From positions 930,001-994,000 of the forward strand of contig NZ_CP134152.1 of assembly GCF_032164335.1 (NCBI RefSeq): DNA of 64,000 bases. The letters are read 5' to 3'. Under the pieces are notes generated by a model. It was not told where the DNA came from, did not search any database, and saw nothing but the letters and a program-made list of their open reading frames with translations. Positions 1-64,000 of this stretch are shown here, in pieces. This DNA is from Winslowiella toletana (lineage in GTDB: Bacteria; Pseudomonadota; Gammaproteobacteria; Enterobacterales; Enterobacteriaceae). Both the position numbers and the translations under genes were made by a program. How positions within the stretch are numbered: the first letter of the stretch is position 1; each line of letters opens with the position of its first letter.

Positions 1-482
1 ATCAGCGTGGCGATGCCAACCATAACAAAGCGGTAAGACTGGCAAGAGACGCGTTCGCCGGGATCGTTAGTGATGACGCCGCCCAGTGAACAGTAAGGGA
101 TATTAATGGCGGTATAGGCCAGCGACATCAGGAAGTAGGTCACAAAGGCGTAGATGACCTTGCTCTCATAACTCCAGTCCGGCGTGGTAAACATCAGCAC
201 CGCGAACAGCACGTACGGCAGTGAAACCCACAGTAACCATGGCCGAAACCGTCCCCAGCGGCTGCGGGTTCGATCGGCAATCGCCCCCATAATCGGATCG
301 GTGACCGCATCCAGCACCCTGACCGACAGCAGCAGCACCCCAACCAGAGCCGGAGCCAGACCGAAGACATCGGTATAGAAGTAGCTTAAAAACAACATGA
401 TGGCGCCACCAATCATATTGCAGCCTGCATCACCCATGCCGTAACCGATTTTTTCTTTAATCGAAAGCGCTGTTGCCTTCAT
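1..482 (-). CDS. GPH-family sugar/cation symporter, 5' part (truncated by window edge)
   Basis: Inner-membrane sugar:cation symporter of the GPH (MelB/YicJ/YihO) branch of the MFS superfamily. The 160 visible N-terminal residues begin MKATALSIKEKIGYGMGD, a typical GPH opening, followed by hydrophobic helices and the loop motif DAVTDPIMGAIADRTRSRWG with its conserved Asp and basic residues. A later stretch, NIPYCSLGGVIT, is also characteristic. The ATG is at 480-482. The C-terminal two thirds lie outside the window, so the substrate (a glycoside or oligosaccharide is usual for the family) cannot be inferred. An inverted repeat about 40 bases upstream may be its operator. The family call is firm; the substrate is unknown. 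Confidence 0.85.
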   Translation of the reverse strand, partial: MKATALSIKEKIGYGMGDAGCNMIGGAIMLFLSYFYTDVFGLAPALVGVLLLSVRVLDAVTDPIMGAIADRTRSRWGRFRPWLLWVSLPYVLFAVLMFTTPDWSYESKVIYAFVTYFLMSLAYTAINIPYCSLGGVITNDPGERVSCQSYRFVMVGIATL

Positions 483-520
483 CGTCTGTTCTCCCACCCC
501 TGGACAGTAGCCTGCGTTGA

Positions 521-547
521 GAACACATTATTAATGGTTATGTGTTC
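521..547. promoter_or_regulatory. Inverted repeat upstream of the symporter gene, candidate operator
   Basis: Perfect 8-base arms GAACACAT (521-528) and ATGTGTTC (540-547), separated by 11 bases, lie 38-65 bases before the symporter start codon. The position suits a repressor or activator site. The cognate regulator is not in the window. Confidence 0.4.
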
Positions 548-648
548 GCAACTGCAGCAGTAAACCGTCGCGCAGATGGACAAATTGACTGTAGGAGAGA
601 AAGTGTGAGGAAGTTAACAATGGTCGCGGCAGGGAAATCATGGATAAG

Positions 649-667
649 GGCGGCGATAAGCCGCCCC
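649..667 (-). terminator. Hairpin after aroP
   Basis: Stem GGGCGGC (649-655) / GCCGCCC (661-667) with a 5-base loop lies just past the aroP stop codon. On the aroP strand it is followed only by a short TTAT, so termination may be weak. Confidence 0.5.
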
Positions 668-673
668 GACGTT

Positions 674-2029
674 TTATGCTTTTTGCGTTTTCTTCTTAAT
701 CGCGTAGCCGATTGCCAGTACCAGCACCCAGACCGGAATTAACCAGACGGAAATGGCCATCGACGGCGTCATCGCCATAATCACCAGAATACCGACCATA
801 AATGCCAGGCAGACCCAGTTACCCAGTGGATAGAACAGGGCTCTGAAACGCGTAGTGACACCCTGCTGATCTTTCTTACGACGGAACTTCAGGTGCGCCA
901 GGCTAATCATTGCCCAGTTAATCACCAGCGCGGAGACGACCAGCGACATCAGAATGCCAAAGGCTTCACCCGGCATCAGGTAGTTGACCAGAACACAGAT
1001 AGCGGTCGCCAGTGCCGATACGCCAATCGCAATGATTGGAACACCGCGCGCGTCGACTTTCAGCAGCGCTTTTGGACCATTGCCTTGCTTCGCCAGGCCG
1101 TAAAGCATACGGCTGTTGCTGTATACGCAGCTGTTATAGACCGACAGTGCCGCCGTCAGAATCACCACGTTCAGCGCGTTCGCCACCAGGCTGTCGCCAA
1201 GATCGTGAAAAATCATTACGAACGGGCTACCGCCTTCTACCACTTTGGTCCACGGATAGAGCGAAAGCAGTACCGCCAGCGAGCCGATATAGAAAATCAG
1301 GATGCGATAGATCACCTGATTGGTCGCTTTAGGAATACTTCTTTCCGGATCGTCAGCTTCAGCAGCAGTAATCCCTACCAGTTCCAGCCCGCCGAAGGAG
1401 AACATGATCACCGCCATCGCCATAACCAGCCCGGAGACGCCATTCGGGAAGAAGCCGCCAATATCCCAGATATTGCTGACATGTGCTTCCGGCCCCCCCT
1501 TGCCGCTGAACAGCAACCAGCAGCCGAAGACAATCATGCCGATCACCGCGACCACTTTGATAATTGAGAACCAGAATTCCATTTCGCCATAGACTTTGAC
1601 GTTGGAGAGGTTAATCGCGTTGATCAGTAAGAAGAACACCGCGGCAGAGACCCAGGTCGGGATTTCCGGCCACCAGTACTGCACATAGATGCCAACGGCG
1701 GTCAGCTCGGCCATCGCCACCAGCACGTAAAGCACCCAATAGTTCCATCCGGAAGCAAAGCCTGCGAAGTCACCCCAGTATTTGTAAGCGAAGTGACTGA
1801 ATGAACCGGCAACCGGCTCTTCGACCACCATTTCGCCCAGCTGACGCATAATCATAAAGGCGATAAAGCCGCCAATGGCGTAGCCCAGCAAGACGGATGG
1901 GCCAGCCATCTTAATCGTCTGTGCAATACCCAGAAACAGGCCCGTCCCGACTGCGCCACCCAATGCGATTAGCTGAATATGGCGATTTTTCAATCCCCGC
2001 TTCAGTGCATCGCCCTGCACTTGTTCCAT
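674..2029 (-). CDS. aroP: Aromatic amino acid permease AroP
   Basis: Inner-membrane proton symporter of the amino acid/polyamine/organocation family that imports phenylalanine, tyrosine and tryptophan. The 451 residues start MEQVQGDALKRGLKNRHIQ, carry the family glycine-rich signature ALGGAVGTGLFLG in TM1 and twelve hydrophobic segments, and match the E. coli protein over its whole length. The ATG at 2029 follows AACGAGGTTTAT, a good ribosome-binding site. The gene is divergent from pdhR, as in E. coli. Two TyrR-like boxes lie 58-98 bases upstream, which fits the known TyrR repression of aroP. PheP is the closest alternative, but synteny favours AroP. Confidence 0.95.
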   Translation of the reverse strand: MEQVQGDALKRGLKNRHIQLIALGGAVGTGLFLGIAQTIKMAGPSVLLGYAIGGFIAFMIMRQLGEMVVEEPVAGSFSHFAYKYWGDFAGFASGWNYWVLYVLVAMAELTAVGIYVQYWWPEIPTWVSAAVFFLLINAINLSNVKVYGEMEFWFSIIKVVAVIGMIVFGCWLLFSGKGGPEAHVSNIWDIGGFFPNGVSGLVMAMAVIMFSFGGLELVGITAAEADDPERSIPKATNQVIYRILIFYIGSLAVLLSLYPWTKVVEGGSPFVMIFHDLGDSLVANALNVVILTAALSVYNSCVYSNSRMLYGLAKQGNGPKALLKVDARGVPIIAIGVSALATAICVLVNYLMPGEAFGILMSLVVSALVINWAMISLAHLKFRRKKDQQGVTTRFRALFYPLGNWVCLAFMVGILVIMAMTPSMAISVWLIPVWVLVLAIGYAIKKKTQKA

Positions 2030-2086
2030 ATAAACCTCGTTATGTCGTTATTTTTATTGGTGCCTTTCCGCCGTTTTAGTTGTTCG

Positions 2087-2104
2087 TGTAACTAAAACAT
2101 TACA
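2087..2104 (-). promoter_or_regulatory. TyrR-like box 1 upstream of aroP
   Basis: TGTAACTAAAACATTACA fits the TyrR consensus TGTAAA-N6-TTTACA with one mismatch per half-site and keeps the essential G and C. It lies 58-75 bases upstream of the aroP start codon. Confidence 0.65.
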
Positions 2105-2109
2105 TATAA

Positions 2110-2127
2110 CGTATTGATTAATTTACA
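2110..2127 (-). promoter_or_regulatory. TyrR-like box 2 (weak) upstream of aroP
   Basis: CGTATTGATTAATTTACA has one perfect half-site (TTTACA) and one degenerate half-site. Its centre is 23 bases from the centre of box 1, so the two form a strong/weak tandem pair like those of TyrR-repressed genes. The rest of the 2030-2553 intergenic region holds the PdhR operator and no convincing gene. Confidence 0.5.
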
Positions 2128-2507
2128 GTATCGGCGTCTTAAAAATAATGATGATGCTATCTCCGCGACAAGAATAGTGATAAGTGCAGACCATTGCACT
2201 TGGTTTCTCTTTTCGTGCGGCAGAATGAATAAAAAATCGACGTTTGCTCACACTCTGCGACAGATCTTTTCTGGCATGAAACGCAAAAAAAGACGAATAG
2301 CGTTACCTTATGGTTAAGGATGAGAAACCCCACTAACCACGTGTAAGGTTTGGTAAAAATTAGCCGTATTAATTTGGCTGTCTTAGGGTTTTTCCACTGT
2401 TTCTGGCACGATATCAGTATCTTTACAACGTGAGCCAGCCCCGGTTTCAGGCTGAAGCCATATAGACACAAGGTGAATACTTTGTTACTTTAGCGTCACC
2501 TTTTTGC

Positions 2508-2524
2508 AATTGGTATTACCAATT
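2508..2524 (+). promoter_or_regulatory. PdhR operator
   Basis: AATTGGTATTACCAATT contains a perfect match to the PdhR box ATTGGT-NNN-ACCAAT. It sits 30 bases before the pdhR start codon, where the pyruvate-sensing repressor would block transcription of its own operon. Confidence 0.9.
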
Positions 2525-2553
2525 TACTCCGGCATTTGGCAGAAGAAGGGATG

Positions 2554-3318
2554 ATGGCCTACAGCAAGATTCGCCAACCAAAGTTATCCGATGCAATCGA
2601 GCAACAGCTCGAGACTCTGATTATGGAAGGGACGCTGCGCCCGGGAGAAAAGCTGCTTCCTGAGCGTGAGCTCGCCAAACAGTTTGATGTCTCCCGCCCC
2701 TCCTTACGTGAAGCTATCCAGCGTCTGGAAGCAAAAGGCTTGCTGCTGCGCCGTCAGGGCGGCGGCACATTCGTACAAAAAAGCCTGTGGCAAAGCCTGA
2801 GCGATCCGCTCGTTGGACTGCTTGCCGACCATCCTGAATCTCAGTTCGACCTGCTGGAGACCCGTCACGCGCTGGAAGGCATTGCTGCTTACTATGCGGC
2901 GTTACGCGGCACTGACGAAGATTTGCAGCGCATTCGCGACTGCCACGTGGTGATTCAGCAGGCGCAGGACAGCGGCGATTTAGATGCCGAAGCGGATGCG
3001 GTGATGCAGTATCAGATAGCCGTCACAGAAGCGGCGCATAATGTCGTGCTGCTACATTTGCTACGCTGCATGGGGCCTATGCTGGAACAGAACGTACGAC
3101 AGAACTTTGAACTGCTCTACTCGCGCCGGGAAATGTTGGCGAAAGTGAGCGGTCATCGCGCCAGCATTTTTGCGGCGATTGTCGCCCGCGAGCCTGAACA
3201 GGCCCGTGAAGCGTCACACCGCCATCTGGCGTTTATCGAGGAAATATTGCTGGACAGGAGTCGGGAGCAGAGTCGTAGAGAGCGCTCCTTGCGACGTTTA
3301 CAGCAACGTAAGGAATAA
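2554..3318 (+). CDS. pdhR: Pyruvate dehydrogenase complex repressor PdhR
   Basis: GntR/FadR-family transcriptional repressor of the pdhR-aceEF-lpd operon; pyruvate releases it from DNA. The N-terminal winged helix ([20 protein letters not shown], then [19 protein letters not shown]) is followed by an all-helical FCD effector domain. From the ATG at 2554 the protein has 254 residues and begins [18 protein letters not shown], exactly like the E. coli protein. ATG 2551 and TTG 2536 are in frame upstream but would only add residues not found in relatives. First gene of the operon, with its own operator just upstream. Confidence 0.95.
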
Positions 3319-3407
3319 CGCGTAAATATAACGCGGCAACTATGCCTGATATCACTGGCGTGGCAGCGCACAGCGCCGCAGCGTCAGCGCTTGACGGTAT
3401 ACACGAC

Positions 3408-3459
3408 GAGCCTGTCTCCATGTGTTTTGGCAATAAGCAGAGCACATCGAGGCAGGCTC
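3408..3459 (+). other. Long hairpin between pdhR and aceE
   Basis: Arms at 3408-3424 (GAGCCTGTCTCCATGTG) and 3443-3459 (CACATCGAGGCAGGCTC) pair along 17 positions with one wobble and one mismatch around an 18-base loop. No U-run follows, so this is not a classical terminator. It begins 90 bases after pdhR and ends 42 bases before aceE, where it could protect the aceE transcript or mark a processing point. Confidence 0.6.
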
Positions 3460-3501
3460 CAGACAATTCAACGTATTAGACACAGATAAGGAATACCCCC
3501 C

Positions 3502-6165
3502 ATGTCAGAACGTTTACACAATGACGTGGATCCGATTGAAACTCGCGACTGGCTACAGGCGATCGAATCGGTCATCCGTGAAGAAGGTGTTGAGCGCGCA
3601 CAGTATCTGATTGATCAGGTAATGAGCGAAGCACGTAAAGGCGGCGTTAAAGTGGCGGCAGGCACCGGTGCCAGCCAGTACATCAACTCCATTGCCGTTG
3701 AAGACGAGCCGGAATACCCGGGCAACACCTCTCTGGAGCGTCGTATCCGTTCCGCGATCCGCTGGAACGCTATTATGATGGTTCTGCGTGCATCGAAGAA
3801 AGATCTGGAGCTGGGCGGTCATATGTCCTCTTTCCAGTCTTCCGCCACCATTTATGAAGTGTGCTATAACCACTTCTTCCGTGCGCGTAACGATAAAGAC
3901 GGCGGCGATCTGGTCTATTTCCAGGGTCATATCTCTCCAGGCGTATACGCACGTGCTTTCCTTGAAGGCCGCCTGACTGAAGATCAGCTGAACAACTTCC
4001 GTCAGGAAGTGCACGGTAAAGGTCTCTCCTCTTACCCGCATCCAAAACTGATGCCTGACTTCTGGCAGTTCCCGACCGTCTCAATGGGCCTTGGCCCGCT
4101 GGGTGCGATCTACCAGGCGAAATTCCTCAAGTATCTTGAGCACCGTGGTCTGAAAGAGACCTCAGCCCAGACCGTTTACGCTTTCCTTGGTGATGGCGAA
4201 ATGGATGAGCCAGAATCCAAAGGTGCGATCACTATCGCTACCCGTGAGAAGCTGGACAACCTGTGCTTTATCATCAACTGTAACCTGCAGCGTCTGGACG
4301 GCCCGGTCACCGGTAACGGTAAGATCATCAACGAACTGGAAGGCATCTTTGCCGGCGCCGGTTGGGAAGTGATCAAAGTGATCTGGGGCGGACGTTGGGA
4401 TGAGCTGCTGCGTAACGACACCAGCGGTAAGCTGATTCAGCTGATGAACGAAACCGTTGACGGTGACTATCAGACCTTTAAATCTCGTGACGGCGCCTAC
4501 GTGCGTGAGCACTTCTTTGGTAAATATCCGGAAACCGCAGCACTGGTTAAAGATATGACCGACGATGAGATTTGGGCGCTGAACCGTGGCGGCCACGATC
4601 CACAAAAAATCTATGCGGCACTGAAAAAAGCGCAGGACACCAAAGGCAAGCCGGTAGTGATTCTGGCACATACCATCAAAGGTTATGGTATGGGTGACAC
4701 CGCAGAAGGTAAGAACATTGCTCACCAGGTGAAGAAAATGAACATGGATGGCGTACGCTATATCCGTGATCGTTTCAACGTGCCGGTTGACGATGCCAAT
4801 ATCGAAAAACTGCCTTATGTGACCTTCGAAGAGGGTTCTGAAGAGCATAAATATCTGCACGGTCAGCGTGAGAAGCTGGGTGGCTACCTGCCAACCCGTC
4901 AGGCGCAGTTTAGCGAGAAGCTGGAAATGCCAGCGCTGGAAGATTTCAAATCGCTGCTGGAAGAGCAGAACAAAGAGATCTCTACCACTATCGCCTTTGT
5001 GCGTGCCCTGAACGTGATGCTGAAAAACAAGTCGATCAAAGATCGCCTGGTGCCAATCATCGCCGATGAAGCGCGTACTTTCGGTATGGAAGGTCTGTTC
5101 CGCCAGATCGGTATCTACAGCCCGAATGGCCAGCAGTACACTCCGCAGGACCGTGAGCAAGTTGCTTACTACAAAGAAGACGAAAAAGGTCAGATCCTGC
5201 AGGAAGGTATCAACGAACTGGGCGCAGGCGCATCCTGGCTGGCGGCGGCAACGTCTTACAGCACCAATAACCTGCCAATGATTCCGTTTTACATCTACTA
5301 CTCTATGTTCGGTTTCCAGCGTATCGGCGACCTGTGCTGGGCAGCAGGTGACCAGCAGGCTCGTGGCTTCCTGGTTGGCGGAACCTCTGGTCGTACTACG
5401 CTGAACGGTGAAGGTCTGCAGCATGAAGATGGTCACAGCCACATTCAGTCGCTGACCATACCTAACTGTATCTCTTACGATCCGGCTTACGCTTACGAAG
5501 TCGCGGTCATCATGCATGACGGTCTGGTACGTATGTACGGCGATGCGCAAGAGAACGTTTACTACTACATCACCACGCTGAACGAAAACTACCACATGCC
5601 TGCGATGCCGCAGGGTGCGGAAGAGGGTATCCGTAAGGGTATCTATAAGCTGGAAACGGTAGAAGGTAGCAAAGGTAAGGTTCAGCTGCTGGGTTCAGGC
5701 TCTATCCTGCGTCACGTTCGTGAAGCCGCACAGATCCTGGCGAAAGATTACGGCGTCGGTTCTGACGTTTACAGCGTAACGTCGTTCACTGAACTGGCAC
5801 GTGATGGCCAGGATTGTGAGCGCTGGAACATGCTGCACCCAACCGAAGAAGCCCGCGTGCCTTACATTGCTCAGGTAATGAACGATGCACCAGCGGTCGC
5901 TTCCACCGACTATATGAAACTGTTTGCTGAACAGGTTCGCAGTTACGTACCGGTCAGCGATTATCGCGTACTGGGTACTGATGGCTTTGGCCGTTCTGAC
6001 AGCCGCGAAAACCTGCGTCATCACTTCGAAGTGGACGCAACTTACGTGGTTGTTGCAGCACTGGGCGAATTGGCCAAACGCGGTGAAATCGATAAGAAAG
6101 TGGTAGCGGAAGCCATCACTAAATTCAATATCGATGCCGACAAAGTCAACCCGCGTCTGGCATAA
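3502..6165 (+). CDS. aceE: Pyruvate dehydrogenase E1 component
   Basis: Thiamine-diphosphate-dependent, homodimeric E1 subunit of pyruvate dehydrogenase. It decarboxylates pyruvate and acetylates the lipoyl groups of AceF in the cytoplasm. The 887 residues equal the E. coli length. The ThDP/Mg2+ motif is visible as GDGEMDEPESKGAI with the following NLQRLDG, and the transketolase-like pyrimidine and C-terminal domains follow in order. Start codon ATG 3502 comes after AAGGAATACCCCCC. It is 13 bases upstream of aceF. PdhR control is expected through the upstream operator. Confidence 0.98.
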   Translation: MSERLHNDVDPIETRDWLQAIESVIREEGVERAQYLIDQVMSEARKGGVKVAAGTGASQYINSIAVEDEPEYPGNTSLERRIRSAIRWNAIMMVLRASKKDLELGGHMSSFQSSATIYEVCYNHFFRARNDKDGGDLVYFQGHISPGVYARAFLEGRLTEDQLNNFRQEVHGKGLSSYPHPKLMPDFWQFPTVSMGLGPLGAIYQAKFLKYLEHRGLKETSAQTVYAFLGDGEMDEPESKGAITIATREKLDNLCFIINCNLQRLDGPVTGNGKIINELEGIFAGAGWEVIKVIWGGRWDELLRNDTSGKLIQLMNETVDGDYQTFKSRDGAYVREHFFGKYPETAALVKDMTDDEIWALNRGGHDPQKIYAALKKAQDTKGKPVVILAHTIKGYGMGDTAEGKNIAHQVKKMNMDGVRYIRDRFNVPVDDANIEKLPYVTFEEGSEEHKYLHGQREKLGGYLPTRQAQFSEKLEMPALEDFKSLLEEQNKEISTTIAFVRALNVMLKNKSIKDRLVPIIADEARTFGMEGLFRQIGIYSPNGQQYTPQDREQVAYYKEDEKGQILQEGINELGAGASWLAAATSYSTNNLPMIPFYIYYSMFGFQRIGDLCWAAGDQQARGFLVGGTSGRTTLNGEGLQHEDGHSHIQSLTIPNCISYDPAYAYEVAVIMHDGLVRMYGDAQENVYYYITTLNENYHMPAMPQGAEEGIRKGIYKLETVEGSKGKVQLLGSGSILRHVREAAQILAKDYGVGSDVYSVTSFTELARDGQDCERWNMLHPTEEARVPYIAQVMNDAPAVASTDYMKLFAEQVRSYVPVSDYRVLGTDGFGRSDSRENLRHHFEVDATYVVVAALGELAKRGEIDKKVVAEAITKFNIDADKVNPRLA

Positions 6166-6178
6166 GAGGTAGAGATTA

Positions 6179-8074
6179 ATGGCAATCGAAATCAACGTAC
6201 CGGATATCGGTGCAGACGAAGTTGAAGTTACCGAGATTCTGGTGAAAGTTGGCGACAAAGTTGAAGTTGAACAGTCGCTGATCACCGTTGAAGGTGACAA
6301 GGCCTCGATGGAAGTCCCTTCGCCAGAAGCTGGCGTAGTGAAAGAGATCAAAGTGGCCACCGGTGACAAAGTTGAAACCGGTAAACTGATCATGATTTTC
6401 GAATCCGCCGACGGTGCAGCTGATGCTGCACCTGCTCAGGCAGAAGAGAAAAAAGAAGCGGAAAAACCAGCTGCCGCCGCAGCTTCCAGCGAAAGCAAAG
6501 AAGTTGCCGTGCCGGATATCGGTTCTGACGAAGTTGAAGTCACCGAAATTCTGGTCAAAGTGGGCGACAGCGTTGAAGCTGAACAGTCACTGATCACCGT
6601 CGAAGGCGATAAAGCCTCGATGGAAGTTCCTGCGCCATTCGCGGGTACGGTAAAAGAGATCAAGATCGGCACTGGCGATAAAGTCAGTACCGGCTCACTG
6701 ATCATGGTATTTGAGACTGCCGGTTCTGGCGCAGCGGCACCTGCTGCTGAGAGCAAAACCGAAGCGACTCCGGCAGCGGCTCCAGCGGCTGCCAGCGGTG
6801 CGAAAGACGTTAACGTGCCGGATATCGGCGGTGACGAAGTTGAAGTGACCGAAGTGATGGTGAAAGTTGGCGACAAAGTTGCCGCTGAACAGTCACTGAT
6901 CACCGTTGAAGGCGATAAGGCCTCAATGGAAGTGCCGGCGCCATTCGCGGGTACGGTTAAAGAGATCAAGATCAATACCGGTGACAAAGTCAGCACTGGC
7001 TCGCTGATTATGGTGTTTGAAGTGGAAGGCGCTGCGCCTGCTGCTGCACCTGCTGCGAAGAAAGAGGAAGCGGCTGCCGCTCCTGCTAAGCAAGAAGCCG
7101 CTAAGCCAGCAGCGAAAGCTGAAGGCAAGAGCGACTTCGCGGAAAACGATGCTTACGTGCATGCCACGCCGGTTATCCGTCGTCTGGCACGCGAGTTCGG
7201 TGTTAACCTGGCGAAAGTCAAAGGCACTGGCCGTAAAAATCGCATTCTGAAAGAAGACGTGCAGGCTTACGTGAAAGATGCCGTGAAACGCGCCGAGTCT
7301 GCACCTGCTGCAGCCACCGGTGGTGGTATCCCGGGCATGCTGCCGTGGCCGAAAGTTGATTTCAGCAAGTTCGGTGAAATCGAAGAAGTCGAACTGGGCC
7401 GCATCCAGAAAATTTCTGGTGCTAACCTGAGCCGTAACTGGGTGATGATCCCGCACGTTACGCAGCACGACGAAGCCGATATTACCGAAGTGGAAAACTT
7501 CCGTAAGCAGCAGAACGACGAAGCGGCGAAGAAGAAACAGGATCTGAAGATCACCCCACTGGTGTTCCTGATGAAAGCGGCTGCCAAAGCGCTGGAAGAG
7601 TTCCCACGTTTCAACAGCTCGCTGTCTGAAGACGGTCAGAAACTGACGCTGAAGAAATACATCAATATCGGTGTGGCGGTTGATACGCCAAACGGTCTGG
7701 TGGTTCCGGTGTTCCGTGACGTCAACAAGAAAGGCATTGTTGAGCTGTCGCGTGAGCTGGCGGTGATTTCGAAGAAAGCGCGTGACGGTAAGCTGACGGC
7801 ATCAGATATGCAGGGCGGTTGCTTCACCATCTCCAGCCTTGGCGGCATTGGCGGTACTGCGTTTACCCCAATCGTCAACGCGCCGGAAGTGGCGATCCTC
7901 GGCGTGTCTAAATCGTCGATGAAACCGGTATGGAACGGCAAAGAGTTTGTGCCGCGCCTGATGCTGCCGCTGTCACTCTCCTTCGACCATCGTGTTATCG
8001 ATGGCGCAGCAGGTGCGCGTTTCGCTGCATATATCGGCACTATCATGGCAGATATCCGCCGTCTGGTGATGTAA
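6179..8074 (+). CDS. aceF: Dihydrolipoyllysine acetyltransferase, pyruvate dehydrogenase E2
   Basis: Core E2 subunit of pyruvate dehydrogenase: carries the acetyl group on lipoyl lysines and passes it to CoA. 631 residues. Three tandem lipoyl domains (about residues 1-80, 105-185 and 205-285) each contain EGDKASME; Lys41 is the lipoylation site of the first. Ala/Pro-rich flexible linkers separate them. A peripheral subunit-binding domain ([17 protein letters not shown]) and the catalytic domain, with the active-site motif [10 protein letters not shown] near the C-terminus, follow. The three lipoyl repeats are also very similar as DNA. It ends just before a perfect palindrome. Confidence 0.98.
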
Positions 8075-8081
8075 CAGTAAT

Positions 8082-8105
8082 CAAGGCCGGCAATTGCCGG
8101 CCTTG
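8082..8105 (+). terminator. Palindrome after aceF, partial terminator
   Basis: A perfect 24-base palindrome, CAAGGCCGGCAA and its complement, begins eight bases past the aceF stop codon and is followed by a short TTGTA. It would form a stable hairpin with a poor U-tract, so it probably attenuates rather than stops read-through into lpdA. Confidence 0.7.
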
Positions 8106-8131
8106 TTGTAAGCATTCATGTTGCCGTGTGT

Positions 8132-8159
8132 TTGCAGTCTGTTAACAATTCTGTAAACT
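8132..8159 (+). promoter_or_regulatory. Candidate lpdA promoter
   Basis: TTGCAG (8132-8137) and TAAACT (8154-8159) are spaced by 16 bases, about 50 bases before lpdA. The overlapping TGTTAACAATTCTGTAAA resembles the ArcA-controlled segment of the E. coli lpd promoter as I remember it. A separate lpdA promoter is expected because LpdA also serves 2-oxoglutarate dehydrogenase and glycine cleavage. Confidence 0.5.
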
Positions 8160-8213
8160 CTTGCGGTGAAAACGTCCGAGTGGATTAAGACGTTTAGCAA
8201 ATAAGAGGTCATG

Positions 8214-9638
8214 ATGAGTACAGAAATTAAAACTCAGGTCGTGGTACTTGGGGCTGGCCCTGCAGGCTATTCTGCAGCTTTCCGTGCTGCAGATTTAGGT
8301 CTGGAGACCGTCATTGTAGAGCGTTACAGCACCCTTGGTGGTGTTTGTCTGAATGTTGGCTGTATCCCGTCTAAAGCGCTGCTACACGTCGCGAAAGTGA
8401 TTGAAGAAGCCAAAGCGCTGGAAGAACACGGTATCGTATTTGGTAAACCTACCACCGATATCGACAAAATTCGTACCTGGAAAGAAAAAGTCATCAATCA
8501 GCTGACCGGTGGTCTGGCTGGTATGGCGAAAGGCCGCAAAGTGAAAGTGGTCAACGGTCTGGGTAAATTCACCGGTGCTAACACGCTGGTGGTTGAAGGT
8601 GAAAATGGTGCCACCACCATTAACTTCGACAATGCGATTATCGCTGCCGGTTCTCGTCCGATTGAACTGCCATTTATTCCACATGAAGACCCACGCGTCT
8701 GGGATTCCACCGATGCACTGGAGCTGAAAGAAGTTCCTGAGCGTCTGCTGGTGATGGGCGGCGGTATTATCGGTCTGGAAATGGGCACCGTTTACCACGC
8801 GCTGGGTTCACAGATCGACGTGGTAGAAATGTTTGATCAGGTTATCCCTGCTGCCGATAAAGACGTGGTGAAAGTGTTCACCAAGCGTATCAGCAAGCAG
8901 TTTAACCTGATGCTGGAAACCAAAGTCACCGCAGTAGAAGCCAAAGAAGACGGCATCTACGTAACGATGGAAGGCAAAAAAGCCCCGGCAGAACCACAGC
9001 GTTATGATGCAGTGCTGGTGGCTATCGGTCGTGTACCTAACGGTAAACTGCTGGATGCTGGCCAGGCGGGCGTGGAAGTGGACGACCGTGGCTTTATCCG
9101 TGTCGACAAACAGCTGCGTACCAATGTGCCGCACATCTTCGCTATCGGCGATATCGTCGGTCAGCCAATGCTGGCGCATAAAGGCGTGCATGAAGGCCAC
9201 GTGGCAGCAGAAGTGATCTCCGGTAAGAAACATTACTTCGATCCGAAAGTGATTCCATCAATTGCCTACACTGAGCCAGAAGTTGCCTGGGTGGGTCTGA
9301 CCGAGAAAGAAGCGAAAGAGAAAGGCATTAGCTATGAAGTTTCCACTTTCCCGTGGGCAGCTTCTGGCCGTGCAATCGCTTCGGATTGTGCAGACGGTAT
9401 GACCAAACTGATTTTCGACAAAGAGAGCCATCGCGTTATCGGTGGTGCGATTGTCGGGACTAACGGCGGCGAGCTGCTGGGTGAAATCGGTCTGGCGATT
9501 GAGATGGGTTGTGATGCAGAAGATATCGCGCTGACCATTCATGCGCACCCGACGCTGCATGAATCTGTTGGTCTGGCTGCTGAGATTTTCGAAGGTAGCA
9601 TCACCGACCTGCCAAACCCGAAAGCGAAAAAGAAATAA
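8214..9638 (+). CDS. lpdA: Dihydrolipoamide dehydrogenase (E3)
   Basis: FAD flavoprotein that reoxidises dihydrolipoamide with NAD+ for pyruvate and 2-oxoglutarate dehydrogenases and the glycine cleavage system. It shows the FAD dinucleotide motif GAGPAG (13-18), the redox disulfide CLNVGC (Cys45/Cys50), the NAD motif GGGIIGLEMG, and the dimer-interface HAHPTLHE carrying the catalytic His-Glu pair. 474 residues from ATG 8214, the length of the E. coli enzyme; ATG 8211 is an equally close alternative. AAGAGG at 8202-8207 is the ribosome-binding site. Confidence 0.98.
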   Translation: MSTEIKTQVVVLGAGPAGYSAAFRAADLGLETVIVERYSTLGGVCLNVGCIPSKALLHVAKVIEEAKALEEHGIVFGKPTTDIDKIRTWKEKVINQLTGGLAGMAKGRKVKVVNGLGKFTGANTLVVEGENGATTINFDNAIIAAGSRPIELPFIPHEDPRVWDSTDALELKEVPERLLVMGGGIIGLEMGTVYHALGSQIDVVEMFDQVIPAADKDVVKVFTKRISKQFNLMLETKVTAVEAKEDGIYVTMEGKKAPAEPQRYDAVLVAIGRVPNGKLLDAGQAGVEVDDRGFIRVDKQLRTNVPHIFAIGDIVGQPMLAHKGVHEGHVAAEVISGKKHYFDPKVIPSIAYTEPEVAWVGLTEKEAKEKGISYEVSTFPWAASGRAIASDCADGMTKLIFDKESHRVIGGAIVGTNGGELLGEIGLAIEMGCDAEDIALTIHAHPTLHESVGLAAEIFEGSITDLPNPKAKKK

Positions 9639-9660
9639 TTTTCGTTGGCTGGTTTGATAA

Positions 9661-9687
9661 AACGGCTCCTCAGGGAGCCGTTTTTTT
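9661..9687 (+). terminator. Rho-independent terminator after lpdA
   Basis: AACGGCTCC (9661-9669), loop TCAG, GGAGCCGTT (9674-9682), then a T-run to 9687. It ends the pdh operon and overlaps the last codons of the convergent lipoprotein gene. Confidence 0.92.
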
Positions 9688-10084
9688 ATTCTGGCTTCAA
9701 ATCTTGTAGCAAGAACTTTACGTCCCATGAGCGTTTAGTTTCTACTCTGTCAGGCGGAATAATTGTGTAAATAGTGACGTTGTACTTCACATTTGGTACA
9801 AAGTGGTAGTCGACGGGAATGCATTCACCGGGTACCACTACCTTAATTGGAAAAGGATGCTCGCGATGGCTCCATATCTCGCGCATATAGCCATCCTCAA
9901 ACCTTTTATTGATAACTATACTTAGTATTCGTGACTGGTTTTTAGCGGTTACCGACTCTTTTTTTACCTTAAAGCAGGGTTGTCCGTCTGCTTTTAGCGA
10001 GACCGTTGCCGTTCTGAATGGCAGTGGATGTATAAAGCAACCATTTAACATAAAAAAGCTTAAAGCAACGGTGACTTTCTTCAT
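9686..10084 (-). CDS. Putative periplasmic lipoprotein, candidate immunity protein
   Basis: About 132 residues. A lipoprotein signal peptide is visible: MKKVTVALSFFMLNGC with lipobox LNGC and Cys16 as lipidation site. The rest is a beta-rich domain with repeated basic residues and no enzyme motif. The start ATG at 10084 overlaps the stop codon of the upstream metallopeptidase gene (ATGA); GTG 10090 is an in-frame alternative better spaced from AGGAGA at 10096-10101. Small lipoproteins of this type next to secreted peptidases are commonly labelled putative type VI immunity lipoproteins. AT-rich relative to the surrounding core genes. The function is inferred from context only. Confidence 0.7.
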   Translation of the reverse strand: MKKVTVALSFFMLNGCFIHPLPFRTATVSLKADGQPCFKVKKESVTAKNQSRILSIVINKRFEDGYMREIWSHREHPFPIKVVVPGECIPVDYHFVPNVKYNVTIYTIIPPDRVETKRSWDVKFLLQDLKPE

Positions 10085-10638
10085 TTCCACAAGGTTCTCC
10101 TGTCGGCAGGATCGTTTAGAAAATATATCAATACGCTTTGATATTTGTTAAGCAGGTCTGGCCCTATTAGTCCGCTAAAATACTTACCATCATTCCATTT
10201 GTTAAAGCCTAAATTTATAAGAATATAGTAGTCGGCAATTATCGATGCTTGCTGCTCCATAGGAAAGTCAGCAAGGGTATAATAAGGGGGTAAAGAATAT
10301 TTGTATTCAACCGCCCAGCTTATCAGACCGCGAATTTTTACATTTACATCCATATGGTGCTGCCAGACATGAGCCATCTCATGGATAAATAACCATTGCT
10401 CTCTTGATTTACTCTCTGAGTAGTCATCTTGATAAAGTGATGTAGGATAGTACATCTCGCCATTTGGCGTAACTGCAGTATCTTTATTTTGCAAACCAAA
10501 TGGAAAATAACTCCCGTGATGTACCCTCACACGATTGTATTCAATGGCAGTTTTAAATATCGACTTAGCCATTTCTAACTCACCCCGAGTCAGATGTCTG
10601 GAAGATCCTTCTTCGATAATCATCTTCTTTATCTCCAT
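10081..10638 (-). CDS. Vgr-related HExxH metallopeptidase-like protein, candidate effector
   Basis: 185 residues. It contains a gluzincin-like zinc motif HEMAHVWQHH (residues 86-95) and a downstream EQQASIIADYY (128-138) that could give the third metal ligand. The arrangement (an N-terminal TRGELEMAKSIF, then YNRVRVH, VTPNGEMYYP, HEMAHVWQ, EQQA) is what I recognise from proteins annotated vgr-related or Rhs-associated putative peptidases. No signal peptide. ATG 10638 has a weak ribosome-binding site; ATG 10623 has GGAG nine bases upstream and may be the real start. AT-rich, translationally coupled to the lipoprotein gene. A toxin role is inference. Confidence 0.65.
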   Translation of the reverse strand: MEIKKMIIEEGSSRHLTRGELEMAKSIFKTAIEYNRVRVHHGSYFPFGLQNKDTAVTPNGEMYYPTSLYQDDYSESKSREQWLFIHEMAHVWQHHMDVNVKIRGLISWAVEYKYSLPPYYTLADFPMEQQASIIADYYILINLGFNKWNDGKYFSGLIGPDLLNKYQSVLIYFLNDPADRRTLWK

Positions 10639-10770
10639 GAAGTGATTTAATATCGAAAAGATAGCATGGGGACGATTTATTAAAGAGTCTTAAACGAAGA
10701 ATTTGTGAGGAGTATTTGAAAATAATAGAATAATAATTATTAAAGATATAATTTTAATGTGATGTAATTA

Positions 10771-10794
10771 TACGGGAGAGTTCACTCTCCCGTA
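10771..10794 (-). terminator. Hairpin after mgtB
   Basis: TACGGGAGAG (10771-10780), loop TTCA, CTCTCCCGTA (10785-10794): a perfect 10-base stem 17 bases past the mgtB stop codon. On the mgtB strand it is followed by ATAATTAC, so the U-tract is poor. The surrounding 10639-10811 stretch is very AT-rich and holds nothing else recognisable. Confidence 0.65.
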
Positions 10795-10811
10795 GTAATA
10801 TTAAATGCTAA

Positions 10812-13505
10812 TTAAAACCACTGGCCGAACTTACGCATATACAGCTGTTTCATGCCCTGGCTCAGCAGACAGTATCCCAGCAGAGTTGCCAGTAACCATG
10901 GGAAATAGCTTAACGGTAAAGCTTGCAGGCCAAACCATGAGTTAATCGGTGAGAATGGCAGACCTATGCCGATAATCACCACCAGCAGAGTGGTCAGCAT
11001 AATGGGCCATGTGGCACGGGTCTGGATAAACGGAATCTTCTGGGTGCGCAACATATGCACCACCAACGTCTGCGACAGTAATCCTTCAATAAACCAGCCG
11101 GACTGGAACAGCGCCTGATGATCAACATTGTTGGCACCAAAGATGTACCACATCAGTGCGAAGGTGGAGATATCAAACACTGATGAGGTTGGCCCCATCC
11201 ACAGCATGAAACGACCAATGTTTTTGGCGTCCCATTTGCGTGGTTTACGAACGAACTCCTTATCCATTTTATCCCATGGCAGTGCCAGTTGGGAGATATC
11301 GTAAATCAGGTTTTGCAGCAGCAGCTGAATCGCCAGCATCGGTAAAAAAGGAATAAATGCGCTGGCCACCAGAATCGAGAACACGTTACCGAAATTGGAA
11401 CTGGCGGTAATATTGAGATACTTGATGATATTGCCAAAGGTCTGGCGACCCACCAGTACCCCTTGTTCCAGCACCATCAGGCTTTTTTCCAGCAGAATAA
11501 TATCTGCGGACTCTTTAGCGATATCCGTGGCGCTGTCGACGGAAATACCGACATCCGCTGCCCGTAACGCTGCCGCATCATTAATGCCGTCGCCGAGAAA
11601 ACCAACGGTATGACCGTTTTTCTGCAGCAACGTCACGACGCGCTCTTTTTGTGACGGCGTCAGTTTGGCAAAGATAGTGTGCAGTTCTATCCGCGGCTTC
11701 AGTTGCTCATCATCTAACTGTTCAATCTCATCGCCCAGCATTGGCACACCCGCATCAACGCCAAGATCGCGGCAGATTTTGGCGGTGATCAGCGGGTTAT
11801 CGCCAGTAAGAATTTTAACCTGTACGCCATTGTGTTGCAGGGCCTGAATCGCCGCGGCGGCACTCTCTTTCGCCGGGTCGAGGAAGGTCAGCATGCCGCA
11901 CAGGGTTAAATCACGCTCATCATCAATCTTCAGGCGCTGATACCAGTTGTTATGCTCCATGGTGCGGGTCGCCACCAGCAACACACGATAACCTTGCTGA
12001 TTGAGCTCGGCTGCGCGTTGAGTGATCTCCTCACGCCACGCTGGCGTCATTTCCTCAACCTTGCCGTTAAGACTAAGGTGAGTGGTGATTGCCAGCATCT
12101 CTTCCAGCGCACCTTTGCAGATCAGCTGATGCTGACCCTGCTCATTACTGACGGTGACGGAGAGGCGACGACGGGTAAAATCAAACGGCAGTTCATCGAC
12201 TTTGCGATAGTTGCGCGGCAGATCCTGACGATTACGCGCAAATTCCAGCACCGCGCGGTCCATCAGATTTTTTAGTCCGCTCTGGTGGTAACTGTTCAGC
12301 CAGGCCAGATCAAGTACCTGTCGGCTGGGACGTCCCTGTACATCCAGGTGCTGCTCCAGGGCAATATGATCCTGGGTCAGAGTGCCGGTTTTATCAGTGC
12401 ACAGTACATCCATTGCGCCAAAGTTCTGGATCGCATTCAGGCGTTTAACCACCACTTTACGGCGTGCCATCGCCATCGCACCTTTCGCGAGATTGGTGCT
12501 GACGATCATCGGCAGCATTTCCGGGGTTAAGCCTACTGCCACCGCTACCGCAAACAGTGCCGCATCCAGCCAGTCGCCTTTGGTCATGCCGTTAATCACA
12601 AATACGATCGGCACCATAATGAACATAAAGCGGATCAGCAGCCAGCTGACGCTGTTCACTCCACGGTCAAAGGACGTGGGTGCGCGTTTACCGACAATGT
12701 TTTTTGCCAGCGAGCCAAACCAGCTCTGATTTCCGGTCGCTACCACCACCGCAGTGGCGTGGCCACTGACGACATTGGTGCCCATCAGGCAGACATTTGG
12801 CAAGCCGGGCAGGGCACCTTCACCAATTTCATGCGCAGTTTGTGGTTGATCGTTAAGACAAAATTTCTCCACAGGCAAGGCTTCGCCGGTCAGCGCCGCC
12901 TGGCTGACCAGCAGATCCTGCGATTCAATCAGTTTGATATCGGCTGGAATAATATCGCCTGCTGATATTGAAATAATGTCGCCCGGTACCAGCTGTTGCT
13001 GATTGACGTACATCCACTGCGGAGTGGAATTATCAGCGTGACGACGGCGAGTGGTCACTTGCGTGCGAACCAGTGATTTCAGCGCATCCGCCGCTTTATT
13101 AGTGCGAAACTCCTGCCAGAAACGCAGCAGGCCGCTCAGCCCAATCATTACTGACATAATGATCACGCCAGTCAGATCGGTTTCTTCACCCTGCTGAGCA
13201 GGTAACCAGTAGTCGGTGAAGAAACTGATGCTGGCGAGACCCATCAGCACAAAAATAAACGGATTTTTAAACGCCATCAGTAACTGAATTAGCGCGTGTG
13301 GGGCTTTCTCCTGCGCCACCTGGTTTAGACCAAATTGCTCAAGACGGACTTCGGCCTGCTGGCTGGTTAATCCCTGTTGACTGGTGTTAAGAGTGGCAAA
13401 GGTGCTGTCAATGCTGACCTGCGCCTCGTTGGCAATTGGCCAGCTTTTAGTTTGATACTTTTTCTGGCTGCGCGCTTGTTGCGCCATATCGATCATCTGA
13501 GTCAT
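10812..13505 (-). CDS. mgtB: Mg2+-importing P-type ATPase, MgtB type
   Basis: P3B-type ATPase that imports Mg2+ into the cytoplasm across the inner membrane. 897 residues. The phosphorylation motif CTDKTGTLT, the LTGEALPVE actuator motif and the hinge GDGINDAAALRAADVGISVD are intact. The proline of the usual GDGINDAP is replaced by alanine. Segments such as PHALIQLL, TDYWLPAQQGEETDLTGV and the C-terminus KFGQWF match Salmonella MgtB more closely than MgtA. The ATG at 13505 is followed by other in-frame ATGs, so the start is approximate. No mgtC or mgtR lies nearby. A structured leader with a small ORF and terminator precedes it. Confidence 0.92.
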   Translation of the reverse strand: MTQMIDMAQQARSQKKYQTKSWPIANEAQVSIDSTFATLNTSQQGLTSQQAEVRLEQFGLNQVAQEKAPHALIQLLMAFKNPFIFVLMGLASISFFTDYWLPAQQGEETDLTGVIIMSVMIGLSGLLRFWQEFRTNKAADALKSLVRTQVTTRRRHADNSTPQWMYVNQQQLVPGDIISISAGDIIPADIKLIESQDLLVSQAALTGEALPVEKFCLNDQPQTAHEIGEGALPGLPNVCLMGTNVVSGHATAVVVATGNQSWFGSLAKNIVGKRAPTSFDRGVNSVSWLLIRFMFIMVPIVFVINGMTKGDWLDAALFAVAVAVGLTPEMLPMIVSTNLAKGAMAMARRKVVVKRLNAIQNFGAMDVLCTDKTGTLTQDHIALEQHLDVQGRPSRQVLDLAWLNSYHQSGLKNLMDRAVLEFARNRQDLPRNYRKVDELPFDFTRRRLSVTVSNEQGQHQLICKGALEEMLAITTHLSLNGKVEEMTPAWREEITQRAAELNQQGYRVLLVATRTMEHNNWYQRLKIDDERDLTLCGMLTFLDPAKESAAAAIQALQHNGVQVKILTGDNPLITAKICRDLGVDAGVPMLGDEIEQLDDEQLKPRIELHTIFAKLTPSQKERVVTLLQKNGHTVGFLGDGINDAAALRAADVGISVDSATDIAKESADIILLEKSLMVLEQGVLVGRQTFGNIIKYLNITASSNFGNVFSILVASAFIPFLPMLAIQLLLQNLIYDISQLALPWDKMDKEFVRKPRKWDAKNIGRFMLWMGPTSSVFDISTFALMWYIFGANNVDHQALFQSGWFIEGLLSQTLVVHMLRTQKIPFIQTRATWPIMLTTLLVVIIGIGLPFSPINSWFGLQALPLSYFPWLLATLLGYCLLSQGMKQLYMRKFGQWF

Positions 13506-13561
13506 TTCTGCTTATTCCAAATAATACGCACGGCAATCTCTCTCAAGGTGAGATAGTCGTG

Positions 13562-13619
13562 AAAAAAATATGGCGTTGCAGGTGGGGAAAGAGCTAGCTC
13601 ACTACTCCCACGCAACGCG
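13562..13619 (-). terminator. Attenuator-type terminator in the mgtB leader
   Basis: On the mgtB strand, CGCGTTGCGTGGGAG (13619-13605) can pair with CCCACCTGCAACGC (13586-13573) through GCGTTGC/GCAACGC and GTGGG/CCCAC with a 2-base bulge. Seven consecutive U residues (13568-13562) follow soon after. It ends 56 bases before the mgtB start codon and its 5' arm lies inside the leader ORF. Confidence 0.8.
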
Positions 13620-13650
13620 TATTACGCTGCGTACTGGGGTGTTCGTCCAT
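13594..13650 (-). CDS. mgtB leader peptide (MgtL-like)
   Basis: An 18-codon ORF, MDEHPSTQRNTRCVGVVS, starts at ATG 13650 with an excellent ribosome-binding site (TAAGGAG, 5 bases before the ATG) and ends at TAG 13594-13596. It lies 88 bases upstream of mgtB. The acidic, proline-containing start (M-D-E-H-P) resembles the E. coli/Salmonella mgtA leader peptide MgtL (MEPDPTP...), whose early codons destabilise ribosomes when Mg2+ is low. Codons 12-15 form the 5' arm of the downstream terminator. Translation is inferred from the Shine-Dalgarno sequence and the RNA architecture, not from protein homology. Confidence 0.65.
   Translation of the reverse strand: MDEHPSTQRNTRCVGVVS
13610..13632 (-). 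promoter_or_regulatory. Candidate antiterminator hairpin in the mgtB leader
   Basis: On the mgtB strand, ACGCAGCG (13632-13625) can pair with CGC-GT-TGCGT (13619-13610) around a TAATA loop. This sequesters the same bases that make the 5' arm of the terminator, so the two hairpins are mutually exclusive. The upstream arm covers leader codons 7-9. Confidence 0.55.
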
Positions 13651-13663
13651 GGTAACTCCTTAA

Positions 13664-13680
13664 TTATCACCGGGTGATAA
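13664..13680 (-). other. Inverted repeat just before the leader-ORF ribosome-binding site
   Basis: TTATCAC-CGG-GTGATAA, a perfect 7-base stem with a 3-base loop, ends a few bases before the Shine-Dalgarno sequence of the mgtB leader ORF. It may shape leader translation or be a regulator site. Confidence 0.5.
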
Positions 13681-14065
13681 TAAGCTTAAAAACCTGAATA
13701 ACAGGATCGATAACAGGCTGCTGTGCAGCAAAGGCGCAGCAGAAAACCGGCAGGGCTTCAGCCCGGAGGGAAAAGGGTATGGAAAAAAATCAGCATGATA
13801 AATACTCGTCTGTTTACAGGTTATCAAAGCAGACGAGCCGGAGGGATCGCTGCTTGCCAGGGTGGCAAGCAACAGGCTTGCCTTAATTAGATCGGTAACT
13901 GTCCAAAAAAGGTTTCTCCACAATAATTCGCGGGACGAACTATACTTCCGCCCCCGCAGGCTGTAAACCACGCTTTCTCAACCAAAGCTCAACGTCCAGC
14001 TTTTAATCTGTTAAGCGTCTGAAGGTTATCAGTTTGTTGAACTATGCATTTATCTCATTAGAGAA
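13681..14065 (-). promoter_or_regulatory. Structured region upstream of mgtB; promoter not pinned down
   Basis: No credible gene in this stretch. It holds several more perfect hairpins: GGGCT/AGCCC (13753-13764), CTCGTCTG/CAGACGAG (13805-13812 and 13830-13837) and GCTTGCCA/TGGCAAGC (13852-13870). If transcription starts beyond them, the mgtB leader is about 400 bases long and highly folded. TATAGT at 13944-13939 is a possible -10. I found no convincing PhoP box repeat. Confidence 0.4.
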
Positions 14066-14467
14066 TTATCTGCCGGATCCGGCCTTGTTGTCATCAACCC
14101 GGTGGGTGAGAGAGTGTTTCGACTCAACTTCGTGATTGATGCGGTACAGTTCAGAGATATTCAGATTGGGATGCAGTTCTCTGATGCGTACAGACCAGTC
14201 TTCAATATTTTCATCCTTACGCTGTGCATAATCACCGGGCGTGGCCGAACTGAATATTTGCTGAAATGCCTGAGCGTCACGGGACTGATATCTTTCGGGC
14301 CGGAAATATTGCCATGAGGTGGCGAGTCCCTCTGCCGCTGGCGGCGCCAGAGTCGCAGGACTTTGCGTCACTGTTAACAGGTTATGAGTTATTGTACGGA
14401 TAGCAGGGGGCGCAGTCTGGCTGAGGCTGGATTGGGAAGTGGTGACAATTGCCGGTGCGATTTTCAT
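14066..14467 (-). CDS. Hypothetical protein with Ser/Thr/Pro-rich N-terminus
   Basis: 133 residues that I do not recognise. The first 45 residues are rich in Ser, Thr, Pro and Ala with no Asp or Glu, and Ile3 follows MK: MKIAPAIVTTSQSSLSQT. The C-terminal part is charged and probably helical (ENIEDWSVRIRELHPNLN, then LYRINHEVESKH). No signal peptide or membrane segment. The ATG is preceded by AAGGATCTGATCA, a good ribosome-binding site. An acid-free, Ser/Pro-rich N-terminus is typical of type III secretion substrates, but no hrp box is seen upstream. The ORF being real is likely; secretion is speculation. Confidence 0.5.
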   Translation of the reverse strand: MKIAPAIVTTSQSSLSQTAPPAIRTITHNLLTVTQSPATLAPPAAEGLATSWQYFRPERYQSRDAQAFQQIFSSATPGDYAQRKDENIEDWSVRIRELHPNLNISELYRINHEVESKHSLTHRVDDNKAGSGR

Positions 14468-14754
14468 TGATCAGATCCTTTATCTGAATTTTCACGCGAT
14501 CATTCTTCAGTCAACAGCGCTTCTCTGCTTCTGTTTTTAGACCATTTTACGATTAGCCAGTTTTTTAGCTGCGTTTTAGATAACCGGTGGTTATAGATAT
14601 TCCCTAACGATGCGACAACCGTTGTGCAAACCAGCGGATCGCGTGTTTGAAGCGCGGCTATCCAACTCAATCTGGCCGCTTCTGGACGGTGATATGCGCA
14701 TTTATTCGGTGGGTGTTAAATCGCGCCAGATAATGTTGCTTTTTTGTAAACAGA

Positions 14755-14783
14755 TTAACAAGCAAACGAAATCCTGATATGCT
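14755..14783 (+). promoter_or_regulatory. Sigma-70 promoter of acnB
   Basis: TTAACA (14755-14760), a 17-base spacer and TATGCT (14778-14783), with a TG two bases before the -10. It lies about 115 bases upstream of acnB. The rest of 14468-14896 shows no gene. Confidence 0.65.
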
Positions 14784-14896
14784 GCCCCACGCGAAACCGG
14801 GCACTTTTACCACTTACCCTACACAATGAGGGTTAATCACCCGACGTGAAAACAGGTGTCCGGAAAGCCAAATACAATGAGAGCGAGGAGAACGTC

Positions 14897-17494
14897 GTGC
14901 TAGAAGAATACCGTAAGCACGTTGCCGAGCGTGCTGCCGAAGGGATTGTTCCTAAACCGTTAGATGCTTCCCAAATGGCCGCGCTGGTTGAACTGCTAAA
15001 AACCCCTCCTGCGGGTGAAGAAGAATTCCTGTCCGATCTGTTAATTAATCGAGTTCCGCCAGGTGTTGATGAAGCGGCCTATGTAAAAGCCGGATTCCTG
15101 GCTGCTGTCGCCAAAGGCGAAGCGACCTCTCCTCTGGTTACTCCTGAAAAAGCCGTTGAACTGTTGGGCACTATGCAGGGTGGTTACAATATCCATCCGC
15201 TGATTGATGCGCTTGATGATGACAAACTGGCACCGATTGCCGCGAAAGCCCTGTCGCACACGCTGCTGATGTTCGACAGCTTCCATGATGTTGATGAGAA
15301 AGCCAAAGCGGGCAACCCGCATGCGCAACAGGTGCTGCAATCCTGGGCCGATGCTGAATGGTATCTGTCACGTCCTGAGCTGGCAGAAAAAATTACCGTA
15401 ACGGTATTTAAAGTCACCGGCGAAACCAACACCGATGACCTTTCTCCGGCACCTGATGCCTGGTCACGTCCGGATATCCCACTGCATGCGCTGGCGATGC
15501 TGAAAAACCCACGTGAAGGCATCGAACCCGACGATGCGGGTAACGTCGGTCCGATTAAGCAGATTGAAGCGCTGGATAAGAAAGGCTATCCGCTGGCCTA
15601 CGTCGGCGATGTCGTCGGTACCGGTTCTTCACGTAAATCCGCCACCAACTCGGTGCTGTGGTTTATGGGCGATGACATCCCCTACGTGCCGAACAAAAAA
15701 GGCGGCGGCGTGGTGCTCGGCGGTAAAATCGCGCCAATTTTCTTCAATACGATGGAAGATGCCGGTGCACTGCCGATCGAAGTAGACGTCGATAACCTGA
15801 ATACCGGCGATGTGATTGATATCTATCCTTATAAGGGCGAAGTGCGTAACCATGATACCGATGAGGTACTGGCGAACTTCGAACTGAAAACCGACGTGCT
15901 GCTCGACGAAGTGCGTGCCGGTGGCCGTATTCCACTGATTATCGGCCGTGGACTGACCAGCCGCGCGCGTGAAGCGCTGGGTCTGCCACACAGCGATGTG
16001 TTCCGCGTGGCGAAGGACGTTGCCGAGAGCAGCCGTGGCTTCTCTCTGGCGCAGAAGATGGTGGGTCGCGCTTGCGGTACTGAAGGCGTGCGTCCAGGCC
16101 AGTACTGCGAACCTAAAATGACCTCAGTTGGTTCGCAGGATACCACTGGCCCGATGACGCGCGATGAGCTGAAAGATCTGGCGTGCCTCGGTTTCTCGGC
16201 TGACCTGGTGATGCAGTCCTTCTGCCATACCGCAGCCTATCCAAAGCCGGTTGATGTCAGCACTCACCATACGCTGCCTGACTTTATTATGAATCGTGGT
16301 GGCGTCTCACTGCGTCCGGGCGACGGTATTATCCACAGCTGGCTGAACCGTATGCTGCTGCCGGATACGGTCGGTACCGGTGGTGATTCCCATACCCGTT
16401 TCCCGATTGGCATCTCTTTCCCGGCAGGTTCTGGTCTGGTGGCGTTTGCTGCAGCCACTGGCGTGATGCCGCTGGATATGCCGGAATCAGTGCTGGTGCG
16501 CTTTAAAGGCAAAATGCAGCCGGGTATTACCCTGCGCGATCTGGTTCACGCCATTCCGCTGTATGCCATCAAAGCTGGCCTGCTGACCGTTGAGAAGAAA
16601 GGTAAGAAAAATATCTTCTCTGGCCGTATCCTGGAAATTGAAGGCTTGCCAGACCTGAAAGTTGAGCAGGCATTTGAATTGTCGGATGCATCGGCAGAGC
16701 GTTCTGCTGCCGGCTGTACCATTAAGCTCGGCAAAGATCCGATCATCGAATATCTCAATTCCAACATCGTGCTGCTGAAGTGGATGATTGCTGAAGGCTA
16801 TGGCGACCGCCGTACGCTGGAGCGCCGTATCCAGGGCATGCAGAAGTGGCTGGACGATCCGCAGCTGCTGGAAGGTGATGCCGATGCGGAATACGCAGCG
16901 GTGATCGATATCGATCTGGCTGATATCAAAGAGCCAATCCTGTGTGCGCCAAACGATCCTGATGATGCGCGTCTGCTGTCTGACGTGCAGGGTGAGAAGA
17001 TCGACGAAGTGTTTATCGGTTCCTGCATGACCAACATTGGTCACTTCCGTGCTGCCGGTAAACTGCTCGATGCGCATAAAGGCCAGTTGCCAACGCGTCT
17101 GTGGGTGGCACCGCCAACCAAAATGGATGCGGCTCAGCTGACTGAAGAGGGCTATTACAGTGTGTTCGGTAAGAGCGGAGCGCGTATTGAGATCCCTGGC
17201 TGCTCACTCTGTATGGGTAATCAGGCGCGCGTAGCCGATGGGGCGACGGTAGTATCTACCTCAACCCGTAACTTCCCGAACCGTTTAGGCAATGGCGCTA
17301 ACGTGTTCCTTGCGTCAGCAGAACTGGCAGCTGTGGCTTCACTGCTGGGCAAATTACCCACGCCAGACGAGTATCAGCAGTTTATGGAGCAGGTAGATAA
17401 GACCGCGGTGGATACCTACCGTTATCTGAACTTTGACCAGCTGGGCCAGTATACTGATAAAGCGGACAGCGTGATTTTCCAGACTGCTGTCTAA
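14897..17494 (+). CDS. acnB: Aconitate hydratase B (bifunctional, 2-methylisocitrate dehydratase)
   Basis: Main exponential-phase aconitase: isomerises citrate and isocitrate in the TCA cycle and also dehydrates 2-methylisocitrate. The start is GTG 14897 after GAGGAGAACGTC, giving [16 protein letters not shown] and 865 residues, the E. coli length. AcnB domain order is present: HEAT-like N-terminal domain, swivel domain with [16 protein letters not shown], then the catalytic domains. Fe-S cluster ligands are in GSCMTN (near 710) and GCSLCMGN (near 769 and 772). AcnB also binds mRNA in its iron-free form in E. coli. Separated from the pdh operon by accessory genes. Confidence 0.98.
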
Positions 17495-17515
17495 ATTCAG
17501 TTCAGTTACCGACTG

Positions 17516-17543
17516 AAAAGGAGCCTGTTAAGGCTCCTTTTTT
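17516..17543 (+). terminator. Rho-independent terminator after acnB
   Basis: AAAAGGAGCC (17516-17525), loop TGTTAA, GGCTCCTTTT (17532-17541) continuing in T residues. Confidence 0.93.
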
Positions 17544-17694
17544 ATTGTCGTCATTATCTGGTCAGTGTTAAACGCTGCTTTTCCTTTCTGAGACTGCGAT
17601 AATGCGAGTTAACCCCCATTAATTACCCGCTAAGCGCGGAAAATGCACAACAGCAGTGCATGAAAAGGCCGTCTGGCTGTCAGAGGAACGCAGT

Positions 17695-18057
17695 ATGGAA
17701 TACGAATTTTTGCATGATGTCACCGGGGTGGTGAAGGTTCGCATGTCGATGGGGCATGAGGTAGTGGGCCACTGGTTTAATGAAGAAGTAAAAGAGAACC
17801 TGGCGCTACTGGATGAAGTTGAAGCCGCAGTGTTGGCAATTAAAGGCAGCGAGCGTCAGTGGCAACGTGTCGGGCATGAATACACACTGTGGATGGATGA
17901 CGAAGAGATCATTATCCGTGCCAATCAGCTGAACTTTGAAGATGAAGGGATGGAAGAGGGCATGAATTACTACGATGAAGAGAGCCTGTCGTTTTGCGGC
18001 GTGGAAGATTTTCTGGCGGTGATTGCGGCCTATCGTCTGTTTTTACAGGGTAAGTAG
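17695..18057 (+). CDS. yacL: UPF0231 family protein YacL
   Basis: Conserved enterobacterial protein of unknown function, always near acnB. 120 residues, the length of the E. coli protein, starting [20 protein letters not shown] and ending in a Gly-Val-Glu-Asp-Phe-rich helix ([13 protein letters not shown]). It is strongly acidic and has no signal peptide or membrane segment, so it is presumably cytoplasmic. ATG 17695 follows AGAGGAACGCAGT; upstream in-frame codons back to 17656 lack homology. Stand-alone transcription unit after the acnB terminator. Confidence 0.93.
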
Positions 18058-18134
18058 CGGCGGCGTTATTTCGCCGCCGGTGTCGGAATGGCATCCTGTA
18101 TGTCATCGCGACGGGAGCCGTAAACGGCTCCTCC

Positions 18135-19294
<1,160 letters not shown>

Positions 19295-19341
19295 TTACCT
19301 CCTGTCAGCGCCCTGCCCGAGATCGGGCAGGGCTGGCTCGG

Positions 19342-20520
19342 TTAACCGGTTATCCACTGTTCGTTAATGCGAACGTATTTGATCGCCTGGCGATAATAGG
19401 TGTAGGCAATATGCAGCTCGCCATTAATCCCTTGTTTGATGGTCGGATAGGAGAATTCGCGATTCAGCTTCTGCTGTGAGTTATTGGTCATGCAGTAGCC
19501 GTCACCCTCATCAAGGTTGCGTTGATACGGCCAGCTTTTACCGCCATCGGTGGAAACCGCCACCGTCATTGGCGCACGTGGCGCACCCCAGAAAGCGCTA
19601 CGCCCGGTGTGCACTGGCGGTTCAACTGCCACGGCAACATCATCTTCATCCTCAATTTCGTCATATAGCGAGGTACGACGTTCGGTCGCACCGGCGGCAC
19701 TCATAGGGTTAAACACCAGCGCCAGATGACCATTTTTCAGCGTAGTTACCTGAATCGAGGAGTTATTATTCGGCAGCTCAGTAGCTTGCGGCTCAGACCA
19801 GCTCTGGCCACCGTCAGTGGAGCGGCTCTGATAAATGGCGTCAGCCCAGCGGCTGCGATACAGCGCCAGCAGTGTGCCGTCGTTCAGCAGGGTAATGTTC
19901 ATGTGCACGCAGCCGGTACTGGCGGGTACGGCCACATCGCGCCAGCTTTTACCTTTATCGCTGGAAATTTTTACCGCGCTGTCGTCATTATTTCCCGTCC
20001 ACTTTTCGCCCGGCTGGGTACGGCAATAAAATACCGGCAGCAGCCAGTCGCCATTGTTCAGCACCACTACCGGCTGGCGGATAAAAGTGCCGGGCTGATC
20101 GAGCAGTGTGGCAATCGGTCCCCAGCTGCGGCCAAAATCCGTTGACTGACGATAGCGGACAATCGCAGTGTCCTGATTGCCCGATTTCTGGGCGGTATAC
20201 ATCAGCCACAGCTGGTTGTCAGGATCGAGGAACAGCAGCGGATTTTGCTCGGATCGGGTGGGATCCTCGGATAATTTCACCGCTGGCGACCAGCGGTCGC
20301 TGCCTTTTTCCAGCCGGGAACAGTAAATAGAGATATCGGCGATCCCTTCCTGCGTGCCGGCGAACCAGCAGCAGAGCACATCGCCATCCGGCAACGGCAG
20401 CAGATTGGCGGCATGATTCTGCGGGCAGTCGGAAGGCAGCATCGCAGTCAGTTGCTGCGCATCCTCTCCGGCCTGGCCGAGTACGCCGCTGCGTTCAAGG
20501 GTGACGGTTTGCTGAGTCAT
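19342..20520 (-). CDS. Sialidase-fold (BNR/Asp-box) protein without signal peptide
   Basis: 392 residues from ATG 20520 (MTQQTVTLERSGVLGQ), one base after the symporter stop codon. Four exact Asp boxes, SxDxGxxW, are visible: STDFGRSW, SSDKGKSW, STDGGQSW and STDGGKSW. They mark a six-bladed beta-propeller of the sialidase/neuraminidase superfamily (BNR_2 type). No signal peptide or membrane anchor precedes it, so it should be cytoplasmic, unlike secreted sialidases. It may hydrolyse, eliminate or epimerise the imported glycoside or sugar acid. Calling it a true sialidase is not justified because no sialate lyase set (NanA/K/E) is present. Confidence 0.8.
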   Translation of the reverse strand: MTQQTVTLERSGVLGQAGEDAQQLTAMLPSDCPQNHAANLLPLPDGDVLCCWFAGTQEGIADISIYCSRLEKGSDRWSPAVKLSEDPTRSEQNPLLFLDPDNQLWLMYTAQKSGNQDTAIVRYRQSTDFGRSWGPIATLLDQPGTFIRQPVVVLNNGDWLLPVFYCRTQPGEKWTGNNDDSAVKISSDKGKSWRDVAVPASTGCVHMNITLLNDGTLLALYRSRWADAIYQSRSTDGGQSWSEPQATELPNNNSSIQVTTLKNGHLALVFNPMSAAGATERRTSLYDEIEDEDDVAVAVEPPVHTGRSAFWGAPRAPMTVAVSTDGGKSWPYQRNLDEGDGYCMTNNSQQKLNREFSYPTIKQGINGELHIAYTYYRQAIKYVRINEQWITG

Positions 20521-20521
20521 A

Positions 20522-21937
20522 TCAGGCTCCACTATTCTGAATTTGCTGTTTAGTTTTCTTGTTCCCTTCACGCGAAGGAATCAAACGATCGATTAGCATA
20601 ATGATGGCTGGCGTAACCAGTGCGATATACATGTTGTTGATACCAAAAGGATCGCCCAGCAGATACCATACCGAGGTCATAACACAGGCACCAATCAGAC
20701 CGGCGTTGGCACCGCGTGCGCTTTTGAAGAACGGCAGATAGAAGGCAATTACCGCAACCACCGAAATCGACAGGCGGATGGCACGGGTAAAGAAGGATAA
20801 CTTCAGGACTTCCGGCACCAGCAGCACGAAGATCAGCGGCGCAAAGCCAATTGCCAGAGACAGCCAGCGGGTCATTTTAAACTCGCGTTCTGGCGTCGGG
20901 TTGCGGTAGGGCACATAGAAATCTTTTACGATCAGTGAGGCGATCGCCAGTGCTACGGTACTGACGCTGACAAAAATCGATGCCACCAGTGAGGTAGTGA
21001 CAATGCCCGCCAGCCATGGACTCATATCCTGCAGGAACACCGGTAACGCATACAGACTATCAATATCCGGGTGCAGATACTTGGCAGCCACGCCGATAAT
21101 GGCGATAGCAATGGCAATTGGCAGACAAAACAGGAAGGCAATCCAGGTGGCGCGTTTCGCCGATGCCGCATCTTTGGTGGATGAGATGGCCTGAATCACA
21201 AACTGGGTGCAGAAAATCGATCCGATGGTACCGATCAGCCAGGCAACGATGGTGCTGGCACCAATATTACCGTCCCAGGTCCAGTAGAAATCAGGCATTT
21301 CCTGCACCATTGGCGTAATGCCGCCGGTCATATGCAATGCCACGCCGAGAATCACCAGTATGCCGAAGTATTTAATCGCACTGTGCAGCAATGTCACCCA
21401 TGCCATGCCTTTCATGCCGCCGAAGGCGAAATAGAAAGTACTGACGATGGCGGTAATAAACGCCGCCACCGGCAGATTCACTTTTAATACCGTAGAAATC
21501 GCCGCCGCACCGCTAACGTAGTTACCGACGTTTACCAGCAGCAGGGCATAAATCATAATCAGTGAGATAATATTTTTGGTTGAGGTGCCGTACTTTTCGG
21601 CAATCGCACCGGAAATCGTAATTTTTCCGGTGTTATAAATTCGTTTAACCAGCAGCAGGCCAAAAATCGGGAAACCAATCGCGGCACCAATAACTGACCA
21701 TGAGGCGGCAAAGCCATTTTCAAATGCCGCCTGGGCAGTACCAATGGTCGATTTAGCACCGATATATTCCGACATCAGCATTACGCCGACAATAAAGGCC
21801 GGCATTGCGCGCGACCCTTCCATAAAATCGCCCGAACTTTTACTTCTTAAGCGATAAGTTAACCAGGTGGTCAGCAGGATATACGCAACGACAATACCAA
21901 TAATTATCAGCGTATCTTCAGCGGTAAATTCTTTCAT
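20522..21937 (-). CDS. Sodium:solute symporter (SSS family)
   Basis: 471-residue inner-membrane Na+/solute cotransporter with about thirteen hydrophobic helices. Family features include an N-terminal DFMEGSRAMPAFIVGVMLMSEYIGAKSTIG-type segment (here around residues 36-65), GNYVSGAAAIS and a helix GGMKGMAWVTLLHS. The start ATG 21937 follows GAGAGGCTGAAATG. It is 87 bases downstream of the DapA-like gene; that gap holds a hairpin GGGTGTTG/CAGCACCC (21970-21990). It is directly followed by the propeller gene. Presumed importer of the substrate of this cluster; the substrate is unknown. Confidence 0.88.
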   Translation of the reverse strand: MKEFTAEDTLIIIGIVVAYILLTTWLTYRLRSKSSGDFMEGSRAMPAFIVGVMLMSEYIGAKSTIGTAQAAFENGFAASWSVIGAAIGFPIFGLLLVKRIYNTGKITISGAIAEKYGTSTKNIISLIMIYALLLVNVGNYVSGAAAISTVLKVNLPVAAFITAIVSTFYFAFGGMKGMAWVTLLHSAIKYFGILVILGVALHMTGGITPMVQEMPDFYWTWDGNIGASTIVAWLIGTIGSIFCTQFVIQAISSTKDAASAKRATWIAFLFCLPIAIAIAIIGVAAKYLHPDIDSLYALPVFLQDMSPWLAGIVTTSLVASIFVSVSTVALAIASLIVKDFYVPYRNPTPEREFKMTRWLSLAIGFAPLIFVLLVPEVLKLSFFTRAIRLSISVVAVIAFYLPFFKSARGANAGLIGACVMTSVWYLLGDPFGINNMYIALVTPAIIMLIDRLIPSREGNKKTKQQIQNSGA

Positions 21938-22024
21938 TTCAGCCTCTCAATGGACGTAATGAACCCTGGGGTGTTGGCAAGCAGCACCCGCTTCTCGTAA
22001 TCGGAAAATGACTTGTTATGATTT

Positions 22025-22909
22025 TTATTGCAGATATTGATTCACAATCTGACGAATACGTTGTTCGTCTTCTGCACTGAACTGCACCGCGTAACGGCTT
22101 TCACCAACGTTATGTCCCATCAGCGTCAGGGCTTTTTTCACCGCCGCCGGTGAGAAGGCGACGCTGTAGAGATCGGTACGCAAGCCGGTGACGTTTTCCT
22201 GCGCCTGACGTGAACCCTCAATATCACCGGCGTTAAACCGTGCCCAGATGGCGTTTATCTGCTGCGGCGCAACGTTGGCCAGCCCGGAAATACAGGCTGA
22301 ACAGCCGTCGATAAAGCCCTGGTGGATCAGCGAGTCTGGGCCATTCAGCACGTTAAAGTTATCGATTCCCTCTGCCGCCTGCAGAAAACCCTGCAGGCTT
22401 TCATAGCTGCCCGCGCTGTCTTTAATACCGATAATATTCGGGTGCGCGGCCAGCGTGCGGACGCTGTCTGGATGCAGCGTATTGCCGGTACGCGCCGGGA
22501 TGTTGTAGAGGAACAGCGGCACTTCCAGCGCATCGGCGACCGCCTGATAATGCGCGATCAGTTCTGGCTGCTTTAACGGGACAAAATAAGGCGTGATAAC
22601 CGACACGGCATCAACACCCAGTTTTGCTACCTGCTTCCCGAGGCGAATGGTTTCCCGGGTAGAAATTTCACCGATATGGGTAACAACTGCGGCGCGGCCC
22701 GCAACTTCATCGACGCAGGTCTCGGTGACCGCCAGCTTCTCCTGCTTGTTCAGCACAAAGAATTCGCCGTTGGTGCCGCCGCAAAAGATACCGTTACCGG
22801 CCTGCAACTGACGCTGAATCTGCAGGCGCATCGCGCTGGCGTTGTATGCACCGTCATTGTCGAAGGCGGTGACGATGGCGGTGAGTACGCCGTCAATTTT
22901 TCTGCTCAT
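22025..22909 (-). CDS. DapA-family Schiff-base lyase/dehydratase (DHDPS/NAL class)
   Basis: Class I aldolase-type TIM barrel of the dihydrodipicolinate synthase/N-acetylneuraminate lyase superfamily, 294 residues. The pyruvate-binding motif GGTNGE (44-49), the catalytic Tyr135 (YNIPARTG) and the Schiff-base Lys163 (GIKDSAGS) are all present. Such enzymes cleave 2-keto-3-deoxy sugar acids to pyruvate and an aldehyde, or dehydrate them. Biosynthetic DapA is unlikely because the gene sits in a catabolic operon, 15 bases after the alcohol dehydrogenase gene. Confidence 0.88.
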   Translation of the reverse strand: MSRKIDGVLTAIVTAFDNDGAYNASAMRLQIQRQLQAGNGIFCGGTNGEFFVLNKQEKLAVTETCVDEVAGRAAVVTHIGEISTRETIRLGKQVAKLGVDAVSVITPYFVPLKQPELIAHYQAVADALEVPLFLYNIPARTGNTLHPDSVRTLAAHPNIIGIKDSAGSYESLQGFLQAAEGIDNFNVLNGPDSLIHQGFIDGCSACISGLANVAPQQINAIWARFNAGDIEGSRQAQENVTGLRTDLYSVAFSPAAVKKALTLMGHNVGESRYAVQFSAEDEQRIRQIVNQYLQ

Positions 22910-22924
22910 GAGATCCTCGTAGTA

Positions 22925-24073
22925 TCAGTGATTCAGGGTCGGAAACAGTGTCAGATAGATGTTCCGCACATCATCAGCGCTGACCGCTGTCGGCACATTT
23001 TTCATCAGTCGCTGGACATCAAGTGCGGCTTCCACCAGATATGGCAGGTGATCGGCATTAATGCCCAGTTCATCCAGGCTGGCAGGCAGCTTCAGGCGTT
23101 TAACCAGCGCAACGAAGTAATCAACCAGCGCGTGGGATTTTTCTTCTTCACTCAGCGCCGGGTCTGCGTCGGGTAACAGGTCATAGGCCTGAGCAAATTT
23201 ACTCACCGCTGCCGGGCGAACAAAGCGCATGCAGGGTGCCAGCAGAATGGCGTTGGCGACGCCGTGCGGAATGTGATATTTGCCGCCAAGTGGATAAGAC
23301 ATGGCGTGCACCAGATGCGTACCGGCGTGAGCAATCGCCGCGCCACCGTAGTAAGAAGCCCACAGCATATCGAGACGCGCGCGCAGATTTTCTGGTTGCG
23401 CGACGGTGGCTTCAAGGCTGGTAAACAGCTTTTTCATGCCGATTAACGCGTAGTTATCGCTAACCGGATTGGAGACGGTGGCAGTGAAGCACTCAATCAG
23501 ATGGCAAAGTGCATCGATACCGGTGGAGGAAGCAATATGGGCCGGCATGCTGGTGGTCAGCTCCGGCAGCAGTGCAACGAAATCCGGCAGCATCACTGGA
23601 GAAATAATGCCGACTTTGGTCTCTTTCTCCGGGATGGCCAGAATGGCATTCGGGGTGGCTTCTGAACCGGTGCCTGCGGTGGTAGGAATCAGCAGTGTTG
23701 GCGTGCGCGTTTGCGGCTTTTCGCCTGCCAGCAGCTCCTGCAGCGTGGGTGCGTTTTCGATACACAGCACTGACAACAGTTTGGCGACATCCAGCACGCT
23801 TCCGCCGCCAATGCCGACCACCATATCAATACTGACAGCATCCAGCGGCGCAACAATCGCGGCGACATCATGCTGGCTTGGCTCGGGTGGCACGCTGTCA
23901 ATGATGATCAGCTGCGCCACCTGTGCTTTAACACGGGTAATGATCGACTGTACCGCCGGAATCGCCACGATATTTTTGTCCGTCACCAGCAGTACGTTCT
24001 GCTTATCCTCCAGCAGGTAGCTGATGTCATTAAGTGCCTGGTAGCCGCTGATAACGGTGCTGTTGATATTCAT
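22925..24073 (-). CDS. Iron-containing alcohol dehydrogenase
   Basis: Group III metal-dependent alcohol dehydrogenase, 382 residues. The NAD motif GGGSVLDVAK is near residue 90-100. Metal ligands are the Asp and His of GIDALCHLIECF, the His of HAGTHLVHAMSYPLGG and the His of IPHGVANA. First gene of the minus-strand operon, divergent from the kinase gene across a 221-base control region. It likely interconverts a short aldehyde or hydroxy acid made by the DapA-like lyase with its alcohol; lactaldehyde reductase and 4-hydroxybutyrate dehydrogenase are family alternatives. Confidence 0.88.
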   Translation of the reverse strand: MNINSTVISGYQALNDISYLLEDKQNVLLVTDKNIVAIPAVQSIITRVKAQVAQLIIIDSVPPEPSQHDVAAIVAPLDAVSIDMVVGIGGGSVLDVAKLLSVLCIENAPTLQELLAGEKPQTRTPTLLIPTTAGTGSEATPNAILAIPEKETKVGIISPVMLPDFVALLPELTTSMPAHIASSTGIDALCHLIECFTATVSNPVSDNYALIGMKKLFTSLEATVAQPENLRARLDMLWASYYGGAAIAHAGTHLVHAMSYPLGGKYHIPHGVANAILLAPCMRFVRPAAVSKFAQAYDLLPDADPALSEEEKSHALVDYFVALVKRLKLPASLDELGINADHLPYLVEAALDVQRLMKNVPTAVSADDVRNIYLTLFPTLNH

Positions 24074-24194
24074 TATTTATGCCTTTGCTCCTGACGACCG
24101 CAGTTTTCGATCGCTGATGATTTTAATTCGTCATTTCTGTCCGACATGCATCACATATGCTGGTTATTTTATAAGACATATTGATTTCAATTAA

Positions 24195-24229
24195 TTTGAT
24201 CTTGCTCACATATAATCAATCATGATTGA
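24195..24229. promoter_or_regulatory. CRP-like site and palindrome in the divergent control region
   Basis: TTTGATCTTGCTCACA (24195-24210) matches the CRP consensus TGTGATCTAGATCACA at 13 of 16 positions. Five bases on, TCAATCATGATTGA (24216-24229) is a perfect 14-base palindrome, a candidate operator for the DeoR regulator of the cluster. Both lie between the two divergent operons (24074-24294), where GATT/AATC words recur. Confidence 0.55.
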
Positions 24230-24294
24230 ATATAATCATTATCGGGTTGTGTGGCATGATGGTAACAATCAATATCAATCCTGATGGAGAGCAG

Positions 24295-25572
24295 ATGACG
24301 CAGTGGAATACACCGGTTTGGGTGATTGCTGATGATTTTACCGGTGCCAATGACGCTGGTGCCGGGCTGGCCCGGGCGGGTGCGCGGGTCAACGTGCTGT
24401 TCGACAGTGACAGCGCGATTGATCGCGAGCGGGCAGATGTGTGGGTGATTAACACTGACAGCCGCGCACTGGGTGCGCAGCAGGCGGCCGATCGCACCCG
24501 CAAAGCCGCAGAGATCGCCGCCAGATCCTCGCAGCACGGCTGGATTTTTAAAAAAATTGATTCCACCTTACGCGGTAATCCCGGTGCGGAGATTGAAGCG
24601 GCGTTGCTGGCCAGCGGTAAGCCGTTGGCGCTGGTAGTGGCAGCGGTGCCCAGGCTGGCGCGCACCACGCGTGATGGCCTGTGTCGGGTTGATGGACGCC
24701 TGCTGACGGAAACCGAATTTGCCAGCGATCCGAAAACGCCGGTCAGCGATGCCAGCATTCTCGCCCGACTTCAGGCGCAAAGCAGCCTGACGGGTGCCGT
24801 GCTGACGCTGGATAAGGTCAGGTCGGAGCAATTGCTCAGCTGTCTGCAACAGCAGATCGAACGGGGTACGCGCTTACTGGTGGTGGATGCCGAATCTGAT
24901 AACGATATTAAGCGGGTGATGCAGGCAGCGGCGCAGCTGGCAGAAAAACCGTTACTGGCGGGTGCCGCCGGATTAAGCGATGCGCTGGCGGCGATGCTGA
25001 GCCGTCGTCCGGCTGCGCCGCTGCTGGCAGTGATTGGTTCGATGAGTGAGATATCCCGTCAGCAAATCGCCCGCCTTGAGGCGCAGCATCCGCTGGCACT
25101 GATCGATATTGACGTCCAGCAGCTGTTCCAGCAACCGGCCTGGCCTGACAGCTGCAGCTGGCTTAAGCAGGCGGTCAGCGCGCTGCAACTGGGCAGACAT
25201 TGCGTAATGCGTACCGGCCAGCAGCCCGAACAGCGCCACAGCATTGCCGGGCTCTGCCAGCAACACCAGCTGTCGCGGGCACAGCTGGGTGAAAAAATTT
25301 GTCAGCAGCTGGCGGAACTGACGGCCGGGATTTTGCAGCAGGTGCAGCCGGCAGGACTTTATCTTTCTGGCGGCGATGTGGCGCTGGCGATTGCCCGACG
25401 CTTAGGTGCCAGTGGATTCCAGATTAACGGGCAGGTGGCAGGCTGTGTACCTTATGGCCACCTGCTTAATGCGTATCAAGACATGCTGGTGATGACCAAG
25501 GCCGGTGGCTTTGGCGATGAAAACACGCTGGTAGAAATTATTCGTTTTATTGAGGAGAAGTCGAGTGAGTAA
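24295..25572 (+). CDS. Four-carbon acid sugar kinase (DUF1537 family, DtnK/OtnK-like)
   Basis: ATP-dependent kinase that phosphorylates four-carbon aldonic acids such as D-threonate or erythronate. 425 residues from ATG 24295 (MTQWNTPVWVIADDFTGAND), preceded by GGAGAGCAG. The hallmark ADDFTGANDAG (12-22) binds the sugar acid; the C-terminal nucleotide-binding half has LYLSGGDVALAI and a Gly-rich DMLVMTKAGGFGDENTL-type end (around residues 405-420). It overlaps pdxA2 by 8 bases, and kinase plus PdxA2 is the known pair for D-threonate breakdown to DHAP and CO2. The exact substrate is unproven. Confidence 0.88.
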   Translation: MTQWNTPVWVIADDFTGANDAGAGLARAGARVNVLFDSDSAIDRERADVWVINTDSRALGAQQAADRTRKAAEIAARSSQHGWIFKKIDSTLRGNPGAEIEAALLASGKPLALVVAAVPRLARTTRDGLCRVDGRLLTETEFASDPKTPVSDASILARLQAQSSLTGAVLTLDKVRSEQLLSCLQQQIERGTRLLVVDAESDNDIKRVMQAAAQLAEKPLLAGAAGLSDALAAMLSRRPAAPLLAVIGSMSEISRQQIARLEAQHPLALIDIDVQQLFQQPAWPDSCSWLKQAVSALQLGRHCVMRTGQQPEQRHSIAGLCQQHQLSRAQLGEKICQQLAELTAGILQQVQPAGLYLSGGDVALAIARRLGASGFQINGQVAGCVPYGHLLNAYQDMLVMTKAGGFGDENTLVEIIRFIEEKSSE

Positions 25573-26545
25573 AATTATCGCGGTGACCATGGGCGATCCG
25601 GCAGGTATCGGACCGGAAATTATTATTAAATCACTGGCTGAAGGCGAGCTGTCTGGGGCATCCGCGGTGGTAGTGGGTTGCGCCAGCACCCTGCGTCGGG
25701 TGCTGAGTTTAAATATCACGCCGCAGGTGGAGCTGCGGGTAATCGATAAGGTCACTGATGCTCATTTTGCTGCGGGTATTATCAATATTATTGATGAACC
25801 GCTGGCCGATCCTGAGTCACTACAGCCGGGAGTCGTGCAGTCTGCCGCCGGTGATTTAGCGTATCGCTGCATTAAGCGCGCGACCGAACTGGCGATGGCC
25901 GGTGAAGTTCAGGCGATTGCCACCGCACCGCTAAATAAAGAAGCGCTGCATTCCGCCGGGCATCTCTACCCTGGCCATACGGAATTGCTGGCGAAGCTGA
26001 CTGACAGCAAAGATTACGCGATGGTGCTGTATACCGACCGTCTGAAAGTCATTCACGTCACGACCCATATCGCGCTGCGTAAATTCCTTGATACGCTGGG
26101 CCGCGAACGCGTGGAAACGGTAATTGGTATGGCCGATACCTTTATGAAGCGTGTCGGTTACCAGAACCCACGGATTGCGGTGGCGGGAGTCAATCCACAT
26201 GCGGGCGAAAACGGTCTGTTTGGTGATGAAGAGATTACCATTGTCGGGCCATCAGTTGAGGCGATGAAGGCGCAAGGAATAAATGTTTATGGCCCGTGCC
26301 CGCCGGATACCGTCTATCTGCAGTGTTATGAAGGAATGTATGACATGGTGGTGGCGATGTACCACGATCAGGGGCATATTCCGTTAAAATTGCTGGGCTT
26401 CTACGATGGGGTAAATATTACTGCCGGGCTGCCATTTATTCGCACCTCGGCTGACCATGGCACGGCGTTTGATATTGCCTGGACAGGTAAAGCGAAGTCT
26501 GAGAGCATGGCGATTTCCATCCAACTTGCGATGCAGCTAGCATAG
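25565..26545 (+). CDS. pdxA2: PdxA2-type 4-phospho-acid dehydrogenase (oxidative decarboxylase)
   Basis: Member of the PdxA family, 326 residues, starting at GTG 25565 after GAGGAG. VTMGDPAGIGPEI opens the protein; metal-binding histidines are in YPGHTELLA, VTTHIALR and MYHDQGHIPLK. The biosynthetic PdxA makes vitamin B6 precursor, but the position directly after a DUF1537 kinase marks it as the catabolic PdxA2, which oxidises and decarboxylates 4-phosphothreonate or -erythronate to dihydroxyacetone phosphate. Six bases separate it from the DeoR gene. Confidence 0.85.
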   Translation: MSKIIAVTMGDPAGIGPEIIIKSLAEGELSGASAVVVGCASTLRRVLSLNITPQVELRVIDKVTDAHFAAGIINIIDEPLADPESLQPGVVQSAAGDLAYRCIKRATELAMAGEVQAIATAPLNKEALHSAGHLYPGHTELLAKLTDSKDYAMVLYTDRLKVIHVTTHIALRKFLDTLGRERVETVIGMADTFMKRVGYQNPRIAVAGVNPHAGENGLFGDEEITIVGPSVEAMKAQGINVYGPCPPDTVYLQCYEGMYDMVVAMYHDQGHIPLKLLGFYDGVNITAGLPFIRTSADHGTAFDIAWTGKAKSESMAISIQLAMQLA

Positions 26546-26551
26546 GGAAAT

Positions 26552-27313
26552 ATGAAGGGACAAAGTCGCCTCGATCAGATTATGGATTATCTGAAAAGTC
26601 ATAATCTGGTCACTGTTGAACAGCTGGTTGCCGCGATTTCTGCATCGCCAGCCACTATTCGTCGTGACCTGATTAAGCTGGACCAGGAAGGGGTGATCAG
26701 TCGAACGCATGGCGGGGTGACGCTGAATCGCTTTATTCCGGCGCAGCCGACCACCATGGAGAAGTTGCAGCGTAACCTGATTGAAAAGCAGGCCATTGCC
26801 CATACCGCCGCCAGCTTTGTTAAAGCCGGTGATGCGGTAGTGCTGGATGCCGGTACGACTATGCTGGAGCTGGCGCGTCAGCTGACCCATCTGCCGTTAC
26901 GCGTGATTACCGCCGATCTGCATATCGCGCTGTTTCTCTCTGAATTCAAACAGATCGAAGTGACTATCATCGGTGGCCGCATTGATGATTCCAGCCAGTC
27001 CTGTATTGGCGATCATGGGCGTCGCCTGTTACGCAATATTTATCCGGATATCGCCTTTGTCAGCTGTAACTCCTGGAGTCTGGAGAAAGGCATCACCACG
27101 CCAACGGAAGAGAAAGCCGGGTTAAAACAGGATCTGCTGATCAACTCACGGCGGCGCGTGTTGTTGGCAGACAGTAGTAAGTACGGCTCCTGGTCGCTGT
27201 TTTGCGTTTCACCGTTGCAGACCCTGACCGATATTGTGACCGACAAGCATCTGGAAGCGGATATCCGAGAGGAGCTCGATGCGCAGGCATTTCAGCTGAC
27301 GCTGACCAGCTGA
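26552..27313 (+). CDS. DeoR/GlpR-family transcriptional regulator of the cluster
   Basis: 253 residues. The N-terminal HTH reads [20 protein letters not shown], followed by the wing [14 protein letters not shown], which is the DeoR signature. The sugar-phosphate sensing domain shows [13 protein letters not shown] and the C-terminal motif [13 protein letters not shown]. It is the third gene of the kinase-pdxA2 operon and probably represses both divergent operons until a phosphorylated intermediate binds. The palindrome at 24216-24229 is a candidate site. Confidence 0.9.
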
Positions 27314-27363
27314 CCAGGCGCGCAGGTGTGATACGACGTCCGATGCCTGCGCTGCTGTTCTGA

Positions 27364-28056
27364 TTAATCACTAATCAGCGGCAGAGACTGGCAAATCTCA
27401 AAAAAACTCTGCGGTATATAATTGCTGATTTTATTATCGTGACAATATTCCACAATGCCCCGTTTGCAGTTGACCCCGGCTTTTTTATAGATACTTTGGG
27501 TGATATTACACACCGTTCGTGGCGATAAGTGCAGCTTGCTTGCAATCTCCATGCTGGAAAAAGCGTGCAGAATGTAAAACAGCACCTCCCATTCACGCTT
27601 ACTGAATAGTGGCGAGGGAGGAGTGAATACCAGCGATTCGGGTAACTTGATCTTATTCAGGCTGGTCAGGATCAGATTGTCTACTGGCCTGCCATGAAAA
27701 ATCGTTCCCTGGCAAACACCGTGTTCATCAATCAGCGGATACTTATCGAAAAACCACGGTTGCAGCCACGGTCTATTTTCAAAGGGGTGGATTTCTATTG
27801 AGGTCACACGGTCGAGCAGACGCTCGACCATACGGTCGTGATTCTGGAAGGCATCCTGAAAATCGGCGGTTGGGGCGGGCAGATCGCCATCCAGCCTGCC
27901 CTCAACCGAATATTGTGCCGGCAGTGCCAGTAAGCTGTAATATTTTTTATTGGCGTAAATAAATCTTGATTGGTTATCTTTCGCTCCCCAGGGCTCACAA
28001 CTTGTTTCCCAAAAGCGAATTAACATCTGCAACGAATCCTTTAACGTTGTGCTCAT
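27364..28056 (-). CDS. PAS-like/LuxR-type HTH regulator
   Basis: 230 residues. The N-terminal half (to about 135) resembles a PAS sensor (NQSRFIYANKKYYSLLALP, later GTIFHGRPVDNL). The C-terminal third is a LuxR/GerE-type helix-turn-helix: FSKREWEVLFYILHAFSSME, then IASKLHLSPRTVCNITQSIY. ATG 28056 follows AAGGATCGCA. It lies 41 bases after the Ner-like regulator on the same strand, so the two are probably cotranscribed. Target unknown; convergent with the DeoR gene. Confidence 0.75.
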   Translation of the reverse strand: MSTTLKDSLQMLIRFWETSCEPWGAKDNQSRFIYANKKYYSLLALPAQYSVEGRLDGDLPAPTADFQDAFQNHDRMVERLLDRVTSIEIHPFENRPWLQPWFFDKYPLIDEHGVCQGTIFHGRPVDNLILTSLNKIKLPESLVFTPPSPLFSKREWEVLFYILHAFSSMEIASKLHLSPRTVCNITQSIYKKAGVNCKRGIVEYCHDNKISNYIPQSFFEICQSLPLISD

Positions 28057-28097
28057 TGCGATCCTTGCTCCATGACTGTCTTTTGCCGTACAGGGAA

Positions 28098-28403
28098 TTA
28101 CTCGGTGAGCAGCTCAGAGGCATCTATCTGCTGTTCCGGTTGATCCTTTTCCCGGACGCGCCGGCGAATCAGCCTGCCTTTAGGATCAAAAAAGCGACTT
28201 GGCCAGATTTCCTGCGGCGGAATACCAATGGCATTGGCAATGATGATTTCACCTCGCGGCCAGGGGCGAATCAGGGTATTGCCCAGCGTGCTGGCTGATA
28301 AGCCATTCTCGCGTGAGAGTCGTGCCAGTGAACCTTTCGCTTTGCGCACGGCAGCCAGAATATCCTGCCGGTGCCAGTCATGTTTAGCCGTTCTGACGTC
28401 CAT
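28098..28403 (-). CDS. Ner/Nlp-family helix-turn-helix regulator
   Basis: 101 residues from ATG 28403, preceded by AGAGGAATAAAT. The DWHRQDILAAVRKAKGSLARL and SASTLGNTLIRPWPRGEIII segments, followed by IPPQEIWPSRFFD, match the winged-helix Ner family that includes phage Mu Ner and chromosomal SfsB/Nlp. Chromosomal members were found as activators of maltose genes. Upstream codons to 28475 lack family similarity. Divergent from the cupin gene across 183 bases, which hold no obvious further gene. Confidence 0.8.
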   Translation of the reverse strand: MDVRTAKHDWHRQDILAAVRKAKGSLARLSRENGLSASTLGNTLIRPWPRGEIIIANAIGIPPQEIWPSRFFDPKGRLIRRRVREKDQPEQQIDASELLTE

Positions 28404-28586
28404 ATTTATTCCTCTTCCTGAAAAGATTTTTTTCTGAGGGCGATCTTTCCTCGATCGGTTTACGGTTGCTGTCACTCATGATAGCGTTTGTTGAGAGATC
28501 TTTTATTAAAGTTAATGTGATTTAATATCGATTTTTAGCTGACGTCTAGTTCAATAATTACTCTATCTGGAGAAGGAAGGGGCGCT

Positions 28587-28973
28587 ATGATCATTTTTTC
28601 TGATTTCGCTGATGGAAAAGCGAGTAAAGATGCGTTAGTGGGAATTTCAATTACGCCAATGATTAACAAGCCGGGACTGAATGCTTATGGCACTACGCTG
28701 AAAAGTGGGGAACGGATAGGCTGCCACAGCCATGCTGAAGGAGAAGAGTGGTATGTCATGCTGTCAGGCGAGGGAGAGATATGGACGGCGGATGTGGTTG
28801 ATAATAATCTGACAGACATCAGGACCGATAAAATCAGTAAGGGATCCGTTTTCTGTATTTATCCTGATACCGCGCATCAACTGCTGGCGAAAACCGATAT
28901 CGAATTAATCTTTTTGTGTCCTGAGTCACATTTAACTACCGATCGGACATTATTTGCGGATTTAATTAATTAA
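28587..28973 (+). CDS. Small cupin-domain protein
   Basis: 128 residues forming one cupin barrel: ERIGCHSHAEGEEWYVMLSGEGEI holds the first motif (Gly, two His, Glu), and FCIYPDTAHQLLAKTD the second with its His. A metal site is therefore likely. ATG 28587 follows GGAAGGGGCGCT. No signal peptide. Single-domain cupins of this kind have no fixed function; the gene is divergent from the Ner-like regulator, which may control it. Confidence 0.75.
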   Translation: MIIFSDFADGKASKDALVGISITPMINKPGLNAYGTTLKSGERIGCHSHAEGEEWYVMLSGEGEIWTADVVDNNLTDIRTDKISKGSVFCIYPDTAHQLLAKTDIELIFLCPESHLTTDRTLFADLIN

Positions 28974-29002
28974 CTTGTGAATAATAACAACTCTACTCAT
29001 TC

Positions 29003-29028
29003 ACCCTCTCCCAACAACAGGAGAGGGT
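29003..29028. repeat. Hairpin between cupin gene and speD
   Basis: ACCCTCTCC (29003-29011) and GGAGAGGGT (29020-29028), a 9-base stem with an 8-base loop between convergent genes. No U-run on either strand. It may end both transcripts. Confidence 0.5.
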
Positions 29029-29035
29029 AAAAGAA

Positions 29036-29845
29036 TTAAAGAGTTTTTAATCCTACCAGCGGAATATTTCGCGCATAGTAAATTTCACGCATCTCTTTCC
29101 ACAGCAAATCGGTGATACGTTTGTGCTCTTGCGCTGACAAATCTTCCGGTTTGGTGTTAAACAGATAGTGTTTGAGATCGAACTCTTTCAGTAACATCTT
29201 GGTATGAAACATGTTTTCCTGATAGACATTGACATCCATCATGTCATACATCGACTTCATATCTTCCGACATAAAGTTCTGAATCGAGTTAATCTCATGA
29301 TCGATAAAGTGTTTCACCCCGTTCACATCACGGGTAAAGCCGCGTACGCGATAATCGATGGTGACGATATCGGACTCCAGCTGGTGGATCAGATAGTTCA
29401 GCGCTTTAAGTGGTGAAATGACGCCGCAGGTTGAGACTTCAATATCGGCACGGAAGGTGCACAGTCCACCCTCGGGATGACTCTCCGGATAGGTATGGAC
29501 GCAGATATGGCTCTTATCCAGATGCGCAACCACCGAATTAGGCAGCGGGCCAGGATGCTCGGAGTTATCGATATCACGCGGATCAATCGGCTCTTCACTC
29601 ACCAGAATGGTGACGCTGGCACCCTGAGGTTCGTAATCCTGACGAGCGATATTCAGCACATTCGCGCCAATTATCGAGCAGGTTTCGCTCAAAATTTCAG
29701 TCAGACGATTGGCGTTGTATTGCTCATCAATATAGGCAATGTATCCGTCGCGCTCTGCAGCGGTATTCGCATAGCAAATATCATAGATACAAAAACTCAG
29801 GCTTTTTGTCAGGTTGTTGAAGCCATGTAGTTTCAGCTTTTGCAA
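29036..29845 (-). CDS. speD: S-adenosylmethionine decarboxylase proenzyme
   Basis: Makes decarboxylated S-adenosylmethionine, the aminopropyl donor for spermidine. 269 residues, five more than E. coli at the C-terminus (VGLKTL tail). The bacterial class 1A motif [18 protein letters not shown] includes the Lys-Ser site where self-cleavage produces the pyruvoyl group, followed by [13 protein letters not shown]. It starts 28 bases after speE, forming the usual speE-speD operon. Confidence 0.97.
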
Positions 29846-29873
29846 TTTAGTTCACCCCCTTATAAATGCCTGG

Positions 29874-30737
29874 TCAGCTTGCGTCTGACAGTGCATTCAG
29901 CAGATATTGTGGCAGGGCAAAGCTGCCAGTATGGATTGCCGAATTATAATAACGGCAGGTTAAACCCGCTGCATCAAGACGTGCTTGCAGCGTTGCGCTA
30001 TCGAGCTGGCGCAAAGCGGGATTGTCGCTCGCCCAGGCAAAGGTCATGATGCCGCCGTAGTAAGTCGGTATCGCTGCCTGATAGAAACTGACATCGCTAA
30101 AATAATGACCCAATTTACGATGGCTGTTAATTGCCTCATCCTGTTGCAGGAAGCAAACGCCATTCTGCGCCACGAAGATGCCATTTTCATTAAGGCAGCG
30201 GTGGCAACCAGCATAAAATTCAGAGGTAAATAAACTTTCGCCAGGACCGATAGGATCGGTACAGTCGGAGATAATCACATCAAATTTTTCACTGGATTGA
30301 TTAACGAAGTTAACGCCGTCATCAATTACCAGCTTAAAACGCGGGTCCTCATAGGCTCCGGCACTGTGATTCGGCAGATATTGCTTACAGAAGTTAACCA
30401 CACCCGCGTCGATTTCGACCATGGTTATCTGCTCGATATTTTTATGACGGCTGACTTCGCGCAGCATTGCGCCATCGCCACCACCAATAATCAGCACCTT
30501 CTTTGCCGCACCGTGCGCCAGCAGAGGCACATGGGTCATCATTTCATGATAAATAAACTCATCGCGTTCGGTAGTTTGTACCACGCCGTCAAGCGCCATA
30601 ACGCGACCCAGCGCTGCATTTTCAAAGATAATCAGATCCTGATGTTCGGTCTTTTCTCGATACAGTTCTTTATCGACAGAGAAGTACTGTCCGAAACCGG
30701 CATGAAGCGTTTCATACCACATTTCATTTTGGGCCAT
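29874..30737 (-). CDS. speE: Spermidine synthase
   Basis: Transfers an aminopropyl group from decarboxylated SAM to putrescine; cytoplasmic. 287 residues from ATG 30737 ([19 protein letters not shown]) after GGAGATCCCACC; in-frame upstream codons to 30779 are not conserved. [14 protein letters not shown] and the [14 protein letters not shown] segment are the nucleotide and polyamine sites. First gene of the speED operon. Methylthioadenosine released here is the substrate of MtnN encoded at 58089-58784. Confidence 0.97.
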
Positions 30738-30843
30738 GGTGGGATCTCCAAAGTAATAGCCATGAAAAATGGGCGGCACATGATAGCTAACTCTGACCGT
30801 GGTTGCACGGTCAAATATTCAACAGAAAGGCAATGGCGGCGGG

Positions 30844-31191
30844 CTATTTCACGTAGGCAAGCAGGCTGAGAGAGTCACGCGCCAGAGATTTACACTTTTT
30901 GTCATTAGTGATGGCAATACCGCTCAGATCGCGGTAGCTATCCTCGCCAAGCGCTTTCATGTTGTAACTGGCGTAATTGGTTAAATCCCAACGGTTTTGT
31001 TGGGCAAAAAACATCAATGCTTTGCGAATCTGCGCATCAGGTAAATCCTGATAGCCGCAGTCATTTTTCAGATAGACAAAAACCGCAGTTAAATCAGCCA
31101 GATCTTCGGCTTCCGATTCGCTCAGAGCAAAGCTGGTGGAGGAGAAGCCAAGAAGCCCGGTAAGTAACAGGACCTTGATGCTTTTCTTCAT
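30844..31191 (-). CDS. yacC: YacC family exported protein (PulS/OutS-like)
   Basis: 115 residues, the length of E. coli YacC. The N-terminal MKKSIKVLLLTGLLGFSSTS and SFALSES cleavage region form a Sec signal peptide. The mature part (ESEAEDLADLTAVFVYLKND ... GEDSYRDLSGI) with two cysteines matches the pilotin-like PulS/OutS family. Its cellular role is not established, although related proteins guide type II secretins to the outer membrane. It lies upstream of speE as in E. coli. Other in-frame starts at 31203 and 31230 are less likely. Confidence 0.92.
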   Translation of the reverse strand: MKKSIKVLLLTGLLGFSSTSFALSESEAEDLADLTAVFVYLKNDCGYQDLPDAQIRKALMFFAQQNRWDLTNYASYNMKALGEDSYRDLSGIAITNDKKCKSLARDSLSLLAYVK

Positions 31192-31322
31192 AATTCGTCT
31201 CATAAAGTTGCAATTAACTGACGTTAGCACAGTTAGACTCAGCGTTCAGGCAATTTTAGCCACTAAATCTGTTCAACAGCCAATTTCATCCGTTTATGAC
31301 ACTATGGTCAGTCTGATTAAAC

Positions 31323-31353
31323 TTGACCTTACCGCCGGGTGAAGGTTTAAGCT
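31323..31353 (+). promoter_or_regulatory. CueR-type copper-responsive promoter of cueO
   Basis: TTGACC (31323-31328) and TAAGCT (31348-31353) are separated by 19 bases, the elongated spacer of MerR-family promoters. The spacer contains ACCTTACC...GGTGAAGGT, a near-perfect inverted repeat like the E. coli copA and cueO sites. Confidence 0.88.
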
Positions 31354-31387
31354 GCGCGATAACTTTTTGACTATAAAGGATGCGATG

Positions 31388-32977
31388 ATGTTACGCCGTG
31401 ATTTTCTCAAGCTGAGTGCCACACTCAGTGCTGCCGGTGCGCTGCCGCTCTGGAGTCGTTCGCTGATGGCGGCAACGCGCCCGATGCTGCCTGTTCCTGA
31501 GTTGCTGAGTGCCGACCCGCGTGGGGAGGTCACCTTAACCGCCCAAAGTGGTTTTTCGCTGTGGAATGGCAAGAAAGTGCCAAGCTGGGGCTATAACGGC
31601 AATCTGCTGGGGCCGGCGCTGCAACTTGAGCGCGGTAAACCGATTAGCGTAAATATCGATAACAAGCTGCCGCAGGCCACTACCGTGCACTGGCATGGGC
31701 TGGAAGTGCCGGGAGCCGTCGACGGTGGCCCGCATGCGCGAATCGAGCCGGGCCAGCAGCGCACGGTCAGCTTCACTCCCGATCAGCCCGCGGCAACCTG
31801 CTGGTTTCATCCACATCAACACGGACAGACTGGCTATCAGGTCGCGCAGGGACTGGCAGGGCTGGTGATTCTGAAAGATAAAGACAGTGAAGCACTGTTA
31901 CTGCCTAAACTGTGGGGAATCGACGACATTCCACTGATTTTGCAGGATAAGCAACTGAGCGCCGACGGCAGTAAGATTGATTATCAGCTGGATGTCATGC
32001 GTGCGGCGGTAGGCTGGTTCGGCAATCTGATGCTGACTAACGGCGTACAGTATCCGCAGCATGCGGTGCCGCGCGGCTGGTTGCGCCTGCGCTTACTCAA
32101 CGGCTGTAATGCCCGTTCGTTAACTATTGCTACCAGCGATCATCGTCCGCTGTATGTTATTGCCAGCGACGGAGGATTGTTAAGCGAACCGGTTAAAATC
32201 ACTGAGCTATCGATGCTGCCGGGTGAACGCTTTGAAGTACTGGTTGATACCAAAGACGGTAAACCTTTCGATCTGGTGACGTTACCGGTGCGACAAATGG
32301 GCATGACATTGACGCCTTTCGATCAGCCGCTGCCGTTGTTAAACGTTATGCCACTGAATATCCAGGCCAGCGGTGAGCTGCCGGATAAGCTGGTGGATAT
32401 GCCCGTGCTGCCTGCGGTGGAAGGCATCACCAATCGCTGGTTACAACTGATGATGGATCCGCAACTCGACAAGCTGGGTATGCAGGCGCTGATGCGCAAA
32501 TACGGTAATAAAGCGATGGCCGGAATGGGCATGGATGCGCATCACGGCACAGATGACGCAGGATCTGCCGCCAGCCACGATCACAGCGCAATGCCGGTGA
32601 AAGAGAGTGATAAACAGGAAGCGGCGTATGACTTCCGTAATGGCAATAAAATCAACGGAATGCCATTTGATATGCATAAGCCGATGTTCGCTGCCAAATT
32701 AGGTGATTATGAAAAGTGGACAATTTCAGGTGAGGGCGACGCCATGCTGCATCCTTTCCATATTCATGGCACTCAGTTTCGAATCCTGTCTGAAAATGGT
32801 AAGCCGCCACAGCCGCACCGCAGCGGCTGGAAAGACACGGTGCGGGTTGAAGGCTGGCGTAGCGAGGTGCTGGTGCGCTTTAACTATGTCGCCAATGCTG
32901 AAAATGCCTATATGGCGCATTGTCATCTGCTGGAACATGAAGATACCGGAATGATGCTTGGGTTTACCGTCAGTTAA
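31388..32977 (+). CDS. cueO: Multicopper oxidase CueO
   Basis: Periplasmic cuprous oxidase that protects against copper. The start [20 protein letters not shown] is a Tat signal (RRDFLK). Copper ligands are complete: [30 protein letters not shown] and [13 protein letters not shown]. About 529 residues; ATG 31385 is an equally good neighbour start. The region corresponding to the E. coli methionine-rich copper-binding insert (roughly residues 375-420) has few methionines and is instead rich in His, Asp, Ser and Ala ([18 protein letters not shown]). A CueR promoter precedes it. Confidence 0.96.
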
Positions 32978-32993
32978 CGTATAGTCTATTTTG

Positions 32994-33050
32994 CCCTTTA
33001 TTAAGACGACGCTCTCAAAATATCGTCAGGATTAATAAAGGGTTTTCTTT
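32994..33050 (+). terminator. Terminator after cueO
   Basis: CCCTTTATTAA (32994-33004) pairs with TTAATAAAGGG (33032-33042), with an inner GACGA/TCGTC stem, followed by TTTTCTTT. The remainder of the 32978-33325 gap is AT-rich (33050-33290) and probably holds the promoter of the next gene; no other gene is seen. Confidence 0.85.
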
Positions 33051-33325
33051 ATATAATTTTGAATTAAATATCGGCACTGCTTTATTTAACTTTCGTTTAT
33101 GGTAAGTCTTATTTATGTGTTTTATTATCATTCCACCTGTAAGAATGTTTAACACGCTAACTAATAAGCTTGCAAGGCTAATAATATGGGTGTGGTATTC
33201 TGACAGGGCTATTTATTATTAACTCTATACGGAAATTATCGATGACTTTTGCAAGGGTTATTACTTTTACCTTGTTGCGTTAATAACGATAATTGTCAAT
33301 TAAGACAGAGAAGGAAAGGATCCCA

Positions 33326-33952
33326 ATGATGAAACATATTATTCCATCGTTGTTACTGACGATCGGGATTACTGGTGCCTCTTCAGCCAGTAGCTCCACA
33401 ACAGAAATGTGGCGAGAGCCACAGCCGATGGTCAAAGAAGGAAAGCATTACAGTCTGATTATAGATCGTGGGGAGTTGCAAAAAGCGCTCAGGACTACAA
33501 AAAATGAATATCTGTTTTCCGAAAAAGGAGCTGGCGTTAAACCGCTGATTCTGGTGGGTACGCCAGTAGAAATTACCGAGTTTCTGCTTAAAAATGAAAC
33601 TCGGGGTATTGAAAACGATATCACTGAATTGCCCGATATCTATATGGGGATCACTAAATATGTCCCGGGAAAGCGTTTTATCGGTTTATTTCCATTGAAT
33701 GACTTACTGATAACGGCGGTGGAACAGATCCAGAAGTTTCATCCCGGTAGCATCGTTACGGATGCCGCGGGTATTCCGGGTGATCTCAAAGGGCTGTATG
33801 AAACTCTGGAAAAGCTACCGGAGAACCAAAAAGAGAGCGGTCAGATTCTTTATATAAAGTTCAGTTATCTGCCGGAGGATGGGATGACGAAAATCGGCAG
33901 TAAAACCATTAGTTTCAGCAATATCCTGAAAAAAATGCAGCAAACATCCTGA
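33326..33952 (+). CDS. Putative secreted protein of unknown function
   Basis: 208 residues that I do not recognise. It begins MMKHIIPSLLLTIGITGASS, a Sec signal peptide with probable cleavage after Ala-Ser-Ser. The mature part starts with TTEMWREPQPMVKEGKHYSL, looks alpha/beta, has no cysteine and no evident enzyme motif; VGTPVEITEFLLKN and GKRFIGLFPLNDLL are its most ordered segments. Start ATG 33326 (or 33329) follows AAAGGATCCCA. It occupies the place of E. coli gcd together with the next gene. The long AT-rich upstream region suggests acquisition or its own regulation. Confidence 0.6.
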   Translation: MMKHIIPSLLLTIGITGASSASSSTTEMWREPQPMVKEGKHYSLIIDRGELQKALRTTKNEYLFSEKGAGVKPLILVGTPVEITEFLLKNETRGIENDITELPDIYMGITKYVPGKRFIGLFPLNDLLITAVEQIQKFHPGSIVTDAAGIPGDLKGLYETLEKLPENQKESGQILYIKFSYLPEDGMTKIGSKTISFSNILKKMQQTS

Positions 33953-33970
33953 CGTCATTCTGCCTGACGG

Positions 33971-34006
33971 CTATTCCGCTCGCGGCTTTATGCCGCGAGC
34001 GGATAG
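33971..34006. terminator. Long hairpin between convergent genes
   Basis: CTATTCCGCTCGCGGC (33971-33986) pairs with GCCGCGAGCGGATAG (33992-34006) with one bulged base and a 5-base loop. It sits between the secreted-protein gene and the convergent PLP-enzyme gene and could serve both, though neither side has a strong U-run. Confidence 0.6.
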
Positions 34007-34015
34007 TGACAGGAA

Positions 34016-35299
34016 TCAGGCAAGTTCCAGCGCCAGACGCAAATCCTCTATCAAATCATCTTTATTCTCAATACCAATCGACAGGCGAATGGTCGATGCG
34101 CTGATACCAATACGATCACGTACTTCAACCGGCACCCCGGAGTGGGTGGTGCTGGCCGGGTGACTGGCGAGAGACTCCGTGCCGCCGAGGCTGACTGCCA
34201 GCTTAAACAGCTGTAGTGCATTGAGGAAACGGAATGACGCCGCCTGACCGCCGCGTAAATCGAAAGAAAAGGTCGAACCTGCGCCACTGCACTGGCGGCT
34301 GAAGGTTTTACCGGCAGCTGACTGTGGATCAAGGAATGAGAGATAATGAATATTTTCTACTTTGGCGTGGTCGCGCAAAAAAGTCGCCACCGCTTCGGCA
34401 TTGCTGTTAGCACGTTCCATGCGCAATGACAGCGTTTCCAGAGAACGTCCTATCATCCAGCAAGAGTGTGGATCAAGCTGGGTACCGATAGCTCCACGCA
34501 GCGATTTTATCTGACCGACCAGCTTTTTGCTGCCGAGTACCGCGCCAGCAATCAGATCCGAATGGCCGCCAACATATTTGGTCAGTGAGTAGATGGAGAG
34601 ATCGGCACCGTGCTCAAGTGGGCGCTGAAACACCGGGCCCAGCAGGGTGTTGTCGCAGGCGATAATCGGGCGATAACCCTGCTGCTGCGCGATATTATCA
34701 GCAACGCGGCTAATCATCGCCACATCAACCAGACTGTTGGTCGGATTGGCCGGTGACTCAATCAGAATCACGGCAACCCGGCCCTTTTTGACCGCTTCAT
34801 CCGCTGCCGCCTGCACTGACGCCTGATTGACGCCGTCGGAGAAGCCGACGCTGGCAACATTGAGATTGCTGAAGGTTTTACTCAGCAGGGTTTCGGTGCC
34901 GCCATACAACGGCTGCGAGTGCAGGATGACATCGCCCGGTTTTACCAGCGCCAGTAAGGTTGTGGAAATCGCAGACATTCCTGATGAGAACAGCGCGCCG
35001 CTTTCAGTGCGTTCATAGACCGCCAGCCGATCTTCAACAATCTCACTGTTGGGATGATTAAAACGCGAATAAACCAGCCCTGATGAACTGCCAGCCGGGG
35101 GTTCACGGCGGCCGGAAACATAATCGAAGAAATCACGCCCGTCTTCAGCGGTGTTAAACACAAAGGTTGAGGTCAGGAACACCGGCGGTTTAACCGCGCC
35201 TTCGGACAGCGCTGGATCATAGCCATAATTCAGCATCTGCGTTTCAGGCTGCAGTTCACGATTGCCGAGGTGGGTTTTTTTAGAGTGTGAAGAAGTCAT
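34016..35299 (-). CDS. Cystathionine gamma-synthase family PLP enzyme (methionine gamma-lyase-like)
   Basis: PLP-dependent enzyme of the Cys/Met metabolism family, 427 residues from ATG 35299 after AGGAGACCGA. The PLP lysine is in [27 protein letters not shown] and YGGTETLL bind the cofactor phosphate. The long N-terminal segment before [18 protein letters not shown] and the [20 protein letters not shown] motif fit the annotated cystathionine gamma-synthase family protein group rather than E. coli MetB or MetC. It may make or cleave sulfur amino acids; the reaction cannot be assigned from sequence. Divergent from hpt. Confidence 0.82.
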
Positions 35300-35443
35300 T
35301 CGGTCTCCTGCCATGGCGGCATGTGTTAACTCGATATTTTGAGCATAAGCTAGCATGCAGGAGAAGTGACTGATAAATGAATTAATGGTCTAAGTTTAAA
35401 ACCATTTTCACAATTTAATGTTATTTTTTATGGTTTTAGCAGT

Positions 35444-35459
35444 CCATCCATCTGGATGG
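35444..35459. promoter_or_regulatory. Inverted repeat between the PLP-enzyme gene and hpt
   Basis: CCATCC-ATCT-GGATGG in the divergent intergenic region (35300-35561). Possible operator. I looked for MetJ boxes (AGACGTCT repeats) and saw no convincing match. Confidence 0.35.
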
Positions 35460-35561
35460 CGCATCCGGCATCTCTGATCAATTGCCGTTGCGCAACAGCA
35501 TGCTTCAGCGCTGAAATGTGATAGACTGCCTCGCTTTCCTGACGCAACCAATCTGAATGCT

Positions 35562-36098
35562 ATGAAACATACTGTAGAAGTGATGATCTCCGAAGCTGAG
35601 ATCAAATCCCGCATTGCCGAACTGGGCAAACAAATCTCTGAACATTACCGTGACAGCGGTAGCGATATGGTGCTGGTTGGCCTGCTACGTGGTTCATTTA
35701 TGTTTATGGCCGATCTGTGCCGTACCATTGATGTCCCTCATGAGGTCGATTTTATGACCGCTTCCAGCTATGGCAGCGGCATGTCGACCACCCGTGATGT
35801 GAAAATCCTGAAGGATCTCGACGAAGATATTCGCGGTAAGGATGTGCTGATTGTTGAGGATATTATCGATTCAGGTAATACGCTGAGCAAAGTCCGCGAA
35901 ATCCTTAGCCTGCGTGCGCCAAAGTCATTGGCTATCTGTACGCTGCTGGATAAACCGGAACGCCGTGAAGTGACGGTAGACGTCGAATACGTCGGCTTTT
36001 CCATTCCTGATGAGTTTGTTGTGGGTTACGGCATCGATTATGCCCAGCGTTATCGCCATCTGCCGTATGTCGGGAAAGTGGTGATTCTGGAGCAGTAA
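35562..36098 (+). CDS. hpt: Hypoxanthine phosphoribosyltransferase
   Basis: Purine salvage enzyme converting hypoxanthine (and weakly guanine) with PRPP to IMP. 178 residues starting [20 protein letters not shown]. The PRPP motif [17 protein letters not shown] and the flexible-loop [17 protein letters not shown] are intact, and the C-terminus [13 protein letters not shown] matches E. coli. Transcribed convergently with can, as in E. coli. Confidence 0.97.
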
Positions 36099-36137
36099 TT
36101 CTCTCCGCTGGCGTAAGGCACACAGCATTATCTGGCA

Positions 36138-36156
36138 AGGCCGGACCAGCCGGCCT
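36138..36156. terminator. Hairpin between hpt and can
   Basis: AGGCCGG (36138-36144), 5-base loop, CCGGCCT (36150-36156), followed by GTTATACC. It lies between convergent genes; the U-tract is weak. Confidence 0.5.
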
Positions 36157-36209
36157 GTTATACCCTTCACCGTTGACGTTACAGTCGCCCCCTGATGGAA
36201 AAATTGGTG

Positions 36210-36872
36210 TCAGCAGGGGCTCGCCGGGTTGTTCAGCAGGTTGGAAATACCGTGGCGATAGCGCTGCTCAAGGATTTCGCGACTGGCGGCGGTGACTTCA
36301 AGGTCTCGCAGATAGCCATCGTGAATACCATAGACCCAGCCATGAATAGTGACTTGCTGGCCGCGCTTCCATGCCGACTGCATAATAGTGGAGTGTCCCA
36401 GGTTGTAGACCTGTTCGATGACGTTGATTTCACACAATTTATCAAAACGCTTTTCTGGCGGCAGTTCACCCAGCAATAGGCTATGTTTGTACCACAGGTC
36501 GCGGATGTGCAGCAGCCAGTTGTCGATCAAACCCAGTTCAGGGTTGTCAACTGCGGCTTCCACGCCGCCGCAGCCATAGTGGCCGCAGATAATGATGTGT
36601 TCAACTTCCAGCACTTCGACGGCGTACTGCACCACCGACAGACAGTTTAAATCGGTATGGATAACCAGATTCGCGACGTTGCGATGCACAAACAGTTCGC
36701 CAGGCTCAAGCCCGGTAAGACGTTCGGCAGGAACGCGGCTGTCAGAGCAACCAATCCAGAGAAAACGTGGTTTTTGCGCGTCGGCAAGTCGCTCGAAGAA
36801 TCCTGGATCTTCTTCTACCAGCAGCCTGGACCATTGGCGATTGTTGCTGATAAGGGTATCTATGTCTTTCAT
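36210..36872 (-). CDS. can: Beta-class carbonic anhydrase
   Basis: Zinc enzyme interconverting CO2 and bicarbonate, needed for growth in air. 220 residues from ATG 36872 ([19 protein letters not shown]), as in E. coli. Zinc ligands are Cys42 and Asp44 (GCSDSR) and the His and Cys of [12 protein letters not shown]. The start codon has no strong Shine-Dalgarno sequence. Divergent from yadG. Confidence 0.97.
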
Positions 36873-36983
36873 GAAGTTATACGACCTGTAACAAGTCAAA
36901 GCGCGTTGCCGTACTATAGGGCAACGCCATAAGATTTAAAACGGCAAACAAGAAACCAAACAAAACAGGGTACGCTTTTACCT

Positions 36984-37910
36984 ATGACTTATGCACTGGA
37001 ACTTGAAAAACTGGCCAAGACCTATCCCGGCGGCGTTCAGGCGCTGAAAGGCATCGATCTTAATGTTGAAGCCGGTGATTTCTATGCGCTGCTCGGCCCG
37101 AACGGAGCCGGTAAATCCACCACCATTGGCATTATCAGTTCACTGGTCAACAAAACTGCCGGCAAAGTGCGGGTATTTGGTTATGACCTGCAACACGATA
37201 TGGTCAATGCGAAACGCCAGCTCGGCCTGGTGCCGCAGGAATTTAACTTCAACCCCTTTGAGACGGTGATGCAAATCGTCGTCAATCAGGCGGGTTACTA
37301 CGGTGTTGAGAAACCGGAAGCGATCAAGCGCGCAGAAAAATACCTGAAGCAGCTCGATTTATGGGAAAAGCGCAACGAACGTGCGCGGATGTTATCCGGC
37401 GGTATGAAGCGCCGACTGATGATTGCCCGTGCGCTGATGCATGAACCGAAGCTATTGATCCTTGATGAGCCGACCGCCGGCGTAGATATTGAACTGCGCC
37501 GTTCGATGTGGGTGTTTCTCAAAGATCTTAATGCTAAAGGCACCACCATTATTTTGACTACTCACTATCTGGAAGAAGCTGAGATGCTGTGCCGCAATAT
37601 CGGCATTATTCAGAGCGGCGAGCTGGTGGAAAATACCTCAATGAAAGGGCTGCTGTCCAAGCTGAAATCCGAGACCTTTATTCTCGATCTGGCGCCGAAA
37701 AGCCCGCTGCCACAGCTGGATGGTTTCCAGTACCGGCTGGTTGATACTTCAACGCTGGAGGTGGAAGTGATGCGTGAGCAAGGGCTGAACAGCGTATTTA
37801 GTCAGCTTAGCGCGCAGGGTATTCAGGTGCTGAGTATGCGTAATAAAGCGAACCGACTGGAAGAGCTGTTTGTTGGCCTGACGCAGGGCAAGAAAGGAGA
37901 GAAGGCATGA
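36984..37910 (+). CDS. yadG: ABC transporter ATP-binding protein YadG
   Basis: ATPase subunit of a two-gene ABC-2 type exporter, 308 residues as in E. coli. Walker A GPNGAGKST, signature LSGGMKRRL, Walker B LLILDEPTAG and the switch His in TTHYLEEAE are all present. It overlaps yadH by four bases (ATGA), so the two are translationally coupled. The exported substrate is unknown in E. coli too. Confidence 0.95.
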   Translation: MTYALELEKLAKTYPGGVQALKGIDLNVEAGDFYALLGPNGAGKSTTIGIISSLVNKTAGKVRVFGYDLQHDMVNAKRQLGLVPQEFNFNPFETVMQIVVNQAGYYGVEKPEAIKRAEKYLKQLDLWEKRNERARMLSGGMKRRLMIARALMHEPKLLILDEPTAGVDIELRRSMWVFLKDLNAKGTTIILTTHYLEEAEMLCRNIGIIQSGELVENTSMKGLLSKLKSETFILDLAPKSPLPQLDGFQYRLVDTSTLEVEVMREQGLNSVFSQLSAQGIQVLSMRNKANRLEELFVGLTQGKKGEKA

Positions 37911-38677
37911 CACATTTGTACTGGGTAGCGCTGAAGAGCATCTGGGGTAAAGAGATTAACCGTTTCGCGCGTATCTGGATTCAGACGCTGGTGCCGCCGG
38001 TGATTACCATGACCCTCTACTTTATTATTTTCGGTAATCTGATCGGCTCACGTATTGGTGAGATGCATGGCTTCACCTATATGCAGTTTATCGTGCCCGG
38101 ACTGATTATGATGGCGGTTATCACCAATGCTTACGCCAACGTCGCCTCGTCGTTTTTCAGCTCGAAGTTCCAGCGTAATATTGAAGAGCTGCTGGTCGCC
38201 CCGGTGCCGACGCATATTATTATCGCCGGCTATGTGGGTGGTGGTGTGGCACGCGGAATTTGCGTTGGGGTACTGGTGACGGCGATTTCGCTATTTTTTG
38301 TGCCTTTCCACGTTCATTCATGGTGGATGGTTGCCGTGACGCTGTTACTGACCGCGATTCTGTTTTCACTGGCTGGCCTGCTGAATGCGGTATTTGCGCG
38401 TACCTTCGACGATATCAGCCTGATTCCAACCTTTGTACTGACGCCGCTGACCTATCTGGGTGGGGTATTTTATTCGCTAACGCTGTTACCGCCGTTCTGG
38501 CAGGCAGTGTCGAAGCTGAACCCTATCGTGTATATGATCAGTGGTTTCCGTTATGGCTTCCTCGGTATTAACGATGTGCCATTGGTGTTTACCCTGTCGG
38601 TATTGATCGCCTTTATCGTGGTATTTTATGCGGTAGTCTGGGCATTGATTCAGCGCGGGCGCGGATTGCGTACTTAA
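37907..38677 (+). CDS. yadH: ABC-2 type transporter permease YadH
   Basis: Integral inner-membrane permease partner of YadG. 256 residues with six hydrophobic segments and the ABC-2 signature region FVLTPLTYLGGVFYSLTLLPPFWQ followed by LNPIVYMISGFRYGFLG (both split across the C-terminal helices). Start ATG 37907 overlaps the yadG stop codon. Followed by a GC-rich hairpin at 38691-38715. Confidence 0.95.
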   Translation: MTHLYWVALKSIWGKEINRFARIWIQTLVPPVITMTLYFIIFGNLIGSRIGEMHGFTYMQFIVPGLIMMAVITNAYANVASSFFSSKFQRNIEELLVAPVPTHIIIAGYVGGGVARGICVGVLVTAISLFFVPFHVHSWWMVAVTLLLTAILFSLAGLLNAVFARTFDDISLIPTFVLTPLTYLGGVFYSLTLLPPFWQAVSKLNPIVYMISGFRYGFLGINDVPLVFTLSVLIAFIVVFYAVVWALIQRGRGLRT

Positions 38678-38690
38678 CGGTTTCAGATTT

Positions 38691-38715
38691 GGGCGGCGAT
38701 AATGGACTGCCGCCC
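38691..38715. terminator. Hairpin between yadH and panD
   Basis: GGGCGGC (38691-38697) and GCCGCCC (38709-38715) flank an 11-base loop between convergent genes. No clear U-run. Confidence 0.5.
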
Positions 38716-38725
38716 GCAGAGAGCA

Positions 38726-39106
38726 TCAGGCAACCTGAACCGGTACTGCCTTTGCCAGACGCTTCATTTCATTATCACCTTCAAAGTAAGCAACTTTAGG
38801 TTGCCACTCGCGGGCTTGTTCATCTGACATCTGCACGTAAGAACAGATGATCAGTAAATCACCTGCGCAGGCACAGCGCGCTGCCGCGCCGTTAACCGAG
38901 ATGATTTTTGAACCACGTTCGGCGGCGATGGCGTAAGTTGAGAAACGCTGGCCGTTATTAACGTTGTAGATATCGATCGCTTCATATTGAAGAATACCTG
39001 AAGCATCGAGGAAATCCTGATCGATGGCGCAGGAGCCTTCATAGTGCAAATCGGCCTGGGTCACTTTTACCCGGTGTAGCTTGCCTTGCAACATGGTGCG
39101 TACCAT
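38726..39106 (-). CDS. panD: Aspartate 1-decarboxylase proenzyme
   Basis: Makes beta-alanine from aspartate for pantothenate. 126 residues from ATG 39106 ([20 protein letters not shown]). The self-cleavage site Gly24-Ser25 in YEGSCAID yields the pyruvoyl cofactor. The C-terminal [19 protein letters not shown] matches E. coli. The separate start at 39127 would add seven non-conserved residues. It lies 67 bases downstream of panC; the E. coli insert genes between panD and panC are absent, so panBCD are contiguous. Confidence 0.97.
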
Positions 39107-39173
39107 AACTCTGTTACCTTTGAGCATCTCATCAAAAAACGAACGACAGTATCTGTCGAACGCTGTGCCTTGT

Positions 39174-40028
39174 CTACTGCGTCAGATCAACCTGTTGGTT
39201 ATCTATCAGGCGGGCATTGCCCAGCCATGCCGCCATCAGAATGACCGCACGCTGACTCTCGGTATCCAGTGGCAATAGCGTCTCTGCGTCACAAATCGCC
39301 AGGCCATCGGGACGGAAGCCTTTTTCCTCCAACTCTGTTTCAGCAGCGGCGATCAACTCTTCCACATGGCGCTCACCATTAGACAGCTTTTCGCCAATGC
39401 TGTTCATCACTTTACTTAGCGCCGGCGCCTGTTTGCGCTGGTCGGCGGTCAGATAACCGTTGCGTGAACTCAAAGCCAGCCCGTCTTTGGCACGCACCGT
39501 TGCGACCCCAACAATATCGATATCGTAGCCCATATCGGCCACCATCTTACGAATCAGGGCCAGCTGTTGGTAATCTTTTTCACCGAAGCAGGCGAGGTCT
39601 GGCTGCACCAGATTAAACAGCTTGCTGACCACCGTCGAGACGCCACGGAAATGGCCCGGGCGGCTGGCGCCTTCCAGCAGTGAAGAAAGGCCGGGAACTT
39701 CAACGAAGGTTTGCGTGTCCAGCCCGGCAGGATAGATATCGGCAGGGGACGGAGAAAACACCAGGTCTACGCCACGACGATTAAGCTTTTCGCAATCTTC
39801 CTGCAAGGTGCGCGGATAACGCGCCAGATCGTCGGCGCGCTCAAACTGCATCGGATTAACGAAAATACTCGCGACCACGATATCCGCGCGCGCGCGCGCT
39901 TCATCAACCAGCGTCATATGACCATCATGTAAATTGCCCATGGTTGGCACCAGCGCGATACGTTTTCCTTCCTGGCGCCAGCGACGAATCTCACGACGCA
40001 ACATCGGCAACGTTTCAATAATCAGCAC
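39174..40028 (-). CDS. panC: Pantothenate synthetase
   Basis: ATP-dependent condensation of pantoate with beta-alanine. 284 residues. Adenylate-forming motifs [14 protein letters not shown] (HIGH-like), [13 protein letters not shown] and the loop [14 protein letters not shown] ... [11 protein letters not shown] (KMSKS-like) are intact. Second gene of panBCD, 15 bases after panB. Confidence 0.97.
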
Positions 40029-40043
40029 AGACTTTCTCCTGGT

Positions 40044-40838
40044 TTATTGGAAACTGTGTTCTTCTGCGGGATAGCTCCCGGCCTCAACTTCTGTAATATA
40101 CTGACGAACGGCGCTACGAATATCGCCGCTGTCTGACAGAAAGTTTTTCGCGAATTTAGGAATATGTCCACCGGTAATCGCAAATGCGTCATGCATCACC
40201 AGGATCTGGCCGTCGGTAACATTGCCTGCGCCGATGCCAATCACCGGTATAGTCAGCGCCTCGGTGACGCGTTTGGCCAGCGTCACCGGCACACACTCCA
40301 GCACCAGCAGCTGTGCGCCTGCGGACTCTAATGCCAGCGCATCTTCCAGCAGACGATCGGCATCCGCCGCTTCGCGACCCTGAATTTTGTAGCCGCCGAA
40401 GATATTTACCGACTGCGGCGTTAACCCCAGATGACCACATACCGGCACTGCGCGTTCTGTCAGCTGTGCAACCGTATCAGCCAACCACTTGCCGCCTTCC
40501 AGTTTGACCATGTTGGCACCGGCACGCATCAGCTGTGCAGCATTGTCAAAGGTCTGTTCTGGGGTGGCATAGCTCATAAACGGCAGGTCGGAAAGCAGCA
40601 ATATGTTCGGCGCACCGCGGCGCACCGCCTGAGTGTGGTAAACGATATCGGCGACGGTCACCGGCAGCGTTGAATCATGGCCCTGGACGGTCATTCCCAG
40701 CGAGTCACCCACCAACATGACCTGAATGCCTTCGTCAGCAAACAGTTTGGCAAAGCTGTAGTCATAAGCGGTAATCGAAGCGAATTTGCGGCCTGCCTGT
40801 TTCCACTGGCGCAATTGAGAAATACTGGTCGGTTTCAT
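40044..40838 (-). CDS. panB: 3-methyl-2-oxobutanoate hydroxymethyltransferase
   Basis: First committed step of pantothenate synthesis: transfers a hydroxymethyl group from methylenetetrahydrofolate to 2-oxoisovalerate. 264 residues. Mg2+-binding [18 protein letters not shown] and the catalytic Glu in LVLECVP with [14 protein letters not shown] are conserved. AGGAGG lies upstream of ATG 40838. First gene of the pan operon; the 119 bases to folK hold no gene. Confidence 0.97.
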
Positions 40839-40957
40839 AACGGCCTCTCAGGAGGAAATTTCAGATGGCCGAAGTGTAATGGATCGCGAATCACAGAGGA
40901 ACGTTTATCCGGTGGATGAAACGGCGGGGTGGTGGATTTTTATACTAAAATGACGCG

Positions 40958-41437
40958 CTACCAGCGCTGAATGTCTCGACTGTCGAGCAGGGCCAGCCGG
41001 CTGGCGACAGATTCACCGTCGGGAAAATGCAGTCCGGCAGCGATTTCCGCCAGTGGCAGCAGCATAAACGCACGGTTTTTCATATCGTAATGCGGTACGG
41101 TTAAGCGCTCGCTGTGGATCGTCAAATCGCCAAACAGCAGAATGTCGAGATCCAGCGTGCGCGGTCCCCAGCGCTGCTCTTTGCGTACCCGGCCCTGTTC
41201 CAGTTCGATACGCTGAGTGTGATCAAGCAGCGCCTCGGGTGCCAGCGTGGTCTCGAGAGCAATCACCGCATTAAGATAGTCGGGCTGATCGGCAGGGCCG
41301 TAAGGCGGAGTGCGATAGAGCGAAGAGGTGGCAATCAGCTGACTTTCAGGGATCGCCGCCAGTGCATCAAGCGCATTTTGCACCTGATGCAGCGGATCGG
41401 CGAGATTGCTGCCTAACGCGATATAGACGCGGGTCAT
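40958..41437 (-). CDS. folK: HPPK: 6-hydroxymethyl-dihydropterin pyrophosphokinase
   Basis: Folate pathway enzyme that transfers pyrophosphate from ATP to 6-hydroxymethyl-7,8-dihydropterin. 159 residues. The signature [15 protein letters not shown] carries the Mg2+-binding aspartates, and the N-terminal [11 protein letters not shown] is typical. Its ATG overlaps the pcnB stop codon (ATGA), so it is translated as part of the pcnB-folK operon. Confidence 0.97.
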
Positions 41438-42855
41438 GCGTTGCTGTTGCCGTCACGACGCGGTGCTGTACCCGGCGTGCGTTTACGCGGGCGGCGAGTG
41501 CGACGGCGTGGCACCGGATCGTCACCCAGCGTGTTCAGCATGGTTTTTTGCTGCGGTGGTGCGGCAACCTGGAACTCGCTCCACCAGGTAGAAAGGCGTT
41601 GCAGCTCGTGGTTATTTTCGACTTCAGCACGCAGCGCCAGCAGATCGTAAGCCGCACGGAATTTCGGATGCTCCATCAGCTTCCACGCGCGTTTGCCGTG
41701 GCGGCGTGACAGCCGCAGCTGCAATTGCCAGATATCGCGAATCAGCGTGGTGATGCGTTTTGGAATCGCCAGCGCACGGCAGGCTTCATCCAGCACGTCA
41801 TTCATCGCCAGCGCAAAGGCGTCGTAGTAGGCCAGACCGCTTTCCTGGGCAATTTTCTGCGCGGCTTCAAGCTGCGGGTACCAGAACATGGCGGCAAACA
41901 GAAACGCCGGGTTAACGCGCATCTGATTGTGAATGCGGTTATCGGTATTTTTCAGTACCTGAACCACCATCCGCTCCATCGGGCTGTCACCCTGCTCGGT
42001 GAAGTAGCGGGTGATGATCGGGAACAGCGGCTGGAACAGTTGGTATTCGCGCAGTTGCAGATAGGTACTGTAACCGTAACCCGCTTGCAGCAGCTTTAAC
42101 GTCTCTTCAAACAGACGTGCTGGCGGGATGTCCTGCAACAGCGTAGCGAGGCGGGGAATCGGCTCGGCGGTTTCGGCGGCAATGCTCATATCAAGCTTGG
42201 CGGAGAAACGCACCACGCGCAGCATGCGCACCGGATCCTCGCGATAACGCGTTTCCGGATCGCCGATCAGGCGAATAATGCCCTGTTGCAGATCGTTCAG
42301 GCCGCCAACGTAATCACGGACGGTGAAATCTGCCACGCTGTAATACAGGCTGTTGATGGTCAGATCGCGGCGCTGGGCGTCATCTTCGATCGAACCAAAA
42401 ATATTGTCGCGCAGCAGCATGCCGTTCTGGCCGCGCTGGGAATTGTTGCGATCGTCCTGCTGCTCTTCAGCCAGGTGATGGCCACGGAAAGTGGCGACTT
42501 CAATCACTTCCGGACCAAACATCACGTGTGCCAGGCGGAAGCGGCGACCGACCAGACGGCAGTTGCGGAACAGCTTACGCATCTGTTCCGGGGTGGCGTT
42601 GGTGGTCACGTCAAAATCTTTCGGCTTTTTACCCAGCAGTAAATCGCGCACGCCGCCACCGACCAGATAGGCTTCATAACCGGCTTTATTCAGGCGATAG
42701 AGTACTTTGAGGGCATTTTCGCTGATGTCTTTCCGCGAGATATTATGGCGATCGCGTGGGATAATCGTCATATGACGAACTTCCTCGACCACAGTTGGCG
42801 CCTCATCTTCGCGACTCAGGACTTTTCGGCAAAAATTAGCAACTCGGGTAAAAAT
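41434..42855 (-). CDS. pcnB: Poly(A) polymerase I, AUU start codon
   Basis: Adds poly(A) tails to RNA 3' ends and thereby promotes decay. 473 residues if read from ATT at 42855-42853. The encoded N-terminus [15 protein letters not shown] is almost identical to E. coli PcnB, yet no ATG, GTG or TTG lies in frame near its beginning; the first usual start codons (GTG 42792, ATG 42771) would remove that conserved segment. GAGGTG precedes the ATT. The catalytic nucleotidyltransferase motif [19 protein letters not shown] and the basic C-terminal tail ([11 protein letters not shown]) are intact. E. coli pcnB is also reported to use AUU, which limits expression. Confidence 0.93.
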
Positions 42856-42913
42856 GGGACACCTCGATAGTGACTAAGAAACTTGGGTGGTAAAAACAGC
42901 GGCTAATCATAGC

Positions 42914-43822
42914 TTAGTGAGAACCATTTGAGAATGCTGATGTCATTCCAATGCTTCCTGCTGCGTCCTGACGTGGGATTTTTGTGAGATCCCACTGCTG
43001 GATTGCCTGTTTTAAGAGTGCATCCAGTGAATCATCCTGCCAGCCGATTGGCTGCGGCTGACCGAGAAACTGCAGAGCGCGCACCAGTACCGGTCGCGCA
43101 TCGCCTTTCGCTAGCGCCGGCGCATGATTCTGCTTCGATAATTTATTGCCATCGCTATTCAGCACCAGCGGTAAATGCAGGTAGCCCGGCACCGGCCAGC
43201 CAAACTGTTGATACAGCGCAATCTGACGTACCGTCGGCTCAATTAAATCGGCACCCCGCACAATTTCCGTGATGCCCTGAAAATGGTCGTCGACCACCAC
43301 CGCCAGATTATAGGCGAACAGGCCATCACGGCGATGAATGATAAAATCTTCCATCGCCAGCGCACGGTCGGCAATGATATTGCCACGCAGACCATCATAA
43401 AACTCGGTGACTGGCGCATGCTGACGTAAACGCAGGGCAGCATTTTCTGCGCCAAGCTGCAGGTCACGACAATGGCCGTCGTAATGCCCACCGGTTTGCT
43501 GAATGCGACGACGGGTGCAGCGGCACCAGTAACTTTGCTGATGCTGGCGTAACCAGCTGAGCGCTGCGCGATAGGCATCGTGGCGCTGTGACTGCCACAG
43601 CACATCGCCGTCCCAGTTCAGGCCGTAATGTTCCAGCTGACGTAAAATCTGTTGTGCAGCGCCGGGAATTTCACGTGGCGGATCGATATCTTCGATGCGC
43701 ACTCGCCATTGACCCTGCTGCGCACGCGCCTGCAGATAACTGCCGAGGGCAGCAATCAGTGAGCCGAAGTGTAATTCACCGGAAGGAGAGGGGGCAAAGC
43801 GCCCAATATAGGATGATGGCAT
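42914..43822 (-). CDS. gluQ: Glutamyl-Q tRNA(Asp) synthetase
   Basis: Truncated GluRS paralogue that attaches glutamate to queuosine in tRNA-Asp, without an anticodon-binding domain. 302 residues from ATG 43822 ([20 protein letters not shown]). HIGH equivalent [13 protein letters not shown] equivalent NKLSKQNHA, and a zinc site with CRCTRRR and HYDGHC are seen. ATG 43858 adds 12 residues and has AGGGA upstream, so the start is uncertain. Downstream of dksA, the usual dksA-gluQ order. Confidence 0.95.
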
Positions 43823-43895
43823 GATAGTCAGATACGGTGAGCAGTGAAGCGGGAGCATCGATTTGTCCCTGCTTCACTGCAACATCCGCGCGCCG

Positions 43896-44351
43896 TTAAC
43901 CGGCCATTTGTTTCTCGCGAATTTCCGCCAGCGTTTTGCAGTCAATGCAAAGATCGGCAGTAGGACGCGCTTCAAGGCGACGGATACCAATTTCAACGCC
44001 ACATGAATCACAGTAGCCGAAATCGTCGTCTTCAACCTTTTTCAGCGTCTTTTCGATCTTTTTGATCAGCTTACGCTCACGGTCGCGGTTACGCAGTTCA
44101 AGACTGAACTCTTCTTCCTGAGCGGCACGATCAACCGGATCCGGGAAGTTAGCAGCTTCGTCCTGCATATGAGTTACTGTACGGTCTACTTCATCCCTGA
44201 GTTGATTGCGCCACGCTTCAAGAATCTTCTTGAAGTGCTCCAGCTGGGCTTCGTTCATATACTCTTCGCCCGGCTTCTCCTGATATGGCTCCACCCCAGC
44301 GATGGCGAGAATACTCAGGGACGATGTTTTACGGTTTTGCCCTTCTTGCAT
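43896..44351 (-). CDS. dksA: RNA polymerase-binding transcription factor DksA
   Basis: Secondary-channel factor that works with ppGpp in the stringent response. 151 residues from ATG 44351 after AGGAGAAACAAC, nearly identical to E. coli. The coiled-coil tip acidic pair is in DPVDRAAQ (Asp71, Asp74) and the zinc finger in CDSCGVEIG and CIDCK. Followed 37-73 bases later by gluQ. Confidence 0.98.
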
Positions 44352-44532
44352 GTTGTTTCTCCTGGATAACACGCACTATCGATCCCCAGTGGGGAAAAAA
44401 ACAGGCCGCTATAAATAACAGAAGCGATTAAGGTTGGCAATTATTCCTGAACAAGTCTTGACAAGCCTGTGAGTAAAAGCGTATTTAGCACACCGCCAGC
44501 AACGATCCTGTCACAGCAAATTGCACCAAATA

Positions 44533-45237
44533 TTATAGCGTTACTTCGAGAGACTGTTGCAGACTTAATCCGGTTGTTGAGAACTGCGCCTTATAACAAA
44601 TAATTTCTGTTCCACTCTGTTGTGCCTGTGCCAGTAGTTCCGCGTACTGCGCATCAATATGACGCGCCGGGGAAACGTCCTCAATCCCCGAGTGCAAAAC
44701 GGCAAAAAACAGCACCGCACGTTCGCCATTTTCAGCGATCTTAGCCAGTTCGCGCAGGTGCTTCTGGCCACGTACGGTTACCGCATCCGGAAAATACCCT
44801 TTGCCCTTGTCCAAGAGCGTAACGGATTTCACTTCAATATAGCAGTTTCGGCGATTATCTGCCTGTAACAGAAAATCTATTCGACTGCGTTCTGCACCAT
44901 ACTTCACCTCAGCCTGTATCGAGCTATAACCGGTGAGTGACGCGACGATATCCGCCTGTATCGCTTCGCGCACCAGTTGGTTTGCTCGCAGCGTGTTCAC
45001 GCAAATCCAGTGGCCCTGCTGAGTCTGCGTCAGCTCCCAGCTGTGCGGATATTTACGCGTCAGGCTGTCGGAGGTGGAATACCATACGGTATCCCCTGGC
45101 GTGGCGCAGCCGGTCATCGCGCCGGTATTGGCGCAGTGAATGGTCAGGGTTTCACCTTGTGGCGTGATGACATCAGCCAGAAAACGTTTATAGCGCTTAA
45201 TCAGGCGTGCGGGCTGCAGCGCCGGGAAAAATTCCAT
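44533..45237 (-). CDS. sfsA: Sugar fermentation stimulation protein SfsA
   Basis: 234-residue conserved protein with a PD-(D/E)XK-like nuclease fold core (SRIDFLL, then [13 protein letters not shown]) and an OB-like N-terminal part ([13 protein letters not shown]). In E. coli it was found as a factor stimulating maltose use; its molecular activity is not settled. Start ATG 45237, 12 bases after thpR, so probably cotranscribed with it. The 181 bases to dksA hold no gene. Confidence 0.96.
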
Positions 45238-45249
45238 GGTTAATCCTGT

Positions 45250-45777
45250 TCAGGCGGTCAGCGGCCAGCTTTCCACGATGTTGTAACGGGTACGGCCCTG
45301 GCTAAAGGTCGACTGCCATAAAGAAAATTCTGTGACGTCGAACTGCCAGTGAAAATTACGCGGCGGCATCGCTACCGGGCGCGTGGCATTGCGCAACAGA
45401 CTGATATGCGGATGAAACGGCAGCGGGCTTTGGTAACAACCGCTGCGTGCCGCCTGTGAACGTAACAGTTCTGCCAGTTGCACCAGACCACGGGGTGACT
45501 GGCGTGGACCAAGCCACACTACGCCGGGACGCGGCCAGTGTCCGGCATCATCAATCGCCAGGCTGAACGGCGGCTGACGAATGCGCCCGGCCAGACGGCT
45601 GATAGACGTGGCTTTTTCTGCGCTGATTTCGCCAAGAAATGCCAGTGTCAGATGCAGGTTGGCGGCGGCCACCGGACGACCCGCCTCCGCGTCAAAGGCC
45701 GTGGCGCGCCAGGCAATAATTTCCTGCTGTATCGTCGGCGGCAAACCGATGCCGAAGAATAAACGGCGCATGGACAT
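45250..45777 (-). CDS. thpR: RNA 2',3'-cyclic phosphodiesterase (2'-5' RNA ligase) ThpR
   Basis: 2H phosphoesterase superfamily enzyme that handles 2'-5' linkages and 2',3'-cyclic phosphates in RNA. The two catalytic HxTx/HxSx motifs are NLHLTLAFLG and HPHISLLR. 175 residues from ATG 45777; ATG 45771 is an alternative. Next to sfsA and divergent from hrpB, as in E. coli. Confidence 0.95.
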   Translation of the reverse strand: MSMRRLFFGIGLPPTIQQEIIAWRATAFDAEAGRPVAAANLHLTLAFLGEISAEKATSISRLAGRIRQPPFSLAIDDAGHWPRPGVVWLGPRQSPRGLVQLAELLRSQAARSGCYQSPLPFHPHISLLRNATRPVAMPPRNFHWQFDVTEFSLWQSTFSQGRTRYNIVESWPLTA

Positions 45778-45891
45778 GGCACCTCCGGTAATGAGTGCGG
45801 TTGAATGCTACAATGCCTGCCATTATATACCCGTCATCCTTCAGGCTGCATTTGTGTTGGCTATAAGACCACGTTATTACGGAGTTTTCCT

Positions 45892-48336
45892 GTGAGTTCA
45901 TTACCGGTCAGTGCGGTACTGCCGCAGCTGTTAGCCGCACTACAGCAGGCACCGCAGGTGTTACTGGTCGCCCCTACCGGCGCGGGTAAATCCACCTGGC
46001 TGCCGCTGCAAATTCTGCATCAGACGGATTTTAGCGGGCGCATTTTGCTGCTGGAACCGCGGCGACTGGCGGCGCGCAATGTGGCACAGCGGTTGGCCGA
46101 ACAGCTAAATCAGCAGCCGGGTGAAACCGTGGGTTACCGCATGCGTGCGGAAACGCGGGTTGGCCCAAAGACCCGGCTGGAGGTGGTTACCGAAGGGATT
46201 CTCAGCCGGATGTTGCAGCAGGATCCGATGCTGGAAGGGGTCTCGCTGGTTATTCTTGATGAATTTCACGAGCGCAGCTTGCAGGCCGATCTGGCACTGG
46301 CGCTGCTGCTCGATGTACAACAAGGTTTACGCGACGACTTAAAAATTCTGCTGATGTCAGCCACCCTCGACAATCAGCGGCTCAGCGCGCTGTTACCCGA
46401 TGCTCCGGTGATTATCTCTGAGGGCCGCAGTTTCCCGGTAGAGCGGCGCTATGTCGCACTGGCAACTCATCTGCGCTTTGACGATGCGGTGGCGCGGGAG
46501 GTCACGCAGCTCCTGCGTGATGAAAGTGGATCGCTGTTGCTGTTTTTACCCGGGGTTGGCGAGATCCAGCGCATCAAAACGCTGCTGGAAGAGCGGGTAA
46601 GCCGTGATGTCGATCTCTGCCCGCTGTACGGTGCTTTACCGTTGAGCGAGCAGCAGCGCGCGATCCTGCCTGCCGCAGCGGGGCGGCGCAAAGTGGTGCT
46701 GGCAACTAATATCGCTGAAACCAGTTTAACCATCGAAGGTATCCGGCTGGTGGTAGATAGCGGGCTGGAGCGGATGGCCAGTTTTGATCTGCGCAGCGGG
46801 CTGACCCGTTTACAGACGCAGCGCATCAGCCAGGCATCAATGACCCAGCGTGCCGGACGCGCAGGACGGCTTGAACCCGGCCTGTGTCTGCATCTGTTGG
46901 GTAAAGAGCAGGCAGAGCGCGCGGCAACGCACGGCGACGCTGAAATATTGCAAAGCGATCTGTCGGCGTTATGGCTCGATGTATTGCAGTGGGGCTGTAA
47001 TGATATTGATCAGCTGAACTGGCTCGATCGCCCGCCTGAACCTGCTTTGCGTGCGGCGGCGCGATTATTGCAACAGCTCGGTGCCACTGATCAACAGGGC
47101 AGGCTGAATGAGAAAGGGCGCAAGATGGCGCAGCTTGGCAGCGATCCGCGGCTGGCGGCACTGTTGATTGATGCCGGCAGTTCCGCTGAGCAGATCGCGA
47201 CAGCGGCGCTGTTGGTGGCGATTCTCGAAGAGCCGCCGCGTCACGGCAGCGGCGATTTGCGTGACTGTTTTCAGCGCGTGCAGCCGCACTGGCAGCGGCG
47301 TGCCCGTCAGTTACAAAAGCGACTGGGTGCCCGCGATGCGCCAGCAAACATCGACGCTATTGCGCCATTACTGATGGCGGCTTTTCCCGATCGCCTGGCA
47401 CGACGTCGCGGCCAGCATGGGCGCTATCAGTTAGCGAACGGCATTGGCGCGTTGCTGGATGACGATCACGCGCTGACGCGCTACGAATGGCTGATTGCTC
47501 CGCTGCTGTTACAGGGCAGCCTGCAAGCCGATGCGCGCATTTTACACGCTTTGCCGGTTGAGATTGATTTACTGATCCGCCAGTGTCCTGAGCGGGTTGA
47601 GTCAGTCACCGCAGTAGAGTGGGATGAAGAGAAAGGCACGCTACGCGCCTGGCGACGTGAGCAGATTGGCTCACTGATACTGAAAGCGCAGCCGCAGGCC
47701 CGGCCTGAACCCGAGGAGCTGCATCCGGCGATGCTGAACTGGATTCGTGAAAAAGGTCTCAGCGTGCTCAACTGGACGCCGGATGCGCAGCAGCTGCGGA
47801 TGCGTTTAGCCTGTGCCGCTCAGTGGCTGCCGCAAGAATCCTGGCTGGCCTGCGATGATCAAAGCCTGCTCGACTCGCTGGAGCGCTGGTTGTTGCCAGT
47901 GATGACCGGCGTACGCGATCTGAAAGGGCTGCGCAACATCAATCTGGCCAACGCATTATTACAATTACTGACATGGTCTCAGCGTCAGCGGCTGGATACT
48001 GTGCTGCCAACTCATTACACTGTGCCGACCGGAAGTCGGCTGCCATTACGCTATGATGCAGTTTTACCGCCGGTGCTGGCGGTGCGCCTGCAGGAGATGT
48101 TTGGTGAGGCGCAAAATCCCTGCGTTGCCGAAGGGCGTGTGCCACTGGTGCTGGAGCTGTTGTCTCCCGCTCAGCGACCGCTGCAAATTACCCGCGATTT
48201 AGCGGGCTTCTGGCGCGGTGCTTATCCGCAGGTGCAGAAAGAGATGAAAGGGCGCTATCCAAAACATCTGTGGCCGGACGATCCAGCCAATACGCTACCC
48301 ACGCGTCGCGTCAAAAAGTTTTCCCCGCCGTCCTGA
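45892..48336 (+). CDS. hrpB: ATP-dependent helicase HrpB
   Basis: DEAH-box superfamily 2 RNA helicase-like protein of uncertain role. The start is GTG 45892 (MSSLPVSAVLPQLLAALQQ) after GGAGTTTTCCT, giving 814 residues; upstream in-frame codons are not conserved. Motifs: I APTGAGKST, Ia LEPRRLAARN, II DEFHER, III SATLD, VI QRAGRAGR. The C-terminal HrpB-specific domain ends in a basic tail (TRRVKKFS). Confidence 0.96.
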   Translation: MSSLPVSAVLPQLLAALQQAPQVLLVAPTGAGKSTWLPLQILHQTDFSGRILLLEPRRLAARNVAQRLAEQLNQQPGETVGYRMRAETRVGPKTRLEVVTEGILSRMLQQDPMLEGVSLVILDEFHERSLQADLALALLLDVQQGLRDDLKILLMSATLDNQRLSALLPDAPVIISEGRSFPVERRYVALATHLRFDDAVAREVTQLLRDESGSLLLFLPGVGEIQRIKTLLEERVSRDVDLCPLYGALPLSEQQRAILPAAAGRRKVVLATNIAETSLTIEGIRLVVDSGLERMASFDLRSGLTRLQTQRISQASMTQRAGRAGRLEPGLCLHLLGKEQAERAATHGDAEILQSDLSALWLDVLQWGCNDIDQLNWLDRPPEPALRAAARLLQQLGATDQQGRLNEKGRKMAQLGSDPRLAALLIDAGSSAEQIATAALLVAILEEPPRHGSGDLRDCFQRVQPHWQRRARQLQKRLGARDAPANIDAIAPLLMAAFPDRLARRRGQHGRYQLANGIGALLDDDHALTRYEWLIAPLLLQGSLQADARILHALPVEIDLLIRQCPERVESVTAVEWDEEKGTLRAWRREQIGSLILKAQPQARPEPEELHPAMLNWIREKGLSVLNWTPDAQQLRMRLACAAQWLPQESWLACDDQSLLDSLERWLLPVMTGVRDLKGLRNINLANALLQLLTWSQRQRLDTVLPTHYTVPTGSRLPLRYDAVLPPVLAVRLQEMFGEAQNPCVAEGRVPLVLELLSPAQRPLQITRDLAGFWRGAYPQVQKEMKGRYPKHLWPDDPANTLPTRRVKKFSPPS

Positions 48337-48356
48337 GCGGCCGTTTAAGAGTAGCT

Positions 48357-48384
48357 ATTTCGGAAGGTTCCACTTTTCCGAAAT
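48357..48384 (+). promoter_or_regulatory. Inverted repeat upstream of mrcB
   Basis: ATTTCGGAA (48357-48365) and TTCCGAAAT (48376-48384), perfect 9-base arms around a 10-base loop, between hrpB and mrcB. It may end hrpB transcription or sit in the mrcB leader; there is no U-run. Confidence 0.45.
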
Positions 48385-48443
48385 GCAGAGTAAGAACAGA
48401 GTAGTCGGCCTTGCCGACGGCAATCCCTGGAGAAATGAAACGA

Positions 48444-50960
48444 ATGTCTGGCAACGATCGCGAACCTATCGGGCGCAAAGGCAAACAGCCTAAACCGCCG
48501 CGTAAGCCGGCAAAAGGTCGCCGCAGGGAAGACGAATATAATGAAGATTACGAAGATTATCAGGATGATACTGATGATGACTACGAGGAGACAGAATCGG
48601 TGCCACGTAAAGCAAAAGGGCGTTCAGCACGTAAGAAAAGAGGCTGGCTGGGGTTAATTATCAAGCTGCTGCTGGTCATCATTGTGCTGATGGCGATTTA
48701 CGGCGTCTGGCTCGACTCGCAAATTCGCAGCCGCATTGATGGCAAAGTCTGGCAGCTGCCGGCAACGGTTTATGGCCGTATGGTCAGCCTTGAACCGGGC
48801 ATGTCCTATAACAAGCAGGAGATGGTAGCACTGCTTGAAGGCACGCAGTATCGTCAGGTTACGCGCATGACGCGTCCCGGCGAGTTTACCGTGCAGGGCA
48901 ACAGCATTGAGATGATCCGTCGTCCGTTTGATTTTCCGGACAGTAAAGAGGGTCAGATTCGCGCACGTCTGTCATTCAGTAATGGCACGCTGAGCGAAAT
49001 CAAGAACCTCGACAGTGGTCGTGATTTTGGCTTTTTCCGCCTCGATCCTCGTTTGATCACCATGCTGCAATCGCCAAACGGTGAACAGCGCCTGTTTGTT
49101 CCGCGCGCTGGCTTCCCGGATCTACTGGTTGATACGCTGGTCGCTACCGAAGACCGTCATTTCTATCAGCATGATGGCATCAGTTTCTACTCGATTGGCC
49201 GTGCATTTCTCGCCAATATTACCGCCGGTCGCGCGGTGCAGGGCGGCAGTACTCTGACGCAGCAGCTGGTGAAAAACCTGTTCCTGACCAACGAGCGTTC
49301 ACTGTGGCGTAAGGCGAATGAAGCCTATATGGCGCTGATTATGGACGCGCGTTACAGCAAGGATCGTATCCTTGAGCTGTATCTTAACGAGGTGTACCTC
49401 GGGCAGAGTGGCAGCGATCAGATTCGCGGCTTCCCGCTGGCCAGTCTCTACTACTTTGGCCGTCCGGTGGATGAGCTGAGCCTCGATCAGCAGGCGCTGC
49501 TGGTGGGCATGGTAAAAGGGGCGTCGCTGTACAATCCATGGCGTAATCCTAAGCTGGCGTTGGAACGTCGTAACCTGGTACTGCGTTTGTTGCAGCAGCA
49601 GAAGGTTATCGACCAGGAGCTGTATGAAATGCTCAGCGCCCGTCCGCTCGGCGTGCAGCCGAAAGGCGGCGTAATTACTCCACAGCCAGCCTTTATGCAG
49701 ATGGTGCGTAATGAACTGCAGCAGAAGCTGGGCGACAAGGTAAAAGATCTTTCCGGCGTGAAGATCTTCACCACGCTGGATTCCGTATCGCAGGACGCGG
49801 CGGAAAAAGCGGTGGAAGAGGGGATTCCGGCGTTGCGTAAACAACGCGGCGTGAAAGATCTTGAAACGGCGATGGTGATCGTTGATCGCTTCAGTGGCGA
49901 AGTTCGCGCGATGGTCGGCGGTGCCGATCCGCAGTATGCCGGTTACAACCGTGCGCTGCAGGCGCGCCGTTCTATCGGCTCGCTGGCCAAACCGGCGACC
50001 TATCTGACAGCATTAAGCCAGCCGGATAAATATCGCCTGAATACCTGGATTGCCGATCAGCCATTAGCGCTCAAACAGCCGAATGGTCAGGTCTGGAAGC
50101 CGCAGAATGACGATCGTCAGTTCAGTGGTCAGGTGATGCTGGTGGATGCGTTAACCCGTTCGATGAACGTGCCGACGGTAAACCTCGGCATGTCATTGGG
50201 CTTGCCGGCAGTGACCGAAACCTGGACCAAACTGGGTGTGCCGAAAGACCAGCTGCATCCGGTTCCGGCGATGCTGCTCGGCGCGTTGAACCTGACGCCG
50301 ATTGAAGTCGCGCAGGCGTTCCAGACTATTGCCAGTGGCGGTAATCGTGCTCAGCTCTCGGCGTTGCGTTCAGTGATTGCTGAAGATGGCTCAGTGCTGT
50401 ATCAAAGCTTCCCGCAGGCGGAGCGTACTGAACCGGCGCAGGCGGCTTATCTGACGCTGTACACTATGCAACAGGTTGCGGCGCGCGGAACCGCCCGTGC
50501 GCTTGGCGCGAAGTTCCCGAGTGCAAACCTTGCGGCGAAAACCGGTACGACCAACAATCAGGTCGACAGCTGGTTTGCCGGTATCGACGGTAAAGAAGTG
50601 GCGATTACCTGGATTGGTCGCGATAACAACCAGACGACGAAACTGTACGGTTCTTCCGGTGCGATGCAGATCTATCGTCACTACCTGGAAAATCAGGCAC
50701 CGATGCCGCTTAGTCTGACGCCGCCGGAAGATATCGCCCCGATGAATATCGACTCTGCCGGTAATTTCGTCTGTGACACCGGTAGCAGCAACTGGCGTAC
50801 GCTGCCGGTGTGGACCACCGATGCAAATGCGCTTTGCCAGCAGCAACAGCAGCAACTGCAGCAGGTTCAGCAGCAGCAGCAACAAGAACAGCAGCAACAG
50901 CAAGAGCAGAAAGACAGCGACGGCGTAGCCGGCTGGATTAAGGATATGTTCGGTAAATAG
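48444..50960 (+). CDS. mrcB: Bifunctional penicillin-binding protein 1B
   Basis: Class A PBP that polymerises and cross-links peptidoglycan. 838 residues. Cytoplasmic N-terminus has a strongly acidic Asp/Glu/Tyr tract (residues about 24-50), then one membrane helix ([15 protein letters not shown]), a UB2H domain that binds LpoB, the glycosyltransferase ([23 protein letters not shown]) and the transpeptidase with SxxK ([10 protein letters not shown]), SMN and KTGTT. The C-terminus is a Gln-rich low-complexity tract before [19 protein letters not shown] 48444 matches the E. coli start ([14 protein letters not shown]); ATG 48435 is in frame. Confidence 0.97.
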
Positions 50961-51007
50961 CGTTGATCGCGGTGGTGGAAACGCCACCTTTACCCTCACC
51001 CTCACTG

Positions 51008-51034
51008 AGGCGGCGTTTTCGCCGCCTTTTTTTT
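51008..51034 (+). terminator. Rho-independent terminator after mrcB
   Basis: AGGCGGCG, loop TTTT, CGCCGCCT followed by a run of T residues to 51034. Confidence 0.95.
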
Positions 51035-51116
51035 CACCGGCAATCAGCCGGCAACCGCGTCCCTGCTGGATTTTTGTTGCAGAGCTTCCTTCGTTTCGCA
51101 TATTATCCGAGCTGCA

Positions 51117-51131
51117 TAATAATAATTATCG
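51117..51131 (+). promoter_or_regulatory. Fur box upstream of fhuC
   Basis: TAATAATAATTATCG matches the 7-1-7 Fur consensus TGATAATNATTATCA at all but two defined positions. It lies 66-81 bases before fhuC, between the mrcB terminator and the operon. Confidence 0.8.
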
Positions 51132-51197
51132 TTTACATTCCGCATTTAATGTTTAACCGGACGCGGCTCGCTGCTCCCGCCAATCTTGAAGATAATC

Positions 51198-51992
51198 ATG
51201 CAATCTCAGCAACAACAGGACACAACCTTCCGGCTTGATAACGTCAGCTTCACCGTTCCTGGCCGTACGCTGTTACACCCTTTGTCACTGACCTTTCCTG
51301 CCGGAAAAGTCACCGGGCTGATCGGCCACAATGGTTCCGGTAAATCGACGCTACTCAAAATGCTTGGCCGCCATCACGCGGCCAGTGAGGGGCAGGTATT
51401 ACTGAATAATACCGCGGTGGCTGAGTGGAACAGCAAAGCTTTTGCTCGCGAAGTCGCCTATCTGCCTCAACAGCTTCCGGCTGCCGAGGGCATGACGGTG
51501 CGTGAACTGGTGGCAATTGGTCGCTATCCCTGGCATGGCGCGTTGGGTCGTTACGGTGTGGAAGATCGTGAACGTGTCGAAGAGGCTATCGCGCTGGTGG
51601 GATTAAAACCTTTCGCGCAGCGGCTGGTAGACAGCCTCTCTGGCGGAGAGCGTCAGCGCGCGTGGATCGCCATGCTGGTGGCACAGAACAGCCGCTGCCT
51701 GTTGCTGGATGAGCCGACGTCGGCGCTGGATATCGCTCATCAGGTTGATGTGCTGGCGCTGATTCAGCGCTTAAGTCATCAGCGTGGCCTGACGGTGATT
51801 GCGGTGCTGCACGATATCAATATGGCGGCGCGCTACTGCGATTACCTGGTGGCGCTGCGTGGCGGTGAAGTCATTGCGCAGGGTGAACCTCAGGCGATTA
51901 TGCAGGGTGACGTGCTGGAGAAGATTTACGGCATTCCTATGGGCATTCTGCCGCATCCGCAAGGCGGTGCGCCGGTGAGCTTTGTTTACTGA
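51198..51992 (+). CDS. fhuC: Fe(3+)-hydroxamate ABC transporter ATP-binding protein FhuC
   Basis: ATPase powering ferrichrome-type siderophore import. 264 residues from ATG 51198 (MQSQQQQDTTFRLDNVSF). Walker A GHNGSGKST, signature LSGGERQRAW and Walker B LLLDEPTSALD are intact. It starts the operon here, whereas in E. coli fhuA precedes it. Fur control is expected from the upstream box. FhuD starts 15 bases after it. Confidence 0.97.
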   Translation: MQSQQQQDTTFRLDNVSFTVPGRTLLHPLSLTFPAGKVTGLIGHNGSGKSTLLKMLGRHHAASEGQVLLNNTAVAEWNSKAFAREVAYLPQQLPAAEGMTVRELVAIGRYPWHGALGRYGVEDRERVEEAIALVGLKPFAQRLVDSLSGGERQRAWIAMLVAQNSRCLLLDEPTSALDIAHQVDVLALIQRLSHQRGLTVIAVLHDINMAARYCDYLVALRGGEVIAQGEPQAIMQGDVLEKIYGIPMGILPHPQGGAPVSFVY

Positions 51993-52007
51993 TTACAGGA
52001 TGTTCTG

Positions 52008-52886
52008 ATGCCGGATAAACTTCGCCGCCGTTTATTAACCGCAATGGCGCTCTCCCCTGTATTACTCAATTTACCGGCTCGCGCCGGGCTTCCCGATATC
52101 CGACGCGTGGTTGCGCTGGAGTGGCTGCCGGTCGAGCTGATGATGGCGCTCGGCGTACCACCAATGGGCGTGGCGGAAATCCATAATTATCAGCTGTGGG
52201 TGGGTAAGCCGGAATTACCGGCCAATACTATCGATCTTGGATTACGCACCGAGCCTAACCTCGAGCTGCTGACGCAGCTTAAACCGTCATTAATTCTCTA
52301 TTCTCAGGGTTATGGCCCGTCGCCGGATAAACTTGAGCGCATTGCGCCGGGGATAGGTTTCAGTTTCAACGAGGGTGATGGTAAACCGCTGACTTCCGCT
52401 CGTCACTCGCTGATAAAGCTGGCAAAGGAGCTGGGTATCGAATCCCGCGGCCATCAGCATCTGGCAGAATTTGATCGCTTTATGCTGCAAATGCGCGCCA
52501 GACTGGCTCCTCGGGCCACTAAACCGCTACTGTTGATGTCGATTCTCGACACTCGCCATGCGATTGTGTTTGGCAAAGGCAGCCTGTTTCAGGAAGTGCT
52601 TGATGAGCTGGGCATTGAAAATGCCTGGCAAGGCGAAACTAATTTCTGGGGCAGCGCGGTAATTGGGATTGAGCGGCTGGCAACGATTAAAGATGCCGAT
52701 GCCATCTGTTTCGACCACGGCAACGACCTGATGATGGAGCAAGTCACCTCGACCGCGCTGTGGCGCTCTTTACCGTTTGTTCGCCAGCAGCGTTTTAAGC
52801 GGGTACCGGCGGTGTGGTTCTATGGCGCAACGCTGACTGCTCAGCATTTCTGTCATACCCTCGACAGTGCGCTGGAGGCGTCATGA
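52008..52886 (+). CDS. fhuD: Fe(3+)-hydroxamate-binding protein FhuD
   Basis: Periplasmic siderophore-binding protein of the helical-backbone (class III) type, 292 residues. The N-terminus MPDKLRRRLLTAMALSPVLL is a Tat-like signal (RRRLLT), cleaved near ARA-G. The core (RRVVALEWLPVELMMALGV, and the Arg/Trp/Tyr ligand residues in NYQLWV and QGYGPSP) matches E. coli FhuD. Its stop codon overlaps the fhuB start (ATGA). Confidence 0.96.
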   Translation: MPDKLRRRLLTAMALSPVLLNLPARAGLPDIRRVVALEWLPVELMMALGVPPMGVAEIHNYQLWVGKPELPANTIDLGLRTEPNLELLTQLKPSLILYSQGYGPSPDKLERIAPGIGFSFNEGDGKPLTSARHSLIKLAKELGIESRGHQHLAEFDRFMLQMRARLAPRATKPLLLMSILDTRHAIVFGKGSLFQEVLDELGIENAWQGETNFWGSAVIGIERLATIKDADAICFDHGNDLMMEQVTSTALWRSLPFVRQQRFKRVPAVWFYGATLTAQHFCHTLDSALEAS

Positions 52887-54865
52887 CATCACGCAAATTG
52901 TTCCCGGTTACGCTGCTGGCGGGCCTGTTTATTCTCACGCTGGTGTTAACTCTATATAACCTCGCCAGCCATCTGCCGATGGCGCAATGGCGGATGGCGC
53001 TGCGCCAGCCGGATATCGATAACCTCGATCAGATGCTGTTTCATTACAGCCTGCTGCCGAGGCTGGCAATCTCGTTGCTGGTTGGTGCAGGGCTTGGACT
53101 GGCCGGTTTGCTGTTCCAGCAGGTATTGCGTAATCCACTGGCAGAACCGACGACTCTCGGCGTGGCCTCCGGAGCGCAGCTGGGGATTACCGTTGTTACA
53201 TTGTGGAGCTTGCCGGGTGGGTTGTTAACGCAGCAAATGGCCGCAATGGGCGGTGCGATTCTGATCGGGCTGGTGGTGTTCGGTATTGCGTGGGGCAAGC
53301 GTCTGTCACCGGTCACGCTGATTCTCGCCGGGCTGGTGATGAGTCTGTACTGTGGTGCGGTCAATCAGATCATCGCCATCTTCAATCATGATCAACTGCA
53401 AAATATGTTTTTGTGGGGCACCGGTGCATTAAATCAACAGGACTGGAGCAACGTCATCACGCTGTGGCCAAGATTGCTGCTTGCCTTTGCGCTGGCGCTT
53501 CTGCTGCTGCGCCCGATGACGCTGATGGGTCTGGATGACGGCGTAGCGAAAAATCTCGGTCTGGCATTGTCTCTGGCGCGGTTAGCCGCGCTGCTGCTGG
53601 CGATTCTGCTTAGCGCTCAGCTGGTAAATACGGTAGGGATTGTTGGATTTATCGGCCTGTTTGCGCCACTGCTGGCGCGGATGCTGGGTGCGCGCCGTCT
53701 GATTAGCCGTCTGCTGTTGGCACCGTTGATTGGTGCGCTGCTGTTGTGGCTGGCGGATCAAAGCGTCAGCTGGCTGACCGATGTCTGGCGTGAGGTTTCG
53801 ACCGGTACCGCTACGGCGGTGATTGGTGCGCCGTTGTTGCTGTGGCTACTGCCACGGTTGCGTACCGGCTCGGTGCCGCCGGCAATGAATCAGGGCGATA
53901 ATGTCCCTGTCGAGCGTCAGCAAGTGCTGTGGTGGGCACTGGCAGGCGTCGGCCTGCTGCTGCTGTTGATTGCCGTGGCGCTGTCGTTCGGGCGTGATGC
54001 CTGGGGCTGGGTATGGGCCAGTGGCGATCTCTGGCAGCAATTACAGCCGTGGCGCGCACCGCGCGTGGGCGCAGCACTGGCTGCCGGGATGATGCTTGGC
54101 GTGGCGGGCTGCGTGATTCAGCGACTGACCGGTAATCCCATGGCCAGCCCGGAGGTTTTAGGCATCAGTTCCGGTGCCGCCTTTGGCGTGGTGATGATGC
54201 TGTTTCTGGTGCCGGGCGATGCTTTTGGCTGGTTACTGCCTGCCGGCAGCATTGGTGCTGCGGTGACCCTGATGATCATTATGCTGGCTGCAGGGCGCGG
54301 GGGATTCTCTCCGGAGCGTATGCTGTTGGCGGGAATGGCGCTAAGCACCGCCTTTACCATGCTGCTGATGCTGTTGCTGGCCAGTGGCGATCCTCGCATG
54401 GCTAGCCTGCTGACGTGGATTTCCGGTTCGACTTACCAGGTCGATGGCCCTCAGGCGTTGCGGACTGGGGTGATTGCCGTGATATTGATTGCGCTGGCAC
54501 CGTTAGCCACGCGCTGGCTGACTATTCTGCCGTTGGGGGGCGCGACAGCGCGTGCGGTCGGCATGGCATTAACGCCTTCGCGTCTGGCTTTATTACTGCT
54601 GGCGGCGGCGCTGACGGCGGCGGCAACGCTGACCATCGGCCCGCTGAGCTTTGTTGGCCTGATGGCCCCGCACATGGCACGAATGCTGGGTTTCCGTCGC
54701 GCGCTGCCGCAGCTGGTGATCACTGCGCTGTTAGGGGGAATACTCATGGTCTTTGCTGACTGGTGCGGACGGATGATGTCATTCCCGGATCAAATTCCGG
54801 CCGGGCTGTTGGCGACCTTCTTTGGCGCGCCTTACTTTGTTTATCTGCTGCGTAAGAGCCGCTAG
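52883..54865 (+). CDS. fhuB: Fe(3+)-hydroxamate ABC transporter permease FhuB
   Basis: Double-length permease: two homologous halves of about 330 residues, each a complete BtuC-like domain, fused in one chain. 660 residues, as in E. coli, from ATG 52883 (MTSRKLFPVTLLAGLF). Repeated motifs NPLAEPTTLGVASGAQLG and NPMASPEVLGISSGAAFG, and GFIGLFAPLLARM and GLMAPHMARM, show the duplication. Couples with FhuC in the inner membrane. Confidence 0.97.
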   Translation: MTSRKLFPVTLLAGLFILTLVLTLYNLASHLPMAQWRMALRQPDIDNLDQMLFHYSLLPRLAISLLVGAGLGLAGLLFQQVLRNPLAEPTTLGVASGAQLGITVVTLWSLPGGLLTQQMAAMGGAILIGLVVFGIAWGKRLSPVTLILAGLVMSLYCGAVNQIIAIFNHDQLQNMFLWGTGALNQQDWSNVITLWPRLLLAFALALLLLRPMTLMGLDDGVAKNLGLALSLARLAALLLAILLSAQLVNTVGIVGFIGLFAPLLARMLGARRLISRLLLAPLIGALLLWLADQSVSWLTDVWREVSTGTATAVIGAPLLLWLLPRLRTGSVPPAMNQGDNVPVERQQVLWWALAGVGLLLLLIAVALSFGRDAWGWVWASGDLWQQLQPWRAPRVGAALAAGMMLGVAGCVIQRLTGNPMASPEVLGISSGAAFGVVMMLFLVPGDAFGWLLPAGSIGAAVTLMIIMLAAGRGGFSPERMLLAGMALSTAFTMLLMLLLASGDPRMASLLTWISGSTYQVDGPQALRTGVIAVILIALAPLATRWLTILPLGGATARAVGMALTPSRLALLLLAAALTAAATLTIGPLSFVGLMAPHMARMLGFRRALPQLVITALLGGILMVFADWCGRMMSFPDQIPAGLLATFFGAPYFVYLLRKSR

Positions 54866-54916
54866 ATGGAGGTAGCGAAAACGGCTGCCCTCCCAATGGT
54901 TCGCGGAGTGTCAATC

Positions 54917-54952
54917 TTCAGCTAAGGCGACGAAAACGCCGCCTTAGCTGAA
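54917..54952. terminator. Bidirectional terminator between fhuB and hemL
   Basis: TTCAGCTAAGGCG (54917-54929) pairs perfectly with CGCCTTAGCTGAA (54940-54952). The 13-base stem sits between convergent genes. Confidence 0.75.
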
Positions 54953-54983
54953 ACACGGTAATGGACGATAACGCCGACCAGAA

Positions 54984-56264
54984 TTACAGCTTAGCGAAGC
55001 TCCGCTGCGCAGCATCAATGGTATGCTGGATATCTTCTTCACTGTGAGCCAGTGACATAAAGCCGGCTTCAAATGCTGAAGGCGCGAGGTAAACGCCTTC
55101 TTCCAGCATCAGATGGAAGAATTTTTTAAAGCGCTCAACGTCGCATCGGGTGACATCCTGATAGCTGGTAACCGTTTCGGCATCGGTAAAGAACAGACCA
55201 AACATCCCACCTACGTGATTAACCACCAACGGAATATTTTCTGCTTTCGCGGCGGCCAGCAGACCGTCGGCCAGCTGGGTGGTCAGCGCGGTCAGCTTTT
55301 GATGCGTGCCGGGTTTGGCAATTTCACTCAGGCAGGCAAAGCCCGCAGCCATGGCGATTGGGTTTCCGGACAGCGTGCCTGCCTGGTAAACCGGACCTGT
55401 TGGTGCCAGCGCATCCATCACTTCACGACGGCCACCAAATGCGCCGACCGGCATACCGCCGCCGATGATTTTACCGAGGCAGGTCAGATCCGGCTTAACG
55501 CCATAATGTGCCTGTGCACCCGCCAGCGCCACGCGGAAACCGGTCATCACTTCATCAATAATCAGCAGCGCGCCGAACTCATCGCAAAGCGCACGCAGGC
55601 CAGGCAGGAAATCTGCCTGTGGCGGAATGCAGTTCATATTGCCGGCGACCGGCTCGACGATAATACAGGCAATATCCTGCGGATATTGTTCAAATGCCGC
55701 GCGTACCGAAGCGAGATCGTTATAGGTGCAGGTCAGGGTATGCTTAGCGAAATCAGCCGGTACGCCCGGAGAGTTAGGCTGGCCGAGAGTCAGCGCGCCG
55801 GAGCCCGCTTTGACTAACAGGCAGTCGGCGTGACCGTGATAGCAACCTTCGAATTTGATAATTTTATCGCGATGGGTGAAACCGCGTGCCAGACGAATGG
55901 CGCTCATGGTCGCTTCAGTGCCGGAGTTCACCATGCGTACCATATCCATGGTTGGCACCAGCTTACACACCAGCTCGGCCATTTTTACTTCCATCTCGGT
56001 CGGTGCGCCGAAGCTCAGGCCGCGTTCGGCCGCTTCGATAACCGCCTCGCGAATTGCCGGATGGTTATGACCCAGTACCATCGGTCCCCAGGATCCTACG
56101 TAGTCGACATAGGCTTTACCATCAGCATCATAAAGGTAAGCGCCGTTCGCTCGCTCGATGAAAAGCGGTACGCCGCCGACACCGGTGAATGCGCGCACCG
56201 GAGAGTTAACCCCACCGGGAATTAACTTTTGTGCCTGGGCATACAGGTTTTCAGACTTACTCAT
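54984..56264 (-). CDS. hemL: Glutamate-1-semialdehyde 2,1-aminomutase
   Basis: PLP enzyme giving 5-aminolevulinate for heme and B12. 426 residues from ATG 56264 ([20 protein letters not shown]), the E. coli length. The PLP lysine is in [17 protein letters not shown] (near 265); [15 protein letters not shown] and [10 protein letters not shown] bind the cofactor. The E. coli neighbour clcA is absent, so erpA is the next gene, divergent across 242 bases that hold no gene. Confidence 0.97.
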
Positions 56265-56506
56265 GGATCGGCTCCTGGATCGTACGTTAGAAAAAATCAT
56301 TACCATTCTAAGGGAACATGGCGATCCGTTGAAAGGCAAGTCGCACGATTGATGTCATTGCTGATGATTTTGTTGTCTGAGCACAGAGTGCCAATACTTG
56401 ATTGCGATACCAGGCTATTAGATAATAACAAAAGCTATGGTCAACGATATCTTTGGGTAGAATGACCTGACAGGCATCAGCCTGAACGCATTACTGGAGT
56501 ATTTAA

Positions 56507-56854
56507 ATGAGCGACGATGTAGCAGTACTGCCTCTGCAATTTACTGATGCAGCAGCCAGCAAGGTGAAAAACCTGATTTCCGATGAAGATAACCCGGACC
56601 TGAAACTGCGTGTGTATATTACCGGCGGTGGATGCAGCGGTTTCCAGTATGGTTTTACCTTCGATGATAAAATCAATGATGGTGATATGACCATTGAGAA
56701 GTCTGGTGTGTCGCTGGTGGTTGACCCGATGAGCCTGCAATACCTGGTTGGTGGCTCGGTTGACTACACCGAAGGCCTGGAAGGCTCACGTTTTATTGTG
56801 ACCAACCCTAACGCTAAAACCACCTGCGGCTGTGGTTCATCTTTCAGTATCTAA
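56507..56854 (+). CDS. erpA: Iron-sulfur cluster insertion protein ErpA
   Basis: A-type Fe-S carrier that delivers clusters to IspG/IspH and respiratory enzymes. 115 residues. The three cluster cysteines are present: [10 protein letters not shown] and the C-terminal [13 protein letters not shown] 56507 follows CTGGAGTATTTAA. Followed by a bidirectional terminator. Confidence 0.97.
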
Positions 56855-56864
56855 GCTGAAAAAA

Positions 56865-56890
56865 AAAGGGCGAATAATGCTTCGCCCTTT
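56865..56890. terminator. Bidirectional terminator between erpA and the small secreted protein
   Basis: AAAGGGCGAA (56865-56874), loop TAATGC, TTCGCCCTTT (56881-56890). A run of A residues before the stem gives a U-tract for the minus strand; the plus strand ends in TTTCTGCTT. Confidence 0.88.
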
Positions 56891-56894
56891 CTGC

Positions 56895-57149
56895 TTACCA
56901 TTCCACGGTGATCAGCCGTTGTTCCTGCTGAGTTTTCGCATCCTTGCTTAACACGCTTTCGCTCACCTTAGGTTGTGCCGATGCACGTTGTCCGCAATCA
57001 ATTTGCGGCCGGGTTTGACTATCACTGGCAGGGCTGTTCACCTGGCAAGGTGAAGCGATGGTTAACCGTACGCCAATACTGCCACTGGTGGTGGCGGCAC
57101 TGAGTGTGTTAACCATCAACATGCCGGTGGCCAGAATAATGGCCTTCAT
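56895..57149 (-). CDS. Small exported protein, fimbrial/pilin-like fragment
   Basis: 84 residues from ATG 57149. MKAIILATGMLMVNTLSAA is a Sec signal peptide. The mature part TTSGSIGVRLTIASPCQVNS and IDCGQRA has the two cysteines and small-residue beta pattern of spore-coat-U/fimbrial minor subunits, but at about 65 residues it is too short for a full pilin domain. A longer start at 57182 is in frame. It occupies the place of E. coli yadS. Function unknown; could be a relic. Confidence 0.55.
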   Translation of the reverse strand: MKAIILATGMLMVNTLSAATTSGSIGVRLTIASPCQVNSPASDSQTRPQIDCGQRASAQPKVSESVLSKDAKTQQEQRLITVEW

Positions 57150-57295
57150 GTTACTGAGTTTCCTGATGTATATGGCGCGCAAACACGCACCTGAAAGCGT
57201 CAGGAGATAACAACATCTCTTAACGGTACTGATTTAATAACGGCAGGTTTTGCTGTTTCTTTAGCCGGATTTTCCGGTCTTAACCGAACAGCTTT

Positions 57296-58096
57296 TTAAT
57301 GTTGCAATGCTGCGCAGAGCTGCTCAGCAGCAAGGATTATACGCGGACCCGCGCGGCTGAACCAGTCATCATCTAATGCGATAACCGGAACGGCAAGTTG
57401 GGGCTGCCAGAATTGCGCTACCGCCGCGCTGCTTTTGGCATTGCCAGCGATCACTATAGCTTGCGGATGGCGCATCAGCACTTGCTCGCGACTGACCTGT
57501 GGCCAGGGTACTTTACTGTCGGCAAAAATATTGTTACCGCCGCACAGCTGCAAAATTTGGTTTTGTAATGTTGCCTGTGACGCAGTAAACAGCGGTTGCA
57601 GGCCAAACTGTAAAAATACCGTTTTCTGCTGTGGCTGTGGCTGCGGATAGCGTTGGCGCAGTGCAGTAAAGCGCGCCTGCAGCTGGTCGGCATGCTGTTG
57701 TGCCTGCTGCGGATCACTGCTCCACGGTGCCAGCTGCCGGATGGCCGCGATCACCGCCTCGATGGTTTGCGGATCCAGCCAGACGATGTTGATCCCTAAA
57801 GCCTGCAGCTGGGCAATCTGCCGCTGCGGATTGCCGCCGCGCCATGCCAGCACCACATCCGGCTTAAGCGCCAGAATGCGCTCAATGTTGATTCCCTGCC
57901 AGTTGGCAACCTGCTCAATCTGACGTGCCTCGACGGGATAATCGGAGTATGCACTGACGGCCACCGGCGTAATACCGGCAGCAAAAGCCAGCTCGGTGAG
58001 ATGTGGAGCCAGCGTAATAACCCGGGGAGCGGTTGCTGCCAATACTGCAACAGGCAGCATCAGCAGCATCAGCAGGGTGATAATCCGCTTAGCCAC
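57296..58096 (-). CDS. btuF: Vitamin B12-binding protein BtuF
   Basis: Periplasmic binding protein for cobalamin that docks on BtuCD. 266 residues. Signal peptide [20 protein letters not shown] followed by [21 protein letters not shown] class III fold with [17 protein letters not shown] and a Trp-containing ligand-site loop is recognisable. Its ATG overlaps the 3' end of mtnN by 8 bases, so they form one operon as in E. coli. Confidence 0.95.
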
Positions 58097-58784
58097 GCAG
58101 ATTATTCAGCAGGGTTTCTACCATCAGTGAAGACTGTTGTGCAGCCACCACCAGGAATTCATCAAAGCTCAGATGAGATTCCTGATCGGCTACGTCTGAA
58201 ATGGCGCGGATCACCACAAACGGCGTGTTGAATTGATGGCACACATGGCCGATAGCCGTTGCTTCCATTTCCACCGCAATGGCCTGCGGGAATGTGCTGC
58301 GAATGCGCGCCAGCGGTTCGGCACCATTAATAAAGGCATCACCACTGACGACCAGCCCACGCACCGCGTTTAGATTCAGCTCGGCGATGCAGCTTTCAGC
58401 AGCGGCAATCAGTTTCTCATCGGCGGTAAAGGCTGCCGGGCAACCAGCCATCTGACCAAACTCGTAGCCGAAAGCGGTGACGTCAGCATCGTGATAGCGC
58501 ACTTCGTCAGAAACTACGATGTCGCCAACTTTCAGCGTCGGTGCCAGACCGCCAGCGGAGCCGGTATTGATGACGAAGTCAGGTTTACACAGCTCAAGCA
58601 GCAGAGCGGTGCCCATCGCGGCCGACACTTTGCCGATGCCAGATTTCAGCAGCGCCACTTCAACGCCATTCAGTGTGCCGGTATAGATCTCACAACCAGC
58701 CAGCGTCAGCGTTTGACGGTTCTCAATCTTGTCACGCAGCAAGGTAACTTCCTGCTCCATTGCCCCAATGATGCCTGCTTTCAT
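58089..58784 (-). CDS. mtnN: 5'-methylthioadenosine/S-adenosylhomocysteine nucleosidase
   Basis: Cleaves MTA, SAH and 5'-deoxyadenosine, recycling methionine and removing spermidine-synthesis by-product. 231 residues starting [30 protein letters not shown], the [11 protein letters not shown] ligand segment and the catalytic Asp in [13 protein letters not shown] are conserved. Divergent from dgt. Confidence 0.97.
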
Positions 58785-58881
58785 AGTGATACTCGCTAAT
58801 ATGGTGGAATTAATCGCTTAAACTGATGCATAGTTTAACATGGTTGGATTCAATGTATTCACGCATCAGGTGAGGGGATTT

Positions 58882-60375
58882 ATGGCAGAGATTAATTTCA
58901 GGAAGAAAATCAGTTTTCAGCGGCCATACAATAACCATGACGAACCGGTGGGTGAATATAATATTACCCGCCACTTTGAAAGCGATCGTGGGCGGATTAT
59001 TAACTCTGCCGCTATTCGCCGCTTGCAGCAGAAAACCCAGGTGTTTCCGCTGGAACGTAATGCTGCCGTGCGTTCGCGCCTGACGCATTCGCTGGAAGTT
59101 CAGCAGACCGGGCGCTATATCGCCAAAGAGATTATTGAGACGCTGAAATTGAGCGGTGGGCTGGAGAAATATGGTTTAGCCGATTTTGCCGGGGCGTTTG
59201 AGAGTCTGGTTGAGATGTCCTGTCTGCTGCATGACGTGGGTAATCCACCGTTTGGCCATTTTGGTGAATCGGCGATAAACGACTGGTTTGACGATAATTT
59301 ACCCGCTGAGCTGGTCGATGCGCAGGTTGCAGGCGTATTCAGTGATGAGCAAATGAAAGCATTTAGCCAGCTGAATGGCATCATCCGTCAGGATCTCTGC
59401 CATTTCGAAGGTAATGCGCAGGCTATCCGGCTGGTGCACACGCTGCTGCAACTGAATCTTACTTATTCTCAGGTCGCCTGTATTTTAAAATATACCGCTC
59501 CCGCCTGGTGGCAGGGCGATAAGCCGGCTGAATTTACCACACTGATGAAAAAGCCCGGCTTTTATCTGTCGGAGCAGGATTATATTGCCGAGCTGCGAGC
59601 CGCTACGCAAATTGATGAACACCATCGGTTTCCGCTGACTTATATAATGGAAGCCGCTGACGATATCTCTTATTGCATTGCCGATTTGGATGATGCGGTG
59701 GAAAAAGATATCTTTAATGTCGACGCGCTGTATGAATATCTTGAACAGGCGTGGGGTAAAGCAAAACCCGATGATGCTTTTAGCCGAACGGTGGGTTATG
59801 CATGGGCGTCGGCAAATGGCAACGGGCGTTTTCGCAGTCAGAGCGATCAGTTTTTTATGTCGTTACGCGTCAGCGTGCAGAATGTATTAGTCAGCTATGC
59901 GGTTAAACGCTTTATTGAAAACCTTGAGGCTATCTTTGCCGGAAACTTTAATCATGCATTGTTAGAGGATGACGGTGAAGAAGGGCGACTGCTGGCAATT
60001 TTCAAAGCGGTAGCCCGCAAGCATGTATTTAATCATTCGGAAGTGGAACAACTGGAGTTGCAGGGATATCGGGTGATGAAGGGCCTGCTGGATATCTATA
60101 AGCCCTTGCTGGAGCTGAACTACGAAGATTTTACCACGCTGGTGAATGACGACTTTCTTAAAGGCCGCCCGATTGAAACGCGCTTGTTTCATAAACTTTC
60201 CGGAAAGCACCGAAAAGCCTACCAGCAAAAAATGCGCACTATCACGGTGGAACATAACTATCAGCGGCTGTTATGGGAACGTTATTATCGCGCCCGCCTG
60301 ATGCAGGATTATATTAGTGGTATGACCGATCTGTATGCGTGGGATGAATATCGTCGACTGATGGCGGTGGAATAA
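58882..60375 (+). CDS. dgt: Deoxyguanosinetriphosphate triphosphohydrolase
   Basis: HD-domain enzyme hydrolysing dGTP to deoxyguanosine and triphosphate. 497 residues from ATG 58882 ([19 protein letters not shown]) after GAGGGGATTT. HD residues: [26 protein letters not shown] and the later [16 protein letters not shown]. The C-terminus [21 protein letters not shown] matches E. coli; the mid region is a few residues shorter. Upstream of degP, as in E. coli. Confidence 0.96.
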
Positions 60376-60439
60376 GGCTGGGCTGACGAGTTTTGTAAAG
60401 ATGAGGAATAAATATTTACCATTTCCAAACACTTAAACA

Positions 60440-60467
60440 TGAACTTCGCGCTAAAAAATAAATCTTA
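60440..60467 (+). promoter_or_regulatory. Sigma-E promoter of degP
   Basis: TGAACTTC (from 60440) and TCTTA (60463-60467) with a 16-base spacer match the sigma-E pattern GGAACTT-N16-TCTGA. The start of transcription would fall about 50 bases before degP. Confidence 0.75.
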
Positions 60468-60521
60468 TCACCGTGACCACAGCAATGGTCTGCATCATTG
60501 TCAGAGACGAGAACAAGATAA

Positions 60522-61967
60522 ATGAAAAAAACAACCTTAGCATTAAGCGCGTTGGCTCTGAGCCTGAGTATGGCGATGAGTCCGGTAACCGCTTCGGCCG
60601 CTGAAACGGCCTCTTCCTCCACTCAGCAATTGCCAAGCCTGGCACCAATGCTGGAAAAAGTCATGCCTTCGGTCGTCAGCATTAATGTTGAAGGTGTGAC
60701 AACCGTGCGTACCCCGCGTATGCCACAGCAATTCCAGCAGTTCTTTGGCGGGAACTCACCGTTTTGCCAGGACGGTTCACCTTTCCAGGGTTCACCTATG
60801 TGTCAGGATGGTGGACAAAATGGCCAGGGCGGGCAGAGTGGTGGCAACGCACAGCAAGAGAAATTCCGCTCACTTGGCTCCGGCGTAGTCATTGACGCAG
60901 CGAAAGGCTATGTGGTGACCAACAATCACGTAGTGGATAACGCGACTAAAATTCAGGTGCAAATCAGTGACGGGCGCAAATATGAAGCCAAAGTGATCGG
61001 TAAAGATCCGCGTTCGGATATCGCGCTGATTCAACTGCAGGACTTTAAAAACCTGACGGCAATCAAAATGGCGGACTCCGACGACCTGCGGGTTGGCGAT
61101 TATACCGTGGCGATTGGTAACCCGTACGGTCTGGGTGAAACCGTGACTTCCGGTATCGTGTCGGCGCTGGGTCGTAGCGGCCTGAATGTCGAAAACTACG
61201 AGAACTTTATCCAGACCGATGCGGCGATCAACCGGGGTAACTCCGGCGGTGCGCTGGTTAATCTGAACGGTGAGCTGATCGGAATTAATACCGCGATCCT
61301 TGCGCCGGACGGCGGCAATATCGGTATTGGGTTTGCCATCCCAAGTAATATGGTGAAAAACCTGACGTCTCAGATGGTGGAATATGGCCAGGTGAAACGT
61401 GGTGAGCTGGGCATTCTCGGCACCGAACTGAACTCTGAGCTGGCGAAAGCGATGAAAGTTGACGCTCAGCGTGGTGCCTTCGTCAGCCAGGTAATGCCAA
61501 ATTCATCCGCAGCCAAAGCCGGTATTAAAGCGGGTGATGTGATTGTTTCATTAAATAAAAAACCAATCTCCAGCTTCTCGGCGCTGCGTGCGCAGGTCGG
61601 TACGCTGCCGGTCGGTTCAAAAATGGAACTTGGCATACTGCGTGATGGCAAAACGGTAACGGTGAATGTTGAACTGCAGCAGAGTACGCAGACTAAAGTT
61701 GATTCCGGCACTATTTATACCGGTATTGAAGGGGCGGACCTGAGCAATGTCGAAGGTGATGGTCATAAAGGCGTTAAAGTTGACAGCGTGAAGCCGGGTA
61801 CTGCGGCAGCGCGCGTTGGCCTGAAAAAGGATGATGTGATCCTTGGCGTTAATCAGCAGGCGGTAGCCAATCTGGGTGAATTACGTAAGATCCTTGACAG
61901 CAAGCCTTCGGTACTGGCGCTGAATATTCAGCGTGGTGATGCTTCTATCTATCTGGTTATGCAGTAA
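60522..61967 (+). CDS. degP: Periplasmic serine protease/chaperone DegP
   Basis: Envelope stress protease (HtrA family). 481 residues with signal peptide MKKTTLALSALALSLSMAMS. Catalytic triad motifs: VTNNHVVDN (His), RSDIALIQL (Asp) and RGNSGGALVNL (Ser). An LA-loop with two cysteines (PFCQDGSP and PMCQDGGQ) and a Gly/Gln-rich insert follow the first strands. Two PDZ domains make up the C-terminal half. Preceded by a sigma-E promoter. Confidence 0.98.
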   Translation: MKKTTLALSALALSLSMAMSPVTASAAETASSSTQQLPSLAPMLEKVMPSVVSINVEGVTTVRTPRMPQQFQQFFGGNSPFCQDGSPFQGSPMCQDGGQNGQGGQSGGNAQQEKFRSLGSGVVIDAAKGYVVTNNHVVDNATKIQVQISDGRKYEAKVIGKDPRSDIALIQLQDFKNLTAIKMADSDDLRVGDYTVAIGNPYGLGETVTSGIVSALGRSGLNVENYENFIQTDAAINRGNSGGALVNLNGELIGINTAILAPDGGNIGIGFAIPSNMVKNLTSQMVEYGQVKRGELGILGTELNSELAKAMKVDAQRGAFVSQVMPNSSAAKAGIKAGDVIVSLNKKPISSFSALRAQVGTLPVGSKMELGILRDGKTVTVNVELQQSTQTKVDSGTIYTGIEGADLSNVEGDGHKGVKVDSVKPGTAAARVGLKKDDVILGVNQQAVANLGELRKILDSKPSVLALNIQRGDASIYLVMQ

Positions 61968-61975
61968 ACCCTGTT

Positions 61976-62006
61976 CGTGCCGGTGCCTTGTGCACCGGCA
62001 CGATCT
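61976..62006 (+). terminator. Terminator after degP
   Basis: CGTGCCGGTGC (61976-61986) pairs with GCACCGGCACG (61992-62002), then ATCTTTCT. Confidence 0.8.
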
Positions 62007-62153
62007 TTCTGCTCTTATTCCCCGCTTTTTCTGCCTCATTTGTGATACCCACCGCAATTTTCGCAACTGCTGCCCTGCTCTGTGCATCTGCACAATGTTT
62101 CGCGCCATTCTCCCGGCTATGCTGATTATCCCTATGCTTTGCAGGAGTGTTTG

Positions 62154-63311
62154 ATGGCCACCTATCATCTGGATGCACGTCTGGCCCAGGAGATCGTTGC
62201 ACGCACCATGAAAATTATTGACAGCAATGTCAATGTGATGGATGCACGCGGTCGTATCGTCGGCAGCGGCGATCGTGAACGCATTGGGGAAATGCACGAG
62301 GGAGCCTTGCTGGCGCTCTCGCAGGCGCGAGTGGTGGACATCGATGATGCAGTGGCGAAACATCTGCATGGCGTACGGCCGGGAATTAACCTGCCGCTGC
62401 GCATCGACGGCGACATTGTCGGGGTGATCGGCCTGACCGGCGATCCGCAGGCGTTACGTCACTATGGTGAACTGGTTTGTATGACCGCAGAGATGATGCT
62501 GGAGCAAGCACGCTTACTGCATATGCTGGCTCAGGACAGCCGCCTGCGTGAAGAGCTGGTGCTTAATCTGATACGCAGTGAGACCCTGTCGCCAGCCCTG
62601 ATGGACTGGGCACAGCGGTTGGGGATTGACCTTCAGCAGCCGCGCGTGGTGGCGGTGGTAGAAGTTGACAGCGGCCAGCTCGGCGTCGATAGCGCGATGT
62701 CCGAGTTACAGCAGCTCCAAACGCTGCTGACCACGCCGGAGCGCGATAATCTGATTGCGATTGTCTCACTCACCGAAATGGTGGTACTGAAACCGGCGCT
62801 GAATGCCCACGGCCGCTACGACCAGGAAGATCACCGGCGGCGGGTTGAGCAGCTGTTGTCACGTATGAAAGAGAGTGGTCATTTGCGCATCCGCATCGCA
62901 TTAGGTAACTATTTTACCGGTGAGGGCAGCATTGCGCGATCGTACCGTACGGCACACACCACGATGTTAGTGGGTAAACAACGGATGCCCGATCAGCGCA
63001 GCTATTTCTATCAGGATCTGGTGCTGCCGGTGCTGCTGGATAGTTTGCGCGGTGGCTGGCAGGCCAACGAACTGTCGCGTCCACTGGCGAGATTAAAAAC
63101 GCTGGATAATAACGGCCTGCTGCGCCGCACGCTGATTTCCTGGTTCAGCCATAACGTGCAGCCATCGGCTACGGCAAAAGCGCTGTTTATCCACCGAAAT
63201 ACGCTGGAGTATCGTCTGAATCGTATATCAGAGCTGACCGGGCTGAATCTGAGTAACTTTGATGACCGGCTGCTGCTGTATGTGGCGCTGCAACTGGATG
63301 AGCAGCCGTAA
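62154..63311 (+). CDS. cdaR: Carbohydrate diacid regulator CdaR
   Basis: Transcriptional activator of glucarate, galactarate and glycerate genes. 385 residues from ATG 62154 (MATYHLDARLAQEIVART) after AGGAGTGTTTG, exactly the E. coli length. N-terminal diacid-recognition domain, GGDEF-like middle and C-terminal PucR-type HTH (FIHRNTLEYRLNRISELTGL). None of its known targets is in the window, though the sugar-acid cluster at 18135-27313 handles related compounds under its own DeoR regulator. Confidence 0.97.
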   Translation: MATYHLDARLAQEIVARTMKIIDSNVNVMDARGRIVGSGDRERIGEMHEGALLALSQARVVDIDDAVAKHLHGVRPGINLPLRIDGDIVGVIGLTGDPQALRHYGELVCMTAEMMLEQARLLHMLAQDSRLREELVLNLIRSETLSPALMDWAQRLGIDLQQPRVVAVVEVDSGQLGVDSAMSELQQLQTLLTTPERDNLIAIVSLTEMVVLKPALNAHGRYDQEDHRRRVEQLLSRMKESGHLRIRIALGNYFTGEGSIARSYRTAHTTMLVGKQRMPDQRSYFYQDLVLPVLLDSLRGGWQANELSRPLARLKTLDNNGLLRRTLISWFSHNVQPSATAKALFIHRNTLEYRLNRISELTGLNLSNFDDRLLLYVALQLDEQP

Positions 63312-63365
63312 CCGGGGGCGATTACGGCATGAAACGGGCAGAGAGAATTCCGCCCGCGGAGCAAA

Positions 63366-63758
63366 TCAACGACCGTTACGGGTAAGCTTTTCGAGGTCAG
63401 ATTCGATCTCGGTGATCTTGTTTGAGACCACACTTTCCAGATGACGCAGATCGTCAAGGATCTTACGTTTCAGATCGACTTCAACCTGGTCACGCTGACA
63501 AATCTGATCGAGCTCGTCGATCACATAACGCAGGTTAGGGCTGATTTCCATAATTTCTTTGTAGCCCTGGCCCAGGCTGTCACCGACCACTGCTTTACGC
63601 TGACGCGGATATTTAAACTTCACGCTCTTGGCGAAAAACTCACCTTTGTCTTTACGGAAATAGATTTTCAGGATGTCGTTATTGGCTTCCTGACGCAGGC
63701 TGTAACGGTCAATATCTTCAGGGTTGGCGATGCCCAGACTTTTCAAATTATCATACAT
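63366..63758 (-). CDS. yaeH: UPF0325 family protein YaeH
   Basis: Conserved enterobacterial protein of unknown function. 130 residues from ATG 63758 ([20 protein letters not shown]) after AAAGGAAAC. Highly charged, probably helical C-terminus ([18 protein letters not shown]). It sits between cdaR and, in E. coli, dapD, which lies beyond the window edge. Confidence 0.94.
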
Positions 63759-64000
63759 AACAATAGTTTCCTTTATAAGTTGGTGTCGATCCGGCTGCGC
63801 GTCGTGAATACTGCGTTGTGCAGTGCTCGCAATCCTCATGGACTTCAGTCCACTGCGGTTGCTGCGCGCTTACGCTTTGTCTTCACTTAGCTCATTCGTC
63901 TCGTACTCATGCGATCAATATAGTCGTAATGGTCGAAACGGCAGAAACAGTTATCGAAAGAGTGGTCATTAACTGGCGCGGATTATCGCTTGAAATGTGA
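63759..64000. other. Intergenic region after yaeH start; no gene supported
   Basis: The region carries the probable yaeH promoter and a palindrome TGGACT-TC-AGTCCA (63838-63851). The open frame from 63818 to the window end has no recognisable product. Confidence 0.35.

Follow-up and report, generated by a model that had tools for sequence, protein, structure and literature searches.

The window, a stretch of 64,000 nucleotides from Winslowiella toletana (contig NZ_CP134152.1, positions 930,001 to 994,000), carries on its minus strand an mgtB gene with its ATG at 13505, preceded by a predicted leader that stacks three leader genes, mgtM, mgtP, and mgtQ (Table 1). The gene is the sole full-length match to the 897-aa MgtB in its own genome, the remaining matches being partial (25-42% identity). 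Among the matches listed, genomes with two MgtB matches have one at 64-68% identity and the other at 54-57%; we read these pairs as mgtB and mgtA types, respectively, which would place the window gene on the mgtB side. The closest named genome is that of Winslowiella iniecta (94%).

Table 1. Position of mgtB and of the elements of its leader in the window
Feature	Position	Strand	Basis
PhoP-box-like direct repeat CGTTGA-GCTTT-GGTTGA	13978..13994	-	loosened pattern; 33 nt before the -10
Predicted promoter TTTACA-17-TATAGT	13939..13967	-	promoter prediction
mgtM leader ORF, UUG start, MDSYRSN	13883..13906	-	match to mgtC-mgtB loci
Three-arm element GGCAAGC / GCTTGCC / GGCAAGC, adjoining mgtM	13852..13882	-	sequence
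mgtP leader ORF MLIFFHTLFPPG	13758..13796	-	LFPP match to mgtC-mgtB loci
Shine-Dalgarno AAGGAG of mgtQ	13656..13661	-	sequence
mgtQ-type leader ORF MDEHPSTQRNTRCVGVVS, stop included	13594..13650	-	sequence, locus counts, profile searches
Arm 1, codons 7-9	13624..13632	-	folding, 23-sequence alignment
Arm 2, partner of arm 1 or arm 3	13606..13618	-	folding, alignment
Arm 3, 3' strand of the 2:3 hairpin	13573..13587	-	folding, alignment, shuffles
End of arm 3 plus 3' flank CGCCATATT, with complementarity to arm 4	13567..13575	-	duplex test
U7 run, possible intrinsic terminator tail	13562..13568	-	sequence, hairpin ranking
mgtB, Mg2+-translocating P-type ATPase, 897 aa	10812..13505	-	TIGR01524
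Arm 4 in the window, mgtB codons 6-8, GATATGGCG	13482..13490	-	duplex test

For comparison, mgtB upstream regions were taken from Erwiniaceae loci and, for part of the mgtB matches listed, from whole genomes, and 121 mgtB loci were reduced to 108 distinct ones before ORF counts. Left out were one locus whose start was not found (L081), two mgtB-type loci whose start was not reliably placed (L145 and L146), five of unclear mgtB type (L170-L174), and six copies with identical upstream sequence. Upstream sequence was covered to 1300 nt in the locus counts, and thus mgtM is undercounted at loci with mgtC.

The upstream half of the leader contains a UUG-started MDS ORF next to a three-arm element, as expected for mgtM, and an LFPP ORF corresponding to mgtP. 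The three-arm element allows two exclusive hairpins, and its 6-mer was present in 61 of 65 loci with mgtM versus 449 of 1300 shuffles; the LFPP ORF lies upstream of mgtC in 34/34 mgtC-mgtB loci among the matches listed. The mgtM-mgtP attenuators of the mgtCBR leader (PMC3641672, RF02887) share these features, namely an MDS peptide with UUG start, an LFPP peptide, a three-arm element behind mgtM, and a PhoP-type promoter; Salmonella mgtM, too, begins with UUG (PMC6908480). Unlike in the mgtCBR leader, mgtM and mgtP directly precede mgtB in the window, and a second copy precedes a detached mgtC. The Rfam model RF02887 (mgtC_leader) matched at 13839-13930 with 23.4 bits, not reaching the cut-off of 48; this was the best match of the genome (E 0.06). 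Sub-threshold matches were also obtained in 10 of 14 control genomes, thus the support from Rfam is weak, and at the cut-off the model matched none of 12 loci of relatives.

The PhoP-box consensus, and the finding that a directly oriented box at 33-nt spacing works in Salmonella, come from PMC3335776. In a loosened form, the pattern occurred in 23 of 51 loci with mgtM versus 3 of 1020 shuffles. All 23 loci were mgtC-less; the pattern was absent from 9/9 mgtC-containing loci tested and did not turn up upstream of the detached mgtC in W. toletana. Since the repeat of the window lies 33 nt from the -10, the mRNA most likely starts near 13930. The initial annotation depended on a 5' end not lying downstream of 13650: coherently, the start predicted from the promoter and the PhoP-box-like site (13994-13939) is upstream of it, with mgtM and mgtP in between.

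The third ORF, which the initial annotation described as well initiated and 18 codons long, indeed has its ATG at 13650, a Shine-Dalgarno, 18 sense codons, and a stop at 13596-13594, directly upstream of mgtB. It begins with MDEHP, and thus carries acidic residues within the first five codons (D2, E3) and a nearby proline (P5). An ORF of this kind, between mgtC and mgtB of the mgtCBRU operon, is the Salmonella mgtQ (PMC8092293, also for the Salmonella features that follow). The two have in common a short ORF with a strong Shine-Dalgarno just before mgtB, early acidic residues with a proline, and the alternative pairings 1:2 and 2:3, to which a candidate 3:4 pairing may be added. They differ in length (18 codons in the window, not 8), in the proline (5, not exactly 4), and in the acidic residues (D2/E3, not D2/E5); furthermore, the ORF of the window extends through arm 2, arm 4 lies in codons 6-8 of mgtB, a U7 run stands behind arm 3, and no mgtC lies ahead.

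Among the matches listed, an acidic/proline ORF with a Shine-Dalgarno was found 80-260 nt before mgtB in 74 of 108 loci, versus 17 of 5400 shuffled regions. At loci with mgtC upstream, mgtQ was present in 33 of 34, sited between mgtC and mgtB (among the matches listed), and four of these 33 ORFs have 8 codons with D2, P4, and E5 (MDIPE...), as Salmonella mgtQ does (PMC8092293). The search pattern missed L042, where the ORF has lost its proline.

A profile, R1, was built from 23 Erwiniaceae-type mgtQ copies. It gave a single strong match in the W. toletana genome (1.8e-29; the next at 0.002) and matched 26 of 296 relatives, 11 of which contain training loci. Held-out copies were located before mgtB in 7 of the 26 matched genomes, four of them inside the mgtC-mgtB interval (G061 9e-11, G048 6.7e-8, G076 2.3e-7, and G204 5.4e-5, the E-values being rough) and three elsewhere (G068, G052, and G121); the matches in G204, G068, and G052 span only about 30 bases. 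In G192, G521, and G231, no mgtB or mgtC match lay within the 2 kb fetched. The locus assignment covers the matches other than those of G025, G075, G130, G535, and G544 and the second of G019.

By these comparisons, the ORF of the window is an mgtQ orthologue. The independently evolved attenuator considered in the initial annotation is not supported by the comparison with the mgtC-mgtB loci and the profile matches there: the ORF is homologous to MgtQ, a family to which that annotation had not referred. The MgtL-like label holds in so far as an acidic/proline leader precedes a Mg2+ P-type ATPase. MgtL of mgtA also has early acidic and proline codons, with an expected destabilization of the ribosome at low Mg2+ (PMC11282234), but the gene here is mgtB-type and MDEHP lacks the EPDP motif; the MgtL identity was set aside on these two features, rather than on a direct comparison with the MgtL sequence. 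The proposed conservation of the D/E/P start is borne out, as an acidic/proline start is present in relatives across genera. By analogy with Salmonella, the mgtQ-type ORF of the window probably senses low magnesium. Copies of mgtQ are named in Erwinia tasmaniensis, two Yersinia, and Serratia proteamaculans in PMC8092293, which also suggests that mgtQ goes with mgtB; the loci reported here extend its range well past these few species.

At the window locus no mgtC lies upstream of mgtB, so mgtQ does not have its usual place between the two genes. The mgtC gene (NF011912) is about 0.69 Mb away, on the minus strand (G000:C1:1635481-1636173; L175 / L065), and has its own mgtM-mgtP copy, so that this leader is present twice in the genome. 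Thus, the operon was split, each half retaining a leader. Leaders were read on both sides in six genomes (G000, G023, G303, G104, G392, and G454), and at the mgtC side only in G319 and G207. An mgtM-like start without mgtP was seen by eye at the detached mgtC of G019 and of G031, and neither mgtM nor mgtP accompanies the mgtC genes of G352 and G259, which are more distant. Among eight genomes searched, mgtC was present in three and absent in five; remnants of the gene sought in mgtC-less loci gave one weak match (L077, 1.6e-4). In the open-licence literature, judged on titles or the start of abstracts, we did not find a description of an mgtC-mgtB split; PMC2650801 suggests that the mgtC genes of Salmonella and Yersinia were possibly acquired separately. 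These observations suggest that a set of leader-peptide switches can outlive its operon, two copies allowing both separated genes to keep it.

Loss of mgtC had other outcomes as well. Among the matches listed for the 108 loci, 12 mgtC-less mgtB loci have mgtM and mgtP without a recognised mgtQ (L075, L078, L079, L080, L087, L101, L116, L119, L126, L148, L158, and L160), by its gene content a different outcome of the loss; one of them, L101, has an MKEPP ORF without a recognised Shine-Dalgarno. A further 16 mgtC-less loci, again among the matches listed for the 108, have none of the three leader genes. Both groups would agree with mgtQ being a functionless remainder of the old operon. We consider this explanation very improbable, as the start, the Shine-Dalgarno, the acidic/proline N-terminus, and the arms of mgtQ are maintained across genera.

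The initial annotation placed two hairpins at mgtQ, and both are located as claimed and share bases. In the early hairpin, 13632-13624 pairs with 13618-13610 (9 pairs), and the second hairpin runs from 13618 to 13573 (-23.3 kcal/mol at 30 C); since both use 13618-13610, they are mutually exclusive. The stability of the whole 116-nt stretch is ordinary (z = -0.84; 36 of 200 shuffles equal or better), and that of the second hairpin is above chance (z = -3.48; 1/200). Across the 23 aligned loci, hairpin 2:3 reaches -17.5 to -25.0 kcal/mol in all, with z < -1.5 in 22. In the same 23 sequences, 94.9% of the cells of 1:2 are paired, in line with the alternative pairing of MgtQ, and 97.5% of those of 2:3, a level attained in 0 of 500 shuffles. 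The stems are thus conserved, as the initial annotation had anticipated, but the covariation that it expected of both hairpins is lacking in 1:2 (0 pairs with changes on both sides, no excess over shuffles) and weak in 2:3 (1 such pair, attained in 34/500 shuffles). With such high pairing and almost no double-sided changes, the arms are backed by conservation and hardly by covariation.

Arm 3 can also pair with the start of mgtB. When the whole mgtQ region was paired with the mgtB start in RNAduplex, this broad test was negative (mean z of -0.34, with 6 of 62 loci at 5% or better). When cognate pairs were compared with swapped ones, 9 of the 10 groups had the stronger arm 3/mgtB-start duplex in the cognate pair, whichever way the swap was made (Wilcoxon p = 0.0029 for both, a value that is not pre-planned, the comparison having been designed after the broad test with hand-chosen groups). 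Groups X and K each fail one of the two comparisons, and L010, L041, and L108 are among the loci where the cognate duplex is weaker than the mean over swapped starts. In the window, the cognate duplex (-14.8 kcal/mol) is better than every pairing with the 21 mgtB start regions taken from other groups. In 20 of 23 loci the best duplex extends as far as the mgtB start codon; L002 and L047 belong to these, and there it additionally covers the mgtB Shine-Dalgarno. In L108 it begins at the end of the start codon and runs onward, and in the window and L001 it stays within mgtB codons 6-8, off the Shine-Dalgarno. When arm 3 is freed, the narrow mgtB start region closes by >2 kcal/mol in 11 of 23 loci, does not do so in the window (-0.3) or L001 (0.1), and opens in L108 (-2.9) and L003 (-1.3). 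With the start region extended to +24, the closing is 1.8 in the window and 8.3 in L001. The cognate complementarity between arm 3 and the mgtB start favours translational control of the MgtQ type; in the window, a predicted 3:4 pairing may mask the mgtB initiation region.

The second hairpin is followed by CATA and then by U7 (13568-13562), and in the initial annotation it was a terminator: 2:3 with U7 would end transcription, 1:2 would be the antiterminator, and ribosome drop-off at low Mg2+ would let 1:2 form, so that mgtB is transcribed. Both elements are in place, and among the hairpins that precede runs of at least seven T in the window (14 such runs on the two strands), this one is second in strength. 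A spacer of 4 nt is long for an intrinsic terminator. A simple terminator scan did not list the hairpin with its U7, which falls outside the limits of the scan (loop 3-8, spacer 0-2). Only 4 of 23 aligned loci have a U7 at a distance of 4 nt from arm 3, namely the window, L001 (W. iniecta), L002 (W. arboricola), and L047 (same genus), all of which keep it although the spacer differs (CATA or ACTC). In two Tatumella loci (L010 and L041) the U7 stands 7 nt behind arm 3 and may have been gained separately, and the remaining 17 have U runs of 1-5. Thus, the terminator is not a shared feature of the family, in which the complementarity of arm 3 to the mgtB start is more widespread; intrinsic termination would at most have been added locally, and may be functional in the lineage of the window. 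L002 and L047 retain a helix that covers both the Shine-Dalgarno and the start of mgtB, which accords badly with 1:2 acting purely as an ON state, and overall we regard a transcription attenuator of this kind as rather unlikely.

We therefore prefer, with fair though not high confidence, to see here an mgtQ orthologue with its RNA switch at a split mgtC-mgtB operon, acting mainly on translation as MgtQ does. Homology, gene order, the arms, and the cognate complementarity of arm 3 with mgtB are observed in the sequences; the low Mg2+ signal, the direction, and the mainly translational control would be as in Salmonella. A single transcript, probably PhoP-dependent, would carry mgtM, mgtP, mgtQ, and then mgtB, without mgtC. 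At low Mg2+, or with slow decoding, a ribosome slowed or destabilized at MDEHP would occupy arm 1; 2:3 would then form and keep arm 3 off the mgtB initiation region, and mgtB would be translated. If Pro5 occupies the P site, the downstream 12-15 nt covered by a ribosome (PMC3641672) extend to about 13626-13621, over arm 1. When mgtQ is translated fast or not at all, 1:2 would form, leaving arm 3 available for pairing with mgtB. The U7 on hairpin 2:3, present in the window and the three relatives nearest to it, may add a premature transcription stop. In PMC8092293, 2:3 is the ON state of the Salmonella scheme, thus the initial annotation, with 1:2 as ON, proposed the reverse direction; a functional U7 terminator would make 2:3 the OFF state, opposite in sign to the MgtQ scheme.

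The hairpins could instead set the loading of Rho behind the ribosome on mgtQ, as at mgtA/mgtL. Rho-dependent control is known for the mgtA leader (PMC11282234 and PMC3641672), and a long U run is missing from the majority of the 23 aligned loci, but according to PMC8092293 Salmonella MgtQ works on translation and not on transcription, which makes this alternative improbable here.

Beyond translational control by mgtQ, we tentatively propose, as a minority view, that in the Winslowiella lineage the inherited MgtQ switch is turning into an intrinsic attenuator, with L002 and L047 as intermediates and the window and L001 as the end state. It is conceivable, at a similarly low level of confidence, that the intermediates combine a start-masking helix with U7 and that the end state has lost the part of the helix over the start codon. 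Just as speculatively, this conversion would have occurred in a three-uORF leader after the operon split and the leader duplication. If the U7 works, the sister species would represent successive natural steps in which one and the same uORF passes from controlling translation to controlling transcription.

Other minus-strand features were recorded in the window. Upstream of the mgtB promoter lies a 133-aa ORF (14066-14467) with no Pfam match over the cut-off. Two ORFs occupy 9686-10638, between lpd (named by eye) and mgtB: one encodes a DUF7480 protein, and the other has a HEMAH metallopeptidase-like motif and a weak eCIS_core match below the cut-off. Finally, the tp2 sRNA (Rfam RF02030) was identified at 3381-3497 with 65.6 bits.
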